The position numbers were made by a program, and so were the translations under genes. DNA of 64,000 bases from Acididesulfobacillus acetoxydans (GTDB lineage: Bacteria > Bacillota > Desulfitobacteriia > Desulfitobacteriales > Desulfitobacteriaceae), in NCBI RefSeq assembly GCF_902729405.1, contig NZ_LR746496.1:1-64000 (forward strand). The letters are read 5' to 3'. Under the pieces are notes generated by a model. It saw only the letters and a list, made by a program, of their open reading frames with translations. It was not told the origin of the DNA and searched no databases. Within the stretch, counting starts at the first letter, position 1; the number at the start of each line of letters is the position of its first letter. Of this stretch, positions 1 to 64,000 are shown one piece after another.

Positions 1-837
1 CTCGGCGGCACGCTGTTCGATAATGCCCGAAGCAATGAATTGCCCGCCGGCCCTCAACAGCCGAGGCAGATCCGGGAGCAGATCCAAAATGACGTCGGCA
101 ATAATGTTGGCGACAACCAAATCGGCCCCTCCCTTCAAGGCGGCGCCCAAATCACCCCGAAGCACGCTCACCTGAGCAGTCACTTCGTTGAGAGCCACAT
201 TTGCGGCCGCTACCCGCACTGCCACCGGATCCAGGTCCACGGCCCGAACTTTTGCCCCCAACTTCGCGGCGGCAATGGCCAGAATCCCGGAACCTGTGCC
301 CAAGTCAAACACTTCCGCACCGGGACAGACGACCTCCGCCAATGCTTCCAGGCAGAGGCTAGTCGTGGGATGAGTCCCGGTACCGAAAGCCATCCCGGGA
401 TCGATTTCAACCACCGCTTCTTCCGGTTTCGGCTCGGCTTTCTCCCAAGCGGGCTTGATCAAAAAACGCCCGCCGATGTGAATCGGTTTGAAGTAGGCTT
501 TCCAAGCAGTAGCCCACTCTTCCTCTTTGACCGTCGTCCCTTTCACCTGAATGACCCAATCCGGGAAACGTTCTAAAAGCCCCCGAACCCCTCGCTCCAG
601 GGCGGCGAGTTTCTCGGGCAGATCCGGACTCTCCGGCAGATACCCGGTGACCACCGCGGTTCCGGTTAAGCTCACTTCGCCGAAAACGTGATAATCCCAA
701 ACCCCGGACTCGATGTAGCTTTGCAGAAGTTCCGGATCTTCCACACTCACCCCGGGGCAGCCTACTTGGTAAAAAAGGTCGGCAACAGCTTCTTCCCCCG
801 CGGAGGAAACCGTTACCGCCACTTCGCGCCAGTCCAT
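1..837 (-). CDS. prmA: ribosomal protein L11 methyltransferase, 3' end beyond window
   Basis: Cytosolic S-adenosylmethionine-dependent enzyme that methylates ribosomal protein L11. I translated 279 residues by hand; they include the SAM-binding loop [14 protein letters not shown] (about residue 175), the acidic VDLDP that follows it, and VANIIADV where the family has its substrate motif. The family is usually about 310 residues, so roughly 30 C-terminal residues are off the window edge. The ATG is preceded by GAGGAG at good spacing and lies 24 bp after the dnaJ stop. It is the last visible gene of the hrcA-grpE-dnaK-dnaJ heat-shock operon, a common position for prmA in Firmicutes. Confidence 0.95.
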
Positions 838-861
838 ATGCTCTGCTCCTCGCAATCGGAT

Positions 862-1989
862 TTAACCCATGGCATCGCGCAGATTCTCTTTCACCTTATC
901 GAAGAAAGACTTCTTCCCCATCTGTTGCTGTTCCGAGGCGGATTCGGCAAATTCGCGCAGGAGTTCCTTCTGTTTCTCGTTGAGTTTGGTCGGCACCGTC
1001 ACGAGCACCTGCACATGTTGGTCCCCGCGCCCGTTGCCGCGCCGGTAAGGAATCCCGTGCCCCCTCAGCCGGAAGACGCTGGAAGTCTGCGTGCCTTCCG
1101 GCACCTTCATTTTCACATTCCCGTCCAGCGTCGGCACCTCGATCTCCGCGCCTAAGGCCGCCTGAACCATGGTGATGGGGACTTCGCAATAAACATCATT
1201 CCCTTGCCGCTCAAAAAACTTGTGCGGTTTCACATGCAAAACGATATAAAGATCTCCCGGCGGCCCGCCTTTAGCCCCGGCCTCCCCGTCTCCGTTCAAG
1301 CGCAGGTTCAGACCGTCTTCGGAACCGGCCGGGACATTGATGTTCACCGTCTTGACACGGCGGATTTTCCCCTGTCCGGCACAGGTCTTGCATGGAGAGA
1401 GGACAATTTTACCCTCTCCGTGACAGGCCGGGCAAGTTCTCACGGTCTGGAACTGGCCAAAGGGTGTGCGCTGGGCTGTCTTCACCTGCCCCGTACCCCG
1501 GCACTGAGAGCAGGTACTGGGATGTGTGCCGGCCGCGGCCCCGGAACCCTGACAATCCGGACAAGTCTCCAGACGGGGAATCTGAATCTCCTTCTCGACT
1601 CCGAAGGCCGCTTCTTCAAATGTCAGGGACATGTCATAACGCAGGTCGGCACCCCTTTGCGGACCGGCATGCCGTCCGCCTCCCCCGCCGCCGAAAAACA
1701 TGTCGAAAATATCACCGAAACCGCCTTCGAATCCTCCGCCGAAACCACCGAACCCACCGGCGTTGGGGTCCACCCCCGCATGGCCAAACTGGTCATAGCG
1801 CGCTTTCTTCTCCGGATCGCTCAGGACATCGTAAGCTTCGGTCGCTTCTTTGAATTTCTCTTCAGCTTCCTTATTGCCCGGATTCACGTCCGGATGGTAT
1901 TGCCGGGCCAGTTTCCGGTACGCCTGCTTTATTTCCGCATCACCGGCGCCTTTGCCGAGTCCGAGCACTTCGTAATAATCCCGTTTCAT
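862..1989 (-). CDS. dnaJ: chaperone protein DnaJ (Hsp40)
   Basis: Co-chaperone that delivers unfolded clients to DnaK and stimulates its ATPase. Domain order is complete for a 375-residue type I DnaJ: J domain with HPD at residues 32-34, a Gly/Phe-rich linker (about 75-110), four zinc-binding CxxCxGxG repeats ([32 protein letters not shown], about 140-210), then the C-terminal substrate-binding domains. It follows dnaK after an unusually long, repeat-containing gap of about 490 bp. It is presumably co-transcribed from the CIRCE promoter upstream of hrcA, although the gap could hold a processing site or a second promoter. Confidence 0.98.
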
Positions 1990-2048
1990 GGTTTTCCGCC
2001 ATCACTCCCCTCAGTCGCCCCCGCGAATCCGTCCTCTACTCTAGCATA

Positions 2049-2159
2049 TTAATCCGTACAAGTGAATGGCTGCGTCCGCTTTGCCATTAATTCCCGCTCA
2101 AGTTCCTGCCTCATCTTATGCAGCCCCTCGAGAACTGGGGAGAACTCGCTCAAACGCAT
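2049..2159 (-). CDS. possible 36-residue small protein upstream of dnaJ
   Basis: A short reading frame starting at ATG with AAGGAG eight bases upstream, ending 59 bp before dnaJ. The peptide has a charged, probably helical centre (MRQELERELMAKR) and one Cys near the end. I recognise no family. The good ribosome-binding site and its place just ahead of dnaJ are the only arguments for translation. It may equally be a chance frame in repeat-derived DNA. A longer in-frame version reaches back to about 2303 through the hairpin repeats and is less likely. Confidence 0.25.
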   Translation of the reverse strand: MRLSEFSPVLEGLHKMRQELERELMAKRTQPFTCTD

Positions 2160-2208
2160 TCTGCGCACTCCTTCGGCTTCTCCACATCGAATCAAGTTTA
2201 CCCGGTCG

Positions 2209-2240
2209 TGAGACTCCCGCTTCTGCAAGCGGGAATGGTT
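2209..2240. repeat. dispersed hairpin repeat family A, copy 1
   Basis: Stem TCCCGCTT / AAGCGGGA with loop CTGC, preceded by GTGAGAC. Related copies lie at 7747-7778 and 13752-13783 with the common core GAYTCCCRCTTCTRCAA. Paired bases partly change together among copies, as in a conserved structure. Confidence 0.6.
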
Positions 2241-2343
2241 CCCTGTACTCTGCCTTTCGTCCGGTGCAGACAAGAAGCCCACTTTCAAAAGTGGGCAATC
2301 CATGCCATCCCCGCCGGCGGAGGCAGGGAAACGTCAACGCTCG

Positions 2344-2361
2344 CTCGTTAACTTTGACGAG
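2344..2361. repeat. covarying hairpin repeat C, copy 1
   Basis: CTCGT-TAACTTTG-ACGAG. The second copy at 49534-49551 reads CCCGT-TAACTTTG-ACGGG. The loop is identical and the single stem difference is compensated on the other arm. Flanking bases GCTCGC also match. Confidence 0.55.
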
Positions 2362-2481
2362 ATTCTGCCGGCGGAGGTGCATCCTCGCGCGAGGCTGACC
2401 GCAGGGCCGACTCCGGCTTCCGGCCCCCGGTCTCCGGTTTCTGACTTCCGGCCTCTGACTTCTGACTTCCGGCCTCTGTCC

Positions 2482-4329
2482 TTATTTATCCGAGTCTACC
2501 TCAGTATATTCCGCATCCACCACATTGTCATCCCGTTGTGCTTGAGCCCCCGCACCGGGTTCCGGACCCGCTCCCGTACCGGCACCGGGTTGTCCGCCCT
2601 GCTGCTGGTACATCTTCTCAATGAAGGGATAGAGAACTTTCGTCACGGCTTCCGATTTCGCCTTAATAGCCTCGAGATCTTCGCCGGCCGCCACACTCTT
2701 CAATTCCTCCAACGCTTTCTTGACACTCTCGAGTTCGGCGGCATTCCCTTTGCCCTCAAAGTCCTTGAGAGCCTTCTCCGTTTGATACACCAATGAATCT
2801 GCTTGGTTCTTGACGTCGATCAGCTCTTTACGTTTGCGGTCTTCGTCCGCATGAGATTCGGCGTCTTTCTTCATGCGCTCAATCTCGTCTTTCGACAAAC
2901 CGGTCGAAGAGGTGATCGTCACTTTCTGCTCGTTGCCTGTGGCCATATCCTTGGCGGAAACATGGACAATGCCGTTGGCGTCGATGTCAAACTTGACCTC
3001 AATTTGCGGAATGCCGCGCGGTGCCGGCGGAATACCCGACAATTGGAAGCGGCCCAGAGTCTTGTTATAGGCGGCCATTTCCCGCTCACCCTGAAGGACA
3101 TGCACGTCCACTGAAGTCTGGCTGTCCGCCGCCGTGGAAAAGATTTGCGATTTGGTGGTCGGAATCGTCGTGTTACGATCGATAATCCGGGTGAAAATAC
3201 CGCCCATGGTTTCGATGCCCAGGGACAGGGGCGTTACGTCCACCAAAATGATGTCCTTGACTTCCCCGCCCAAAACGCCGCCCTGGATCGCTGCCCCAAG
3301 GGCCACCACTTCGTCCGGGTTCACCCCTTTGTGCGGTTCTTTGCCGCTCATTTTACGGATGGCTTCTTGTACCGCGGGCACCCGGGTCGAGCCCCCGACC
3401 AGAATGACCTGGTGAATATCCTGCCAGGAGAGCTTAGCGTCCTGTAAAGCCTGGCGGGTCGGGCCCATGGTGGCTTCAATCAAATCCGCAATCAACTCTT
3501 CAAATTTGGCCCGGGAAATATTGATATCCAAATGCTGCGGACCTTCCGCCGTCATCGTGATGAACGGCAGGTTGACATTGGTCGTGGTCACGCCGGAAAG
3601 TTCGATCTTGGCCTTCTCAGCCGCTTCCTTCAGACGCTGCATGGCCACTTTGTCTTTCGCGAGATCCACCGCATGGCTCTTCTTGAACTCCGACACCATG
3701 TAATCCATGACGCGTTGGTCAAAGTCGTCACCGCCCAAGCGGTTGTTGCCGCTGGTAGCCTTCACTTCTACCATTCCCTGGCTCAATTCCAGGATGGACA
3801 CGTCAAATGTACCGCCCCCCAGGTCAAACACCAAAACCGTTTGGTCCTCCTGTTTATCGAGACCGTAAGCCAGGGCCGCGGCCGTCGGTTCATTGATGAT
3901 GCGCAAAACCTCCATGCCGGCAATGGTTCCCGCATCCTTTGTGGCCTGGCGCTGGGCATCCGTAAAGTAAGCCGGTACCGTGATGACCGCCTGAGTGACC
4001 GTTTGGCCCAGATAAGCTTCGGCATCCGCTTTCAGTTTCTGCAGGACCATAGCTGAGATCTCTTGAGGAGAGTAACTCTTGCCGTCGATGGTCACTTTGT
4101 AGTCTGAACCCATATGCCGTTTGATCGAACTGACAGTCCTGTCAGGATTGGAGACAGCCTGCCGCTTCGCCACCTGGCCCACCAAACGTTCACCTGTCTT
4201 CGAGAAGCCCACGACCGAGGGCGTCGTCCGGTTACCCTCCGCGTTCGGGATGACGACGGCCTCTCCGCCTTCCATAACCGCCACACATGAAAAAGTCGTA
4301 CCAAGGTCAATCCCAATAATCTTGCCCAT
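2482..4329 (-). CDS. dnaK: chaperone protein DnaK (Hsp70)
   Basis: ATP-dependent Hsp70 chaperone of the cytosol. At 615 residues it is full length. The nucleotide-binding domain begins with [13 protein letters not shown] and contains [12 protein letters not shown] and [12 protein letters not shown]; the interdomain segment VDVTPLSLG is present, followed by the beta-sandwich substrate domain and a helical lid with a Gly/Gln-rich tail ending in [12 protein letters not shown] is preceded by a strong AAGGAGG. It sits 47 bp after grpE and is expected to be under HrcA/CIRCE control with the rest of the operon. Confidence 0.99.
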
Positions 4330-4376
4330 AATTTTTCTTCCTCCTTAAACGCCTCAGACACTTCCCGGCATCCCGC

Positions 4377-5159
4377 TCAACGCGAGACTTTCACCATGGT
4401 CGGGCGCAGCACTTTATCTTTAAGGTAATAACCCTTCTGCAATTCCTCAACCACCGTGTTGCCCGGATGGTCTTCGGAATCAATCTGCATGACGGCCTCG
4501 TGCAGTTTCGGGTCAAATGTTTCCCCCACCGCTTTGATCTCTGTGAGTCCTTCTTTCACGAGAACCGCTTGCATTTGCCTGAAAATCATTTCCACACCTT
4601 GGGCAAAACTGTCAAAGTCCCGGTTGGTCCGGCTGGCCGCGACAGCCCTTTCAAAGTTATCGAGCACCGGCAGGAGAGAGGCCACAATTCTTTCAGCCGC
4701 GTACTTGACCGTCTCCTCCTTTTCCTTCACCGTGCGCTTCCGGTAGTTGTCAAATTCGGCCTGCAAACGCTGCAAGTGAGCATAATAATCCTTCGCCCGG
4801 CCCTCGGCCCGGCTCAGCTGTTCTTCCGGAGTCAGAACTTCGGCCTCCCCGCCGCCCGCGGCTTCACCTCCGTCCGCACTCTCTTTGCTCCGGCTTCCTT
4901 CGGTTTCTGCGCCGGCTTGACGCGGCTCTCCGTTTTCTTCTTTAACACGGCCGGACTCCCCGCTTTCCTCTGCGGTTTGGCGGGGTTCCCCGGGCTCTTT
5001 TCCCCCGGCTTCGGCTCCTTGGCCCCCGCCGGCCTCATCCTTCACGCGAGAGAAATCGCCTGTCTCCTTTGCTTCTCTGTCCTCTGCATCCACTCTGTCG
5101 AGCCTCCCGTCTTTCAGAGTCGCTCCCCTCTTTTCCTTCCTAAATGTTGCCTGTCCCAA
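4377..5159 (-). CDS. grpE: nucleotide exchange factor GrpE
   Basis: Releases ADP from DnaK as a dimer. The protein is 260 residues, longer than the usual 190-210, because the first ~105 residues are a low-complexity Glu/Gly/Lys/Arg-rich tail. The core then follows family order: coiled coil around LQRLQAEFDNYRKRTVKEKE and the C-terminal beta domain with GETFDPKLHEAV and GYYLKDKVLRPTMVKV. The best start is TTG, 8 nt after GGAGG; the low-complexity tail makes the exact start less certain. It lies 15 bp after hrcA. Confidence 0.96.
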   Translation of the reverse strand: MGQATFRKEKRGATLKDGRLDRVDAEDREAKETGDFSRVKDEAGGGQGAEAGGKEPGEPRQTAEESGESGRVKEENGEPRQAGAETEGSRSKESADGGEAAGGGEAEVLTPEEQLSRAEGRAKDYYAHLQRLQAEFDNYRKRTVKEKEETVKYAAERIVASLLPVLDNFERAVAASRTNRDFDSFAQGVEMIFRQMQAVLVKEGLTEIKAVGETFDPKLHEAVMQIDSEDHPGNTVVEELQKGYYLKDKVLRPTMVKVSR

Positions 5160-5174
5160 TCCCCGCTCCTCCGC

Positions 5175-6212
5175 TCACGGTCCCCGCCGGTTCCGCAGGA
5201 TCCGGTTCAGTCTCCGGGTCGTGTAGTCTACAATCGCCATCGCTTTGGCATAGTCCATCCTGGTCGGACCCAGTATGCCCACAACCCCGAACAGCTCTCC
5301 GTTATAACGAAGGGAAGCCGAGATCACGCTGCAATCCTGAAACTCTTCCAATCTATTTTCCCCACCAATACTAACCCTTAATCCATGTTGTTCTGTGGAA
5401 AGCAACTTTTTCAGCCGCCCGTCTTCTTCCAGAGCTTTCAGTAAGCCTTTGACTTTATCCAAGTCGCGAAACTCGGGCTGGTTGAGCATATTGAGCGCTC
5501 CGCCCAGATAAATGTGGTCATGATCACTGTCATCTTCGTTGATGATCGGCTCAAGCATGGCCAAGGCACTGTCCAAAAGATGCCTCTGGCGGGACAATTC
5601 ACTGTAAATCTCATGCAGCAGGCTCTTGCGCACGTCGTGCAGGGAATGCCCCTGCATTTTGCGGTTTAAGACATCGGCCACTTTCTGGAGTTCTTCAGCC
5701 TCCACGTCTTCGCCGATATCTACAATATGGTTCTCAACCACACCATTCTCTTTCACGACCACCATGATGGCCTGGCCGGGCTGATACGGAAGAAAATACA
5801 TCTTGCTAAAAAGGCTTTTCCCGTTCTGCGGCCCCATAATCACACTGGTCAAACTGGTCAGCTGAGAGAGGAGCTTGCTCGTTTGGTTGATGACTTCTTG
5901 AATTTCGTGAATCCGCCTGGCCGTCTCCCGCTCAATCAACACTTTTTCCTGGTCACCCAGGCAGGGAGGGTCCATGAGAAAATCGACGTAATACCTGTAC
6001 CCGGCATCAGAAGGAATGCGCCCGGCCGAAGTATGCGGTTGCTCGATTAAACCCAGTTCTTCTAAATCCGACATCTCATTGCGGATAGTGGCCGGGGATA
6101 CGCCAAGGTCGAACTTGCGTGCAATCGTACGCGAGCCGATAGGCTCAGCGGAAGCAATGTAATCCTGAACAATGGCCCGCAGTATTCTCTTTTTGCGATC
6201 ATCCATCTGCAT
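5175..6212 (-). CDS. hrcA: heat-inducible transcription repressor HrcA
   Basis: Represses the dnaK and groE operons by binding the CIRCE operator. The 345-residue product has the N-terminal winged helix (KKRILRAIVQDYI...PIGSRTIARKF...SPATIRNEMSDLEELGLI, residues 8-60) and the typical C-terminal GAF-like/dimerisation region. It is first in the operon, and a perfect CIRCE element lies about 120 bp upstream between a consensus sigma-A promoter and the start codon, so it represses its own operon. Confidence 0.98.
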   Translation of the reverse strand: MQMDDRKKRILRAIVQDYIASAEPIGSRTIARKFDLGVSPATIRNEMSDLEELGLIEQPHTSAGRIPSDAGYRYYVDFLMDPPCLGDQEKVLIERETARRIHEIQEVINQTSKLLSQLTSLTSVIMGPQNGKSLFSKMYFLPYQPGQAIMVVVKENGVVENHIVDIGEDVEAEELQKVADVLNRKMQGHSLHDVRKSLLHEIYSELSRQRHLLDSALAMLEPIINEDDSDHDHIYLGGALNMLNQPEFRDLDKVKGLLKALEEDGRLKKLLSTEQHGLRVSIGGENRLEEFQDCSVISASLRYNGELFGVVGILGPTRMDYAKAMAIVDYTTRRLNRILRNRRGP

Positions 6213-6333
6213 CCGCCTTCGCCCCCTTCAACCTGACCGCGCCCTTTCCGTCCCGTCCGCTTGCCGGCCGCTTAGCGCGCTCACGGGCCCCAAAGAGGCG
6301 GCCCTTGCGCCCGTCGCAGCGCCCGGGTGGTTG

Positions 6334-6360
6334 TTAGCACTCTCGTTAGATGAGTGCTAA
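6334..6360 (-). promoter_or_regulatory. CIRCE operator (HrcA binding site)
   Basis: TTAGCACTC, nine bases, GAGTGCTAA: a perfect match to the CIRCE consensus. It lies just downstream of the hrcA -10 box, over the early transcribed region, so bound HrcA would block the promoter. This ties the whole hrcA-grpE-dnaK-dnaJ-prmA unit to heat-shock control. Confidence 0.97.
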
Positions 6361-6374
6361 CTCCGTTTGTCATC

Positions 6375-6403
6375 ACCTTACCACGCCATATTTTCTTTGT
6401 CAA
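6375..6403 (-). promoter_or_regulatory. sigma-A promoter of the hrcA operon
   Basis: On the minus strand, -35 TTGACA, 17-bp spacer, -10 TAAGGT. Transcription would begin a few bases before the CIRCE element. Confidence 0.8.
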
Positions 6404-6461
6404 GGGGCTCATATGCCCGAAAAGCGTTGAATTTTTGCCTTGCTCGGAGGAGGGGTTCCGC

Positions 6462-7700
6462 TTAGACGAAGTCCTTTAAAACCGCGTTGGCGACAAAGGT
6501 ATAAGCGGGCTTAAGCCGGAGCGAATCCTCACCCAGAATCAATACACCCATTCGAAGATAGCGTGCCAAAACTTCCCCATAAATATCCCTTAAATCCACG
6601 CCAAAATCCCTGCGGAAAGCGCTGAGACAGACCCCTTCCCGGAGCCTGAGCCCCAAAATGAGGCGCTCGCTCCTCAGCTCCTGCGCCGAAAGGACCTCCA
6701 CTCCCGTCGGTTCCCACGGATTCCGGCCTTGTGCGAGGTGTTCGGCATAATCTCTCACACTCTCAAGATTGCGTCTTCGTACCCCGCGCAAAGTCGACAC
6801 TGCGCCCGGACCGAGGCCGAGGTAATCGCGACCCCGCCAAACCGCTGAGTTATGCCGGCATTCTCTATCCGGCAGGGCAAAGTTGGACACTTCATAACGC
6901 AGGTAGCCCCTTGCGGCCAGATACTCCACCGCCCAGTCATACATTTCCGCCTGCTGCTCATCGTCCGGCAACGGCGGCAGAGAACGGGGGGGAAGCGGCG
7001 CCGACGGGGCGCACGCCGTCCCGTCGGAGTAGCGCCGGGCCAAAGGGGTTCCCTCCTCCGGCGTCAGAGCATAGAGTGACAAATGTTCCGGCGCCAGGGC
7101 CACCGCCTCCGCCAACGTCTCCTGCCACAGCCCGAGGCTCTGCCCGGGCAGTCCGAACATCAAATCCAGGTTGAGATTGGAAAACCCCGCGTCCCGGGCC
7201 AGGCGCACTCCCTCTCTGATTTCCCCCGCCCGGTGGATCCGCCCCAGGCTCTTCAGAAGCAGATCGGAAAAAGACTGCGCACCCAGAGAAAGCCGATTAA
7301 TCCCCGCTTGGCGCAAAATCCGCAGCTTTTCCCGGTTCAAGGTTCCCGGGTTGGCTTCCACACTCTGCTCGCAGTTTTCGTCCGGGCGAAAGCTCCGGGT
7401 GAGGATCCCGAGCAGTTTGCTTAAGCCTTCTTCTGATAACACCGTGGGGGTCCCCCCGCCGATAAAAAGAGAAGACACCCCGTCGGGGGCATCCTGGCAG
7501 CACAACTCGGCTTCTCCGGCCAACCCTTGCAGGTAGGCCGAAATCAAGCCCCATCCGGGCTCCGGCAACGAGTAAAAAGCACAATAATCGCATTTCCGCA
7601 GGCAAAAAGGCACATGCACGTAGAGGCCCGGCCGCCGGTCCGCCTCGGCCCCCTCCGGCCCCAAACCGGCGATATCCCTTCTCAATGAACTCATCCTCAT
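6462..7700 (-). CDS. hemW: radical SAM heme chaperone HemW
   Basis: HemW-family protein (formerly annotated as coproporphyrinogen III oxidase-like), which binds heme and hands it to target proteins. The 412-residue protein has the radical SAM cluster motif C33-x3-C37-x2-C40 in FCLRKCDYCAFY, GGGTPT, and the conserved SLGAQSF segment. The short N-terminus and gene context (lepA-hemW-hrcA order is standard in Firmicutes) favour HemW over the true oxygen-independent oxidase HemN. It is read in the same direction as lepA and ends before the hrcA promoter. Confidence 0.93.
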   Translation of the reverse strand: MRMSSLRRDIAGLGPEGAEADRRPGLYVHVPFCLRKCDYCAFYSLPEPGWGLISAYLQGLAGEAELCCQDAPDGVSSLFIGGGTPTVLSEEGLSKLLGILTRSFRPDENCEQSVEANPGTLNREKLRILRQAGINRLSLGAQSFSDLLLKSLGRIHRAGEIREGVRLARDAGFSNLNLDLMFGLPGQSLGLWQETLAEAVALAPEHLSLYALTPEEGTPLARRYSDGTACAPSAPLPPRSLPPLPDDEQQAEMYDWAVEYLAARGYLRYEVSNFALPDRECRHNSAVWRGRDYLGLGPGAVSTLRGVRRRNLESVRDYAEHLAQGRNPWEPTGVEVLSAQELRSERLILGLRLREGVCLSAFRRDFGVDLRDIYGEVLARYLRMGVLILGEDSLRLKPAYTFVANAVLKDFV

Positions 7701-7746
7701 CTTCTTTAACCCCGCCCCATTGGAATCAGCCCCGCAGCATGCAAGG

Positions 7747-7778
7747 ATGAGATTCCCGCTTCTGCAAACGGGAGTGCT
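7747..7778. repeat. dispersed hairpin repeat family A, copy 2
   Basis: GATTCCCGCTTCTGCAAACGGGAGTG in the 113-bp hemW-lepA spacer. The stem has one mismatch compared with copy 1. Confidence 0.55.
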
Positions 7779-7813
7779 TCCCCCTCTTCCGTTAGAGTCA
7801 GCCAGGGTCAGCC

Positions 7814-9634
7814 CTAGTCGTCGATCTCCAACACCGCCATGAAAGCATCCTGCGGAATCTCCACGTTTCCCACCTGCTTCATGCGTCTTTTCCCTTCTTT
7901 TTGTTTCTCCAAGAGTTTTCGTTTGCGGCTGATGTCACCGCCGTAGCATTTGGCCAAAACATCCTTGCGCATGGCTTTCACCGTTTCCCGGGCGATGACC
8001 CGGGAACCGACGACCGCTTGGATTGGCACTTCAAACAGCTGCCTGGGAATAATTCCGCGCAGTTTTTCGACCAGCTTACGCCCGCGCACATAGGCTTTGT
8101 CCCTGTGCACGATAAAAGAAAGAGCATCCACGAGTTCCTCATTGAGATAGACGTCCAGCTTAACCAGATCGGCCTCCCGGTAATCCGCCAAGACATAATC
8201 CAAAGAGGCATAACCTTTGGTCCGGGATTTGAGTTGGTCAAAATAATCGAAGACGATCTCGCTCAACGGCAGTTCATACGTGAGGTTCACCCGGCTGACC
8301 GAAATATATTCCATATTGAGATAGGTTCCGCGCTTTTCCTGGTTGAGTTCCATGATGGCCCCGACATATTCCGCCGGAACCATGATCGTCGCTTTAACCA
8401 CCGGCTCGGAAATCGTCTCGATCTCGGCCGACGGGGGCAGGTTGGTCGGGTTGTCGACATCAAAAACCTGCCCGTGCAGGGGTTTGACCCGGTAGACCAC
8501 ACTCGGGGCGGTCGTAATTAAGTCGAGATCATACTCGCGCTCCAAGCGTTCTTGGATGATTTCCATGTGCAGCAGGCCGAGAAAACCGCAGCGGAAACCG
8601 AAACCCAAAGCGACTGAAGTTTCCGGTTCAAAGACGAGACTGGCATCATTCAGATGAAGTTTGGCCAAGGCGTCTTTCAATTGGCCGTAATCGGCAGCCT
8701 CCACCGGATATAGTCCGCAATACACCATAGGAGTGGCCCGCCGGTAACCGGGAAGCGCAAAGAGAGCCGGATTTTCCGCCTCGGTGATGGTATCCCCCAC
8801 CTGCGTATCCCGCACATTCTTAACACTCGCGGCCAAAAATCCGACCTGGCCGGCCTTCAGTTCATCGACCAGGCGCATCGCGGGGGCGAAAACGCCCACT
8901 TCGGTGACCTCAAATACCTTGCCCGTCGCCATCATTTTGATTAGCGTCCCTTTGGCCACCCGCCCCTCCATCACCCTAATGTAGGAGATAGCCCCTTTAT
9001 AGGCATCAAAATGGGAATCGAAAATAAGGGCTTTAAGCGAAGTGCTGTCATCCCCCTGCGGCGGCGGGATTCGGGCCACGATGGCCTCCAGAATCTCCTC
9101 CACCCCGGCACCGGTTTTGGCCGAAGCCAAAATCGCCCCCGCGGCATCGAGCCCGATGACATCTTCGATTTCCTGCTTGACCCGCTCGGGTTCGGCGCTC
9201 GGCAGGTCGATCTTGTTAATCACCGGCACGATCTCCAGGTTGTTCTCCAAGGCCAAATAAACGTTAGCCATGGTCTGGGCTTCGATTCCCTGAGCCGCGT
9301 CCACGACCAAGAGGGCCCCTTCGCAAGCCGCGAGACTCCGCGAAACCTCGTAGTTGAAATCCACATGTCCCGGAGTGTCAATCAGGTTAAGCTCGTAGAG
9401 GTGACCGTCTTTGGCTTTATAATGCAAACGCACGGTTTGCAGCTTGATGGTGATTCCCCGTTCTCTCTCCAGGTCCATCGTGTCCAGCACTTGCTCGGAC
9501 ATTTCCCGCGCCGTCAAAGCACCCGTATATTCGATGAGGCGGTCGGCCAAGGTTGACTTGCCATGGTCTATGTGCGCGATGATGGAAAAGTTACGGATAT
9601 AGTGCGAGGCCTGTGCCACAGTCGTCTCCCTCAT
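7814..9634 (-). CDS. lepA: elongation factor 4 (back-translocating GTPase LepA)
   Basis: Ribosome-associated translational GTPase. Full length at 606 residues: G1 in AHIDHGKST (residues 20-28), [22 protein letters not shown]-like domains II, III and V, and the LepA-specific C-terminal basic domain ([19 protein letters not shown]). The start may be the annotated ATG or a GTG five codons later (9619), which has better spacing from GGGAG. It follows murJ and precedes hemW on the same strand. Confidence 0.98.
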
Positions 9635-9689
9635 TTCTCCAAATCCGGCAAATTGCCCAAGTATGACCCGTCTGCCGTCCGGGCCCGTT

Positions 9690-11264
9690 TCAATGCGCCG
9701 CGCGTAATTTCAGTCGTCTTTCCGCCAACCCCATCACCTGCGTCAACTCTTCCATGCGCATGAGCTTGGCCAGGACCCCGAAAACCACCGCTCCAAGGGC
9801 GCTGCCGCTCACAAGCACCAGGATCGAGGCGATCGTGCCAAAGCCGAGGTGGCCGGAAAGCCAGGCGCTCCAGCCCCAGACAATCCCCCCCATGACCAGG
9901 GAGGCGAGCAGGGACTTGCCGCCGGTGCTTGCCAGACGCCGCCCGTCAATGGTCCCCACTTTGCGGCGCAGCCAGTACAGAAGCAAAAGCATGTTCACAA
10001 TGGCCGAGATTGCGGTGGCAAAAGCCAAGCCCCCTTGTTGCAACGGCCCCACCAGCACGATCATCATGACAATATCCACGGCCATGGAAACAACCCCCAG
10101 AACCACCGGAGTCCAGGTATCTTTCAGGGCGTAGAACATGCGAGGCAAGATTTGAATCACAGATTGGGCTACGATCCCGAAGCCGAAAAACAAGAGCGGG
10201 AAAGCCGTCGCCGCCGTGTCCGCGGCCTTAAAAGCCCCATGCTGAAAAAGAACCCGGATTAGGGGAAAGCGCAAGACCATCATACCGATCGAGATCGGCA
10301 TCGTAATAAAAATCACCGTTCTGACAGCCGCGGAGGAAGTCCGGCGAAATTGGTCCCATTGTTCAATCGCCGCCTGCTCCGTCAGGGTCGGAAACACCGC
10401 CACCGCCACCGACATGGCAAATATCCCCACCGGGAGCTGAAAGAGCCGGTAACTCTGCCATAAAGCCGTCAAGCTTCCCGCCGGCAAAGAGGAACCCAGG
10501 TGGGAATTGATAAGCACTTGAAACTGGTTCAAAGAATAGCTGAGCACGATCGGAACCGCCAAAACCGCAATCCGGCGCACCCCCGGATGATGCCAGTCAA
10601 TGATGGGGTAATAGCGCATATTCAGCCGGCGCAGGGCGGGAACCTGCACCGCAAAATTTGCCGCCGCCCCGATGACTACGCCGAAAGCGAAACCGGAAAT
10701 CCCCGCTCCCATTTTGACAAACAGGGTGCCGAAAACGATGATACAGGCATTATAGAGGACCGTGCCCAAAGCAGAAGGCCAAAAGACTTTATGCGCATTG
10801 AGTATTCCCATGGTCAAACCGCTTAAGGCCATAAACAAGGGCTGAATGAGAAGGATGCGGGTAACGTGGACCGTCAAAACCGTGGTTGCGGGAGGAAAAC
10901 CGGGAACCTCCATCCGGACGAACTGGGGCGTAAAAATGAGCCCCAAGATGATTAGGCAGCTCAGGGCCAGAAAGATGATGTTGATCACCGAGCTCACAAC
11001 CCGCCAGCCTTCTTCTTGCTTCCCTTTAGCGATGTATTCGGAGAGCACCGGAATAAAGGCCGCGCTCAAAACTCCGCCGACCATGAGCCAGTAGATGAGG
11101 TCCGGAAGAATGTAAGCCGTGTTATAAGCATCGGTCAGACCCTTTCTGCCGAAAAAATCGGCCACCAGGGATTCGCGCAGAAAACCAAGAACACGGGATG
11201 CCAGATAAGCCGCCATAATATAGGCGGTCGCCCTGGCCAGATTGCGTGTACTCGTGTCGGACAT
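9690..11264 (-). CDS. murJ: lipid II flippase MurJ (MviN family)
   Basis: Polytopic membrane protein that flips the peptidoglycan precursor lipid II across the cytoplasmic membrane. The 524 residues contain about 14 hydrophobic segments and the family N-terminus ([18 protein letters not shown], then [17 protein letters not shown]). ATG is preceded by AAAGGA. An extended -10 promoter lies 38 bp upstream. It probably heads the murJ-lepA-hemW group. Confidence 0.95.
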
Positions 11265-11301
11265 GTTTTAATTCCTTTCACCCTCGTGTCATCCATCCCG
11301 T

Positions 11302-11310
11302 ATTATAACA
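11302..11310 (-). promoter_or_regulatory. extended -10 promoter of murJ
   Basis: TGTTATAAT on the minus strand, i.e. TG-N-TATAAT. No good -35 box is visible at 17 bp. Confidence 0.5.
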
Positions 11311-11364
11311 TTTTTCGACTTGGGGGAAAAGAAAGCCGTGTCGCGGTTAGGGGATCTGACTGAG

Positions 11365-11405
11365 AAAAAAGACTTGTTCCCCTTACACTATGAGGAACAA
11401 GTCTT
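11365..11405 (-). terminator. rho-independent terminator of the small membrane protein gene
   Basis: Stem GACTTGTTCC / GGAACAAGTC followed on the minus strand by TTTTTTC. It lies about 95 bp after the stop codon at 11500 and before the murJ promoter. Confidence 0.85.
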
Positions 11406-11429
11406 CTTGAGAACCGGGAACCGTGCCCG

Positions 11430-11482
11430 CCGGGATCCCCCGGGGACACGCTCTTACCGCACCGGGATCCCCCGGGAACACC
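11430..11482. repeat. short direct repeat (two copies)
   Basis: CCGGGATCCCCCGGGRACAC occurs twice about 31 bp apart, between the small membrane protein stop and its terminator. Each copy contains a self-complementary CCGGGATCCCCCGG-type core. Confidence 0.5.
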
Positions 11483-11499
11483 CTTTCACCGCGCCGGTC

Positions 11500-11832
11500 T
11501 TAGCGGAGTTCCGTGGGAACAAACGTATCTACGATGCCGATCACGAGCGAGGCCAGCAACGCCCCGACGACGGTCACCCGAATCGAACCGGGAACGATAA
11601 ACTGGCTGACGTAAATAACCACAGCGGCCGTGATGAAGCCAATGGCCCCCCGCCACGCCCGCGAGATCTTCGTCCGTCCGAAAGCCAGCTCTACCACCCA
11701 GCCCAAAGCGGCAATTACCACGGCAGCGATAATCGCACCGACAAAGCCCGCCACCCGCAGACCGGGAACGATGTAGCTTACCAGAAGCAGCACCACGGCT
11801 GACACCACAAATCGAACTATCACACCCAACAT
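11500..11832 (-). CDS. small membrane protein, phage holin 4-2 / YvlD-like family
   Basis: A 110-residue protein with four predicted membrane helices: LGVIVRFVVSAVVLLLVSYIV, GFVGAIIAAVVIAALGWVV, GAIGFITAAVVIYVSQFIV and VVGALLASLVIGIVD. The layout and the VPG turn after helix 1 resemble the widespread family annotated 'phage holin family' (YvlD-like). The cellular role is unknown, and nothing else here is phage-like. I chose the ATG at 11832 because GGAAGGGG lies at good spacing; a 17-codon upstream extension is unlikely. Confidence 0.75.
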   Translation of the reverse strand: MLGVIVRFVVSAVVLLLVSYIVPGLRVAGFVGAIIAAVVIAALGWVVELAFGRTKISRAWRGAIGFITAAVVIYVSQFIVPGSIRVTVVGALLASLVIGIVDTFVPTELR

Positions 11833-11940
11833 GGTCAAAACCCCTTCCCTTGTTTTATGGCTTCGAAAAAAACCTACGGTCAAACCTAGTTTGAACCGAT
11901 CAGAAGAAAATTATTTATCAGCACTCTGCTATCATTTTTC

Positions 11941-11969
11941 TTGCTAAATCGCGTGCCGGATGATATTAT
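11941..11969 (+). promoter_or_regulatory. sigma-A promoter of rpsT
   Basis: -35 TTGCTA, 17-bp spacer, -10 TATTAT, about 80 bp before the rpsT start. Confidence 0.7.
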
Positions 11970-12047
11970 GTAATTTGCGTATGACCGGAAGGTTCTTTTC
12001 ATCCCGGTGGAGCGACAGGATATTTCGTCCGAGGGGGGTGACCAAGA

Positions 12048-12320
12048 GTGCCAAATATTAAATCCGCCATCAAGAGAGTCGAAATCACCAAAATGCGTAC
12101 GCTGAAAAACGCAGCGGCCAAATCGGCTTTGAGGACGGCCATTCGCCGTTTCGAAGAAGCTTTGCCAACGGATGCCGAAACGGCCGCCGCCGCTTTGAAG
12201 AAAGCCGCTCGTGCTTTGGATAAAGCCTCTTCCAAGGGATTGATTCATAAAAACATGGCTGCCCGCAAGAAATCCCGGCTGATGAAGAAATATGGCAAAC
12301 ATTTTGCCAAAGCGAGCTAA
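12048..12320 (+). CDS. rpsT: 30S ribosomal protein S20 (bS20)
   Basis: Primary 16S rRNA-binding protein of the small subunit. Ninety residues, very Lys/Arg/Ala-rich, with the family start PNIKSAIKRVEI and the motif KGLIHKNMAARKKSRLMKK near the end. It starts with GTG after a strong GAGGGGGGTGA. It is the only housekeeping gene here on the plus strand, divergent from the small membrane gene and convergent with holA. Confidence 0.98.
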   Translation: MPNIKSAIKRVEITKMRTLKNAAAKSALRTAIRRFEEALPTDAETAAAALKKAARALDKASSKGLIHKNMAARKKSRLMKKYGKHFAKAS

Positions 12321-12369
12321 TCCCGAAGCAGAACACAACCCGGAATACCCGCAAGAAAACGGCGTGAAA

Positions 12370-12575
12370 GGCATGGTTTAATAGGGAAACTTATTCAACC
12401 ATGCCCCAAACCGGTACGGAAATGGCGCAAACAGGGTACAGGTTACTTCCGTTATTCATGGCAAACGTAACCAGTAAAAACAGCCTTCGCAGATGGACAT
12501 AGAGTAAATGCCGCGGGGCCAAAAGAGTTATAATTATTGAGAATGGCTTAGCTTCGTTTGAAGCTAAGCCATTTC
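12370..12575 (+). ncRNA. candidate structured RNA region downstream of rpsT
   Basis: The 297-bp rpsT-holA gap has no convincing ORF but three consecutive structures. (1) Hairpin GGCATGGTT/AACCATGCC (12370-12405) continued by AATA/TATT. (2) A possible H-type pseudoknot: ACGGAA (12416-12421) pairs with TTCCGT (12447-12452), while GGTTAC (12441-12446) in its loop pairs with GTAACC (12467-12472). (3) A 14-bp hairpin with GTTT loop (12542-12573). It could be an rpsT 3' UTR or an independent RNA. No known RNA family was recognised and the pairings were found by eye. Confidence 0.3.
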
Positions 12576-12585
12576 ATGTTATTTT
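12542..12585 (+). terminator. hairpin between convergent rpsT and holA, probable terminator
   Basis: Perfect 14-bp stem AATGGCTTAGCTTC / GAAGCTAAGCCATT with loop GTTT, followed on the plus strand by TCATGTTATTTT. The U-tract is imperfect on both strands, so termination efficiency is uncertain. Confidence 0.55.
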
Positions 12586-12617
12586 AAGGCACAAAATTTC
12601 CAGGGCAGCGGACCCTC

Positions 12618-13625
12618 TCAGCCCGCACAGAAACGGATAATCAGCATTTCCAAAAGGAACACCGGGTCGCCTCCCCCGTTCTTCAAGGCTATCTCCGTAC
12701 GCAGGCATTCTTGCAGGGCCCGGGCCAGCTGAGATTCGGTCATGCTCTGAGACTGAGCCCAGATCTTCTTCGCCTCATAAGGCCGGATATTGAGGGCAGA
12801 GGCTAAGGAAGCGCCGTCTTCTCCCCGCCGGCGCCAAGCCAGCGCGCCCAGGAGGAGGCGTACCTGACGCACCAGAAGTGTCATGACTTTGAGCGGATGC
12901 TCCAAACGCACAACTTCGTGCAGCTTGACCGTGGCTTCGCCGGCCGAACGCCTGGCCACCGCATCCAGCAGTTCGAAAACGGTGGCTTCCGCGGTTCGGA
13001 TGACCACCTGCTCGACATCTGCGGGCAGAATATCCCTTCTCTCCCCTGTAAAAACTTCCAATTTGTCCAGTTCCCTGCTCAGCACCCCGCTGTGGTGCCC
13101 CGCCCAAGCCAAAAACAGGGCGGCGGCCTCGGGGGACATCTCTTTGTTTCTCACTTCCGTCTCGGCCTTGAGCCACGCCTGCCACTCCCAGGTGCGCCGG
13201 GGGGAGCTGAATTCCAGAATCGCTCCGTATTTCTCCGCGGCCTTATAAAACTTTCGCCCTTTGTGAACAGTTTCCGCCACAAACAGCAGACAGGTTCCCG
13301 GATTCGGGTCGGCAAAATAGCCGTTGAAACACTCGACGTCTTCGCTCGCTCCTTCCCGGAAATAAGGAAGGTCCTGAACGACGATTAGCCGCCGGGAAAA
13401 AAAAGAAGACGAATTAGCCAGCGCGACCACAGCGGCAGGCGAAACTTCCTCGGCCGACAGGGTCTCAATCGAGCTCCCCGAAGGATCTTCTTTCAAATAG
13501 CTCTCCTTGAGCACCCGGAGAGCTTCCTGCGTCAGGAACCGTTCCTCTCCGTACCACAGCCAAATTCCCGGGATCTTCCCATTTGCGGCAGCCCGGATGA
13601 CCTGTTCAATTTCGCGCAAAACCAT
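12618..13625 (-). CDS. holA: DNA polymerase III subunit delta
   Basis: Clamp-loader delta subunit that opens the beta sliding clamp at the replication fork. At 335 residues it is typical; it begins with the HolA-type IPGIWLWYGEERFLTQEALRVLK and continues with the AAA+-like fold and C-terminal helical domain (HPLKVMTLLVRQVRLLLGA). It lies downstream of comEC on the same strand, as in many Firmicutes, but the two are separated by an 800-bp repeat region and a comEC terminator, so it probably has its own promoter. Confidence 0.93.
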   Translation of the reverse strand: MVLREIEQVIRAAANGKIPGIWLWYGEERFLTQEALRVLKESYLKEDPSGSSIETLSAEEVSPAAVVALANSSSFFSRRLIVVQDLPYFREGASEDVECFNGYFADPNPGTCLLFVAETVHKGRKFYKAAEKYGAILEFSSPRRTWEWQAWLKAETEVRNKEMSPEAAALFLAWAGHHSGVLSRELDKLEVFTGERRDILPADVEQVVIRTAEATVFELLDAVARRSAGEATVKLHEVVRLEHPLKVMTLLVRQVRLLLGALAWRRRGEDGASLASALNIRPYEAKKIWAQSQSMTESQLARALQECLRTEIALKNGGGDPVFLLEMLIIRFCAG

Positions 13626-13751
13626 TCCCCCCCGTCGCTGTTTGTGCCTCGCTTCCTCACCGGCGAGGGTTTATCCGGCAGAGGCAGCTTCTTCGCTTCA
13701 GCTGCGGCCAAAGCCAAGCAATACGCTCACTCATTACATTTATCCAAAGCG

Positions 13752-13783
13752 TAAGACTCCCACTTCTACAAGTAGGAGTGTGT
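13752..13783. repeat. dispersed hairpin repeat family A, copy 3
   Basis: AAGACTCCCACTTCTACAAG then TAGGAGTG. Relative to copy 1 the stem has changed from CCCGCTT/AAGCGGG to CCCACTT/AAGTAGG. It lies immediately before the composite element B. Confidence 0.55.
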
Positions 13784-13789
13784 CCCACG

Positions 13790-13859
13790 TACCCCGCTTC
13801 GGTGGGGGTAGACTCAGCCTTTAGCCGTCATTGTCCACCGGACAATGACGGCTAAAGGC
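13790..13859 (+). repeat. composite double-hairpin element B, copy 1
   Basis: Hairpin CCCCGC-TTCG-GTGGGG (13792-13807, an extra-stable UUCG-type tetraloop), linker GTAGACTCA, then a palindrome with a perfect 20-bp stem and loop ACC (13817-13859). The inner 13 bp of the stem, GCCGTCATTGTCC, and the UUCG hairpin recur in inverted orientation at 43877-43939. Confidence 0.7.
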
Positions 13860-13890
13860 ACAAAAGCATAATTTCACGCTCTGTGCCTGC

Positions 13891-14094
13891 GGCGTTAGTC
13901 ATCCTCAGCCGTCGGGTCATCCTGTGATAGCGTGCGGCTTCGGCGTTAGTCATCCTCAGCCGTCGGGTCATCCTGTGATAGCGTGCGGCTTCGGCGTTAG
14001 TCATCCTCAGCCGTCGGATCATCCTGTGATAGCGTGCGGCTTCGGCGTTAGTCATCCTCAGCCGTCGGGTCATCCTGTGATAGCGTGCGGCTTC
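13891..14094. repeat. four tandem 51-bp repeats
   Basis: Four near-identical units beginning GGCGTTAGTCATCCTCAG start at 13891, 13942, 13993 and 14044, with a truncated fifth start at 14095. The third differs by one base (CGGATC for CGGGTC). GTCATCCT occurs twice per unit. The copies are directly abutting with no unique spacers. Confidence 0.85.
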
Positions 14095-14099
14095 GGCGT

Positions 14100-14148
14100 T
14101 AGTCTCCACCGGAGACTAACGTCACCGGAGACTAACGTCACCGGAGAC
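14100..14148. repeat. palindrome and 16-bp tandem repeats
   Basis: TTAGTCTCC-ACC-GGAGACTAA forms a hairpin with the same ACC loop as element B, and CACCGGAGACTAACGT is repeated about 2.7 times. Confidence 0.6.
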
Positions 14149-14315
14149 TTCGCAAGTTCACTTCGAGTTCGCTTTTGAGTTTACTTTATTTTAAGGGAGC
14201 CAAGACAAAAAAGCCAGACCCTTTTGCTCTTCTTTGATCCTCTTGCTCTTCAGAGCCTCGTGCTCTTCTTGAGCCTTGTCCTCCTCTTGCCCTTCTTGCT
14301 CTGCTGTTGCTTTTC

Positions 14316-14351
14316 AAAAAAAGTACCCCTTCAAAATTAATTGAAGGGGTA
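14316..14351 (-). terminator. rho-independent terminator of comEC
   Basis: Stem TACCCCTTCAA / TTGAAGGGGTA followed on the minus strand by CTTTTTTTG, about 80 bp after the comEC stop. Confidence 0.85.
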
Positions 14352-14433
14352 AAAGAAAGAGGAGGAGAAAAGAGATGTTCCCTCCTATTCTTACCATACC
14401 TTGCACAAATATACATCGCAATAGAATTTTTCC

Positions 14434-16977
14434 TTATTTCCGTCCCACCTCCACCCGCGTCCCGTCCCGAGAAATCAGCAAGCGAATAGTTCCCTCCACA
14501 TCCGTCCGGTAAAGGGGAATCCGCCGCCGGGCCCAATAGGCCAGCATTTTCGGATCGGGATGGCCGAAGGTGTTTCTGCCCACCGAAATAAAGACCGCCC
14601 GGGGGTGAAGCTGATCCAGCAGCCCCTCATCCAGGGAGTAACGGCTGCCGTGGTGGGGAACCTTGTAAAAATCCGCCTGCCAAGATCCGCTGGCGGCCAC
14701 TCCCCTCAGTTCTTCCTCCTCCATATCACCCGTCAGCAGCACGGTTTCCCCCAGGTAATGCAGTTGTAGCACCAGGGAATTGTTGTTCGGGTCGGAATGG
14801 GTTCCGTTCAAGACTTCGAGCGGCGCCAGAACGTCAAACCAAGCCCCCGCTCCCATATCGATCCGATCACCGGCCCGCAAAGTCCTTACCTTTCCCCGCT
14901 CCTGCCAAAACTTCGCCGGAATGGCCCCAGTCCACTCTGGCAGGCTTAAGCGTTCTCTCACGTCCGGAAGCCCCAGCCAATGAACCGGGATGTTCTTGAT
15001 GACGGCCGGAACTCCTCCGATATGATCTTGGTGCTCATGGGTAATAAACAGGGCCTCAAGCTCGCGAACTCCGCTGTGCAGCAAATAGGGAAGAACAATC
15101 CGCTCTCCCGCATCGAAACGGTCTGACTTCGGCCCGGCATCAATGAGATAAACCCGGCCCTGCGGGCTGCGAATCAGGAGGGAATCTCCCTGCCCCACGT
15201 CCAGAAAGTCCACCTCCAAGGCGCGTTGGGGCAGATGCACGAGGAGAGACAGGACTAAGAGCAAAAGGAACAGCTGCCGCGCCGAAGGCCGCCAAACCCG
15301 CAGCCTGAACAGGGACGAAGGACGCACTTCGCAGTGGGCAGGCTCGGGAGAACAATCAGGGCGGGGAAAGCGCCCAAGACGAGGGAAGCGCCAAAAGCGA
15401 AGAAACGATGCGGCGTGAAGAAGGCGCGTCACACCTTCCACCCGCCGGCGCAGACTGCGCAGGCGCACGCGCAGGACAAAAGTGACCCGTTCCGGGCCCG
15501 AAAGCCAAACCGCGATTCCGCCGTACCAAACCAGCCAGAAAGCCCAGCCGGGTTGCAGAACCCAGAGATCGGCCCCTGGCAAACGCGCGAGCGCCTTCAA
15601 GGCAGCATTGGCCCAGCCCAAAAGCCAGAGCCCCGCTTGAAAGAACACCGCCGCAAGTTGCGGGGAAAAACTCAGACACACGCCCAAAAGGCCGAGTTCC
15701 AGAACCCCGCCCAAAAGAAAGAGGATGAGAACATTGGCCGCGAGGCCGACCAGAGAAAGGCGGTGAAAAGCGGCCATAAGAAGAGGAAGAGTAGCCGCCT
15801 GAGCGGCCGCTGTCGCAACCAGGGCCTGCCGGACAGCCGAAGGGCAGCGGCTGAGGATCTTCATCCGGGTTATCCGGGGACTGAGCACGATAATCCCCCA
15901 AGCGGCCAGGACTGAAAGCTGAAACCCTATGTCCCGCATAACCAATGGATTCCAGACGAAAAGGGCCAACGCGGCAAAAGAGAGCCAGCGCAAAGCCGGC
16001 ACTTTTCCCCGACCCCAACGCCCCAGCAAAACCGCTTCTCCCAGGATCGCCGCCCTGCCGATCGGCGCGCTGCCTCCGCAAAGAGCCGCATAAAGGATGA
16101 GAGCCAAAGCCATGGCTATGATGCGGCCTCGTCCGGGCAGAAAGAAGAGAAGGGCTCCCGCGAGGGCCAGGACAAAAGCGACATTTGAACCGGAAGCGGC
16201 GAAGACATGGAGAACACCGGTGACCTTATAAGTCTCCTGAACCTCGGGGGGAATCCCGCTCGAATCACCGAACAGAATTCCTTGAAGAATCCCGCTCTCC
16301 CCGCCCGGAAACGATCTCAAATCCGTCCTCACCTTTTCCCTGATGCGCCAGGGCAGAGACGGGTGTCCGAGAGCGAGCAGCCGGGGTTCACCCCGGGCGG
16401 TGAGCGTTCCGCTCAGACCCCGGGCCGCGTCGTAAAGCCGGGGGTCGAATCCGCCGGGCGTCCCCGCCGGCTTGGGCCGCTCCAGATTTGCCCGCAAAGC
16501 CAGGCGGTCTCCGGGGCGTACCTTCGGCCAAAGGCCGGCGTAACGGCCATTTTTATCGGGATAAACCGTCAGCCGATAACGCTCGCCCCCAATGGCCGGG
16601 CCTGTCCGCAAACCTTGCCCAGCCGAGGCCGCGCTCCGGGGCGAGTCCAGGCGCAAAACCCCCACGGCCCGATCACTTTCCTCCTGCCAATCCTGGAGAA
16701 CCCCCTTCACCTCGACATCCTTCAGCAATACGGGAGACGGAAGCAGGCTTAAGGCCACCGTTCCGTACAAATATCCGCTAAGGAGGCCCGCCGCCAATAA
16801 CCAGATCTCCGCCCGCAGGAGGCGGCCGAAAAAATCAGCGGGCCGCCACTGAAAGAGCGCTCCGACGACGAGAAGACAGAGAACCCCTCCCCAGATCCGC
16901 ACCCCGGGAGGCAGAAAAAGCGCCAGGCCGCCCCCGGCCAGGATAGACACCGCCCGGCCCAGCCACGGATCCCTCAT
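14434..16977 (-). CDS. comEC: DNA internalization protein ComEC/Rec2
   Basis: Inner-membrane channel for single-stranded DNA uptake in transformation. The 847 residues show an N-terminal soluble OB-like region, a central competence domain with many membrane helices (FAASGSNVAFVLALAG about residue 255 marks its start), and a C-terminal metallo-beta-lactamase domain with VGQGDSLLI and the metal motif THEHQDH (about residue 655). All domains are intact. Its start overlaps the comEA stop by 4 bp (ATGA), so the two are translationally coupled. comEB is not adjacent. Confidence 0.96.
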   Translation of the reverse strand: MRDPWLGRAVSILAGGGLALFLPPGVRIWGGVLCLLVVGALFQWRPADFFGRLLRAEIWLLAAGLLSGYLYGTVALSLLPSPVLLKDVEVKGVLQDWQEESDRAVGVLRLDSPRSAASAGQGLRTGPAIGGERYRLTVYPDKNGRYAGLWPKVRPGDRLALRANLERPKPAGTPGGFDPRLYDAARGLSGTLTARGEPRLLALGHPSLPWRIREKVRTDLRSFPGGESGILQGILFGDSSGIPPEVQETYKVTGVLHVFAASGSNVAFVLALAGALLFFLPGRGRIIAMALALILYAALCGGSAPIGRAAILGEAVLLGRWGRGKVPALRWLSFAALALFVWNPLVMRDIGFQLSVLAAWGIIVLSPRITRMKILSRCPSAVRQALVATAAAQAATLPLLMAAFHRLSLVGLAANVLILFLLGGVLELGLLGVCLSFSPQLAAVFFQAGLWLLGWANAALKALARLPGADLWVLQPGWAFWLVWYGGIAVWLSGPERVTFVLRVRLRSLRRRVEGVTRLLHAASFLRFWRFPRLGRFPRPDCSPEPAHCEVRPSSLFRLRVWRPSARQLFLLLLVLSLLVHLPQRALEVDFLDVGQGDSLLIRSPQGRVYLIDAGPKSDRFDAGERIVLPYLLHSGVRELEALFITHEHQDHIGGVPAVIKNIPVHWLGLPDVRERLSLPEWTGAIPAKFWQERGKVRTLRAGDRIDMGAGAWFDVLAPLEVLNGTHSDPNNNSLVLQLHYLGETVLLTGDMEEEELRGVAASGSWQADFYKVPHHGSRYSLDEGLLDQLHPRAVFISVGRNTFGHPDPKMLAYWARRRIPLYRTDVEGTIRLLISRDGTRVEVGRK

Positions 16978-17723
16978 GGCCCGACACTGATCATGGCCGC
17001 CATTTTGGCATAGGTCTTCGGCCCGATCCCGGCCACCTCCCGGAGATCCTCCGGGCCGGCAAACGGACCGTGCTCCGTCCGGTACTGCAAGATCCGGGCG
17101 GCCAAGGCCGGCCCGACGCCGGGCAGCTTGTCCAACTCGGCGGCATCCGCCGTGTTTATATTGATTTTACCTCCGGCTGCCCCGCCGGGGAAAGCGGCAC
17201 CAACTGCCGTTCCCGCACCGCCCGGGGTTGTACTTCTCGCCGCCGTCCCCCCCGTAAGCGCCTCGGATCCCCTGTTTCCCGCCGGCGGAGCGGCCACCCG
17301 CCCCCCGGAACCTAAGCCCCCCGCGCCTGGGCCCTGCCCAGGCGAACCGACTCCGTCTTGCCCAGTCGTGCCGCTGCCCGCGCCACCCGTGCCTCCGGGT
17401 CCCGGAACTACTCCCGGCCCGCTCTTAAAAGGAACCATGATCTTCTGCCCGTCTTTGAGCTTTTCCGCCGGATTCAGGTTCTCCAAGTCAGCCTCCGGCA
17501 GCGGGCGAATCTTCTGCAGCGCGTCATTCAAACGGGCGTCCAAGGGAAGGTGGAGCAAAGAAGACTTCTCCACCGCTCCGGCCACATAGACGACGATTTC
17601 CCTGCCGCCGGAGCCTGTGTCCAGATAAGCCTTGGTTCCGTGCGGCAGAAACACCTTCCAGGCGGCAATGATAACCAGAGCCGCCAGGAAACCCCACCAA
17701 AGCAGGCGAGCCTTGCGTTCCAT
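16974..17723 (-). CDS. comEA: DNA-binding competence protein ComEA
   Basis: Membrane-anchored periplasm-side DNA receptor for transformation. Order: one N-terminal membrane helix (LLWWGFLAALVIIAAW), an SLBB-type domain (EIVVYVAGAVEKSSLLHLPL), a long Gly/Ala/Pro-rich linker (about residues 110-185), and a C-terminal helix-hairpin-helix pair (ININTADAAELDKLPGVGPA and REVAGIGPKTYAKMA). I prefer the ATG at 17723, which is 10 nt from AAGGAG; a GTG three codons earlier sits on top of the ribosome-binding site. Confidence 0.95.
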   Translation of the reverse strand: MERKARLLWWGFLAALVIIAAWKVFLPHGTKAYLDTGSGGREIVVYVAGAVEKSSLLHLPLDARLNDALQKIRPLPEADLENLNPAEKLKDGQKIMVPFKSGPGVVPGPGGTGGAGSGTTGQDGVGSPGQGPGAGGLGSGGRVAAPPAGNRGSEALTGGTAARSTTPGGAGTAVGAAFPGGAAGGKININTADAAELDKLPGVGPALAARILQYRTEHGPFAGPEDLREVAGIGPKTYAKMAAMISVGP

Positions 17724-18069
17724 GCTCTCCACACTCCTTTAGGCAAACCTAAGGTTAAGTGCGCTACCCCTCGTGCACGCTCCGGGCACTGACTTGCACC
17801 CCCGATGCGGCAGCTTCCCGAACCCCCCTTGACTATATTTCTCTCCTTGTAAGATAAGTATAGGGCTTTATTTCTCTCCTTTCCTTCTTTTTCCTGCCGC
17901 GAAAAATGACACCTTCTGTCGCATACAGCAAAAAAAGACCGGTGGTTCCCCTTTTTCGGAAACTGCCGGTCTTCCGTTGATTCACTTATCGTCGAACACA
18001 TTTAGTTGTCAACGCATTTAACGCGCCCGGCCATTCGTGGTGTTCCCCAGGGGGGCGGTTGGAACCGCC
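17724..18069. other. leuS-comEA spacer
   Basis: 346 bp with the leuS terminator and presumably the comEA promoter. TATACT at about 17858-17863 (minus strand) could be a -10 box but lacks a good -35. No ORF of interest. Confidence 0.6.
17929..17975 (-). terminator. rho-independent terminator of leuS
   Basis: Minus strand: AAGACCGG ... CCGGTCTT arms with an inner GTTTCC/GGGAAC-type pairing, followed by TTTTTTT. Confidence 0.85.
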
Positions 18070-20640
18070 TCACTTAACAACCAGATTCACCAGTTTGCCC
18101 GGGACCGTGATGACTTTGAGCACGCGTTTGCCCTGGGTCCATTCCTGAAGGCGCGGGAGTGAACGCACCCGAGCTTCCAAGGCCGCGGCGTCGATCCCGG
18201 CGGGTACTTGGATACGCTCCCGCACTTTGCCGTTCACCTGAAGCACGACCGTCACTTCTTCCTGGGCCAGGGCCGCTTCATCCACCTGAGGCCAAGGCTG
18301 GGCATGAATACTGTCCTCATGCCCGAATTCGGACCAAATCTCTTCCGTGATATGGGGAGCAAAAGGTGCTAAGAGGATCAGGATACTCTCCAGAGCTTCC
18401 TCGGCCACCGCAGGATCCGCTTCCTTCTTTTCTTTATAAAGGTAAAGGGCGTTCACCAGTTCCATGATCGCACTGATAGCGGTGTTGAAGTTAAACCGTT
18501 GACCGATGTCATGGGTAACCTTTTGGATCGTCAGGTGAGTCTGCCTCCTCATCGCTTTAGCGGCGGGATCCGGATTTGCCCCGTTGGCCCATCCGGCGGC
18601 AGCGGCCACTGGCTCCGTCCGCCCGTCCGGGGCGAGCCTATCCGGACGCACTTCCCTGCCTCCCGGCCGGGTACCCCGGGCCTGCCCTCCGGCCCGTGGG
18701 ATATCCTCATACTGGGCCGCCAGACGCCAGACCCGGTTGAGAAAACGATAGCAACCTTCCACTCCCTGCTCACTCCACTCCAGGTCGCGCTCAGGCGGAG
18801 CCGCAAAAAGAATGAACAAGCGGGCGGTGTCGGCGCCGAAACGGTTGATGATCTCTTCCGGACTGACGATGTTTCCTTTTGATTTGGACATCTTGGATCC
18901 GTCCATACAGACCATTCCCTGGGTGAGAAGGTTCTGGAAGGGCTCATCCACTTGCAAATAGCCGAAATCGCGCAAGGCCTTGGTAAAGAAACGGGAATAG
19001 AGCAAGTGCAGAATCGCATGCTCGACCCCGCCCACATACTGGTCCACGTTCAGCCAGCGGGCCGCCTCCTCCCGCGCAAACGGCCGCTTTTCATTGCGCG
19101 GGTCCGTGTAGCGCAGATAATACCAGGAAGAACACACGAAGGTATCCATGGTATCCGTCTCCCGACGGGCCGGACTCCCGCAGCGGGGACACTGGGTGTG
19201 AATAAAAGTGGAGGAACTCGTCAAGGGATTTTCCCCGGCCTTAAAGACCACGTCTTCGGGCAGAAGCACCGGCAAATCCTCCTCCGGCACCGGAACCGTT
19301 CCACAGTGATCACAATAAACCATGGGAATGGGAGCACCCCAATAACGCTGGCGAGAGATCAGCCAGTCACGCAAGCGGAAATTCACCCGCCGTTTTCCCA
19401 AACCCTTCTCCGCCATGGCGTCCGCCATACGTTCCCAGGCTTCTTCATTGCCCAGCCCGTCGAAAGCCCCCGAATTCACCATGGTACCCTCCTCTGTGTA
19501 GGCCGCAGTCAAAGGCACGTCTTTCTCCCCGGGGTCCATCCCTTCGGGTAAAATGACCCGTACAATCGGGAGCGCGTATTTGGCGGCAAACTCGAAGTCG
19601 CGTTGGTCATGGGCGGGCACCCCCATGACCGCTCCCGTGCCGTAATCCACCAGGACATAGTTGGCAATCCAGATGGGAATCCTCTTGCCGTTCATGGGAT
19701 TGAGGCAATATCTGCCGGTAAAGAGGCCTTCCTTTTCGACTTCGTTGGAGGTGCGGGAAATCTCGTTCAACCCTTTCATCTTCTCGATAAAATCCAGCAC
19801 CGGTTGTTCATAGTCGCTGCCCCGGACCAACTGCCGCACCAGAGGATGCTCCGGAGCCAAAACCAGGTAGGTCACGCCGAAAATGGTATCGATCCGGGTC
19901 GTGTAGACAGCGACCCGGTCCTTCCCGCCCTCCAGCGCGAACTCGGCCTCCACTCCTTCCGAACGGCCGATCCAGTTGCGCTGCATGGTTTTCACTTTTT
20001 CAGGCCAGCCGGGCAATTTCTCCAGATCCTCCAGGAGGACATCAGCGTAAGCGGTTATCTTAAAGAACCACTGTTCCAAATCCTTTTTCGTCACCGGCGT
20101 CTCACAGCGCTCACAAGCCCCATCCACCACCTGTTCGTTGGCCAGCACCGTGGCGCAGGACGGGCACCAATTGACCGCCGCCTTCTTCTTGTAGACCAAA
20201 CCGTGCTTGTAAAACTCCAGAAACATCCACTGAGTCCATTGATAATAACCGGGATGACAAGTTGCCACCTCCCGATCCCAGTCATAGGAAATTCCCATAC
20301 TGCGCAGCTGCCGCCTCATATTGGCGATGTTTTTCCAGGTCCACTCCGCCGGAGGAGTCTGGTTTTTAATCGCGGCATTTTCCGCCGGCAGTCCGAACGC
20401 GTCCCAGCCGATCGGGTGGAGCACGTTGTACCCCTGCATTCTTTTAAAGCGGGCGATAACATCAACAATGGAATAATTGCGCACATGTCCGATGTGCAGA
20501 TTCCCCGACGGGTACGGAAACATGGCCAAAGCGTAATACTTGGGTTTTCCGGTATCTTCTCCGGCTCGAAAAGCCTTTTCCCTCAGCCAGCGTTCCTGCC
20601 ACTTGGGTTCAATCTCGGCAAATGAATACTTCTCCTGCAT
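18070..20640 (-). CDS. leuS: leucine--tRNA ligase
   Basis: Class I aminoacyl-tRNA synthetase charging tRNA-Leu. The 856 residues hold HIGH at residues 49-52 ([11 protein letters not shown]), the CP1 editing domain, [14 protein letters not shown], and KMSKSKGN. The anticodon-binding region carries a Gly/Arg/Pro-rich insertion of about 45 residues (between AAQYEDIP and [10 protein letters not shown]) that looks like unstructured linker. I start at the ATG at 20640 because the longer reading frame runs into the T-box leader. Expression is controlled by that leader. Confidence 0.98.
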
Positions 20641-20917
20641 AAACCCTTCCCCCTTGTCAACTCGAAAGAACAAAAAATCCCGTCCCTCAAGGGACGAGAT
20701 CTGCTCGCGGTACCACCCTATTTCATAACACCATGCACTCAGCGGTGGATAACGACACCGACCGGTGCCCATTGTCACCTGGGCACAGCTCCGGGGCGAG
20801 ACCCCCCGGCCTCTTGCAGCACCTCACACCCACCGGTGCCTCTCTGAGCAAGAACTGCCCGGGGCGATTCCCTTCCACGCTTCTGCGGAAGCTTCTTCAA
20901 GTTCCTAAATTTATTTC
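20641..20917 (-). promoter_or_regulatory. T-box riboswitch (leucine)
   Basis: Untranslated leader of leuS that senses uncharged tRNA-Leu. The 14-nt T-box AGGGTGGTACCGCG (20706-20719) is exact. The terminator hairpin follows. In Stem I a CUC leucine codon (20798-20800) sits in GGUCUCGCC, in the expected place for the specifier loop, and the distal AGAGAGG/GGUG part of Stem I is recognisable. Uncharged tRNA would stabilise the antiterminator and raise leuS expression. Confidence 0.93.
20672..20702 (-). terminator. T-box-controlled terminator
   Basis: Minus strand ATCTCGTCCC-TTGA-GGGACGGGAT followed by TTTTTTG. Its 5' arm overlaps the region that would pair in the antiterminator. Confidence 0.9.
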
Positions 20918-20945
20918 ATTTTATCAAAAACCCGTCACTTGTCAA
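20918..20945 (-). promoter_or_regulatory. sigma-A promoter of leuS leader
   Basis: -35 TTGACA, 16-bp spacer, -10 TAAAAT on the minus strand, just upstream of the T-box leader. Confidence 0.7.
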
Positions 20946-20980
20946 GATTGATGTCTTTTTCCTCATTATGCCCGAAAAAA

Positions 20981-21328
20981 CTAGAAAGCCATCACTTCGG
21001 CATCACCCCAAAGCCTCTCCAGGTTGTAGAAGTCCCGCTGATCCGGGGTCATGACGTGCACCACCAAGTCACCGCAGTCCATGAGCACCCACTGCGCGTC
21101 GGGAAGGCCCTCCACCCGCAGAATCGGAATCCCTATCGTCCCCAGTTTCTCTTCCAAGTGATCGACAATGGCCTTCACCTGAGTCGTAGAGTTGCCCGTG
21201 GCAATGAGAAAATAATCGGTGACCATGGAAATCCCCTTCAAGTTCAGCAATACGACTTCGCGGCCTTTCTTTTCCGCCACCAAATCCACAACCTGTTTGA
21301 GCTGCCTTTGTTCAAGTTCCAAAGCCAT
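20981..21328 (-). CDS. rsfS: ribosomal silencing factor RsfS
   Basis: Binds L14 and blocks subunit joining when nutrients are scarce. About 115 residues with the family signature VTDYFLIATGNSTTQVKAI and GLPDAQWVLMDCGDLVVHVM...DFYNLERLWGDA. The chosen ATG (21328) follows GGAGG closely and overlaps the yqeK 3' end by 17 bp; an ATG seven codons upstream has no ribosome-binding site. It lies with yqeK and nadD, as usual. Confidence 0.95.
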   Translation of the reverse strand: MALELEQRQLKQVVDLVAEKKGREVVLLNLKGISMVTDYFLIATGNSTTQVKAIVDHLEEKLGTIGIPILRVEGLPDAQWVLMDCGDLVVHVMTPDQRDFYNLERLWGDAEVMAF

Positions 21329-22064
21329 GCCTCCTCCGTAAATCTTCATGGGTCAAACGAGTTAAAGGGTGAATGGGCCGGTGAGACTCTTCCAGGTAAT
21401 GCAGAGTATGTTCGACACAAGTCAAAGTACCCTTCTCTAAACTATGATACAAGGCTTGGCGCAAATTGTCCACCTGCGGAAACTCCCGGCCGGGCTCGGC
21501 CAGGTCGGCACTGTAAATCAGCATCTCCAAGCGGGACATGTTGGGAGCTCCCAAAGTGTGATGAGCGATGGCCGCCAGGATATCCCGGTCGGCCAGGCCG
21601 CAGCAGTTTGCCAGCCAATACGAGACCAGAGGGCCATGCAGAACGGACGGACAGCTCTCGTCTTCCGAGTAACGAATCAAATGCCAACGCTGGGCCAAGC
21701 ACACCTGCTGTTTCTCGGGAATCTCCTTGGCCAAATCATGCAGCAACGCCGCGTAACGGGCACGGGCCGGATCCAAACCGTGCCGCCGTGCCAGGTCTTC
21801 GGCCAGGGAGGCCACTCCCAAAGTATGCCGAAACCTTCTCGCCGAAAGGGTTCTGCCGGCTAAATCCAGGGCTTGCTTTAAATCAGGAGTTTTTAAATCA
21901 GGAGTTTTTAAATCAGTGCTCTTTTTCAAACCAGGGTTTATTTCTAAATCACGACTTTCTTCCGCACCGGGATTTCTTTGCGAGCCAGGGCCTTTTTTCG
22001 AATCCACGCCCTTCTTAACCTCCTTGAGCAGACTCCTCCTCACCCCATCGGCAGTTATCCGCAA
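21312..22064 (-). CDS. yqeK: HD-domain nucleotide hydrolase YqeK
   Basis: Family of Ap4A-degrading (symmetrical) hydrolases. HD metal motifs are visible: RRFRHTLGVASLAEDLA, LLHDLAKE, VLHGPLVSYWL and AAIAHHT...MLIYSADLAEPGR. The first ~65 residues are not part of the domain and contain a five-residue tandem repeat (LKTPD-LKTPD-LKSTD) from a 15-bp DNA repeat; the true start could be further in, near KQALDLAGRTL. The gene overlaps rsfS and follows the RRM gene. Confidence 0.9.
   Translation of the reverse strand: MRITADGVRRSLLKEVKKGVDSKKGPGSQRNPGAEESRDLEINPGLKKSTDLKTPDLKTPDLKQALDLAGRTLSARRFRHTLGVASLAEDLARRHGLDPARARYAALLHDLAKEIPEKQQVCLAQRWHLIRYSEDESCPSVLHGPLVSYWLANCCGLADRDILAAIAHHTLGAPNMSRLEMLIYSADLAEPGREFPQVDNLRQALYHSLEKGTLTCVEHTLHYLEESHRPIHPLTRLTHEDLRRRHGFGT
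21877..21916. repeat. 15-bp tandem repeat inside yqeK 5' end
   Basis: TTTAAATCAGGAGTT occurs twice in tandem, with a partial third copy. It adds five in-frame residues per unit to the non-conserved N-terminal tail. Confidence 0.75.
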
Positions 22065-22135
22065 GCGGTACTTGTACCAAAAGGAACGCGTTCATGGCGG
22101 GAAAAGGGGGCCCCCTTCATGCCCCCCTCCGCCGT

Positions 22136-22387
22136 TTAAAACTGTTTTGGCTTCGCTTCGTTCACGGTGAGCGGGCGCCCGCCGAAGTCCTTGCCGTTTA
22201 ATTCCTCTGCCAGACGAGCCGCTTCCCCGTCCGGTACTTCAACAAAGCCGAATCCCCGTGAGCGTCCTGTTTCGCGATCGGTAATGATTCGGCTGCCGGA
22301 AACTTCTCCGTAATCTCTGAAAAACGCGGCCAGTTCTTCAGCCGTCGTATTCCAGGGAAGGTTTCCAACGTAAAGTGTTTGTGTCAT
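22136..22387 (-). CDS. RNA-binding protein with one RRM domain
   Basis: An 83-residue protein that is almost entirely an RNA recognition motif: RNP2 is LYVGNLPW and RNP1 is RGFGFVEV. Such small bacterial RRM proteins are often cold-induced RNA chaperones, but the role here is not known. ATG at 22387 has AGGTGA at good spacing; the frame continues upstream without support. It lies between nadD and yqeK, which are usually adjacent, on the same strand. Confidence 0.88.
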   Translation of the reverse strand: MTQTLYVGNLPWNTTAEELAAFFRDYGEVSGSRIITDRETGRSRGFGFVEVPDGEAARLAEELNGKDFGGRPLTVNEAKPKQF

Positions 22388-22554
22388 CTCTGTCACCTCT
22401 TGCTCATTGGATTCGCTCTTAGTATGAGCAAATCCGATATTCGTATACTCAAAGCCTCTATAGGGTTGAATATAGCATAACTTCTGCAAAGCTTTATCTG
22501 AATCTTTAACAAGGCCAAGGCTTATGTTATCCCTGACAAGGCTCCGGGACAAAG

Positions 22555-23184
22555 CTATGTCATCCTGTACAAGGCTTTTTCTTCGATAAAGCGCCGGACC
22601 GCTTCCGGCAAAAGATAGCGAATGGATTGCCCCCGGCCGACCCGCGCCCGCACATCCGTGGAAGATATAGCCAGGGCCGGAACTTCCAAGAGCGAAATCC
22701 TTCCCTGCGCTTCCGGGTGCTCCTTGCGGGCTTGCTCCAAAAAATCCCGCGCTTCATAACCCGGGCGGGATACGGCCACGAAATTCGTCAGCTTCAAAAT
22801 CTCAGCGGCTTCATGCCAGAAAAAAATTTCGCGCAAGGCGTCCGTTCCCGTAATAAAATACAGGTCGCTTTCCGGATGATCCTTTCTCAAGATCCGCAAA
22901 GTGTCTATCGTGTAAGAGGGCCCTTGCCGCTCAATCTCCAGGCGGGAAAGACTGAAATTCGGATTATCGGCAACGGCCCGGCGCACCATCTCAAAGCGCA
23001 GCTCCCCCGGGGAAATCTTTTTTTCCTGTTTGTGCGGAGGATTCCCGGTCGGGACAAAGAGAACCTGTCTCAAGCGGAATTCGATCCGGGCCGTCTCCGC
23101 GGCCACCAAATGCCCATAGTGAATCGGGTCGAATGTTCCCCCCATAACCCCCAGCCGATATACCTTTCCCCCTGTGTCTTCCAT
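22555..23184 (-). CDS. nadD: nicotinate-nucleotide adenylyltransferase
   Basis: Makes nicotinic acid adenine dinucleotide in NAD synthesis. The 209-residue protein shows GVMGGTFDPIHYGHL with the HxGH-type motif at residues 22-25 and the C-terminal ISSTDVRARV (the SSTxxR motif). ATG at 23184 follows GGAGAT; the 18-codon extension is unlikely. First gene of the nadD-RRM-yqeK-rsfS group; an extended -10 promoter lies upstream. Confidence 0.96.
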   Translation of the reverse strand: MEDTGGKVYRLGVMGGTFDPIHYGHLVAAETARIEFRLRQVLFVPTGNPPHKQEKKISPGELRFEMVRRAVADNPNFSLSRLEIERQGPSYTIDTLRILRKDHPESDLYFITGTDALREIFFWHEAAEILKLTNFVAVSRPGYEARDFLEQARKEHPEAQGRISLLEVPALAISSTDVRARVGRGQSIRYLLPEAVRRFIEEKALYRMT

Positions 23185-23264
23185 GCGTTTATCTCCTGCC
23201 GTGCGAGCATACTTTCCCGAAAGGTTGACCACAAGCACGCTTTCCTGCTCACTTTACATTTTCT

Positions 23265-23273
23265 AGTATACCA
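23265..23273 (-). promoter_or_regulatory. extended -10 promoter of nadD
   Basis: TGGTATACT on the minus strand (TG-N-TATACT), about 80 bp upstream of the nadD ATG. Confidence 0.45.
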
Positions 23274-23345
23274 CAAATCTTTCAAGTTTTCGCAGCTAAA
23301 GCCCACGTTCGAATATCCATCCCATCCCCGGCAAAATTATTTTCT

Positions 23346-24470
23346 TTATTCATTGTTGCTGTCCTTGGCCAAATAATCCCTGAACATTGGCTCCACAAAA
23401 GCATAGCGCCCATGCGCGTTTTTTTCAATGATCCCCCGCTTTAGTAAGAAATCCACGGCCCGTTTATTCTCATTGGGATTATGCTCTCTGGAATACAACG
23501 ATTTCCCTTGAGCGATTTGGTTCAGAATTCGCAACGCGAGCGGAACTTGATTGATCTCGTCGATCATCGCGTTAAAAACACTCGCCAAGGTCAGGATGGC
23601 ATTATGGTAGCCATACTGGACAATATCCAGAGATAACTTGTGAACGCCGGCTTCGACAGCCGCATAATAGATTTCCGAGCACAATACCATTGTGTCCTGC
23701 GGATGTCCCCCGCTTAAATCCACAATCTTCTCGTATAGTTTCTCCGTCCCGGCGATTCCCCTGTCTTCATATTTCTTCTTCATATAAGGTACCCATGACT
23801 CGACCGGAATCGGTGGCACCGGCAAAATGGCAGCAAAACGATAAAACGCTTCCTCTCCATGTCCAAAAAGGGTGTTCATTATTCCCCCCTTCGAGCCGAG
23901 AAACATGTAAACGACATTCTTGTGCAGTTGAAAGTGGGATCGCAATCTCTTGAAGATTAAGTCACCCCCGATTCTGGACATTTCCTGGAACTCATCAAAG
24001 ACCAAAAGCATGTTTTTCTGGTCCTTCTGCGCCAGCTTCTCCGCAAAATCCAAAACATAATCCGCATTGGCCTGACCGGGATTTGAGAAATTGAGCCCCA
24101 ACTCAAGATCGCTGATCTTTAAAGACAGTTTCACATTCCCGCTTATCTTCTTCAGTCCCGACTGTATCGCCTCCGTGGTCTTTTTTATCCCGGTCCGATT
24201 TTCCAGACAGGCATCAAGCAGGCTCAGCGAAAATTCCTGCATATCCTTGATGCTGAACAAATCGACCACAGCTGTATAAAATCCTTTCTCGTTCAAGCGG
24301 CGCACCGCCTCCAAGGCAATTGACGTCTTCCCGATCCGCCTTGGACCCGAAATCATTAAATGTTGTCCGTCCGCCAAGCGGAGAACAACCTGCTGCAAAA
24401 AGTTTTCCCGTTCCAAAATATCCTTTTCGCTGACAGGTGCCCCAAAAGGAAAAGGCTTTTCAAACATCAT
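23346..24470 (-). CDS. AAA-type ATPase, archaeal ATPase_2-like, function unknown
   Basis: A 374-residue STAND/AAA-like ATPase. Walker A is GPRRIGKTS (residues 42-50), Walker B MLLVFDEFQEM (about 150), followed by a sensor-like FLGSKGG and a C-terminal winged-helix-like part (VDFLLKRGIIEKNAHGRYAFVEP). The family is common in archaea and mobile regions; its substrates are mostly unknown. The base composition looks more AT-rich than the neighbours, and the gene has its own strong promoter with a palindrome at the start site, so I infer horizontal acquisition. No toxin, nuclease or transposase partner is visible beside it. Confidence 0.8.
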   Translation of the reverse strand: MMFEKPFPFGAPVSEKDILERENFLQQVVLRLADGQHLMISGPRRIGKTSIALEAVRRLNEKGFYTAVVDLFSIKDMQEFSLSLLDACLENRTGIKKTTEAIQSGLKKISGNVKLSLKISDLELGLNFSNPGQANADYVLDFAEKLAQKDQKNMLLVFDEFQEMSRIGGDLIFKRLRSHFQLHKNVVYMFLGSKGGIMNTLFGHGEEAFYRFAAILPVPPIPVESWVPYMKKKYEDRGIAGTEKLYEKIVDLSGGHPQDTMVLCSEIYYAAVEAGVHKLSLDIVQYGYHNAILTLASVFNAMIDEINQVPLALRILNQIAQGKSLYSREHNPNENKRAVDFLLKRGIIEKNAHGRYAFVEPMFRDYLAKDSNNE

Positions 24471-24545
24471 TACACCCCTCGTAAGAATGCGGCTGCGCTT
24501 GCACCACTTCGTGTGACTGGCTTTTTCGCTTGCATCAGATTTAGT

Positions 24546-24562
24546 ATTACACCCAATGTAAT
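24546..24562. promoter_or_regulatory. palindrome over ATPase transcription start
   Basis: ATTACA-CCCAA-TGTAAT, a 17-bp inverted repeat directly next to the -10 box of the ATPase promoter on the transcribed side. Its position fits a repressor operator. Confidence 0.5.
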
Positions 24563-24591
24563 ATTATATTACCCTGGATATAATAATGCAA
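24563..24591 (-). promoter_or_regulatory. sigma-A promoter of the ATPase gene
   Basis: -35 TTGCAT, 17-bp spacer, -10 TATAAT (consensus). Confidence 0.75.
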
Positions 24592-24880
24592 GATGGGCCT
24601 TTGCCTATCCTCGCGTACGTTCCCTTCCCTGCCAGCCCAATTATACCATCCGTAAAATGCCGGTCAATTGTCAAGGCGGCACACCCCGAAGCGTCCCTAC
24701 TTAAAAGGAATATTTTCCCGCAAGTCTTTGCCCTTCTATGTGGCAAAATCTGGCGCAGGGACATACAGTGGACTAGAAGTCCCATCTCATTTCGGAAAGT
24801 TACAGTCAAGGGATTCGAAAACCCCATGTCACACTTCGGGTCAGCTCGCGTGCCCGCAGCAGCAAAAAGAAGGAAGCATC

Positions 24881-24976
24881 ATGGCCATGGGCGCCGGCGA
24901 AACCGGTTTCGGAGCGGGTATTGGCCTTGTCGTCGTTATCATCTTATTGCTCATCGCTATGGGAATTGTGTTCTGA
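24881..24976 (+). CDS. tiny membrane protein, YjcZ-like
   Basis: 31 residues: a short Gly-rich head (MAMGAGETGFGAGIG) and one membrane helix (LVVVIILLLIAMGIVF). It resembles the YjcZ-type tiny sporulation proteins of Firmicutes, which have a Gly-rich start and a single C-terminal helix. AAGGAAG precedes the ATG. A second, related gene follows after 30 bp. Function unknown; spore association is an inference from the family. Confidence 0.7.
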   Translation: MAMGAGETGFGAGIGLVVVIILLLIAMGIVF

Positions 24977-25006
24977 GTCTGAGAAGGAGAAGGAGGACTG
25001 AATTCT

Positions 25007-25189
25007 ATGTTCGGACGCGGCGGTCATTTTCCTAATATCTCTCCGGTGGGTGCCCCACCGCACATCGGACCTATCACAGGTCCCTGCTGTCCCCCCGTGA
25101 TCGCAACCCCCTCTGCAGGTACCGGGATCGGCGCGGGCATCATCGCGATTGCCATCTTGATCCTTATCGCCTTAGCCGTGATCTTTTAG
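25007..25189 (+). CDS. small membrane protein, YjcZ-like C-terminus
   Basis: 60 residues. A Pro/Gly/His-rich head with CCPP (residues 27-30) precedes GTGIGAGIIAIAILILIALAVIF, whose Gly-rich start and single helix match the upstream 31-residue protein, so the pair looks like an old duplication with an added head. AAGGAGG lies about 10 nt before the ATG. Likely co-transcribed with the upstream gene; an inverted repeat lies downstream. Confidence 0.7.
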   Translation: MFGRGGHFPNISPVGAPPHIGPITGPCCPPVIATPSAGTGIGAGIIAIAILILIALAVIF

Positions 25190-25248
25190 CTCGAAACATT
25201 CTTTCCCCGACTGAGACACGGCAAAAACCCGCACTCTGGAACAACGAA

Positions 25249-25285
25249 AACGAGAATCAGCCCAGGCTTTGCCCGGGCTGATTCT
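25249..25285. terminator. inverted repeat between tiny membrane genes and amtB
   Basis: GAGAATCAGCCC / GGGCTGATTCTC, 12-bp stem, between convergent genes. No strong U-tract on either strand (GTTTTCG on the minus side). A second weak hairpin CCCCCTA/TAGGGGG follows at 25294-25324. Confidence 0.5.
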
Positions 25286-25433
25286 CTGCCGACCCCCTAG
25301 CCCGGCCGCAGCACCGGTAGGGGGCTAAAACACTGTTCGCCTGCACCAGCCGGGGAAATCGTTCAAGCGACGACCCAGTCCGGTAACCGCTTCCCGCGCT
25401 GAACACGGCAGATACACCGGCCCCTGGTGCGAG

Positions 25434-26651
25434 CTATTGGAGATCGTAGGCTGTTTCGCCGTGAATGGCACTATCGAGACCCTGAATCTCCACTTCTTTG
25501 GATACGCGAACGGGTTCGAAGAAATTGATCACTTTCAGGATCAAGTAAGTGACACCGAAAGCATACAGAGTGGCGAAGGCCACCCCGAGCACCTGAACGA
25601 GAAACTGGTGCACGTTGCCCTGAATCAAACCGCTGGTCTGATTCACGGCGGAGACTGCGAACACCCCGACCAGGATGGAACCGAGAATACCGCCGACTCC
25701 GTGCACGCCCCAGACGTCGAGCGCGTCATCCCAGTCCAGCTTGATTCTGACCTGTACCGCCAGGTAACAGACGATCGCCGCCAAAACGCCGATAATCAGC
25801 GCGGCCCAGGGGCGGACATAACCCGCCGCCGGGGTGATGGTCGCCAAACCGGCCACTGCGCCAGTGAGAACTCCCACCATGGTCGGTTTCTTTTCGTGCA
25901 CCCACGAGATGAGAAGCCAAGTGATCATGGCCATGGACCCGGCAATATCGGTGTTCACGAAGGCAGTCGCCGCAACTCCATTGGCCGCCAGAGCACTCCC
26001 TCCGTTGAAACCGAACCAACCAAACCACAAGAGCCCGGTTCCCAAGGCGACAAAGGCAATGTTGTGCGGACCGGTAGTTTCCCCGGGAGCCAGAACCCGT
26101 TTACCGACAAAGAAGACCGAAGCCAGAGCGGCGACTCCGGCACTCACGTGCACGACGATGCCGCCGGCAAAGTCGACCAGACCCATTTGGGCCAGAAAAC
26201 CTCCGCCCCAGATCCAGTGGGCCAGAGGAATGTAGACCAGTATACTCCAGAGGACCAGGAACTTAAGGTAGCTCTTAAAACTGACCCTGTCGGCAAAGGC
26301 ACCCGTGATCAGAGCCGGGGTAATAATAGCGAACATCTCCTGGTAGACAAAAAAGACTAAGAATGGGATCGTGGGCCCGTGCATCGGATTGGGCGCCAGG
26401 CCCACACCCCGCAAACCAAAGTATTGAAGATTGCCGATAATCCCGTGATAGTCCGGGCCGAAGGCCAGGCTGAATCCCCCCAAGACCCAAATGGCTGTAA
26501 CGATTCCCATGGAGACGAAACTCTGAATCATGATGGTCAAAACGTTCTTTTTCCGCACCAGTCCTCCGTAAAAAAAGGCCAGTCCCGGTGTCATAAGACA
26601 AACCAAGGCGGCGCTGATGAGGACAAAGGCCGTATCTCCGCTGTTGATCAT
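25434..26651 (-). CDS. amt: ammonium transporter AmtB
   Basis: Cytoplasmic-membrane ammonium channel of about 405 residues and 11 helices. Both pore histidines of the family are visible, in PLAHWIWGGG and VWGVHGVGG, as are FYGGLVRKKN and GFNGGSALAANG. The ATG at 26651 has GGGAGGG at good spacing; a 12-codon extension is less likely. It is next to the Amt-histidine kinase fusion and its regulator, all on the minus strand, suggesting that module controls it. No glnK is adjacent, which is unusual for amtB. Confidence 0.95.
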   Translation of the reverse strand: MINSGDTAFVLISAALVCLMTPGLAFFYGGLVRKKNVLTIMIQSFVSMGIVTAIWVLGGFSLAFGPDYHGIIGNLQYFGLRGVGLAPNPMHGPTIPFLVFFVYQEMFAIITPALITGAFADRVSFKSYLKFLVLWSILVYIPLAHWIWGGGFLAQMGLVDFAGGIVVHVSAGVAALASVFFVGKRVLAPGETTGPHNIAFVALGTGLLWFGWFGFNGGSALAANGVAATAFVNTDIAGSMAMITWLLISWVHEKKPTMVGVLTGAVAGLATITPAAGYVRPWAALIIGVLAAIVCYLAVQVRIKLDWDDALDVWGVHGVGGILGSILVGVFAVSAVNQTSGLIQGNVHQFLVQVLGVAFATLYAFGVTYLILKVINFFEPVRVSKEVEIQGLDSAIHGETAYDLQ

Positions 26652-27004
26652 AACGAAACCCTCCCGCTGTCTAATGATTGCGTACAAGAATAGCTTAAGA
26701 CAGGGTCACGTTTCCGTTAATCAGGGTTTTTCCGTATTTCGGCAAAATTATCTCTGTATTTTTTCAGAACTTCTCCACAGCCATTTTTCTGGGTTTCAGG
26801 CAGCCCATGAGATTACGAATAGGCCTTTGGGCTAATTCCTCCCGTACCTTTTCATCAGCCCGTTTACGACAATCATTTCTGTCGGACACCGATTGCTTTC
26901 ATTTCGCGCGCCAATCATCCGTTCCGCACCCCTCGTCCTTTGTCGGGCGCCGGTCTCTCACTGTTTCAGGCCGAGCGTCGTCTGTATTTTCCTTACCTGT
27001 ATTT
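26652..27004. other. spacer between response regulator and amtB
   Basis: 353 bp, presumably with the amtB promoter and a target of the neighbouring LuxR-type regulator. I found no clear terminator and no consensus sigma-A or sigma-54 promoter. Confidence 0.5.
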
Positions 27005-27649
27005 TCACGGCTCTATGAGGTGATTGCGCACGGCATAGAGGACCAAATCCGTAATGCTCTTAAACCCCAGTTTGCGCATAATGTTAGCGCGATGGGTTTC
27101 TACCGTCTTTAAGCTCAAATTAAGACTCCGGGCGATCTCTTTGTTGCTGTTTCCTTCGGCCAAGAGCTGCACGATTTCCCTCTCTCGGACCGAAATCACC
27201 TCTCTCTTGCCTTTCTTTTGGCTGAAGTTTTCCACGAAGCCGGCCACGACCGTCGACGTAATATCCGACGAAAGGTAAATTCCTCCGGCTTGGACGGTCC
27301 TGATGCAGTCGAGAAGTTCTTCGAGGGCATTTTCTTTCAGCACATAGCCGTTGACCTCCAGTTGATAGGCGCGCGCGACAAACTCCTCATTCTTGTGCAT
27401 CGTCAAAATAATGATTTTGGTCCCCGGCCGCTCACGTTTAAGCCGGGCCGCCGCGTCTAAGCCGTTGAGCCTGGGCAGGGAAATATCCAGAATGGCTATG
27501 TCCGGCTCTAAGCGCAGAATTTCCCGAACAGCCTCCTGACCGTCCGCCGCCTCGCCGACGACCTCAAGATCCTTTTCTTGCTGAAGCAAAATTACCAGGG
27601 ATTCCCGCAGTATTTTATGGTCATCCGCCAAAAAAACCCTAACCCTCAT
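27005..27649 (-). CDS. NarL/FixJ-family response regulator of the Amt-kinase
   Basis: 214 residues: receiver domain (LADDHKILRESL; phospho-acceptor D55 in AILDISLP; Lys in GYVLKENALEEL) and a LuxR-type helix-turn-helix (SVREREIVQLLAEGNSNKEIARSLNLSLKTVETHRANIMRKL). The start overlaps the 3' end of the Amt-histidine kinase gene by 11 bp, so the pair is translationally coupled and almost certainly cognate. AmtB downstream is the obvious target candidate. Confidence 0.95.
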   Translation of the reverse strand: MRVRVFLADDHKILRESLVILLQQEKDLEVVGEAADGQEAVREILRLEPDIAILDISLPRLNGLDAAARLKRERPGTKIIILTMHKNEEFVARAYQLEVNGYVLKENALEELLDCIRTVQAGGIYLSSDITSTVVAGFVENFSQKKGKREVISVREREIVQLLAEGNSNKEIARSLNLSLKTVETHRANIMRKLGFKSITDLVLYAVRNHLIEP

Positions 27650-29576
27650 AAGGCACCTCCATCAGGATGCTCGTCCCCCGGCTTTCCGCCGTGACAATCC
27701 TAAGCTTTCCTCCCAACATCTTCAGCCTCTCCTGCATAGAGCTGAGGCCTAAGCCGGTGTGAACCTCGTCCGGATTGAAACCGCGCCCGTTGTCGCTGAT
27801 TTGAAAGAGGTAGAGGTCACTCCTGAGGAGCGAAAAGTGAAGCTTGACTTCCGTTGCCTGGGCGTGTTTCAAGATATTTGCCAGACATTCCTGGATAACC
27901 CGGTAAAGATTGAGAACCGCGGTATCTTCCCAGGGGGGCATTTCCGCCGAGAGGCTGAACTCGAACCTTATTTCACCCGTCTTGCCCAAAGTCCTCAGGA
28001 TCTCTTCAATCGCTGATTTCAACCCTTTCCTCTCCAGAATGCCCGGTTTCAAATTGAAGAGAACGCCCCGGATCTCCTCAATAGTTTCCGTGGTTAGGCG
28101 GACGGTCCGTTCGACCTGTTCACTCAACGCGGGATCTTTTTCCTCCATTCTGACCTTGTTGGCGATCAGGCCCAACTGCAACTTAAGCGCCGCCAGGGAC
28201 TGCCCGACCCCGTCATGCAGATCCCGGGCCAATTTCACCCGTTCGTGTTCCTGTGTTTCCGCCAAAAGCTTAGCCTGTTTCTGCAAGAGTTGATTCTGCT
28301 GTTGAATCTTGCCGCTGAGATCCTGGGTTAAATTTTCGTAATGCGTGATTTTCAAATATTCCTGCCAGGAATAAATGTCGCCGAATTCGACGATGTTCAG
28401 ACCTTTCTCCTCTTCTTCCTCCGTCACCCGCAAGCCAAACCTTTTCTTAATCAGGTAAAACATGAGGAGGCCTAAGCCGAAAGACCAGACGAAGTTTACC
28501 GTTACGCCCAACAATTGCACGAAGAACTTAAGCAAACGCGACTGTCCGCCCAGAAATTGCGGAGAGGCGAAAAAGGCCAATAAGATCGTGCCCGCTGCAC
28601 CGCCGAAACCATGGATCGGCACCGCGCCCACAGCATCATCCAGGCCTAGTTTCTCCAGCAACAACCCGGCCAGAACAACGACGGAACCGGAGATGAAACC
28701 CACCATGACCGCAGCCAGCGGCTCCAGGTAGTTTGAGCTGGCGGTGATGGCGACCAGGCCGCCCAGGGCGCCGGCGAAAATCGCCTCCATATAGCTGTGG
28801 TCACGAATAAAGAAGCGGGTCGTCAAAATAGCGCCGACCACGCCGGCCGCCGCCGAGAAGTTCGTATTTAAGAGAATCAGCCCGATCCGATCATTGAATT
28901 CAAGCAGGCTGCCCCCGTTGAAGCCGAACCAACTGAACCAGAGAATAAACGTGCCCAAGGCCGCAAAAGGAATATTGGAGCGGCCTAATTTCTTGATCTT
29001 GCCTTCTTCATCCCACTTATCCTTGCGTGGCCCCACGACGATGATACCGGCCAGAGATACCCAGCCTGCGGTCGCGTGAACCACCGTGGCTCCGGCAAAA
29101 TCCATGAACCCAAGATTTTTTAACCAGGCCGGTTGATTTAGGAAAAGGTCCCCCCAGACCCAATGTCCGAAAAGAGGGTAGATAAACCCAGCCAGGATAA
29201 CCGCGGCCAGCAGCAAAGGCAGCAGGCGGGTTCTCTCCGACATGCTGCCCGAAACAATGGTCACGGCTGTGCCGGCAAACATCAGCTCAAAAAAGACGAA
29301 GACAAAACCCAGGGAGTTGTGGGCCTGAGCCAGATTATTCAATAACCAGTAATGCCCGCCGAAGAGACCCCAAGGGCCGGGGCCGAACATGAGGGCAAAA
29401 CCCAAAAAGGAAAAAACCAAGGTAGTGATGATAAAGGTCAGTATATTTTCAATGGCTACACTGATCACGTTTTTCGATTGGATAAATCCGACCTCATAGC
29501 AAACAAAACCGGCCTGCATAAAAAAAACAAAACAGGCGCTGACGATCAGCCAGAGATGATTAAGATCGACTTCCAT
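27639..29576 (-). CDS. ammonium transporter-histidine kinase fusion (Amt sensor)
   Basis: A 645-residue fusion. Residues 1-~400 are a complete Amt domain with both pore histidines (FGHWVWGD and VPIHGFGG) and GFNGGSLLEFN; then a linker and coiled coil (LSGKIQQQNQLLQKQAKLLAE), a HisKA_3-type phosphorylation site (ERVKLARDLHDGVGQSLAALK) and an HATPase domain (ISDNGRGFNP, HTGLGLSSMQERL). Such Amt-kinase fusions have been described as ammonium sensors. I chose the internal ATG at 29576 because the Amt fold starts directly after it. The coupled regulator and nearby free AmtB complete a sensing-uptake module. Confidence 0.93.
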   Translation of the reverse strand: MEVDLNHLWLIVSACFVFFMQAGFVCYEVGFIQSKNVISVAIENILTFIITTLVFSFLGFALMFGPGPWGLFGGHYWLLNNLAQAHNSLGFVFVFFELMFAGTAVTIVSGSMSERTRLLPLLLAAVILAGFIYPLFGHWVWGDLFLNQPAWLKNLGFMDFAGATVVHATAGWVSLAGIIVVGPRKDKWDEEGKIKKLGRSNIPFAALGTFILWFSWFGFNGGSLLEFNDRIGLILLNTNFSAAAGVVGAILTTRFFIRDHSYMEAIFAGALGGLVAITASSNYLEPLAAVMVGFISGSVVVLAGLLLEKLGLDDAVGAVPIHGFGGAAGTILLAFFASPQFLGGQSRLLKFFVQLLGVTVNFVWSFGLGLLMFYLIKKRFGLRVTEEEEEKGLNIVEFGDIYSWQEYLKITHYENLTQDLSGKIQQQNQLLQKQAKLLAETQEHERVKLARDLHDGVGQSLAALKLQLGLIANKVRMEEKDPALSEQVERTVRLTTETIEEIRGVLFNLKPGILERKGLKSAIEEILRTLGKTGEIRFEFSLSAEMPPWEDTAVLNLYRVIQECLANILKHAQATEVKLHFSLLRSDLYLFQISDNGRGFNPDEVHTGLGLSSMQERLKMLGGKLRIVTAESRGTSILMEVPYEG

Positions 29577-29798
29577 GAACCGCTCATGCTCCTCGTTTTG
29601 CCTTGCCGACCCCGCGCGCTTATTCGGAGCGGCTAACATTGCCCCTATCATACTACGAAACCTTCGCGATCTTCAAATCGACTCGCCGCAAACCGGATCG
29701 CTCAGAACAGGCCGCGCCGACTCCCTGCCGCCGATCCTCTTCGACCTCTAACCCGTCCAATTCCCCCCCGTCGACCTTATTCTCCTCGAACCTAAGCT
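29577..29798. other. spacer upstream of the Amt-kinase
   Basis: 222 bp without ORF or hairpin of note; presumably the promoter of the Amt-kinase/regulator pair. Confidence 0.4.
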
Positions 29799-29951
29799 TT
29801 ACAAGGTCAATCCGCCGTCGACACTCAAAACCGCGCCGTTGATAAAGGCGGCCTCGTCGGAAGCCAGGAACAGATAAGCGTTGGCCACATCACGCGCCTG
29901 CCCTAAGCGCCCCAGGGGGGTTTGGGCCCGCATCTGCTCTCGCAGCCGCAT
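29799..29951 (-). pseudogene. remnant of a short-chain dehydrogenase/reductase
   Basis: About 50 residues matching only the C-terminus of FabG-type SDRs: REQMRAQTPLGRLGQA, RDVANAYLFLASDEAAFING and AVLSVDGGLTL. The Rossmann fold and the catalytic Tyr-Lys are absent. It begins 37 bp after the livM stop, so about 200 N-terminal codons have been lost. I read it as a deletion remnant at the end of the liv operon. Confidence 0.75.
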
Positions 29952-29987
29952 TGACCTCACCCCTCGCTTAAAACTCTCTCGCAAAAT

Positions 29988-31157
29988 TCACCTTTGACCT
30001 TTCTGCAACCCCGTTCTGTAACCCCGTGCCCCTTTGCCCGCCCGTTTCCCCCGGAAGAAGCCCAGGATGCCGCCGGGGAAAAAGAGAACGATCAGGATGT
30101 ACAACAAACCGAAAATGAGGTGCCAGCGCTGCAGGAGAGGATAATGTTCGGCCAGGCTGGAAAGCCGGTCGCTGGCAAAATTGGTGAGTCCGGAACCGAT
30201 GAAAGCCCCGTAAAGCGTTCCGCTCCCGCCGATGGTCGTTATCAGCAAGGCATCGATCGTTTTGTCCGTCGCCATCACACCCGTGCTCACAAAGGCCTGC
30301 TGCAAGGCCCAGGCGATACCGGCCAGGCCGGCCACCACCCCTGCGACCAGGGTGGAAATCAGTTTGAAGCGGATCACGTTATAGCCCAAAAACTCCGCCC
30401 GTTTCTCGTTTTCCCGGATCGAGAGCAAAACCCGGCCGGTCGGGGAGTGAATAAACCGCCGCACCAAAATCACGGTCAGGACCGCAAAAACCAAGATGAA
30501 GTAATAAAAGAGGATGGGATCCTCCAAAAAGTGCGGAATCCGGAAACTGAACCCATCCGCCCCGTTCGTTGCCCCCCGCCATTTTTCGGCGATGATGGCA
30601 AAAAGCTCCGCGAAAGCCAGCGTAATCATGGCATAATAGACGTCCTTCACGCGCAAGGACAAATACCCAATCACGAGGGAAATCACCAAGGAGATGAGCA
30701 CCGTGCCGAACACCGCCAGGAGCAGAAAACCTAAGCCCGGCCCGGTGTGTTTCAGGATGATGGCCACCGTGTAAGCACCTGTGCCGAAGAAGAGCACATG
30801 GCCGAAAGAGACGATGCCCGTATAGCCCAAAAGGATATCGTAACTCATGGCAAAGACGCCCAGAATGAGAATCTGGTCCATGAGGTTGAAAAGCGCGTAA
30901 GACGATGTGAGAAGGGGCAGCACGGCCAAAATCAGCACCACCAGTACGGGCAATCCCGACACCCAGAGCAAGACCTCGCGCCCGGGCCGCCCGAGTCCGG
31001 GCACCTTAGCCCGGCCGTGGGGGGCAGCCGTTCCCGCAGGCGGTTCCGTCCGCGCCGGGGATTCCGTCCGCGCCGGCCCTTCCTTATAATCCCCGGCGTC
31101 CTCTGCCCCCGGCAGCCGTACCTCAGAGCTATCAGGCTTGCGCAGGAACCGAGCCAT
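29988..31157 (-). CDS. livM: branched-chain-type amino acid ABC transporter permease LivM
   Basis: Inner-membrane permease of an importer of the HAAT (LivJ/K) type. 389 residues: an unusual Pro/Arg/Glu-rich, repeat-containing N-terminal tail (PARTESPARTEPPAGT) of about 60 residues, then about 10 helices with YDILLGYTGIVSFGHVLFFG and GGSGTLYGAFIGS. ATG at 31157 lies 1 bp after the livH stop. Works with LivH, two ATPases and LivK encoded in the same operon. Confidence 0.93.
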   Translation of the reverse strand: MARFLRKPDSSEVRLPGAEDAGDYKEGPARTESPARTEPPAGTAAPHGRAKVPGLGRPGREVLLWVSGLPVLVVLILAVLPLLTSSYALFNLMDQILILGVFAMSYDILLGYTGIVSFGHVLFFGTGAYTVAIILKHTGPGLGFLLLAVFGTVLISLVISLVIGYLSLRVKDVYYAMITLAFAELFAIIAEKWRGATNGADGFSFRIPHFLEDPILFYYFILVFAVLTVILVRRFIHSPTGRVLLSIRENEKRAEFLGYNVIRFKLISTLVAGVVAGLAGIAWALQQAFVSTGVMATDKTIDALLITTIGGSGTLYGAFIGSGLTNFASDRLSSLAEHYPLLQRWHLIFGLLYILIVLFFPGGILGFFRGKRAGKGARGYRTGLQKGQR

Positions 31158-31158
31158 C

Positions 31159-32028
31159 TCACTCACCCCCCATCCCAAATAAACCGTTCGGTCTCAGCAG
31201 AAGAACCACCGCCATGAGGAGCACATTCACGGCCAGGGAGGCTTCGGGCAGAAACCAGGCCGTGTAAGCCCCGGCCAGACCCACCAGGATACTGCCCAGA
31301 GCCGAGCCGAGGAAACTCCCCATCCCGCCGATAACGACCACAATGAAGGCCAGCATCTGGTTCTGCAAGCCCATGTCCGGGTTGACCGCGCCGACGGCCG
31401 GAGCCATCATCACACCCCCCAGGGCCGCCAAGGCGGCTCCGAAAGCGAAGACCAGGCTGAACACCTGCCGGATATTGATGCCCAGGGCCTGCACCATTTC
31501 GGGATTCTCCACCCCGGCCCGGACGACCATGCCCAGGCGCGTCTTGGTGAGGAGGAGATGGACCGTGACCGCTACCACCAGCCCCACCGCCAGGGTGAAG
31601 AGCCGGTACTTGATCAGAATGACGCTGCCGATGGCCCAACTGCCCGCCAAGAGCGGCGGGACCGGGGTCGCAATGATATCCGGCCCGAAGACGGCCTTGA
31701 CCAATTCATTGAGGACGATCATCACACCCGTGGTGATCAGAATCTGGGCGATGGCATTGCCGTAAACCCGCCGCACGGTCAGCCTCTCGACCACCCAGCC
31801 TACCGAGACCCCCACCAGCATCGCGCTGACCAGCGCCAGGATAAAACTGCCGCTGTGGGCAAAAACCACCACTCCGGTATACCCCCCGAGCATGAACAAA
31901 CTGCCGTGGGCAAAGTTGAGAACGCCCATGAGACCGAAGATGAGGGAGAGGCCGGAAGCCAGGAGAAAGATCATCATCCCTGTGGAAAGCCCGTTGACGG
32001 TTAAGTTAATAAAAGTTGCCATGCCCAT
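31159..32028 (-). CDS. livH: branched-chain-type amino acid ABC transporter permease LivH
   Basis: Second membrane permease, 289 residues. Family segments LSLIFGLMGVLNFAHGSLFMLGGY and VVIGGMGSFLGSALGSILVGLA are present. The start touches the livF stop and its end abuts livM, so it is within a tightly packed operon. Confidence 0.95.
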   Translation of the reverse strand: MGMATFINLTVNGLSTGMMIFLLASGLSLIFGLMGVLNFAHGSLFMLGGYTGVVVFAHSGSFILALVSAMLVGVSVGWVVERLTVRRVYGNAIAQILITTGVMIVLNELVKAVFGPDIIATPVPPLLAGSWAIGSVILIKYRLFTLAVGLVVAVTVHLLLTKTRLGMVVRAGVENPEMVQALGINIRQVFSLVFAFGAALAALGGVMMAPAVGAVNPDMGLQNQMLAFIVVVIGGMGSFLGSALGSILVGLAGAYTAWFLPEASLAVNVLLMAVVLLLRPNGLFGMGGE

Positions 32029-32753
32029 TAGCCCGCCCTCCCCCTTTGACCCGTACTGATACCCAGGTAACGGCGGAGCAGCTCCCGGTCCTGTTCCAAC
32101 TCGCTCAGAACCCCCTCACGCACTGTCCGCCCGTCATCGATGATGACATAGCGCCCCCCCACGGCACTGGCCAAGGCGAAATTTTGCTCGACCAGCACGA
32201 CGGTCGTCTGCGCTCTGATGAGCCGCAAAGCCTCGGCCAGTTTCTCCACCATGATCGGAGCCAGACCTTTGCTGGGTTCGTCCACCAAAAGCACCCGGTT
32301 ATCCTGAACGAGGGCGCGGCCGATGGCGAGCATCTGCTTCTGGCCGCCGCTCAGACCTCCGCCTTTGCGCGTCAGCTTTTCCTTCAGATCGGGAAAAACG
32401 TCCAGGACAAAAGCCAGTCTCGCCTCCGCGGCTTTGTCCCGCCTCCGCATAGCCAGGCGCAGGTTCTCGCCCACCGTCAAAGCGGAGAAGACTGCCTGAT
32501 CTTCCGGCACAAAACCCACCCCCTTGCGGGCAATTACGTGCGGGGGCAAACCCTCGAGCGCTTTCCCGTCCAGAAGAATCTGACCCCGGGCGGGGGGGGC
32601 CAAGCCCATGATACTGCGCAGGGTGGTCGTCTTGCCCGCCCCGTTGCGGCCGAGAATGACCGTAACCTGACCCTCCGGCACCGCGAACGTGATGTCCTCT
32701 AAAATCCGGAATTGGTTGATATTCGTTTTCACCTGCCTGAGTTCCAAGATCAT
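32028..32753 (-). CDS. livF: branched-chain-type ABC transporter ATP-binding protein LivF
   Basis: Cytosolic ATPase of the importer, 241 residues. Walker A GRNGAGKTTT, Q-loop PEDQAVF, signature LSGGQKQM, Walker B LLVDEPSKGLAP and switch His in VLVEQNF-type context. Overlaps livG by 4 bp. Confidence 0.96.
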   Translation of the reverse strand: MILELRQVKTNINQFRILEDITFAVPEGQVTVILGRNGAGKTTTLRSIMGLAPPARGQILLDGKALEGLPPHVIARKGVGFVPEDQAVFSALTVGENLRLAMRRRDKAAEARLAFVLDVFPDLKEKLTRKGGGLSGGQKQMLAIGRALVQDNRVLLVDEPSKGLAPIMVEKLAEALRLIRAQTTVVLVEQNFALASAVGGRYVIIDDGRTVREGVLSELEQDRELLRRYLGISTGQRGRAG

Positions 32754-33514
32754 AAGGGCATACCTCCCAGATAAGCCGCCTGGACCGTGTCATTGTCCAT
32801 GATCTGCCGCGGTTCCCCCGCAGCCAGCAGACGCCCGTTGACGAGAACCACTAAGGTGTCGGAGAGGGAGAGGACCATATCCAGCTTGTGCTCGACCAGC
32901 AGGATCGTGTGCTCCCCCCCGGCTTTCAACTGCCCCAGAAGTTCGAGAATCCCGGGTACTTCTTCGACGGCCATTCCGGCCGTGGGTTCATCCAAAAGGA
33001 GGACCTCCGCTTCCAGAGCCAGGATAATCGCCAATTCCAATTTGCGTTTGTCCCCGTGGGCCAGGGCCTGGGCCGGGAGGTCCATTTTATCGCCGAGATA
33101 GACGGATTCGAGCAGATCCTCCGCTTTCTCGGCAAACTGCCTGTATTTGCGGTGGTGGCGCAGGAGCCGGTAGTGCACTCCCGCCCGGGCTTGAACGGCC
33201 AAGCGGACATTTTCCCGCACCGTCAAGTGGGGAAAGACGTTGGTAATCTGAAAGGTGCGGCCCAGACCCCGGCGCGTGCGTTCGTGAGCCGGCAGGCGGG
33301 TGATCTCTTGCCCTTTGAAGAAGATCTTCCCGGCGCTGGGTTGAAGCTCACCGCTGAGCAAGTTAAAGAACGTCGTTTTGCCCGCTCCGTTGGGACCGAT
33401 GATCGAAGTGAAAGTGTGGGCGGCCACGTCCAGGCTCACCTGATCGACGGCCGCCTGTCCGCCGAAGTTTATCGTCAGTTGTTCCGTGCGAATAATAGGT
33501 TCGCTCATACTCAC
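32750..33514 (-). CDS. livG: branched-chain-type ABC transporter ATP-binding protein LivG
   Basis: Second ATPase of the importer, 254 residues. Walker A GPNGAGKTTF, RTFQITNVFPHLTVREN, Walker B VLLLDEPTAGM and LLVEHKLDMV. The ABC signature reads LAHGDKRKLEL instead of LSxGxxR, a mild departure often seen in LivG. Preceded by a strong intercistronic hairpin. Confidence 0.95.
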   Translation of the reverse strand: MSMSEPIIRTEQLTINFGGQAAVDQVSLDVAAHTFTSIIGPNGAGKTTFFNLLSGELQPSAGKIFFKGQEITRLPAHERTRRGLGRTFQITNVFPHLTVRENVRLAVQARAGVHYRLLRHHRKYRQFAEKAEDLLESVYLGDKMDLPAQALAHGDKRKLELAIILALEAEVLLLDEPTAGMAVEEVPGILELLGQLKAGGEHTILLVEHKLDMVLSLSDTLVVLVNGRLLAAGEPRQIMDNDTVQAAYLGGMPL

Positions 33515-33542
33515 CCCCTGGGCTGCCTTGATGCCTTGGATA

Positions 33543-33584
33543 TGGACTCCCGGGAGGGGGAGGCCGGGCCTCCCCCTAAGTCCA
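33543..33584 (-). promoter_or_regulatory. strong intercistronic hairpin upstream of livG
   Basis: GGGGGAGGC / GCCTCCCCC enclosed by TGGACT / AGTCCA, with no U-tract. Placed between the livK region and livGFHM, it could act as an mRNA-stabilising or processing structure that makes the binding protein more abundant than the permease. Confidence 0.5.
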
Positions 33585-33607
33585 GTCGTTTTTCAACCCG
33601 CGGATCG

Positions 33608-33871
33608 TCACTTGCCCACGAACGCTTCAAACATAGACATGAAGTCTCCGGGCTTGTCGATAAACACCGCGTGGCCGCTGCCCGCTACAACCTGAAACTG
33701 TGCTTTTGCGCTAATCGCTCTAACCGTTTCGTCAGCCATTTCCTGAGTGACGATCATGTCGCTGTCACCCCGGATTACCAGCACCGGAATCGTTATCCTC
33801 TTAACAAGGCCGTTTCCGTCCAGAACACCGTTGCTTTCGTCCGAAATGTTGAAATTATGAATGAGAATCAA
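33608..33871 (-). pseudogene. remnant of an alpha/beta hydrolase
   Basis: 87 codons matching only the C-terminal part of the alpha/beta hydrolase fold: ITIPVLVIRGDSDMIV (the acid) and VVAGSGHAVFIDKPGDF (the His). The nucleophile half with GxSxG is missing. It starts 4 bp after the livK stop, inside the liv operon, with TTG and no good ribosome-binding site. Probably a deletion remnant; a separate short protein cannot be excluded. Confidence 0.7.
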
Positions 33872-33875
33872 AAGG

Positions 33876-35105
33876 CTACCTACCGTTTTGAATGGGCGGG
33901 GCGGTTTCCGCCGGAGTCATCGTCCGCATCAACACCGGCACAGGCCAGTCCACACCCTTTTCCTTTTCCAGGCGGATAGCGTACATGGTCTGCAAAGCCT
34001 GGTGGTCTTGTTTGCGGAAAGTCATCTCACCTTTGGGTGTCTCAAAAGACATTCCTTCCATGGTGCTGATCAGTTTGTCGGCGTTGGCATTTCCGTCCGT
34101 CTTTTGCAAGGCGGTGACGATAGCCATGGCGGCCGACATGCCCCCGGCGGTAAACAGATCGGGGGGCTCATGGTATTTCTTCATGTGTTCTTTGACCAGC
34201 CAATCGTTGATTGGGTTTTTGGGCAGACCATAATAGTAGACGCAGAACCCTTCCATGCCGACCGCGTTCCACATGGTTTTCAGAGCGGCAATGTCCGGGG
34301 CGCCGGTGGAAAGTTTGATCCCTTTCCGAGCCACTTTCATGTCCGCCAATTGCTGCCAGGGCGTATTGGCCCCCGCCCAAATCACAAAGAGATAATTCGG
34401 TTTAGCATTGATGATCCGTTGGATATTGGCCGTAAAGTCGGTAGCATTGGCAGCCGGAAACTCTTGCGCCACAATTTTAGCCCCCAGTTTTTCCGCTTGG
34501 AGCTTGAACGCTTTCTCCCCGTCCCGCCCGAAGGCGTTGTCCGGTGCCAGCACGGCAATTTTCACTCCCGGTTTGGCAATGGCGGCCGCTCCGGCGATGG
34601 CATCCTGAGAAGAGTTGCGCCCCGTGCGGAAGATGTAGCGGTTCCACTGCGAGCCGGTGATGGCGTCGGCCACGGCCGGTTCCACCACCATGACTTTCTT
34701 GTACTGCTTGGCCAGGGGGAGAATGGCCAAAGCGTCGGTTGAGCTGGCACACCCCACCAAAATGTCCACTTTGTTATCTTCCAGGAGTTTAATCGCCTTT
34801 TGCTTGGCGACATCCGGTCTCGTCTCCGAGTCGGCAATGATCACATCGATCGGATGCCCCGCCACCTCATTGGTACCTTTCGTGGCATAGTCGATGCCCA
34901 ATTTGAAACCCCGGATGCTTTGCTGACCGTAGGCTTCCAGTGCACCTGTCTGCGAAGTCACGATCCCGATCTTAATCGGGGCTTTGGCCGACGCGCTCTG
35001 CCCGCTTCCGGCCGCGGACGGCTGTGAACCGCAGCCGGTCAAAACCAAAAGACCCGCCAGTAGAACAACGATTCCGATCCGTGCCTTTTTGAAGGTTTTC
35101 CTCAA
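33876..35105 (-). CDS. livK: branched-chain-type ABC transporter substrate-binding lipoprotein LivK
   Basis: Extracytoplasmic binding protein, 409 residues. An N-terminal signal ends in a lipobox (LLVLTGC), then a Ser/Gly/Ala linker and a two-lobed periplasmic-binding fold (IKIGIVTSQTGALEAYGQQS; VVEPAVADAITGSQ). TTG start with GGAGGG upstream. The family binds branched-chain amino acids but also aromatic and other organic acids; the neighbouring acyl-CoA synthetase suggests an acid substrate (inference). Confidence 0.93.
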   Translation of the reverse strand: MRKTFKKARIGIVVLLAGLLVLTGCGSQPSAAGSGQSASAKAPIKIGIVTSQTGALEAYGQQSIRGFKLGIDYATKGTNEVAGHPIDVIIADSETRPDVAKQKAIKLLEDNKVDILVGCASSTDALAILPLAKQYKKVMVVEPAVADAITGSQWNRYIFRTGRNSSQDAIAGAAAIAKPGVKIAVLAPDNAFGRDGEKAFKLQAEKLGAKIVAQEFPAANATDFTANIQRIINAKPNYLFVIWAGANTPWQQLADMKVARKGIKLSTGAPDIAALKTMWNAVGMEGFCVYYYGLPKNPINDWLVKEHMKKYHEPPDLFTAGGMSAAMAIVTALQKTDGNANADKLISTMEGMSFETPKGEMTFRKQDHQALQTMYAIRLEKEKGVDWPVPVLMRTMTPAETAPPIQNGR

Positions 35106-35155
35106 CTTAAGCCCTCCTTTTACTCGCGCTCCCTGGAACGCTAAATATTCACCGG

Positions 35156-35220
35156 AACTTCCCCATACACTGGGACTTTTCCATACACTGGAACTTTTCC
35201 ATACACTGATACTTGCCGAT
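35156..35220. repeat. 18-bp tandem repeats upstream of livK
   Basis: Three imperfect 18-bp units with core ACTTTTCCATACACTGGA and a decayed fourth, between the acyl-CoA synthetase stop and livK. Confidence 0.7.
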
Positions 35221-35240
35221 ACCCGCTGATACTCACCGCT

Positions 35241-36803
35241 TCACCGCTGCTCACTGAGATATCCCTTGTTCTCTTCCCTTTTTTCTTTTTTCTTTGACTT
35301 CAGCTCCCGTTTGAGAATTTTTCCGGCCGCACTGTGCGGCAGAAAAGGACGGAATTCCACTTCTTTGGGCACCTTGTACCCCGCCAGGCGCGTGCGGCAG
35401 TAGGCCATCACCTCCTCAGCCGTCAGACTGGCTCCGGGTCTCAGCACGAGAAAAGCCTTCGGCACTTCCCCCCATTTTTCATGTGCCACCCCGACGACAG
35501 CTGCTTCTTGGATATCCGGATGGCTGTAAAGCACTGTTTCCACCTCGACGGGGTAAATGTTCTCACCCCCGCTGATAATGAGATCTTTCTTGCGGTCCAC
35601 GATGAAATAGTAGCCTTCCTCGTCCCGGCAGGCCAAGTCTCCGGTGCGAAACCAGCCGTCCTCAAAGGCGGCCTCCGTCGCCGCCGCATTATGCCAATAG
35701 CCCTGGCTGGTATGATTCCCTTTGATCAGCAGCTCGCCCACCTCATTCACCCCCGCTTCCGGGCCGTCTTCGGAGATGATTTTTACCGCACTGTGGAAAA
35801 CGGGTTTGCCGACAGAACCCATCTTGCGGCGCATATCGGCCGAATTCAGGGCAAAGCAGTTGGGCCCCACTTCCGTCAAGCCATATCCCTGCTTAAAGGC
35901 AAGCCCTTTGCGCCAGTAAGCTTCATAGACCGCGGGCGGGCAGGGCGCCCCGCCGGAAATACAGAAACGTACCGATGACCAATCCGCGCCGGCAAAGTCC
36001 TTTTCGGCCGCCATCATCTGAAACATGGTCGGAACCATGAACACGACCGTCGCTTTTTCCTCGCTGATCAGTTTAATGGCTCCCGCCGGTTGAAAAACCC
36101 CGGGCAAGAGGAGGGTTCCACCCAGATGGATTAAAGGGGTTGTCAGGACATTGAGACCTCCGGTATGAAAGAACGGTGTGAAAATAGGAGCAACATCCGC
36201 AGCAGTGAGTTCCCAACTGATCGCCGTGTTCACGGCATTCCAGGTAACCATGCGCTGAGAGAGAAGGGCCCCCTTGGGGAAGCCGGTCGTACCCCCGGTG
36301 TAGAGGAGCAGCCAGGCGGATTCGAGCGAGCGCCAGGGACGCGGAAAATCCCCGTGCAACGTTTCGCTCATGATTTTTGAAAACAGGCAATCTTCCGTCT
36401 TCCCCGCGGCCAAGGAAATAGACCATTCTGCCCCCGCCGCGGCCCTGATGGCCGCCGCCTCCTTCAGACCCGGATCGTAGAGGAGAACGCGAGGCGCACT
36501 GTCTCGCAATATGTACTCCAATTCGCCCCGGCTGAGGCGGAAGTTTAAGGGCACAAGCACCGCTCCCAACTTCTGCGCGGCAAACAGAGCGAGCAAATGC
36601 TCCGGACGGTTTTGAGCCAGGATCGCCAAACGATCCCCCTCCCTGAGTCCTGTCTCGTGATAAAGGAACGCCGCCAGCTTCTCACTTCGCTCGTTTAACA
36701 CGGAATACGTCAGACGCTCTCCGCTGACCGTGTCAATGACAGCCGGGTGGTGCGGCGAAAGTTCTGAACGCCGGAGCAGCCAGTCCACCGCATACATCAG
36801 CAT
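35241..36803 (-). CDS. acyl-CoA synthetase (AMP-forming), long-chain/aromatic acid type
   Basis: 520-residue ANL-family enzyme that activates a carboxylic acid with ATP and CoA. Motifs: P-loop YTGGTTGFPKGALLS, GYGLTEVGP, and the C-terminal hinge and catalytic Lys region VDRKKDLIISGGENIYPVEVE and HSAAGKILKREL. Chain-length or aromatic specificity cannot be read from the sequence. GGGAGG precedes the ATG. It starts 1 bp after the TetR gene, so the two are probably co-transcribed, and livK follows. Confidence 0.92.
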   Translation of the reverse strand: MLMYAVDWLLRRSELSPHHPAVIDTVSGERLTYSVLNERSEKLAAFLYHETGLREGDRLAILAQNRPEHLLALFAAQKLGAVLVPLNFRLSRGELEYILRDSAPRVLLYDPGLKEAAAIRAAAGAEWSISLAAGKTEDCLFSKIMSETLHGDFPRPWRSLESAWLLLYTGGTTGFPKGALLSQRMVTWNAVNTAISWELTAADVAPIFTPFFHTGGLNVLTTPLIHLGGTLLLPGVFQPAGAIKLISEEKATVVFMVPTMFQMMAAEKDFAGADWSSVRFCISGGAPCPPAVYEAYWRKGLAFKQGYGLTEVGPNCFALNSADMRRKMGSVGKPVFHSAVKIISEDGPEAGVNEVGELLIKGNHTSQGYWHNAAATEAAFEDGWFRTGDLACRDEEGYYFIVDRKKDLIISGGENIYPVEVETVLYSHPDIQEAAVVGVAHEKWGEVPKAFLVLRPGASLTAEEVMAYCRTRLAGYKVPKEVEFRPFLPHSAAGKILKRELKSKKKEKREENKGYLSEQR

Positions 36804-36804
36804 C

Positions 36805-37455
36805 CTACCTCCCTTCTCTATCGCTCAAACCCTCCATGATCATCGTCATGGCGTCGTTTATGACGGACTTGGGCACATCTTTTTCTTCCCACAGGATCCA
36901 ACGCATGCCCAGGGCATCCGCGATTCCCATCAGGGCATAGGCCACGGTCTCCGCGTCCAGGCTGCGAAATTCGCCTGTCTCCATCGCGGCCTGCAGTCCA
37001 TGCACATACCCCTTGGCGAGCCGCCGATAGTACCATTTATAGAGTTCCTCATCAACAAATTCCGCTTCCTGAACAATCCGGTAGAGGTTTCGGTGCTTTT
37101 TTACATAAGAGAAGAAAGCCGCCAAGCCTTTTTCCTCAGCCTCCCGCCTCCCCTTCGCTCCCGCCAAGGCCTGGCTGACCTCCCGGCGCAAATTGTGGCT
37201 TAGGTCCCGGACCAATTGTTCGAAGATATCCTGTTTGCCCGGGAAATAGACGTAAAATGTACCCTGGGCCACCCCTGCCTTTAAAGTAATATCCACGACT
37301 GAGGTACGAAAATACCCCTTGCTTCCGATCACTTCTTCGGCCGCACTCAGGAGTTTTTGCCGCGTGGCCTCCCCCTTGACCGTCTTGGCCTGGAAGGTGC
37401 TCCCGGCCTTTTTCCCTGCCGCTTCGTTTTCTGCCGTATGTGCCAAAGCCATCAC
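36805..37455 (-). CDS. TetR/AcrR-family transcriptional regulator
   Basis: About 216 residues: N-terminal helix-turn-helix (TRQKLLSAAEEVIGSKGYFRTSVVDITLKAGVAQGTFYVYFPGKQDIFEQL) and a ligand domain of the FadR/acyl-CoA-binding kind. Start is GTG at 37455 or ATG at 37452. It directly precedes the acyl-CoA synthetase gene, so an acyl-CoA-responsive repressor of this cluster is plausible (inference). Confidence 0.92.
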   Translation of the reverse strand: MMALAHTAENEAAGKKAGSTFQAKTVKGEATRQKLLSAAEEVIGSKGYFRTSVVDITLKAGVAQGTFYVYFPGKQDIFEQLVRDLSHNLRREVSQALAGAKGRREAEEKGLAAFFSYVKKHRNLYRIVQEAEFVDEELYKWYYRRLAKGYVHGLQAAMETGEFRSLDAETVAYALMGIADALGMRWILWEEKDVPKSVINDAMTMIMEGLSDREGR

Positions 37456-37481
37456 CTCATCGTTATGTCATCTCAGCCGTT

Positions 37482-37510
37482 ATTATATCACCGGCGCCAT
37501 CTCCGGTCAC
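37482..37510 (-). promoter_or_regulatory. extended -10 promoter and inverted repeat ahead of tetR
   Basis: Minus strand TGATATAAT (TG-N-TATAAT) with weak -35 GTGACC. ACCGG-N8-CCGGT lies between the boxes, which would suit an autoregulatory operator, but the arms are only 5 bp. Confidence 0.4.
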
Positions 37511-37532
37511 AGCGCCTCTCGCCCGAGCTTCT

Positions 37533-38345
37533 TCAGCCCTTAGAGCACCCGGATTCGCGCCAAAAACCCAGAACCTGCCGGTTAAACTCCTCCGCCTGTT
37601 CAATGAAGAAGAGGTGCCCCGCCTCCGGAAAAATGAGCAAACGGGCCCCGGGAATTCGCTCTGCCAGTAAAGCGGAGTTTTGCGGCGGTATCACAATATC
37701 CTCCGACCCCGCCAGTACTAAAGTCGGGACCCGGATTTGTCCCAGATCGCTTTCGGCGGCGAAACCCGCCCCGGCCGCAAATTGCCTTTCCCAGGCAAAG
37801 CGCGGCGTGGGCTTATTGAGGCGGCGGTCAACCAGTCGCTCGACGAGGCCCGGCTCCCGGGCCATAAACCCAGAGGAAAAAGCAGCCCGGAAACCCTGAC
37901 GGATGACCTCCGCCGGCGTTAAACCCGCGATCTTTTGCATGCTGTCCAAAGCTTCGGCGGTAATCGGAAGACTACGGGGCCCGCCGAAGGAGGTGCAGGC
38001 CAAGACTAGGCTGCAAACCTGCTCCTGATGACGCAAGGCCAATTTCTGCGCTATAAAACCTCCCATGGATGTACCCAGAACATGAGCTTTGGCGAAGCCC
38101 AGTTGAGTGAGCAGTGCGGCGGCGTCATCGGCCATCAGGTCGATGGAATAAGGTTCGTCAGGCTTTTCGCTCTCCCCCACCCCCCGGTTATCGAAGATGA
38201 CGATCCGGTACGACTTCGCCAGGGCATCAACCTGGCGGAACCATTGCCAGGTGGCATAGCCCAAACCCTCGATTAAAAGAACCGGTTCACCCGAGCCATG
38301 GATCTCGTAATAAAGTTCAATTCCGTTGATCAGGCATTTTGGCAT
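37533..38345 (-). CDS. alpha/beta hydrolase
   Basis: 270-residue hydrolase. Oxyanion region LIEGLGYATWQW, nucleophile GTSMGGF, acid LVLAGSEDIVIPP and His in EAGHLFFIEQ, so the catalytic triad is complete. Substrate unknown. ATG at 38345 has GGGAGGGG; a 48-codon extension is not supported. Same strand and direction as the ketosynthase gene upstream and tetR downstream. Confidence 0.9.
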   Translation of the reverse strand: MPKCLINGIELYYEIHGSGEPVLLIEGLGYATWQWFRQVDALAKSYRIVIFDNRGVGESEKPDEPYSIDLMADDAAALLTQLGFAKAHVLGTSMGGFIAQKLALRHQEQVCSLVLACTSFGGPRSLPITAEALDSMQKIAGLTPAEVIRQGFRAAFSSGFMAREPGLVERLVDRRLNKPTPRFAWERQFAAGAGFAAESDLGQIRVPTLVLAGSEDIVIPPQNSALLAERIPGARLLIFPEAGHLFFIEQAEEFNRQVLGFWRESGCSKG

Positions 38346-38449
38346 TTTAACCCCTCCCTTCGAACACCAAAATAATTGCCCCCGTTGGCCCAAAAAGGCT
38401 TGGCCGCCTGCCCCCGGCTTTTGCCGGCGGGAAGATTCTGTTAAGTGGT

Positions 38450-39475
38450 TCAGGAAGCGCCCCCCCAACGAATGGTCACGGCGTCCCAAGCATACCCTAT
38501 GCCCGCGCTGACCAGTACCACCACATCCCCGTCTTTGATCCGGCCTTGAGCCAAGGCGAGGCGCAAGGAGAGGACCTGGTCTATTTGGCCTAAATGTCCG
38601 TAGTCTTCAAGATAGACGGCCTGTTCTTCCCTTAAACCCAACTCCCGCAGGACCCTCTCATGAGCCGAACGTTTCATATGGAGGATCGCCAGGTAGGCAA
38701 TGTCACTCACTTTATAACCGCTTTGACCGACCGATTCCCGCACGACCCGGACAAAGTTCGCCATGGATTTGGCGTCCAACCTCTTTTTCATACCCTCGGG
38801 GTCAAACACGTCCAGGTAATTTTGCCGCCGGGCCAAGGCCTCGACCGTCATCGGAACCCTGGTGCCGCCCGCCACAACGGCGACATCTTCGGAAAAAGCG
38901 CCGTCCGTAACCACGATGCTCTCCAGAACCCTGTTTCGGGAATATCCTTTCCGCAAAAGGACAGCGGCCCCGCCGGCAGCCAAATTGTAAAGAAAACGCG
39001 CTCTCGGATTGCGGTAATCCACCAAATCCGAATTCCTGTAACCTCCCGCCACCAGAACCGTCTTAATATCCGCATGAGTCAGCATCAAACTCTTGGCCAG
39101 CTTTAAGGCCAAAATAGTTGTGCCGCAGCGCAGAGCTACATCGAAAGCCCAAGCCCGTACGGCCCCAATCTCTTGCTGCAGTTTAATGCCGGCAGTCCAG
39201 ACGGGATACTCTTTATGTTCTTCGCTGACAGAAATAATCAGGTCGATCTCCTCAGGCTTGATTCCCGACTCCGCCAGGGCCCGCTCCGCGGCCCAAATTC
39301 CCATCTGGCAAGTGTGATCTTCAGGTCCGGGCACGGGTTTACGGCGGAAGCCCAATTTCCGCTCAATGACCTCCTGCGGCAGACCGCTGGCGCGAGCCAC
39401 CTCCGCACTGGTCATAAAATGCTCCGGAATGTAGATCCCTGTGCCCATGATCCCAATTGGGACGGTTTCCTGCAT
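38450..39475 (-). CDS. 3-oxoacyl-ACP synthase III-family protein (KAS III/thiolase fold)
   Basis: 341-residue condensing enzyme homologue. Start at ATG 39475 with GGAGGT; the frame extends 61 codons further without support. The acyl-accepting Cys is C117 (VALRCGTTI) and a His is H266 (LAILHMKRSAH). Where FabH has Asn (NYGN) this protein has YGHLGQID with H294, so it is probably not a housekeeping FabH. Neighbouring hydrolase and acyl-CoA synthetase genes suggest a role in acyl-CoA or ketone/lipid chemistry. Confidence 0.85.
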   Translation of the reverse strand: MQETVPIGIMGTGIYIPEHFMTSAEVARASGLPQEVIERKLGFRRKPVPGPEDHTCQMGIWAAERALAESGIKPEEIDLIISVSEEHKEYPVWTAGIKLQQEIGAVRAWAFDVALRCGTTILALKLAKSLMLTHADIKTVLVAGGYRNSDLVDYRNPRARFLYNLAAGGAAVLLRKGYSRNRVLESIVVTDGAFSEDVAVVAGGTRVPMTVEALARRQNYLDVFDPEGMKKRLDAKSMANFVRVVRESVGQSGYKVSDIAYLAILHMKRSAHERVLRELGLREEQAVYLEDYGHLGQIDQVLSLRLALAQGRIKDGDVVVLVSAGIGYAWDAVTIRWGGAS

Positions 39476-40040
39476 CAGCTGCGACCTCCAACAAAACCGA
39501 CGGTTATTGAATACTGACTCACTTATCAATTTCCGGGCCCCAAGACGCGACACGTGCGCAAACGTCCCTCGGAGACGCGTTTTTCCTGCCTGTGGGGCCG
39601 GTTTCCCGGAAACTGTGCCGCCCTTAGCGGTTTGGGCAGGGGATGAGACATGAGTCAATCGTCAACTTTTTTCAGACTCATTATAAAACATCTTCTCTTC
39701 GGCCGGTATGATTTTAGCCCCAAAGGTTGGTTTTCCGGGTTCAACAGTCGTTAGCCTCGGCTCTGAGGTTCAGCCGGCGCTGCAAAGTCGATAGCAATAG
39801 CAATAGCAATGGCAATAGCAATGGCAATGGCAATGGCAATGGCAATGGCAATGGCAATGGCAATGGCAATGGCAATGGCAATGGCAATGGCAATGGCAAT
39901 AGCAATGGCAATGGCAATGGCAATAGCAATGGCAATGGCAATGGCAATGGCAATAGAACAAGTCAGCCGGGACGCCCCCGGTTGGGGACGTCCCGGCTCA
40001 GATCTTAGGCACCGCCCAAACAGACAGCGGTCCCTCACAC
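39476..40040. other. 565-bp spacer with hexanucleotide array
   Basis: Contains a possible -10 TATAAT (39680-39685, minus strand) for the ketosynthase gene, the 162-bp RGCAAT array, and a GC-rich hairpin GCCGGGACG / CGTCCCGGC (about 39965-39996). Open frames across the array are low-complexity artefacts. Confidence 0.7.
39793..39954. repeat. hexanucleotide array (RGCAAT)27
   Basis: 27 perfect tandem 6-bp units: 21 GGCAAT and six AGCAAT variants (units 1, 2, 3, 5, 19 and 23). All six frames are open through it. Expected to vary in copy number by slippage. Confidence 0.95.
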
Positions 40041-41246
40041 TCACACAAGGTTGCGTTCAATTTCCATTCCGGAAGAGGCATTCCTAAGTGTATAGTAATA
40101 TTTGCCGGAGGGAGAAAAGAAGTTGACCCCTTTAGCCAAGAGGGTGCTGCCCTGAGAGTTGATCCGGTAGACTCCGCTTCCGGAACTCACCAGGAGACCC
40201 TGCCCCGACATGCTCACACTCGAGTCGCTGTCCCAAGGCACCTTGCCCTGCCAATGCAGAGAATAATCCGGCCGTTGGGGGCAAGGCTGGTTGTCGGTGA
40301 TCGTCCAAACTTTAATCAGATACCCGTTTTGAACCGTACCCATGTAAAGCTTATTGTTCCAAACCCCCAAGACTTTGTCCAGAGGATTAGAGGCGACCTG
40401 AACCCTTTGACCGGCTTTTTCCGCGACGATCTGCCAGCGGTGATTGTCAAGGGCATCGTAATAAATTGCTCCTCTGTCCGGAGAAACCGCCAGGTGAGCC
40501 ACCTGCTCTCCCCGCCAGCTCACGACCTTGACGTTCTTCATGACATCGACTTCGTAGAGACGGTTTTGTCCCTGATTTTCCGCCGAGAAAAACAGCAGAT
40601 TGGTGGCTGTGGACAAGGAGACCTGAGTGATTTTATCCCATTGCAGGTCAAGAGGAAGGGTCGCCGCATAGCGCTCGTCAACCCCGCTTTGCCCCGCCGC
40701 CATTTCCACGCTGTAGATCCCCACACCCATACGCCCCGGACGGTTGGGATCGGCCCCTACCCCGGATTCGAAGAGGAGGAGCGCCTCCCGGTCCGGCAGC
40801 CATTGATAAGCCATGAGCTTGCCGTTAGGCCGAGGGGCCGTTTGCCAAATGACTTTTTTCTGCTGAAAATCATAAATGTTCAAAGTCGAGTTATTTTGGA
40901 AAGCCAGATAACGGTCATCGTACGAAACCCGGGGATCCTTTACCTGCGAAGCCGGCAAAGGAAAGACCGCCGTCCGGGGCACGAATAATCCCGGCCCGGC
41001 CGTAGAGGGAAACATCACCCGGGAGACCTGCCGATTGAGAAAATAGTACAAGGGAACCTGCCACAGGAGCCCGATAAATACCCAGACCAGGATCTTTCTG
41101 AACCCTGTGTGCTTGCGTTTATAGTGTTCCCGCGGCAGCGGAGCCCGCTCCCTGAACCCGCCGCTTTTGCGCTGAACCGAGTAGTTTCGCCCAAGCGTAT
41201 CCGTATTTTCCGGGTAACTCGCAGCCATCCTTCGATATTGCTCCAT
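40041..41246 (-). CDS. membrane-anchored protein with beta-propeller-like extracytoplasmic domain
   Basis: 401 residues, family not recognised. Residues 1-50 are charged and cytosolic; one membrane helix follows (ILVWVFIGLLWQVPLYYFL), and the rest is predicted outside. That part repeats propeller-type blades: DDRYLAFQNNSTLNIYDFQQ, PDREALLLFESG, NLLFFSAENQGQNRLYEVD and SPDRGAIYYDALD. GGGAAGGG precedes the ATG. It lies 123 bp after a histidine kinase gene on the same strand, so it may be a partner of that signalling system. Confidence 0.75.
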   Translation of the reverse strand: MEQYRRMAASYPENTDTLGRNYSVQRKSGGFRERAPLPREHYKRKHTGFRKILVWVFIGLLWQVPLYYFLNRQVSRVMFPSTAGPGLFVPRTAVFPLPASQVKDPRVSYDDRYLAFQNNSTLNIYDFQQKKVIWQTAPRPNGKLMAYQWLPDREALLLFESGVGADPNRPGRMGVGIYSVEMAAGQSGVDERYAATLPLDLQWDKITQVSLSTATNLLFFSAENQGQNRLYEVDVMKNVKVVSWRGEQVAHLAVSPDRGAIYYDALDNHRWQIVAEKAGQRVQVASNPLDKVLGVWNNKLYMGTVQNGYLIKVWTITDNQPCPQRPDYSLHWQGKVPWDSDSSVSMSGQGLLVSSGSGVYRINSQGSTLLAKGVNFFSPSGKYYYTLRNASSGMEIERNLV

Positions 41247-41369
41247 TTTCCCTTCCCATCTCCATGATTTTATACCCGTCTGTTTCGCTCACCGGCCGTT
41301 CCCGCATGGCGCCTCTCACTTCCGAGACCTCCGCTCTCACTTCCGAAGGCTTCCCGCCCGGTCAGGCCG

Positions 41370-42833
41370 TTACTTTTTGCCTCCCGTCTCCCGCTTGCTA
41401 TGCCTTTCATGCTTCTGATTTCTGGGCTCCGCTTTACTTTCCAGCGGCAGTTCTATGCAAAAACGCGCACCATGCGGGATAACGTTCTCCGCCCAAATGC
41501 GTCCGCCGTGCGCCGTCGTAATTTTCTTCGCAATGCTCAACCCCAAACCGTAACCCGGCACCTCACGCGAGCGGGCCTTATCGACCCGGTAGAAACGGTC
41601 AAATATCCGTTCCAAGGCGTCCGGCGGCAACCCGGGGCCATTGTCCTCGACGGTCAGTCTGGCCTCTTCTTTCTCCTTTAACACAGACAACAATATCTTT
41701 CCGTCTTCCGGGACATATTTGGCGGCGTTCTCCAAGAGGATCCGGGTCAATTGCCTGAGATAGAGGGCATCACCGCAAATGTCCACATCGTCCAACCGGT
41801 ACTCCAAGTGCCGGGTTTGCAGGAACGGCAGGTTTTCAGCCGCCTCCGCCACCACCTCGCCCAGATTCAACTTGACCCTGTTTAAGCGCATATCCTCTCT
41901 CGCTAAGGTCAAAAGATCCTCTACCAGTTTAGCCATGGTCCGGGTCTCTTCCCCGATAGCCTTGGCCGAATCGCGCACCACTTCGGGCTCTTCGGCCCCC
42001 CAGCGCTGCAGGATATCGGCGTGTCCGCTGATCACCATCAAAGGAGTCCTCAACTCATGTGAGGCGTTGGCCACAAACTGTTCCTGCTGCTTAAATGACC
42101 TCTCCAAGCGCTGCAGCATCTGGTTGAAATTCCGGCCCAGCTGATCCAGTTCGTCGCCGTTTCCCCGCAGGGGCAGGCGCCGGTTGAGATCCTCCGCCGT
42201 CAAGCGGGAAATTTCCCGGTTCAAATCTCCCAAGGGATGCAACACTTGGCGGGAAAGAATTAAGCCGCCGATGACCGCCAGCATCAAGGCCGACCCCACT
42301 AACCAGAAGATTTGCTGGAAAAGAACTCTTTCCGCCAATTCGATCTCTTCCAAGTCAATGGCCGCTTGCAGCCAACCCACCTCTTTACCCCCTGAGAAAA
42401 CCGGACGAGCCATATAATAGACATCCTGCCCGTGCAGGATACGAATCTCCGGCCCTTCGCTTCCGGCCACAGGAAGCTGCAATCTCAGCCCGCCGCTTTT
42501 CTGGATCAGAGCTCCCTTCGGGTCCGTCAGCTGAATCACCGCCCCTTTGGGGACTTTTCCTTTCAGGGCATCCGGGTCGCGGATATCCGTCACCTGACCG
42601 TCACGGCCTTCGTTCAGGCCGCTGATAACCTGGCTCACGGCGGTCTCCAGGGCCTGCCTTTTCTCTTGCAGCAAAGCCTCCCGGTTCACCCAGAAAGTCA
42701 GGGCGGAAAGCATCAGCACCGTCACCAAGAGCAAGAGCATATACCAAAACGTAATTTTCCAAACCAATCCCAACCTCGGGCGATCTAACAAAGAGCGCGC
42801 CTTGGCCCGGTCATTCCTCCGCTCTGAGGACAT
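41370..42833 (-). CDS. sensor histidine kinase (HAMP, HisKA)
   Basis: 487-residue membrane kinase: helix 1 (ITFWYMLLLLVTVLMLSALTF), about 120-residue external sensor domain, helix 2 (WLVGSALMLAVIGGLIL), HAMP, phosphorylation site FVANASHELRTPLMVI, N box LENAAKYVP, and G boxes DNGPGLP and GYGLGLSIAKKI. The ATG overlaps the response regulator 3' end by 23 bp. Signal unknown. Confidence 0.94.
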   Translation of the reverse strand: MSSERRNDRAKARSLLDRPRLGLVWKITFWYMLLLLVTVLMLSALTFWVNREALLQEKRQALETAVSQVISGLNEGRDGQVTDIRDPDALKGKVPKGAVIQLTDPKGALIQKSGGLRLQLPVAGSEGPEIRILHGQDVYYMARPVFSGGKEVGWLQAAIDLEEIELAERVLFQQIFWLVGSALMLAVIGGLILSRQVLHPLGDLNREISRLTAEDLNRRLPLRGNGDELDQLGRNFNQMLQRLERSFKQQEQFVANASHELRTPLMVISGHADILQRWGAEEPEVVRDSAKAIGEETRTMAKLVEDLLTLAREDMRLNRVKLNLGEVVAEAAENLPFLQTRHLEYRLDDVDICGDALYLRQLTRILLENAAKYVPEDGKILLSVLKEKEEARLTVEDNGPGLPPDALERIFDRFYRVDKARSREVPGYGLGLSIAKKITTAHGGRIWAENVIPHGARFCIELPLESKAEPRNQKHERHSKRETGGKK

Positions 42834-43521
42834 AGCCCACTCCCCTCACCGTCTGCAGATAATGCACTTGAAACGGCTCGTCGAGCTTACCCCTCAAAAA
42901 ACGCACGTAGACGTCGACGATATTCGTATCGCCATAATAATCGTAACCCCAGACATTTTCCAAAATCATTTCCCGGGAGAGAACGTGCTGCGGATGCTCC
43001 ATGAAAAAAGCGAGCAGCTCGAACTCTTTCTTAGTCAAGTGGATCTCCTGCCCGGAAAAATACACCCGATAAGCCAAAAGATCCAGCTCCAGTTCGCGAA
43101 ACCTGAGACCGCCCTGTTCTCGCGGCGGCTGGGGGTTTTTTCGACGCAGCACCGCCCGCATCCTGGCCAAGAGCTCATCCATGGCAAACGGTTTGGTCAG
43201 GTAATCGTCCGCACCCAGATCCAAGCCCAGGACCTTATCCCTTACTTCACCCTTCGCCGTCAGCAAGAGAATCGGAATGTCTTTTTTCAGCCTGATCTCC
43301 CGGCAAACTTCGTATCCGCTCAGGTATGGCAGCATAATGTCGAGAAGGACAATGTCCCAATCCGATTCCATCGCCCGGCTCAGGCCTGTCTTACCGTCGG
43401 CCGCGAGGCTCACGTGATGCCCCTGGTGCTGCAGTTCCATACTGATAACTTTGGCAATGGCGCGGTCGTCTTCGACCAATAAAACGTTCAGGGGCGCTTC
43501 ACCCTCCGGCCTCCCACTCAT
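42811..43521 (-). CDS. OmpR/PhoB-family response regulator
   Basis: 236 residues: receiver with LLVEDDRAIAK, phospho-acceptor D61 (VLLDIMLP) and K in YLTKPF; C-terminal winged helix (LTKKEFELLAFFMEHPQHVLSREMI...GDTNIVDVYVRFLRGKL). The ATG overlaps the stop of the upstream zinc-ribbon gene as ATGA. Cognate to the overlapping histidine kinase. Confidence 0.95.
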   Translation of the reverse strand: MSGRPEGEAPLNVLLVEDDRAIAKVISMELQHQGHHVSLAADGKTGLSRAMESDWDIVLLDIMLPYLSGYEVCREIRLKKDIPILLLTAKGEVRDKVLGLDLGADDYLTKPFAMDELLARMRAVLRRKNPQPPREQGGLRFRELELDLLAYRVYFSGQEIHLTKKEFELLAFFMEHPQHVLSREMILENVWGYDYYGDTNIVDVYVRFLRGKLDEPFQVHYLQTVRGVGYVLRAEE

Positions 43522-43694
43522 GCGGTCACCAGTTTCCTCTTGACGGCAACCCGGATGACCCGCCCATCCTCGGCAATCCGAAAAACACGGATCCTTTTGC
43601 CTTTTTCCGTCCATTCATGACAGCAGTCGTGACAAAAATAACGATCACGACCGATTCGACCCGAATTATGTCCGTTGCATAATGGGCACTTCAA
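43518..43694 (-). CDS. small zinc-ribbon protein
   Basis: About 58 residues with two Cys pairs, CPLCNGHN and YFCHDCCHEW, as in a zinc ribbon, and a basic tail. The best start is TTG, 8 nt after AGGAGGT (giving MKCPLCNG). Its stop overlaps the response regulator start (ATGA), so the three genes form a coupled unit. Function unknown; it could modulate the regulator or be a stand-alone nucleic-acid-binding protein. Confidence 0.7.
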   Translation of the reverse strand: MKCPLCNGHNSGRIGRDRYFCHDCCHEWTEKGKRIRVFRIAEDGRVIRVAVKRKLVTA

Positions 43695-43876
43695 GTCATC
43701 CACCTCCTGCAAAAGAACGGAAAATGTTCACTTGGTCGTGTATTGACAAGATTATTGGCACTTCTTCGTTCTTTATGTCCATCATGTGTTTGCTGATAAG
43801 GATACACCGCGCAGATTAAAACTCGATTAAAAGCCAGTGAAACTTCAGTGAAGAAAGGGGGAAAGCGGCAGCTGAA

Positions 43877-43939
43877 GCCGTCATTGTCCGGTGGACAATG
43901 ACGGCCGAACTCTGAGTTTAACCCCACCGAAGCGGGGTA
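43877..43939 (-). repeat. composite double-hairpin element B, copy 2
   Basis: Inverted relative to copy 1. Minus strand: hairpin CCCCGC-TTCG-GTGGGG (43922-43937), linker TTAAACTCAGAG, and 13-bp stem GCCGTCATTGTCC / GGACAATGACGGC with loop ACC (43877-43905). The asnB stop codon lies in the linker. Confidence 0.7.
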
Positions 43940-45864
43940 GATAACATCGACTCTCCCCGGTCCCCCTCCGCCTTCCTCCGCTCTGAGCTTGGGATTCCCC
44001 TCCGGCCCCTTATTTCCGAGCGTATATAGCCCAGATAGACTTCCAGAGTGTACAGAGCCCACATAAGGCGGGCCGACCGGGAAGACAGGGGACCCGTGAA
44101 ACGCTCAGCCAGGGCATCCCACCTAAAGTAGCGCCCGATACCGGCCGCCGGGTCCAGAATAACCTCCAGCATTTTCTCCCGCCATTCTCCCTGCATCCAG
44201 GCGGTGACCGGAACCGGGAAGCCGTTCTTGGGCCGCTGCCAGATTTCCCGGGGCAGGTAAGCCCGCAAAGCCTGCCTGAGCACAGTTTTGCTTTCCCGGT
44301 GGGAAACCTTGAAGTTGAGGGGCAAGGCGACGCCAAGTTCGACCAAATGATGGTCAAGATACGGCAGGCGGATTTCCAAGCTATGGGCCATCGTCACCTT
44401 ATCCGACTTCATGAGTGTATTCTCCGGCAGCCAGGAAAGCATATCAAAGCGCAGCATACGCTGTTCCTCAGGCCAATGTTCATCCCCTAACTCTTCCAGA
44501 CCGTGAAAGGACTTAACTCGCAGTTCGGCCCAGACATCCGGCCGATACAGCCCCTCTTTGTGATCCGGACGCAACAGCCCGCCCACACCAAAATATCTTT
44601 CCGGCAGGCTGAGACTGAAGCGCCTCGTCTGCGCGGGAAAAGCACCTTCGGCACAAGCGCGCAGCCAGCCCGGCAGGGCCCGGTAGCGCCGGCATTGCAG
44701 CGGTTCCCGGTAGACCGTGTACCCGCCGAAAAGTTCGTCCGCCCCCTCACCGGAAAAAATCACTTTTTCTCCCGCGGCGGCGGCAAATTCCGCCAGGAAA
44801 TAGAGCGGCAGCGCGGTCGGATCGGCAATCGGCTCATCCATAGCCAAAATGACCTCGGCCAGCCTCTCCTCCACTTCGCGCCGAGTCACAAGCCGTTCCC
44901 TGTGCACCGTTCCCAAGAGCTTGGCCGCAGCCCTGGCCTGCTCCAGTTCCGAGAAATAACGATAATCACGCGTCTTCTCCGGCTGCTCAAAACCCACCGC
45001 ATAGGTACGCGCAGGTTCTGCGCGCGATTTTTGATGCAAGGCCGCCAGCCCGGCCGAATCAAGTCCGCCGCTGAAAAAGTACCCGGCCGGCACCTCCTCA
45101 GGCCAGCGGATCTGCCAGGCATCGTTCAAGGCTTCGTCCACTCTCTGCACGGCCTCGGACATGGACAGAGCCAGAGATTCCTCCGGCAAACGCCAGTATC
45201 TCACCCGGCGGGCATCCAAACGCTCGCCCCGCCAGCCGACGATGAGGCTGGTCCCGGGCTCAAGTTTGCGAATGTGTCTGAAAAGGGTATAGGGCGCCGG
45301 AACATAACGGTAACTCAGGTATTGGTCCAAAGCCTCCAAGTCCACTTGAGGATCTTCCACTCCGTGCAGCAAAGCCTTTAACTCCGAAGCGAAGCAGAGA
45401 TCGCTGCGGCTTTCGTTCAGATAAAAGTAGAGAGGCTTAACCCCCAGTCGATCCCGGCTGAGCAGCAAACGCCGCCGGCGCCCGTCCCAGAGAGCCAAGG
45501 CAAAGGTCCCCCGCAAATGGGCCGGAAAGGTGAATCCGTATTCTTCGTACAGGTGAGCAATCACTTCTCCGTCCCCGCCCTGGCCGAAGCGATGCCCCCG
45601 TTTGCCCAGGCTTTCCTTGAGAGATTTATAATTATAAATCTCCCCGTTGAAGACGACGCGAATGTGGCCCCCTTCGTTTTGAAACGGCTGGTGTGCGGCC
45701 CCCCGCTCCACAATCGCCAGGCGCCTAAACCCTAAACCGATGTTTCTTCCCACATAGAAGGCTTCTTCGTCCGGCCCGCGATGTTGCAGCGAACCGGTCA
45801 TCACCCGCAGCAACGGCATATCAACCCGTTGGGTGCCGGTCAGAAGCCCGCAAATTCCGCACAT
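43918..45864 (-). CDS. asnB: asparagine synthase (glutamine-hydrolysing)
   Basis: Cytosolic amidotransferase making asparagine from aspartate, ATP and glutamine. 648 residues: class II glutaminase with Cys2 (MCGICGLL), RLAIV, NGEIYNY and GDGEV; synthetase domain with FSGGLDSAGLAAL and SGEGADELFGGY. The last ~25 residues (after YIRSEIRGRRG) are not conserved, and the final LRWG plus stop are encoded by the dispersed element B. It stands alone, with no operon partner. Could act on another carboxylate, as asnB paralogues do. Confidence 0.92.
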   Translation of the reverse strand: MCGICGLLTGTQRVDMPLLRVMTGSLQHRGPDEEAFYVGRNIGLGFRRLAIVERGAAHQPFQNEGGHIRVVFNGEIYNYKSLKESLGKRGHRFGQGGDGEVIAHLYEEYGFTFPAHLRGTFALALWDGRRRRLLLSRDRLGVKPLYFYLNESRSDLCFASELKALLHGVEDPQVDLEALDQYLSYRYVPAPYTLFRHIRKLEPGTSLIVGWRGERLDARRVRYWRLPEESLALSMSEAVQRVDEALNDAWQIRWPEEVPAGYFFSGGLDSAGLAALHQKSRAEPARTYAVGFEQPEKTRDYRYFSELEQARAAAKLLGTVHRERLVTRREVEERLAEVILAMDEPIADPTALPLYFLAEFAAAAGEKVIFSGEGADELFGGYTVYREPLQCRRYRALPGWLRACAEGAFPAQTRRFSLSLPERYFGVGGLLRPDHKEGLYRPDVWAELRVKSFHGLEELGDEHWPEEQRMLRFDMLSWLPENTLMKSDKVTMAHSLEIRLPYLDHHLVELGVALPLNFKVSHRESKTVLRQALRAYLPREIWQRPKNGFPVPVTAWMQGEWREKMLEVILDPAAGIGRYFRWDALAERFTGPLSSRSARLMWALYTLEVYLGYIRSEIRGRRGIPSSERRKAEGDRGESMLSTPLRWG

Positions 45865-46041
45865 ACAATGATCCTCCTTTTTACACCCCTAGAGGATATT
45901 GTATCTGATTTCTCTTAAAATATAAGGAAACCCCCATTAAAAGAGAATTAAAACGCCCGCCTGCCGCTTCCTATTTCTCTTCCGGCCGGGGAACCACATT
46001 CATCTTGGTTCGAATTATCTTAATCCGGCCTCTGATCCAGC

Positions 46042-47319
46042 CTACTCCTGCCACTCGAATTCCAATCCTTTGATTCGCACTTTATCACCTGCGCGAATGC
46101 CGCGCGCCCGCAGAGCCTCGTCAACGCCCATGACGCGCAGGATTGTCTGCAGGCGGTAAACGCCTTCTTCGCTTTCAAAGTGAGTCATGGCCACATGGCG
46201 TTCGACCTCGCGGCCCCGGATGATAAAAACACCGTCCTCATCCCGTCCGATTTCGAACCTCTCCGACGGGCCGGCTTTGGTCAAACGGTGCCCCTCTTCG
46301 GCCCGGACCACCGGCTCCGGCACCGGAAGCCCGGGGAGCCTTTGCCCGACTCGACCCAGGAGTTCGCCCAGTCCTTCCCCGGTCAGGGCGGAAACCGGAA
46401 ATATCTCATAACTTATGCCCAAAGCCGCACGCACGCGTGCCAGATTGTCCTCCGCTCCCGGCATGTCCATTTTGTTGGCGACGATCATCATCGGGCGTTC
46501 GGCCAAGAAGGAATTGTACTGAGCCAGTTCGTTCTGAATCAGACGAAAGTCCTCCAAGGGATCACGCCCTTCCGAACCGGAAACATCCAAGACATGCAAA
46601 AGCAGACGGGTCCGCTCGGTATGGCGCAGGAACTCATACCCCAAACCCGCCCCGCTGTGCGCTCCCTCGATCAGCCCGGGAATATCAGCCATGACAAAGC
46701 TTTCCCCGTCAGCCAGACGAACCACCCCGAGATTCGGCACCAGCGTCGTAAAATGGTAAGGCGCTATTTTGGGCTTGGCCGCCGATACTTTAGCAATGAG
46801 AGTCGACTTGCCCACGTTGGGAAAGCCGACCAAACCCACGTCCGCGAGGAGTTTGAGCTCCAGGAGCAGCCGCCGTTCCTTGCCCGGTTCTCCGTTTTCG
46901 GCAAAAGTCGGGGCCTTGTTGGTATTGCTCATAAAACGGGCATTCCCCCGCCCGCCCCGTCCTCCTTGAGCCACAACTGCCCGCTGCCCGTCTTCGACCA
47001 GGTCGGCCAGCACTTCCCCGGTAACCGCGTCTTTCACCAAAGTTCCCGCCGGCAGCCGCAGACACAGATCCTCGGCCCCTTTACCGTGCATGTTCTTGCC
47101 CTGGCCGTGCTCGCCCCGCTCCGCCTTGTAGTGACGCTTGTAGCGAAAATCCACCAGAGTTCTGAGCCCCCGGTCAGCCACCAAAACCACGCTGCCGCCG
47201 CGCCCGCCGTCCCCGCCGCTCGGGCCGCCTTCCGGCACATATTTTTCGCGGCGGAAAGCCACCGCTCCGGCCCCGCCGTCCCCGCCCTTCACATAGATTT
47301 CAGCCTGATCGTAAAACAT
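46042..47319 (-). CDS. obgE: GTPase Obg/CgtA
   Basis: 50S-assembly and stress GTPase. 425 residues in three parts: glycine-rich Obg fold ([29 protein letters not shown]), G domain with [10 protein letters not shown] (G1), DIPGLIEGA and NKMDMPGAE, and the C-terminal OCT domain ([20 protein letters not shown]). Last gene of the conserved rplU-prp-rpmA-spo0B-obg block. Confidence 0.98.
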
Positions 47320-47528
47320 TCTTAGAGACTCCTCTACCTTTTTCTGACTCTTCCGGGCGCGTTTGCAGACAGTCCGCGCCTCGGACTGACCGGGTCGGCG
47401 AGGCTCAAGGCGTCGTCTGCGCGTTCACGGCCTGAAACAGCCCAGCGGCAGTGTCGTTGCCCCAGCGGGATCCGCATGCCATTGCCCATCCGACGCAGGC
47501 GCCGCTGCGGCGCCGGGACCCGCGCCTC

Positions 47529-48092
47529 TTAAAGATCCGCCGGCCGGTTCTGCCGCCACTTCTTCCCGGCTAGCCATTCCCCGATCTTCTCTCCCCGGCT
47601 TTCGCCGTGCGTTTCCCGGCGATACAATTCAAACGAGACCTCCAATTCCTTTCCGGCGGCCGTAAGAATGACCCGGGCCTCCAGGGAGGGACACGCCGGG
47701 AGGTAAGAGCGCCCCAAAGCCAGACACTCAGTAGTGTACCCGTACAAAGACTCGGCATACCCGGGCTGCCGCGGTGCCCGCCAAAAAGTATCCCCTTGCG
47801 GTTCCTCCGCCAACTCAACTTCACAGGCTATCTCTTCCTGGCGCAAGCGCAGAATGAGCCCCAGCAAAACCGCTGCTACATAAGGCTCCGGGATCCGGCC
47901 AAGCCGCTGTTCCGCCCTCTCGCTATCCGTGATCCCTCTCAAGTAGGCTAAAGCCTTATCAGCCTGTTTGAGCTGCAGATACCCCATGACTACCTGCCAA
48001 TGGTTCATAAAATCATGCCGCTGCAACCGGTACCAGGCCAGTTGCTCAGTCAGTAGTTTTTCCGCTAACCGCTCATCACAATCCCTATCCAT
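47529..48092 (-). CDS. spo0B: Spo0B-like sporulation phosphotransferase
   Basis: About 187 residues. The N-terminal helix carries WYRLQRHDFMNHWQVVMGYLQL, the helical-hairpin site whose His accepts phosphate in Spo0B, the phosphorelay step between Spo0F and Spo0A. The C-terminal half is poorly conserved, as in the family. The position between rpmA and obg is where spo0B lies in Bacilli and many Clostridia. Best start ATG at 48092 after AAAGGG. A terminator separates it from rpmA. Confidence 0.85.
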   Translation of the reverse strand: MDRDCDERLAEKLLTEQLAWYRLQRHDFMNHWQVVMGYLQLKQADKALAYLRGITDSERAEQRLGRIPEPYVAAVLLGLILRLRQEEIACEVELAEEPQGDTFWRAPRQPGYAESLYGYTTECLALGRSYLPACPSLEARVILTAAGKELEVSFELYRRETHGESRGEKIGEWLAGKKWRQNRPADL

Positions 48093-48127
48093 AGCCATGC
48101 CCTTTCTCACGAGATCCGAAACCGTAA

Positions 48128-48204
48128 ACTCGAAAACTCGGCCGGCGCCAAGCCCTCCGGCGCAGGCGGCTGACGCAAGTTTTCTTATCCTGCGGGATAC
48201 TGGT
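48128..48204 (-). promoter_or_regulatory. structured leader-like element upstream of spo0B
   Basis: Minus strand: short hairpin TATCC-CGCA-GGATA, then GAAAACT (48178-48184) pairs with AGTTTTC (48132-48138) around inner pairings GCC/GGC and GCGCC/GGCGC. The nested arrangement looks like a folded RNA or a REP-type repeat. No known family recognised. Confidence 0.4.
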
Positions 48205-48225
48205 ACTTTTTGGGTAGGATAAACC

Positions 48226-48258
48226 GAAAAACCCCCGGGGGCTATCCCGGGGGTTTAG
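48226..48258 (-). terminator. rho-independent terminator of rplU-prp-rpmA
   Basis: Minus strand AAACCCCCGGG-ATAGCC-CCCGGGGGTTTTT, directly after the rpmA stop. Confidence 0.85.
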
Positions 48259-48267
48259 ATTTTCAGG

Positions 48268-48567
48268 TTATTGTACTTGAGCAACCGGGCGTTCAGAATA
48301 AATACTCACCTGTTTGCGTTTGCGATCCTTGCGTTCGAATTTCACGTAGCCATCGGTCAAGGCGAAGAGAGTATCGTCTTTGCCGAGGCCGCAATTTTTG
48401 CCCGGGTGAAATTTCGTGCCGCGCTGGCGCACGATGATGTTTCCCGCCAAAACAAACTGACCGTCGCCCCGTTTTACGCCAAGGCGCTGGGCCGCACTGT
48501 CACGGCCGTTACGGGAGCTCCCCACCCCTTTTTTATGGGCGAAAAGCTGCAGGTCCATTCTTAACAC
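48268..48567 (-). CDS. rpmA: 50S ribosomal protein L27 (bL27), with Prp-cleaved extension
   Basis: 99 residues. The N-terminus [23 protein letters not shown] is the Firmicutes form in which the short extension ending in F is removed by the protease Prp before L27 can reach the peptidyl-transferase centre. GTG at 48567 is preceded by GGAGG eight bases away and overlaps the prp 3' end by 7 bp. Confidence 0.97.
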
Positions 48568-48926
48568 GGAGTCCACCTCCTCTGTTCAATCATCAGATAT
48601 TCGTCTCCATAAGCCGCCCGGATCCCCTCCAGGCCCAGCCTCAGGGTTTCCAGGATCCACTGTGCCCGGGAAAATTCCTCCCCGCCCAGCGGACCGAGGC
48701 TGCAAGCAAGAAAACCCGTGCCCTCCCGCACCTGCGGGGGAACACTGAGAAAATGTTCAAGCCCGTTGACGGCGGCGATGCTTAAAGCCGAAACTCCCGC
48801 ACAGACGACATCTTGGCCGGGGTCGGCAAATCCGGCATGGCCGCTCAGCTCAAACCCATGGATAAACCCTTCGGAGTCAACCCAGGCGGAGAAACAGAGT
48901 CTCTTCGGCTTAGCCCGAAACTCCAT
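48561..48926 (-). CDS. prp: ribosomal-processing cysteine protease Prp
   Basis: About 121 residues. Cleaves the L27 extension. The family catalytic pair is visible in [20 protein letters not shown] (His and Cys). ATG at 48926 lies 28 bp after the rplU stop; a longer frame runs back into rplU and is rejected. Located between rplU and rpmA, as always for this gene. Confidence 0.95.
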
Positions 48927-48954
48927 ACGGCTCTCTTCCCCGGGGGTGCCCAAC

Positions 48955-49266
48955 CTACGCTTCGAGCGCCTCGACAAGGACCTTTGTGTAAGGCTGCCGG
49001 TGTCCTTGTTTACGGCGGTAGTTCTTTTTGGGCTTGTATTTGAAGACAATGATCTTCTCCCCTTTGCCATGTTCAACAACCTTTAAAAGGGCTTTTGCGC
49101 CGGCAAGAACGGGGGTTCCCACTTTGACCACGCCATCCTGTTCGACGAGCAGGACTTTCTCAATCGTCACAATGTCACCGACATTGGCCTTAAGTTTCTC
49201 CACCTTCAGAGTATCCCCTTGTTTAACCCGGAATTGTTTGCCTCCGGTCTCAATTACTGCATACAT
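48955..49266 (-). CDS. rplU: 50S ribosomal protein L21 (bL21)
   Basis: 103 residues, family start [18 protein letters not shown] and C-terminal [22 protein letters not shown] after GGAGGT. First gene of the rplU-prp-rpmA operon, with a consensus-like promoter and a structured leader. Confidence 0.98.
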
Positions 49267-49398
49267 CCTAACACCTCCTCTATCCCAGACTCGCCAGAGC
49301 AGGTTAATTTTCCCCCCGCGGCGAGAAGTATCCCGGCCGGGGAAAATTATTGTCGACCTGTTGCGCGCGGTTGCGGCAGAGAGCCACCACATTTTGTT
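49267..49398 (-). promoter_or_regulatory. probable L21 leader
   Basis: The ~130-nt untranslated leader contains the stem AATTTTCCCC / GGGGAAAATT (about 49307-49350). L21 leaders are known autoregulatory structures in Firmicutes; I infer one from position and this stem, without matching the full consensus. Confidence 0.4.
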
Positions 49399-49428
49399 AT
49401 TTTAACACGTTTGCTTTTATTTTGTCAA
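49399..49428 (-). promoter_or_regulatory. sigma-A promoter of rplU
   Basis: -35 TTGACA, 18-bp spacer, -10 TAAAAT. Confidence 0.75.
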
Positions 49429-49533
49429 ACGTTAACGGATTATGTGACGTCTGAGGCGCGTCCTAACGCCGCGCCTTCCGCGTGCGGGGACGCTCCTTTG
49501 CCTGAAAGGTTTGCTTAGCACTTGCAAGGCTCG

Positions 49534-49551
49534 CCCGTTAACTTTGACGGG
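49534..49551. repeat. covarying hairpin repeat C, copy 2
   Basis: CCCGT-TAACTTTG-ACGGG. It contains the rng stop codon. See copy 1 at 2344-2361. Confidence 0.55.
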
Positions 49552-50793
49552 ATCCCGGGGTTATGTATCCGTGCCCGTCACAAACCGGGCAGGGTTTCGT
49601 AAAGCGCGCGGCCAGCGTCCGGCCCACTTTCTTGCGCGTCATCTCCACCAACCCCAGCTGAGTAAGACCCAGAATGTGACACTTGATCCGGTCCGGCAGG
49701 CAAGCTTCTGCCAAGGCCTGCAAGACCCGCTCTTGGTCCGCGGCCGCATCCATGTCAATAAAATCGATAATGATGATACCTCCCAGGTTGCGCAGGCGCA
49801 GCTGCCGGGCGACCTCCTTCGCCGCCTCCAGATTCGTGCGCAGGACCGTCTCCGCCAAAGAGCGCTTCCCCACATACTTTCCGGTGTTGACGTCAATGGC
49901 GACCAAGGCTTCCGTACTGTTGACGACCAAATAGCCGCCGCTTTTCAGCCATACTTTCGGGCGCAAGGCCTTGCGCACCTCATCATCGACCCCATAACGG
50001 GAAAAAAGGCTGCCGCTCAAGTCAACCGAGACAGCCCTTGAGGCCGGATGCCCGATGTCCGCCAGGGCCTCGCGCATGATCCCGGCCACTTCTTCCCGGT
50101 CCGCGGTGATTTTCGTGACTTCTCGATCCACGAGATCGCGAACTAAGCGTAAAATCAATTCCAGATCCCGGTGCAGCAATCCCGGAACCGGCGCGGTCGC
50201 CTTTTTCTCCTGCAAGCGCCGCCACAGTCCGGCCAGGTGCCCGAGATCCTCCCGGATTTCCTCCCGGGCAATCCCTTGCGCCAAAGTGCGCACGACCACT
50301 CCCATACCGTCGGGCCGAACCTCAACCGCCAAGCTTCTTAAACGCTCGCGCTCCTCCGGGTCCAGGATCTTACGGGACACGCCCACATAGTCCACCTGCG
50401 GCACCAAGACCGTGTATCGTCCCGGCAAGGTCAGGTTCGTCGTCACCCGGGCTCCTTTATTCCCCACAGGCTCTTTCACAATCTGCACCAGAAGCTGCTG
50501 ACGGGGCCGTAAAACCTGTTCCACCCGAACGTCGGGCGGGACGATCGGCCGCTCTTCTTCGTCCAGAGTACGGGGGGGCACCGCATCCCCCACGTAAAGG
50601 AAGGCGTTTTTTCCAGGCCGATATCCACAAAGGCGGCCTGCATCCCGGGAAGAACGTTCTCAACTCTGCCCAGGTAAATATTTCCGACCAGGCCGCCGGA
50701 CTCTTCCCCTTCAAACACTTCCACTAACTCGTTATCTTCAAACAGCGCGGCCCGCAGCTTCTCTGCTTGCCCTTGGAGAATGATTTCCCTCAA
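49538..50793 (-). CDS. rng: ribonuclease G/E family protein, apparent -1 frameshift
   Basis: Endoribonuclease of RNA maturation and decay. The N-terminal part (LREIILQGQAEKLRAALFED, S1-type GNIYLGRVENVLPGMQAAFVDIGLEK) is in one frame and the rest (FLYVGDAVPP, DVNTGKYVGKRS, IIIDFIDMD, and the zinc link CPVCDGHGY) in another. The join is at six A (50607-50612): one more A would give the expected GLEKNAFLYVGDAVP. The catalytic Asp residues are intact. It is either a sequencing/assembly slip, a real mutation, or slippage. Start TTG after GGAAGGA. Short C-terminus ends inside a repeat. Confidence 0.85.
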
Positions 50794-50830
50794 AAAACCG
50801 GTTCCTTCCTTTCGTTTTCGCCCGCCGGCT

Positions 50831-51556
50831 CTAGCGGGCTTCGGACTTCGCTCCCGGCCCCTTGGGTGTATCCAAGGGAGAATAGTTTTGTCCCCGGTAC
50901 TGAACATAGATCCCCGTTCGCCGGATGCGGGCAGCCTCAAGGTCAAAAGGGAGATTTTCCAGTTCCCGCAGGCTGGCCAGCACTTCCTCCGGGCGGACAC
51001 CGCCGCTGTTGCCCACCTCGACCTCCAATTCCAGAACCACTTCCTCTCCCTCGATCTCAGCCGTCAACCGCTTGACCCAGGGTCGGATATCTTTTTCGGT
51101 CGGGCCTCTTTTGCTGTAGCGGGCGTAGGGAATATGTCCGCGCCCCAGCCAGGCCTGAACCCCTTCCCTCAACCGCTCCGGCCCAATGGGCAGGGCCATG
51201 GGCACCCTGATCAGGTAACCGGCAGAATTCAGAATGGCCATCAGGGCTTTGCTCCCCGGAGCTACAACGCTCCCCTCGAGCAGGCGGATTCCGGAAGGCA
51301 GCTGTTCCTGCAGCCTTCCCAGGATCTCCCGGATATCCATCTCCTGCCTGAGCTCGATGTCCACATATTCCTTTTGCCCCTCAACTCCCACTGCCAAAGC
51401 CGAACCAAAAGAGATCTTGGGGTGCGGGTTAAATCCCTCCGAATAAGCCACAGGGATCTGCGCCCGCCGCATCGCCCTTTCAAAAACCCGGGCTAAATCC
51501 AAATGCGCAATAAATTTGGCCGCTTCCATTTTGGAATAGGCAATTCTCAGCCGCAT
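50831..51556 (-). CDS. radical SAM-linked protein (TIGR03936, DUF2344)
   Basis: 241 residues. Signature MRLRIAYSKMEAAKFIAHLD, FERAMRRAQIPVAYSEGFNPHPKISFG. The family always accompanies, or is fused to, the large radical SAM protein encoded just upstream (4 bp gap); the function of the pair is not established. ATG after AAGGGTGAG. Lies ahead of rng. Confidence 0.92.
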   Translation of the reverse strand: MRLRIAYSKMEAAKFIAHLDLARVFERAMRRAQIPVAYSEGFNPHPKISFGSALAVGVEGQKEYVDIELRQEMDIREILGRLQEQLPSGIRLLEGSVVAPGSKALMAILNSAGYLIRVPMALPIGPERLREGVQAWLGRGHIPYARYSKRGPTEKDIRPWVKRLTAEIEGEEVVLELEVEVGNSGGVRPEEVLASLRELENLPFDLEAARIRRTGIYVQYRGQNYSPLDTPKGPGAKSEAR

Positions 51557-51561
51557 AAAGC

Positions 51562-53418
51562 TCACCCTTTCAAATCGATCCTGACCCCTCTCCCCGGACA
51601 GACCCCGCAGCCGGTGCACTCCGCGAACCGGCAGTCTTGCGTGTTCGCTTCCCGGAGGGCTTTCCAGTGTTCCTGCATTAAGAACTTCTTGCTCACCCCC
51701 GACTCCAAATGATCCCAAGGCAAGACATCGTCATAGTCCAAGGTCCGGTTGGCGTAGAAGCCGGGATCCAGCCCCAGCTCCCGGAAACTCTCCTGCCAGA
51801 GCCCGTAACGGAACTGCTCCGTCCAGCCGTCAAAACGGCAGCCGGCCCGGCAGGCATGTTCCAGGACATCGGCCAAACGGCGATCCCCCTTGGCAAACAC
51901 CGCTTCCAAAAAGCTGGTGGCCACATCGTGATAATTAAATTTGATCCGCCGATCTCGCAAACGTTCTTTGAGATACTGCTGCTTTTGGGCCAGAGAAGCC
52001 TGCCGCTCTTGGGGTTCCCACTGAAAAGGAGTATGGCTCTTGGGCACAAAAGAGCTGACGGAAACCGTGAGCCGCATATTGCGCACTCCTGACCGCTTGC
52101 CCAAATCCAGCACCTTGGCAGCCAAAGCCACCATCCCATCCAAGTCTTCCTGGGTTTCCGTCGGCAGCCCAATCATAAAGTAAAGCTTAATTCCGGACCA
52201 GCCGGCGCGGAAAGCGGCCCCCACCGCCGCCATCAGGTCCTCTTCCGTCACTCCTTTATTAATCACGTTGCGCAGGCGCTGCGTTCCGGCCTCGGGCGCA
52301 AAAGTCAGACCTGACTTGCGGACTTTCTGCACCTGAGCCGCTAATTCGACGTCAAAAGAATCGATCCGGAGGGAAGGGAGAGATACCCCCACCCACTCCC
52401 CGCCGTAGCGGGCGAGAATATCGCCCACGACCGGGCGGATGCAAGAGTAATCCCCCGAAGACAGCGAGGTCAGAGAAATCTCTTCATAACCGGTGGAACG
52501 CACCAGTTTTTCGGCCTGTCCCAAAAGCGTCTGCGGGGATCGTTCCCGCACGGGCCGATAAATCATCCCAGCCTGACAGAAACGGCATCCCCGGGAACAA
52601 CCCCGCATCACCTCAAGCATCATCCGGTCATGGACGATCTCCAAGTAGGGTACAATCGGCTCTGTGGGGAAAAAGGCCTGATCCAGATCTTTGACAATGG
52701 CCTTTTCCACAACCCGGGGCACCCCGGGTTCCGCCTCGATCCCTTGCACCCGCCCGTCTTCCCGGTAACTGACTTGATAAAACTCCGGAACGTAGACGCC
52801 TTGAACCTGAGCCACTCGCCGCAAAAAATCTGCCCTCGGCCGGGGATTTTCCTTCTGCTCCGCCATCAGGTCTAAAACCTGCGGCAGCTGTTCCTCGCTC
52901 TCTCCCAGCAGGAAAAAGTCTATGAAGGGAGCAAGCGGTTCCGGGTTAAAGGCACAAGGTCCTCCCGCGATCACCCAAGGGTCCCCCGCTTTTCGCTTTC
53001 CGGACCGCAGAGGAATGCCCGCCAAATCCAACATGTTGAGGACGTTGGTAAAGCTCAGTTCGTATTGCAGGGTGAAACCCAAAACGTCAAAAGTTTTGAG
53101 AGGCCGGAAAGATTCCAAGGCATACAAAGGCACCTCGTTTTCCCGCAGCCGTGCTTCCATATCCACCCAAGGAGCGAACACGCGCTCGCAGAGAAAATCC
53201 GGAAACGAATTAACCAGGTGGTAGAGGATCCGCGTCCCCAGATGGGACATCCCCACCTCATACACATCCGGGAAGGCAAACGCCATATGGACCCGGGTAC
53301 TCTCCCACTCTTTATGAATAGAATTCCATTCCGCGCCGAGATAACGCCCCGGTTTCAACACTCGCGTCAAAAAACGGTCAACCTTTCGCCGGATCTCCGC
53401 GGCGTTCTGTTCACACAT
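51562..53418 (-). CDS. B12-binding-type radical SAM protein (TIGR03960)
   Basis: About 618 residues. N-terminal cobalamin-binding-like region (FAFPDVYEVGMSHLGTRILY), then a radical SAM domain with the cluster motif RGCSRGCRFCQAG (CxxxCxxC) and FAPEAGTQRLRNVINKG. Predicted to modify an unknown substrate, perhaps RNA or protein, with the small partner gene downstream. ATG at 53418 is the best start. Confidence 0.92.
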   Translation of the reverse strand: MCEQNAAEIRRKVDRFLTRVLKPGRYLGAEWNSIHKEWESTRVHMAFAFPDVYEVGMSHLGTRILYHLVNSFPDFLCERVFAPWVDMEARLRENEVPLYALESFRPLKTFDVLGFTLQYELSFTNVLNMLDLAGIPLRSGKRKAGDPWVIAGGPCAFNPEPLAPFIDFFLLGESEEQLPQVLDLMAEQKENPRPRADFLRRVAQVQGVYVPEFYQVSYREDGRVQGIEAEPGVPRVVEKAIVKDLDQAFFPTEPIVPYLEIVHDRMMLEVMRGCSRGCRFCQAGMIYRPVRERSPQTLLGQAEKLVRSTGYEEISLTSLSSGDYSCIRPVVGDILARYGGEWVGVSLPSLRIDSFDVELAAQVQKVRKSGLTFAPEAGTQRLRNVINKGVTEEDLMAAVGAAFRAGWSGIKLYFMIGLPTETQEDLDGMVALAAKVLDLGKRSGVRNMRLTVSVSSFVPKSHTPFQWEPQERQASLAQKQQYLKERLRDRRIKFNYHDVATSFLEAVFAKGDRRLADVLEHACRAGCRFDGWTEQFRYGLWQESFRELGLDPGFYANRTLDYDDVLPWDHLESGVSKKFLMQEHWKALREANTQDCRFAECTGCGVCPGRGVRIDLKG

Positions 53419-53530
53419 TCTGTTCGAATTTCCTCCCGTAGTTTTTCGCCCGAGCCGGAGCAGCCAGCCACCCTTACCCATTCCGTGCGGTCACGCTGCC
53501 TGTCCGTTGTGGCTATATATTATAGCACAA

Positions 53531-54418
53531 CTATCTCGTTTCATAAAGCTTGCCTACGGGGTAATGGATCCCTTCCCGAATCATCCCCTCTAAAATTTCC
53601 GTCTCCGTCAAGGTTCCTGCCGCATCAAATTCGGGCCCGGCCAGGGAAACCAGCGCATAACTATCCGGCGTCAACTCTTCCACGACCCGGACCAAGGGAA
53701 CTTCCCTGCGGACGGTCAGCCAGCGGCTGGGCATCAGCCCCTTGCGTACCAGGTCCTCCTTCTTGTGCGTAAGCTGGCGCAGAAAAACCAGCCGCGCCGT
53801 CGCAACCTCCTTCCCGGCTGCCAGCCAAAAAAAACCCGCCAAGAAGAGGAAAAAGAGAGGTCCTTCCCGCAAGCCGCTCCGGGCCCAAATCGTGAGCGCC
53901 AAAACGGCTAAACCGCCCCCCAGCCACTGCCCCGCCCGGGCCAGAAACCGTGTCGTCTTGACAAATCCGAACGAACCAGACAAGAGTGCTCTTAACACCC
54001 TGCCGCCGTCCAGGGGTAGAACCGGCAGGAGATTGAAAACCGCCAGCCAAAAATTGTAGCGAATAAAATCCGCCGCCCAGAGGCCCTGCCATAGCCCCTG
54101 CCGGCGCAAGACTTCTGCCGTGCCCAGAAGCGCCGCATTAAAAAACGGCCCTGCCAAGGCCATGAGAGCCTCCTCACGTTTACGCCCTTCGAAGACATCA
54201 TCGCAGAGCGCCACCCCGCCCATAGGAAAGATTTCCAGCCCCTTCACCCTGATGCCATGGGCCTTTCCCACCAGCACATGGGCCGTTTCATGCCCTATCA
54301 CCAGGGCAAAGACCAGAAGAGCCTGGGGTCCCAGCCCCAAAACCCAGTAAAAGGCCAGCATCACGAAAAAAGTGGGATGCACTTTGAGCTGAACGCCGCC
54401 TATCGTTCCCACCTGCAA
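53531..54418 (-). CDS. spoIVFB: site-2 protease, stage IV sporulation protein FB-like
   Basis: Intramembrane M50 zinc protease, 295 residues. HEXXH in VIGHETAHVLVG, third ligand in NLLPVLPLDGGRVL, membrane helices between, and a C-terminal CBS-like soluble region. In sporulation it cleaves pro-sigma-K in the outer forespore membrane. It follows the SpoIVFA-like gene. Start is TTG at 54418 or, with better spacing, GTG at 54412. Confidence 0.88.
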   Translation of the reverse strand: MQVGTIGGVQLKVHPTFFVMLAFYWVLGLGPQALLVFALVIGHETAHVLVGKAHGIRVKGLEIFPMGGVALCDDVFEGRKREEALMALAGPFFNAALLGTAEVLRRQGLWQGLWAADFIRYNFWLAVFNLLPVLPLDGGRVLRALLSGSFGFVKTTRFLARAGQWLGGGLAVLALTIWARSGLREGPLFFLFLAGFFWLAAGKEVATARLVFLRQLTHKKEDLVRKGLMPSRWLTVRREVPLVRVVEELTPDSYALVSLAGPEFDAAGTLTETEILEGMIREGIHYPVGKLYETR

Positions 54419-54491
54419 CCTCTACACCCCCAAACCCCGTTTTCGGTGCGTCGTTGTTATGAACAGCCGAACGGCTGCCCCGGAGATCAGA

Positions 54492-55241
54492 TTAGGGTTT
54501 GCCCGGAGGAGGAATCAAATAGGGCAAGGGATTTAACGGCCTGTTGTCTTTGCGCAGTTCAAAATGGAGCCACGGCTCTTTCAAGGGTGCCGACAAACCC
54601 ACCGTCCCCACGGTTTGGCCTTGCTTCACCCGTTCTCCCCGGGTCACGGCCACGTCGCCCAAATTGCCCAAGACGGTGCTCCAGCCGTTTCCCAGATCCA
54701 ACTTGACCACCTTGCCCAGCCTGGGGTCCATAGTGACCGCACTCACAACCCCGTCATAAGGTGAAACGACCGGGGTCCCCAGCGAACTGGCGACATCGAT
54801 CCCTTCCAGAACGGCTCCGCTGCTGTCCCTCTGTCCGAAACCGGCCACGACTTTCCCCGAGACCGGCGGATAAAACCTGCCCTCCATACTGGCATCCACA
54901 GGCAGGGCGGGATTCGTGATCCCTCCCAGACCCATGACTTCTTTGGCCATTCCGTTCAGAGAAAAGAAGTAGTTGCCGCCGGCCATGGCCGCCCGGTAAG
55001 CACCCGCGACCCCTACGGACAAAGGATCTCTTCCCCCGGAACCGAAAAAAACCGTAAGAAAAAACAAGGCGGCCAGCAGGGTCTTCTTCTGCCCCCCTGT
55101 CCAGTGATCAAAAGCTCCTTGCCAACCCCGGCGACCCCTCGCCGTTTTGGCCCTCGCGGGCGGGCGCGCGTTTCGCCCCCGGCCGAGCTCCTGCACCGCT
55201 TTCTCCCATTCCCAGTCATCCCAGCGTTCATACGGGTTCAT
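54492..55241 (-). CDS. spoIVFA: M23-like protein, stage IV sporulation protein FA-like
   Basis: 249 residues: cytosolic charged segment, one membrane helix (KKTLLAALFFLTVFF), and an M23/LytM-type domain outside. The first zinc-ligand motif is degenerate: HxGxD is replaced by LEGIDVA, while LHFELR keeps one His. So it is probably a non-catalytic scaffold that holds SpoIVFB inactive. ATG at 55241. Next to spoIVFB as usual. Confidence 0.85.
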   Translation of the reverse strand: MNPYERWDDWEWEKAVQELGRGRNARPPARAKTARGRRGWQGAFDHWTGGQKKTLLAALFFLTVFFGSGGRDPLSVGVAGAYRAAMAGGNYFFSLNGMAKEVMGLGGITNPALPVDASMEGRFYPPVSGKVVAGFGQRDSSGAVLEGIDVASSLGTPVVSPYDGVVSAVTMDPRLGKVVKLDLGNGWSTVLGNLGDVAVTRGERVKQGQTVGTVGLSAPLKEPWLHFELRKDNRPLNPLPYLIPPPGKP

Positions 55242-55313
55242 CCGGCGTCCCCTCACTTCACAACGCATTGGCGAGGCTCGTACACCTCCTACTTCAACCC
55301 TATGAAAGAGGAC

Positions 55314-55345
55314 AAAAAAAAAGACCACCCACTTTGGTCTTTTTC
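55314..55345 (-). terminator. rho-independent terminator after rodA
   Basis: Minus strand AAAGACC-(loop)-GGTCTTT followed by a long T-run, between rodA and spoIVFA. Confidence 0.85.
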
Positions 55346-55355
55346 CCCGGACAGA

Positions 55356-56489
55356 TTAGAACAAAAGCTTCTGCCGCCTCAGATTAACGCTCAAAAGTAA
55401 TCCCGCCGCCGCCATATTGGCCCACATGGTGCTCCCCCCGTAACTGATCAGAGGCAAGGGAATCCCGGTAACCGGCATGATTCCGGAGGTCATCCCGACA
55501 TTGATCAGAATGTGAAAAACGAACATGGCAACCACCCCGGTCGAAAGCAGCATCCCGTACAGATCCCGGGATTTGGCGGCGATGCCCACCGCCCTGAGGA
55601 TGAAAATCAAATAGATAAACAAGAGAGTCACGGCCCCGATAAAACCAAACTCTTCACCGACGATCGAAAAGATAAAATCCGTATGGTGCTCGGGCAAAAA
55701 ATTAAACCGTCCCTGAGTACCCTGCCGGTAACCCTTGCCCCACAACCCTCCCGAACCGATGGCCCAGATCGATTGGGTCACATGATAGCCGCCTCCTGTG
55801 GTATCCGCCGCCGGGTTCGCAAAAATGATCAGGCGCTGCAGCTGATAGTCCTTGAGGGGAAGCGGCAAGCCGTGTGCGAAATGAAGCCAAAGAGCCAAGC
55901 CGACCACCAGGACCGTCCCCAGCACCAGTGAGCCGAACTTCCGGGGATTCGCCCCGGCGACAAACATCATGACGATAAAGATGGCGACGAAAACCATGGA
56001 TGTTCCCAAGTCCGGCTGCTTATAAACCAAAACCAGCGGGACCAGTACGAAAAGAAACGGCGCCAGGAAGTCCCGGAAGCGGTTGAGTTTTCCTTGCCGC
56101 TTCGCCAGAAAGTCCGCCAGGGTAATGATGATAAAGAGCTTAGCGAACTCCGACGGTTGGATCGAGACCGTGGACGTGATCGGAATCCAACGCGTCGCTC
56201 CTTTAGCGCTTGATCCCACAAAAAGAACCGCCGCCAGAAGTATCAGATTGATGCCGTACAGGGCCCAGGTAAACCTGCGTATTTTCTCGTAATCAAAGGC
56301 TGCGACCGCCGCGACCAAGACCAGACCCGTCACGATCCAAACCGCTTGCAGTTTGACATAGTGATACGGATGACCCGGGTCCACGTTCAGCGAGGCCGTA
56401 CTGAGAATAAACAGACTCGCTCCCAAAAGGAGGCCGAAGAAGAGCAGAAACAAAAAGTCGAGGTTTCGGAAAATGCGCCACTCGGACAT
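55356..56489 (-). CDS. rodA: peptidoglycan glycosyltransferase RodA (SEDS family)
   Basis: 377-residue polytopic membrane glycan polymerase of the elongasome. Family segments: KGATRWIPI, SIQPSEFAKL, KQPDLGTSMVF, WGKGYRQGTQGRFNFLPEHHTDFIFSI split over the extracellular loop, and GIPLPLISYGGSTM. Works with the PBP2 encoded upstream. Has its own extended -10 promoter and a downstream terminator. Confidence 0.96.
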   Translation of the reverse strand: MSEWRIFRNLDFLFLLFFGLLLGASLFILSTASLNVDPGHPYHYVKLQAVWIVTGLVLVAAVAAFDYEKIRRFTWALYGINLILLAAVLFVGSSAKGATRWIPITSTVSIQPSEFAKLFIIITLADFLAKRQGKLNRFRDFLAPFLFVLVPLVLVYKQPDLGTSMVFVAIFIVMMFVAGANPRKFGSLVLGTVLVVGLALWLHFAHGLPLPLKDYQLQRLIIFANPAADTTGGGYHVTQSIWAIGSGGLWGKGYRQGTQGRFNFLPEHHTDFIFSIVGEEFGFIGAVTLLFIYLIFILRAVGIAAKSRDLYGMLLSTGVVAMFVFHILINVGMTSGIMPVTGIPLPLISYGGSTMWANMAAAGLLLSVNLRRQKLLF

Positions 56490-56533
56490 GAGTTATCCCC
56501 TTTTACACGCAGCTTGTATTTGTCGCCGCAACC

Positions 56534-56542
56534 ATTATAGCA
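56534..56542 (-). promoter_or_regulatory. extended -10 promoter of rodA
   Basis: TGCTATAAT on the minus strand, 45 bp before the rodA start. Confidence 0.55.
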
Positions 56543-56546
56543 CATT

Positions 56547-56606
56547 CTCCTCCGCAATAAGGAGTTCGCGTTGATTTATCGCATATTCTTCGGCGCAATA
56601 AAGAAT
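56547..56606. repeat. paired hairpins upstream of rodA
   Basis: Two hairpins with different stems but similar loops: CTCCT-CCGCAATA-AGGAG (56547-56564) and ATTCTT-CGGCGCAATA-AAGAAT (56585-56606), each followed by a TCGCG/CCGCG-like stretch and TTGATTTA/CTAAATT. Looks like a degenerate duplicated element. Confidence 0.5.
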
Positions 56607-56666
56607 CCGCGCTAAATTGGATCATTCTTGGCCTCTCGCCCCAAACTGGCCCCGGCTTTTTTCTCC

Positions 56667-56951
56667 TCAGCTCCTAACGGAGTAATCCCGTTTCATGCGG
56701 GTGATCGGGATACTGGCTACCAAGGCGACCTCCCGGTCATCTTGGCTCAGGTTGACCTCCATACACGATTCATCGATATCCATATAGTTAGAGATCACCC
56801 GAATAAGATCCTCTTTCAGCTTGTTGAGCATCTGGGGGGAAATACTGGCCCGATCATGAACGAGAACAAGGCGCAGACGCTCTTTGGCAATATTCTTGCT
56901 TGAGGTGTTCTCCTTGCCCAACATGCGGTTAATGAATTCCAACAAGGACAT
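56667..56951 (-). CDS. minE: cell division topological specificity factor MinE
   Basis: 94 residues. N-terminal MinD-stimulating part (KNIAKERLRLVLVHDRASISP) and C-terminal dimer domain. Drives MinCD oscillation so that septa form mid-cell. ATG after GGAGGAGG; 23 bp after minD. Confidence 0.96.
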   Translation of the reverse strand: MSLLEFINRMLGKENTSSKNIAKERLRLVLVHDRASISPQMLNKLKEDLIRVISNYMDIDESCMEVNLSQDDREVALVASIPITRMKRDYSVRS

Positions 56952-56974
56952 ATCCTCCCCTCCTAACCGGGTGC

Positions 56975-57769
56975 CTAGTGTAAGCCAAGCAGCTTCTTGA
57001 ATTTATTCATCAGTCCGTCAGGTATATCCAGGTTCATGAGCGCAACCTGCTCACCGCGAATACGCCTCGTAATCCGCCGGTAAGCCTCGCCGGCTTTTGA
57101 CCCGCGGTCCAGCACAGCCGGCTCTCCCTTGTTCGTCGAGACAATGATACTCTCGTCCTCAGGCACGACTCCCAAAAGCTCTATGGCTAAAATATCCAGA
57201 ATGTCCGCCATGTCCATCATGTCCCCGTGTTTAACCATGAGCGGCCGGATCCGGTTGATGATCAAACGCGGATTGCTCAACTCGGACGCCTCCAAGAGAC
57301 CGATGATGCGATCGGCGTCCCGTACGGCACTCATTTCCGGAGTGGTCACGACCACCGCCCGATCCGCCCCGGCAATCGCGTTTTTGAAGCCCTGCTCGAT
57401 TCCCGCGGGACAGTCAATAATAGCGTAATCGAAGTCTGTCCTCAGCTCGTCGCTCAAGACCTTCATCTGCTCCGGGCTTACCGCCGTCTTATCTTTCGTC
57501 TGGGCCGCGGGCAAGAGATAGAGATTCTCAAAACGCTTGTCCTTAATCAAGGCCTGCCGCAGGCGGCAGTTGCCGCTCGTCACATCGACAATGTCATAGA
57601 CGATTCGATTTTCCAGACCCATAACCACATCCAGATTGCGCAAACCGATATCGGTATCAACGAGGACCACCTTTTGCCCGGCAGAAGCCAGCCCCGTTCC
57701 CAGATTAGCCGTGGTCGTGGTTTTGCCCACGCCACCTTTGCCGGAAGTCACGACAATTACCTCACCCAT
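56975..57769 (-). CDS. minD: septum site-determining ATPase MinD
   Basis: 264 residues. Deviant Walker A GKGGVGKTTTTANLG at the N-terminus, DTDIGLRNLDVVMG, and the C-terminal amphipathic membrane-targeting helix (LMNKFKKLLGLH). Recruits MinC to the membrane. Confidence 0.98.
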   Translation of the reverse strand: MGEVIVVTSGKGGVGKTTTTANLGTGLASAGQKVVLVDTDIGLRNLDVVMGLENRIVYDIVDVTSGNCRLRQALIKDKRFENLYLLPAAQTKDKTAVSPEQMKVLSDELRTDFDYAIIDCPAGIEQGFKNAIAGADRAVVVTTPEMSAVRDADRIIGLLEASELSNPRLIINRIRPLMVKHGDMMDMADILDILAIELLGVVPEDESIIVSTNKGEPAVLDRGSKAGEAYRRITRRIRGEQVALMNLDIPDGLMNKFKKLLGLH

Positions 57770-57787
57770 GTTTCCTTACTACCTCCC

Positions 57788-58462
57788 TTATCTTAACGAA
57801 CTTCTCCACATCGTGCCGGTTAAGCGTTCGACGAAGAGTTGGCCATTCTTTATTCGGGCAATTTCCGGTCCCACGGTCTCCGTTTCCTCATCGGGACCCC
57901 TGGCGACCAGATCCGCAATACGCAGCTGAGTCGGCATCAAATGGCCCGCACTCACACTTGCCCCCCTGTCACCGGCCGCGCCGGCATGCGCCACCCCGCG
58001 CAAGGTTCCTAAAACCACGATATTTCCGCCGGCAACAATCTCAGCTCCGGGGTTAACGTCCCCCAAAACTACAACATTTCCCTCGTACTGAACGCTATGG
58101 CCGGAACGCAGAGTCCGATCGACAAAAAGACACGACCCTTCCGCCATCCCCTCTTCCTGCCAGGGAGGAGACTCCTTTGGATTCAGGACGACCGCACCCG
58201 CATAGACCTCTTCGGGTTTCAGCCACCCGGCGAGTTCCACCCGATACTCGCCTAACAGTTCGCTCAGAGCCCGTAACTCCTCATCGGAATATCCCTTCTC
58301 TCCGGCAAAGCAGCGCACAGACGCCCCCCGCAAGAACTCCGTCGATTCCCTCAAATACCTTGTCAATTCTTCCAATACAACGCTGAACTCCACCCCCGGA
58401 TCAAAATAAAGTATGAGTCCGTCCCGGGTCCCCTTCAAAGCGATGTGTTCCATTCGGGTCAA
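57788..58462 (-). CDS. minC: septum formation inhibitor MinC
   Basis: 224 residues. Variable N-terminal FtsZ-inhibiting domain and the conserved C-terminal beta-helix (GNVVVLGDVNPGAEIVAGGNIVV then LRGVAHAGA). TTG start is favoured by GGAGG at 7-8 nt; the next ATG (58453) is too far from it. minCDE is a tight operon. Confidence 0.95.
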   Translation of the reverse strand: MTRMEHIALKGTRDGLILYFDPGVEFSVVLEELTRYLRESTEFLRGASVRCFAGEKGYSDEELRALSELLGEYRVELAGWLKPEEVYAGAVVLNPKESPPWQEEGMAEGSCLFVDRTLRSGHSVQYEGNVVVLGDVNPGAEIVAGGNIVVLGTLRGVAHAGAAGDRGASVSAGHLMPTQLRIADLVARGPDEETETVGPEIARIKNGQLFVERLTGTMWRSSLR

Positions 58463-58587
58463 AGCCAGTCCTCCAGTGTCTGAGAATTTTTACGTTTTTT
58501 GGGAGTGCTCGTCCATGTTCGACGCGTATTGATCTCTGAACGCTGATATAAGTTCTACAGGCTGAGGGGAATTCCCTTTTTCCCAAT

Positions 58588-58619
58588 GAAAAAAACGAGG
58601 ACCAATTTCCTCGTTTTTT
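58588..58619 (-). terminator. rho-independent terminator after pbp2
   Basis: Minus strand AAAAACGAGGA-AATTGG-TCCTCGTTTTTTT, separating pbp2 from minC. Confidence 0.88.
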
Positions 58620-58632
58620 CAACCCCGCTTGG

Positions 58633-60708
58633 TTATTTCCAACCGAAATATGCCTTAAAAGCCGCCTTACACACCATTCCGGCTGAATCCACCCCGTGAT
58701 TGGCATATTCGACAACTCCGGCGAAGGCGATCTGAGGATGATTGTAGGGCGCAAAGGCGACAAACGTCCCGTTGTACGTCTGAGCGGCCAGAGTATTCTT
58801 TGAACCCAGCTGGGCTGTTCCCGTCTTGGCCCCGCCGGAAAACCCGGGCACATCCCCGAAGATGGCTCCCGTTCCATAGGCGGTCGTATCGGACATGGCT
58901 TTCTTGACAATATCCAAATCTTTCTGGGAAACATCAAGGGTGTTTAAAAGTTTGGGCTGGTACTGCCTGATCACTTTCCCGGTCACCGGATCCGTAATTT
59001 CATTGACAATGTAGGGTTGATAATGCTTCCCTCCGTTAACAATAGTCGCCACATAATTCGCCAGCTGCAAGGGCGTATAATAGTTATATCCTTGTCCGAT
59101 GGCGTTGTTGAAGCTGTCGTAAAGGTGCCAATCGACATTTTGGGCCACCATCTGATTATACCAGACATTGGCGTCGTTCTTTTGCACCGCCTCTTCCTGC
59201 TGCAGCTTGGCTTTTTGCTTTGCATCCGTCGCCTTAGAGATCTCGGCGCCGTATTTTGTTTCAATAGCGGCCAGTTTCTCCTGCAGCAATTTCTTGTAAT
59301 AGGGTTCATAATAAGCTTTCTTCCAAGCCGGAGAAGGCGCAATCCCCTTCGCCTCGCCCGGAAGGTCCACCCCGCTGTACTCACCCAGTCCCGCCTCATT
59401 GGCCAATTGCTTCACCAGCCCGGGGTTGGCCTTAAAAACCCGGGCCCCCACGACCTGAAAATAGATGTCCGAGGACATGGCGATGGCTTTATAGAGATCC
59501 ACCTGCCCGAAATAGTTGCCTCCCCATTCGCTGAAGCCCTGAGCCTGCGCGGACGCCGAACCCAAGGAAGACTTGACATCGTTGATCGTCTCGGTCGGCG
59601 TTACGACCCCGGCTTTGAGCGCCGCCAGGGCGGTGATCATTTTAAACGTCGAGCCGGGCGCATAGAGCCCGGTCAAAGCCCGGTTGAAAGAAGCCGCGTC
59701 TTTGTCCTGAAAATACTTGTAGGCAGTCGCCGCCGAGATATTTCCGATCAGAGCGTTTGGATCCATAGCCGGTTCGGAAGCCATGGCTAGGATCTGGCCG
59801 GTGTTGACATCGATCACCACCGCCGCCCCGGCTTTGGCGTTCGGATTCTGCCGCTGCAGCCCCTTAATGATCTGCTCCAGTGAGTTCTCGACCACACTTT
59901 GGAGCTTGGCGTCCAGGGTCAGATGAATCGTTTTTCCGGGTTGAGGCTGTTTGAGCACTGTCTTAGCCACCGGACGGGCATTGTTGTCCACTTCGACTTG
60001 TTCTTCGCCTTCCACACCGCGCAGCCAAAAATCATAGGCTTTTTCCACTCCCATCTTCCCGACCATATCCCCCGGCTGGTAACGAAAACCTGCCTTCTTA
60101 GCGTCCGGATTCTCGTCGAACTGACTGATCTCCCCTTTGCTGATCTGCCGGACATAGCCGAGAACCTGCCCGGCCAAAGTGTGCTGCGGGTAATAACGGA
60201 CAGGAACCGCGTCCACGCTGACTCCCGGCAGTTCCTCCTGGTGTTCGGCCACCGTCGCGCGCAGCGTCTTGGGCACGTTCTGCAGAATCGTCATCGGCCG
60301 ATAGCGCACCCATTGATGGTCTTGAATCATGACCAGGATGTCCTCTTCAATATTCTGGACGGATTCGGCCTGATTCGGCCAGTAAGGCTTGACAAAGCCC
60401 GCCAAGCGCAAAATGACATCCTTCCAGTCCGCGCTCATCGATTTCTGCAGATCGAGCCAGTCCAAGGTCAAAGCGAATTCAGGCACACTGGTCGCCAGGA
60501 GTTCCCCGCTCCTGTCCACAATATCTCCGCGGGTCGCCGGCAGAGGTACGAGCCTCATGACATTCCCCCGCGCCATCGCCGCGTAATAAGAACCCTCCGC
60601 GATCTGCAAGTGCCACAGGTTAAAGATCAGGATGCCGAAAACCAGGAACACCACCGCCGTCAAGCCTCTCAGCCTGCGTCTGAACGGTTTGCGCTCTTTT
60701 TCCTCCAC
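58633..60708 (-). CDS. mrdA: penicillin-binding protein 2 (transpeptidase)
   Basis: 691-residue class B PBP of the elongasome, partner of RodA. N-terminal membrane helix (LTAVVFLVFGILIFNLW), PBP dimer domain (LPATRGDIVDRSGELLA), then the transpeptidase domain: STFK at about residue 349, SSD as second motif, KTGTAQ at about 622. An insertion of about 60 polar residues between about 460 and 530 (LLQEKLAAIETKYGAEISKA) is predicted helical. GTG start after GAGG. Follows mreD. Confidence 0.96.
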   Translation of the reverse strand: MEEKERKPFRRRLRGLTAVVFLVFGILIFNLWHLQIAEGSYYAAMARGNVMRLVPLPATRGDIVDRSGELLATSVPEFALTLDWLDLQKSMSADWKDVILRLAGFVKPYWPNQAESVQNIEEDILVMIQDHQWVRYRPMTILQNVPKTLRATVAEHQEELPGVSVDAVPVRYYPQHTLAGQVLGYVRQISKGEISQFDENPDAKKAGFRYQPGDMVGKMGVEKAYDFWLRGVEGEEQVEVDNNARPVAKTVLKQPQPGKTIHLTLDAKLQSVVENSLEQIIKGLQRQNPNAKAGAAVVIDVNTGQILAMASEPAMDPNALIGNISAATAYKYFQDKDAASFNRALTGLYAPGSTFKMITALAALKAGVVTPTETINDVKSSLGSASAQAQGFSEWGGNYFGQVDLYKAIAMSSDIYFQVVGARVFKANPGLVKQLANEAGLGEYSGVDLPGEAKGIAPSPAWKKAYYEPYYKKLLQEKLAAIETKYGAEISKATDAKQKAKLQQEEAVQKNDANVWYNQMVAQNVDWHLYDSFNNAIGQGYNYYTPLQLANYVATIVNGGKHYQPYIVNEITDPVTGKVIRQYQPKLLNTLDVSQKDLDIVKKAMSDTTAYGTGAIFGDVPGFSGGAKTGTAQLGSKNTLAAQTYNGTFVAFAPYNHPQIAFAGVVEYANHGVDSAGMVCKAAFKAYFGWK

Positions 60709-60724
60709 GAGACCTCACTCCCTT

Positions 60725-61234
60725 TCAGCGTTCATACTTGGCCTGGTACCTCAGCCAGCCCTGCATAAACGAGCGATGAATCCAGGGATATGTGACCAAA
60801 ACCAGGACGGCATTGTAAACGGAAACCCCCAGCACAACGCGGAAAATATCTCCCGCCGACCAACTCAGCCCAGCCCCGAACCCCAAAAAACCGATCAGGA
60901 GCTGCCCGACCGCCGTGACCAAAAAAACGAGCAAGACCGTCAAGATAAAATTTTCCCGGTACCAACGGCTGTTCAGGTAGAGGGTCAGGAGCGCCACAAC
61001 AGTCAGGGTCAGGGAGTACATACCGACAAAATGCCCCAAATAGAGATCTTCTACCAACCCCGCCCCCAAACCCCAGGCCAGAGCGCTGGCCGGCCGGCTG
61101 TGCTGAGCAATGTAGATGACGAGGAGCATGGTTAAATCCGGCTTGATTCCGGACCAGGCCAACAGGTGGAACAGCGTCCCCGGAAGAACCAAAGTGAGAA
61201 AAAGAAGAAAAGCCAAAATCAGAAAGCGTCTCAT
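60725..61234 (-). CDS. mreD: rod shape-determining protein MreD
   Basis: 169-residue membrane protein with about five helices, typical MreD size and pattern (GIKPDLTMLLVIYIAQHSRP, GLGAGLVEDLYLG). ATG at 61234 lies 1 bp after the mreC stop with GGGGG upstream. Part of mreBCD-pbp2. Confidence 0.93.
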   Translation of the reverse strand: MRRFLILAFLLFLTLVLPGTLFHLLAWSGIKPDLTMLLVIYIAQHSRPASALAWGLGAGLVEDLYLGHFVGMYSLTLTVVALLTLYLNSRWYRENFILTVLLVFLVTAVGQLLIGFLGFGAGLSWSAGDIFRVVLGVSVYNAVLVLVTYPWIHRSFMQGWLRYQAKYER

Positions 61235-61235
61235 T

Positions 61236-62126
61236 TCACTTTCCCCCAACCGTCTTCACGATATAGACTTCTTCCAGGGAATCAAAGTTCACCAGGGGGT
61301 CAATATACGCTGTTTTTAGAAGGCCGGTTTTGTCCAGCTGTACTTCTTGGACCTTGCCTACGGGTATATCCACCGGGTACACCCCTCCCAAGCCTGAGGT
61401 CAGGACCAAGTCCCCGACGTTGACCTTGTCGGCACGGCGAAACAGCATCTCCAGGTGCCCGGTCGAGGTCAGCCGCGATCCCGCCTTGTAGGTGCCCTGA
61501 ACGATGCCGAAGGTGGGGTTGCCGGAGCTCCCCCGCACCAGGGCGCTCACCTGTCCCTGCCCGTCCGTGATCAGCAGCACTTCGGCTGTCTTAGCCGTCA
61601 CGGATACCACCTTGCCTACCAAGCCCAAATTCGCGATGACCGGATCATTGACCGCCACTCCGTCCGCACTGCCCCGATTCAGGGTCAGAGTCTGATACCA
61701 GGCCGTCGGATTGCGGTCGATGATCGTCGCCCCCACCTTCGCGTACTTGTCCAGAGCGGGACTGCGAAACTCCCCTTGGTCGAGAGCCGCATAGCGCATT
61801 CCGGCCAGAATCTGTTCCTTGAGACTCAGGTTCTCCCCCGTCAGTTTGTTCACGTCCCGCCGCAGAGCCACATTTTCCTTCTCGACCTGGTCGAAGCTCC
61901 AGAGGGCGCGTGTATCTCTCTTAATCCGGTTACCCACACTGAGAATAACGTTTTCCACCGGACTCGCCAGCCGTTGGATCACCCCCCCCACCGGATTGGG
62001 AAAAGTTCGGCCCAAACCGGTCAAACGCATGCTCACCAGAATACCCAACAATAGAAAGAAGACGAGAACCGCGATTCCCGTCAGATTAACCCTTCTCCCC
62101 ACCGTGCTTTCCCCCAGCTTCCACAC
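61236..62126 (-). CDS. mreC: rod shape-determining protein MreC
   Basis: 296 residues: one N-terminal membrane helix (GIAVLVFFLLLGILVSM), coiled coil (VEKENVALRRDVNKLTGENLSLKEQ split over residues 80-105), and the two beta domains (NRGSADGVAVNDPVIANLGLVG, GDLVLTSGLGGVYPVDIPVG). Links the MreB cytoskeleton to wall synthesis. Confidence 0.96.
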   Translation of the reverse strand: MWKLGESTVGRRVNLTGIAVLVFFLLLGILVSMRLTGLGRTFPNPVGGVIQRLASPVENVILSVGNRIKRDTRALWSFDQVEKENVALRRDVNKLTGENLSLKEQILAGMRYAALDQGEFRSPALDKYAKVGATIIDRNPTAWYQTLTLNRGSADGVAVNDPVIANLGLVGKVVSVTAKTAEVLLITDGQGQVSALVRGSSGNPTFGIVQGTYKAGSRLTSTGHLEMLFRRADKVNVGDLVLTSGLGGVYPVDIPVGKVQEVQLDKTGLLKTAYIDPLVNFDSLEEVYIVKTVGGK

Positions 62127-62141
62127 TTTTCCCTCAGCCGA

Positions 62142-63158
62142 CTAACTTTTCTGCAGAGAGGAGATTTTCTTCATGATTTCGCTGTCTTCTAAAACCCGCC
62201 CCGTCCCCAGAGCGACGCAAGACAAAGGATCCTCCGCCACGTGCACCGGGATGCAGGTCTCATCCGCGATGAGTTGATCGAGATGGCGTAAGAGAGATCC
62301 TCCCCCCGCCATCATAATTCCGCGATCCATAATGTCGGCCGCCAACTCGGGCGGTGTCTTCTCTAAACAGGATTTAATCGCATCCACGATCGCCATCACC
62401 GGCTCCTGCAGGGCCTCCTGGATCTCCTCCGCCGTCACTTCAATGGTCTTGGGCAGTCCGGTCAAAAGGTCCCGGCCGCGTACCGCATAAGTAATCCCTT
62501 TTTCCGCCATATAAGCCGAACCGATCTCCGTCTTGATGTCCTCGGCGGTACGGTAACCGACCATGAGGTTGTAACGGCGTTTGATGTGCGCCACGATGGC
62601 GTCGTCCATCTCATCCCCTGCCACCCGGATAGAGCGGCTGGTCACGATCCCTCCCAGAGAAATTACGGCCACTTCGGTGGTGCCGCCGCCGATATCGACA
62701 ATCATGTTTCCGGTCGGCTCACTGACCGGCAACCCCGCCCCAATAGCGGCCGCCATAGGTTCCTCCATAATGATGGGGTCTTTAGCTCCCGCCGCCAGCG
62801 CGGCTTCTTTCACCGCCCGTTCCTCAACAGGCGTCACCCCGGAGGGAACGCAAATCACCACCCGGGGACGGGCGAAAGGCGAATCGGAACCCAGAGCCCG
62901 GGAAATAAAATATTTCAGCATTTTCTGGGTTACGTTAAAATCCGATATGACTCCGTCTTTGAGGGGACGAATGGCCACGATGTGACTGGGCGTGCGCCCG
63001 ATCATTTCTTTCGCCTTGTCTCCCACAGCGAGGGGGGCCTTATTGTCCATATCCATGGCGACGACCGACGGTTCCCGCACGACGATTCCCTTCCCGCGCA
63101 CGTGGACCAAGGTGTTGGCCGTACCCAAGTCGATCCCTAAATCTTTGCCAAAGCGCAT
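62142..63158 (-). CDS. mreB: rod shape-determining actin homologue MreB
   Basis: 338 residues, full length. Actin-type phosphate loops [17 protein letters not shown] and [14 protein letters not shown], and [13 protein letters not shown]. Forms membrane-bound filaments that guide RodA/PBP2. 15 bp ahead of mreC and 32 bp after radC. Confidence 0.98.
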
Positions 63159-63190
63159 TATTGAATAACCCCTTCCCTGAACCAGACTAC

Positions 63191-63877
63191 TTATAATATT
63201 CCTCGTTCTTTAAGGCTTATGTACCTGTTATCTCCAATAATTACATGATCTAGCACTTCAATCCCTAACAGTGATCCGCCCTCGGCCAAGCGCCGGGTCA
63301 CCTCGACATCCTCTTGGCTCGGCGTCGGATCCCCGCTCGGGTGGTTGTGCAAGAGGATAATCGCGTTGGAGTTGCGGCGGATGGCCTCTTTAAAACACTC
63401 CCGCGGATGGACCAGGGAGGAATTTAACGAACCCACCGAAATCGGGGTAATGCCGAGGACGTGGTTTTTCGTCGTCAGACTCACCACCCGGAAATGTTCC
63501 CGGTCCAGATAGCGCATTTCCTCCATCACCAAATGAGCGACATCCTGAGGGGAATTGACCACCGGTCTTGTCAAAGGGTCAGTCGTCACACAACGCCGGC
63601 CCAATTCCAGGGCCGCTTTGATGACCGAAGCTTTGGCCTGGCCCAAACCGTGCTGCCGGGCCAAGTCGTGAACCGTCTGCCGGCCCAAACCGGCCAGACC
63701 GCCTGATTCCGTGAGCAGCCGCTCCGCCAAGTCCAAAACATTTTCCCCTTTGCAACCCGTGCGCAGAAGGACCGCCAAAATCTCCCGGTTGGACAGCGCT
63801 TCCGGACCCAGCCGGAAAAGCCGTTCCCGGGGAAACATCTCCTCAGGCAAATCTTTAAGCCGCCGGTAATCCATCAT
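63191..63877 (-). CDS. radC: JAB-domain protein RadC
   Basis: About 228 residues: helix-hairpin-helix-like N-terminal part ([14 protein letters not shown]...[11 protein letters not shown]) and a JAB/MPN metal domain with [16 protein letters not shown]. The historical link to DNA repair is not established. Start is one of two adjacent ATGs (63877 or 63874). It sits between maf and mreB, its normal place in Firmicutes. Confidence 0.95.
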
Positions 63878-63882
63878 CCACC

Positions 63883-64000
63883 TCACGCAGGGCGATGCCT
63901 TTCCTGCCGAATCCCCCACGCCTCGAGCCGCTCCGCCACATACTCCATGGGCAAGCCGATGACATTGCTCAAAGAACCTGTGAATTCCCGGACAAAAGCC
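63883..64000 (-). CDS. maf: Maf-family nucleotide pyrophosphatase, C-terminal fragment
   Basis: The last 38 residues are visible; the rest is outside the window. FTGSLSNVIGLPMEYVAERL is the conserved C-terminal Maf signature. Maf proteins hydrolyse non-canonical nucleoside triphosphates and can influence septation. Its stop lies just before the radC start. Confidence 0.88.
   Translation of the reverse strand, partial: AFVREFTGSLSNVIGLPMEYVAERLEAWGIRQERHRPA

Follow-up and report, generated by a model that had tools for sequence, protein, structure and literature searches.

Hexanucleotide repeats in bacteria have been described in Haemophilus influenzae, where, according to a study of four genomes (PMC2651432), 8 of 10 such repeats lie in open reading frames; the authors report no evidence from the four genomes that hexanucleotide repeats mediate phase variation. 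One non-coding repeat, TTAAAA, has 2–3 units and varies between relatives, and in most of the further genomes examined in that study hexanucleotide repeats were seen more often. Long simple sequence repeats of prokaryotes in general are sporadic and have slippage as their proposed origin (Mrazek et al. 2007, as related in PMC4679880). The TAACTGA repeats of Beggiatoaceae and cyanobacteria, also described in PMC4679880, have seven-base units, occupy many loci and, in Beggiatoaceae, lie mostly near start codons.

The locus described here is an intergenic array of 27 RGCAAT units in Acididesulfobacillus acetoxydans, found in a stretch of 64,000 nucleotides (the window). It lies between two genes that are both encoded on the minus strand, as are all eight genes examined around it (35241–45864). 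The elements of the locus are as follows.

38450–39475, minus strand: downstream gene, beta-ketoacyl-ACP synthase III-like (NF005308/PRK06840), the ketosynthase; protein 93% identical in the sister species.
39476–39792, minus strand: the 317 bp that precede the ketosynthase gene; the sister species has this region too, with substitutions and two 1-nt indels.
39793–39954, no strand assigned (unit read on the plus strand): hexanucleotide array (RGCAAT)27, defined by sequence, TRF and script; unique in its own genome, with (AGCGAT)2 as its counterpart in the sister species.
39965–39998, minus strand: strong hairpin with a 15-bp stem just behind the upstream gene, found by a terminator-like scan and RNA folding and carrying one compensatory pair.
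40041–41246, minus strand: upstream gene, 401 amino acids, with no NCBIfam or Pfam match at E ≤ 0.001; protein 92% identical in the sister species.

The note's name for the upstream gene, a propeller gene, finds no confirmation in the family searches. The ketosynthase scores 509.8 bits against NF005308, for a curated cut-off of 315. Its ATG is at 39475, with a Shine-Dalgarno-like GGAGG visible in front of it, and it is followed by genes for an alpha/beta hydrolase, a TetR-type regulator and an AMP-binding ligase, all three with Pfam matches above cut-off and NCBIfam matches below theirs.

An earlier note on this DNA had described 27 RGCAAT units without any length error and with a few A/G substitutions, and the sequence, TRF and a script all return the same array, free of indels. 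The variation is confined to A or G at the first base of the unit: 21 units are GGCAAT and six are AGCAAT, the latter at positions 1, 2, 3, 5, 19 and 23. The distances given in that note (about 320 bp and 87 bp) also hold, the array being separated by 317 bp from the ketosynthase ATG and by 86 bp from the stop of the upstream gene. Across 200 mononucleotide shuffles of the window, RGCAAT runs reach two units at most, so the array is not a product of chance; its head-to-tail units, in the 1–6 bp range and well beyond chance, are those of a microsatellite. Other tandem repeats in the window are a minisatellite at 13890–14149 (51 bp × 4.2 with 98% matches; perfect 16-bp units × 2.7 come almost directly after it) and two short tandem repeats, at 35150–35208 (18 bp × 3.3) and 21877–21916 (15 bp × 2.7).

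The note had also held that all six frames are open across the array. The script finds five: the plus-strand frame that reads CAA TRG contains five TAG stops inside the array. The five open frames are dictated by the repeat unit itself. It is exceedingly improbable that the array encodes a dipeptide repeat (such as GN/SN on the plus strand or IA on the minus strand) within a small protein. Open reading frames of 63–97 amino acids do cross or contain most of the array, but one of them (39751–40044, minus strand) would have to run through the terminator-like hairpin, and the repeat is absent in the sister species and lies inside no frame that is kept there.

The sister species (G001), the only other species of the genus compared, with one genome per species, keeps both genes and their order. 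The array site reads GTC-AGCGAT-AGCGAT-AGAACAAG in the sister and GTC-GAT-(RGCAAT)27-AGAACAAG in the window, so that the same point of the same spacer has two units there (AGCGAT) and 27 here, and the site accounts for a length difference of 153 nt between the species. Outside the array, the spacer alignment comprises 421 aligned bases with 47 substitutions and two 1-nt indels; inside the array, it comprises 12 aligned bases with 4 substitutions. A copy number that differs at one site between close relatives is a further mark of a microsatellite. We consider it highly unlikely that the difference reflects an assembly error here or a repeat collapse in the sister. The sister genome is indeed a draft of ~60 contigs, but the window lies on a single contig of 4.52 Mb, and what the sister has is two units of a different word, AGCGAT. 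A collapsed repeat copy is expected to keep GGCAAT units over about one k-mer length. As assembly collapse is not expected to change the word into AGCGAT, we take the two-unit state of the sister to be real.

With 2 and 27 units at the same site in sister species, a recent expansion by replication slippage looks likely, and the earlier note's appeal to slippage gains support from this length change between species. We conclude with good confidence that the array is an intergenic hexanucleotide microsatellite that grew by slippage from a two-unit seed and was tolerated in a spacer where transcription is probably low. In this scenario, the starting point would have been a two-unit AGCRAT seed like that seen in the sister, which would have grown by slipped-strand mispairing at replication in the lineage of A. 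acetoxydans after the species split. G/A changes at the first base would have arisen along the way and been copied together with whole units; judging from the unit order AAAGAGGGGGGGGGGGGGAGGGAGGGG, a four-unit block A-GGG may have been duplicated as one such step. A point against this scenario is that the unit is of the GCGAT type in the sister and of the GCAAT type here, so that a substitution must also have spread. Loss in the sister instead of growth here is conceivable, the direction being read from two species without an outgroup for the spacer: among 41 genomes, the sister alone has a close relative of the upstream gene.

Growth would have been tolerated because of where the array sits, in a probably little-transcribed spacer between a terminator-like hairpin and the presumed promoter region of the ketosynthase. 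The terminator, the promoter and the neutrality of the site are inferred. The hairpin follows the stop of the upstream gene and precedes the array. As RNA, its surrounding 90 nt fold at −51.4 kcal/mol (z −5.3), the matching 101 nt of the sister give z −4.6, and one G-C pair of the stem corresponds to A-T in the sister. These folding scores, together with the compensatory pair, suggest a terminator, and the hairpin is probably one despite a tail poor in T. The terminator-like scan in itself carries no evidence, as it reports 7 sites in 5 kb where shuffles lead one to expect 6.6. An Rfam search of the window at gathering scores returned no RNA family.

The hairpin also bears on the proposal that a read-through or intercistronic mRNA includes the array, which would change how stable that mRNA is or how it is translated. 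The shared orientation of the eight genes suits such a transcript, and with so few T residues in the hairpin tail termination may leak. Against this stand the hairpin itself, strong and with its compensatory pair, between the upstream gene and the array, and the folding of the array: folded as DNA, not RNA, the minus strand (the transcript sense) has less structure than its shuffles do (z +5.1), the plus strand being like its shuffles (z −0.9). We regard an effect of this kind as unlikely.

A similarly unlikely reading is that the array is a length-variable regulatory element, the number of units setting spacing, DNA shape or protein binding and thereby tuning transcription of the ketosynthase cluster. 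The array does lie upstream of the ketosynthase and does differ in length between species, and repeats near the promoters of some phase-variable surface-protein genes tune transcription, as mentioned in PMC4679880. However, the array is 317 bp from the start codon, the sister has two units and keeps the remaining region, and a consensus promoter scan of 39476–39954 reported no site. A possible operator lies much nearer the gene than the array does: an imperfect palindrome, TGAATACTGACTCACTTATCA, found by eye at 39508–39528 in front of the ketosynthase and identical in the sister. It is possibly an operator for the TetR-type regulator (36805–37455), and would be more plausible than the array as a control site. 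Searched with a slightly degenerate pattern of the palindrome, the genome yields no further match below three mismatches and two at three; the reversed control yields one. With no enrichment of the palindrome's core, TGACTCA, in the window (4 occurrences against 4.4 expected), the operator assignment stays a guess. The region 39476–39792 as a whole is presumed to hold the ketosynthase promoter.

Even less probable in our view is that the array was gained recently as a protein-binding platform or a spacer of adjustable length and alters transcription of the neighbouring cluster in A. acetoxydans, a tunable repeat that would act from a distance upstream of the ketosynthase, alpha/beta hydrolase, TetR-type regulator and AMP-binding ligase genes. 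The suggestion of the earlier note that slippage tunes expression or mRNA stability finds no support here. The sister does without the long array and has the two genes in the same order, with the hairpin and most of the spacer in place; the array itself stands beyond the 317-bp region and behind the terminator-like hairpin, and its transcript-sense strand has the weak DNA fold given above.

In our judgement the array is an ordinary microsatellite and probably neutral, long for its kind and species-specific among the genomes compared. In the 4.52-Mb genome of A. acetoxydans, no second RGCAAT array was found when four units were sought with up to 2 mismatches in 24 bases, and this single locus contrasts with the several copies per genome of a dispersed repeat family. 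In 400 kb of the genome, sampled as 20 evenly spaced stretches of 20 kb, there is no perfect period-6 run of at least four units, and a two-unit RGCRAT seed occurs once, both strands being counted. The only perfect run of at least four units with a period of 4–12 in this sample is an 11-bp repeat, TATAGGTCATG, with five perfect units (L266:2912-2966). The 27-unit array is an outlier in a genome apparently poor in such runs, which leaves chance growth at this single site not fully accounted for.

No run of at least four exact units was found in the 60 relatives searched besides the genome itself; over all 61, RGCAAT runs occur in one (A. acetoxydans) and the reversed control word in one. A ketosynthase match at E ≤ 1e-60 is present in 5 of 41 genomes, A. 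acetoxydans and its sister included. Two order-level relatives of the ketosynthase (L248 and L249) are 75–76% identical, and the sequences in front of them (600 bp and 368 bp, respectively) contain no perfect tandem run of at least three units with a period of 3–12. The same holds for 600 bp in front of each of two more distant matches (L250 and L251); the best match in L252 is the same gene as in L248.

In a sample of the phylum, RGCAAT runs of at least four units occur in 6 of 398 genomes, A. acetoxydans included, and the reversed control word in 2 of 398, a rarity of the control that counts against the slippage explanation. Among named genomes, runs of at least five units were found in unrelated bacteria in at least 119 stretches. 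The longest perfect run has 5–9 units in 94 of the 119 listed stretches and 10 or more in 25, and two of these exceed 27 units (31 and 247), so that the description of the array as long for a bacterial microsatellite is a fair one. The 31-unit run, from Shewanella surugensis, is 5 bases away from the end of a contig. The 247 perfect units, ~1.5 kb, are on a draft contig of Stutzerimonas chloritidismutans AW-1 (L103:5104-6585) and could be real or an effect of assembly. A crude open-frame test places 72 of the listed 119 stretches inside a long open frame and 28 outside one, the other 19 being close to a fragment end.

Viral contigs contain 22 stretches of at least five RGCAAT units, against 12 of TAACGR, 1 of RCGAAT and 34 of RACTGA. 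RGCAAT is not clearly commoner than these control words, and we rejected the idea of a special motif. A mobile or shared element was rejected as well: the non-repeat flanks of the array were compared with 141 other array loci (119 genomic, 22 from viral contigs) and none matched at E ≤ 0.01, while the sister was found as a positive control. A plasmid search with 39480–40040 gave no match.

With 2 units in one species and 27 in the other in an otherwise alignable spacer, the locus is a small, clean example of length change in a bacterial microsatellite, and strains of A. acetoxydans could be typed with it. Were expression to depend on its length, the locus would amount to a natural tunable repeat lying upstream of a lipid-type gene cluster. 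Like the H. influenzae repeats of PMC2651432, the array has six-base units, which occur there in non-coding DNA too, and the copy number of a non-coding locus varies in both; unlike the TTAAAA repeat, with 2–3 units compared between strains, it has 27 units and is compared between species. It shares with the TAACTGA repeats of PMC4679880 that these are short direct intergenic repeats and that some related strains differ by whole units, but it is one six-base locus, 317 bp from a start codon. Finally, its run far beyond chance and slippage as the proposed origin are shared with the long prokaryotic repeats described in PMC4679880, from which it differs as a single locus in a genome that is repeat-poor where sampled; the locus fits among these sporadic long simple repeats.
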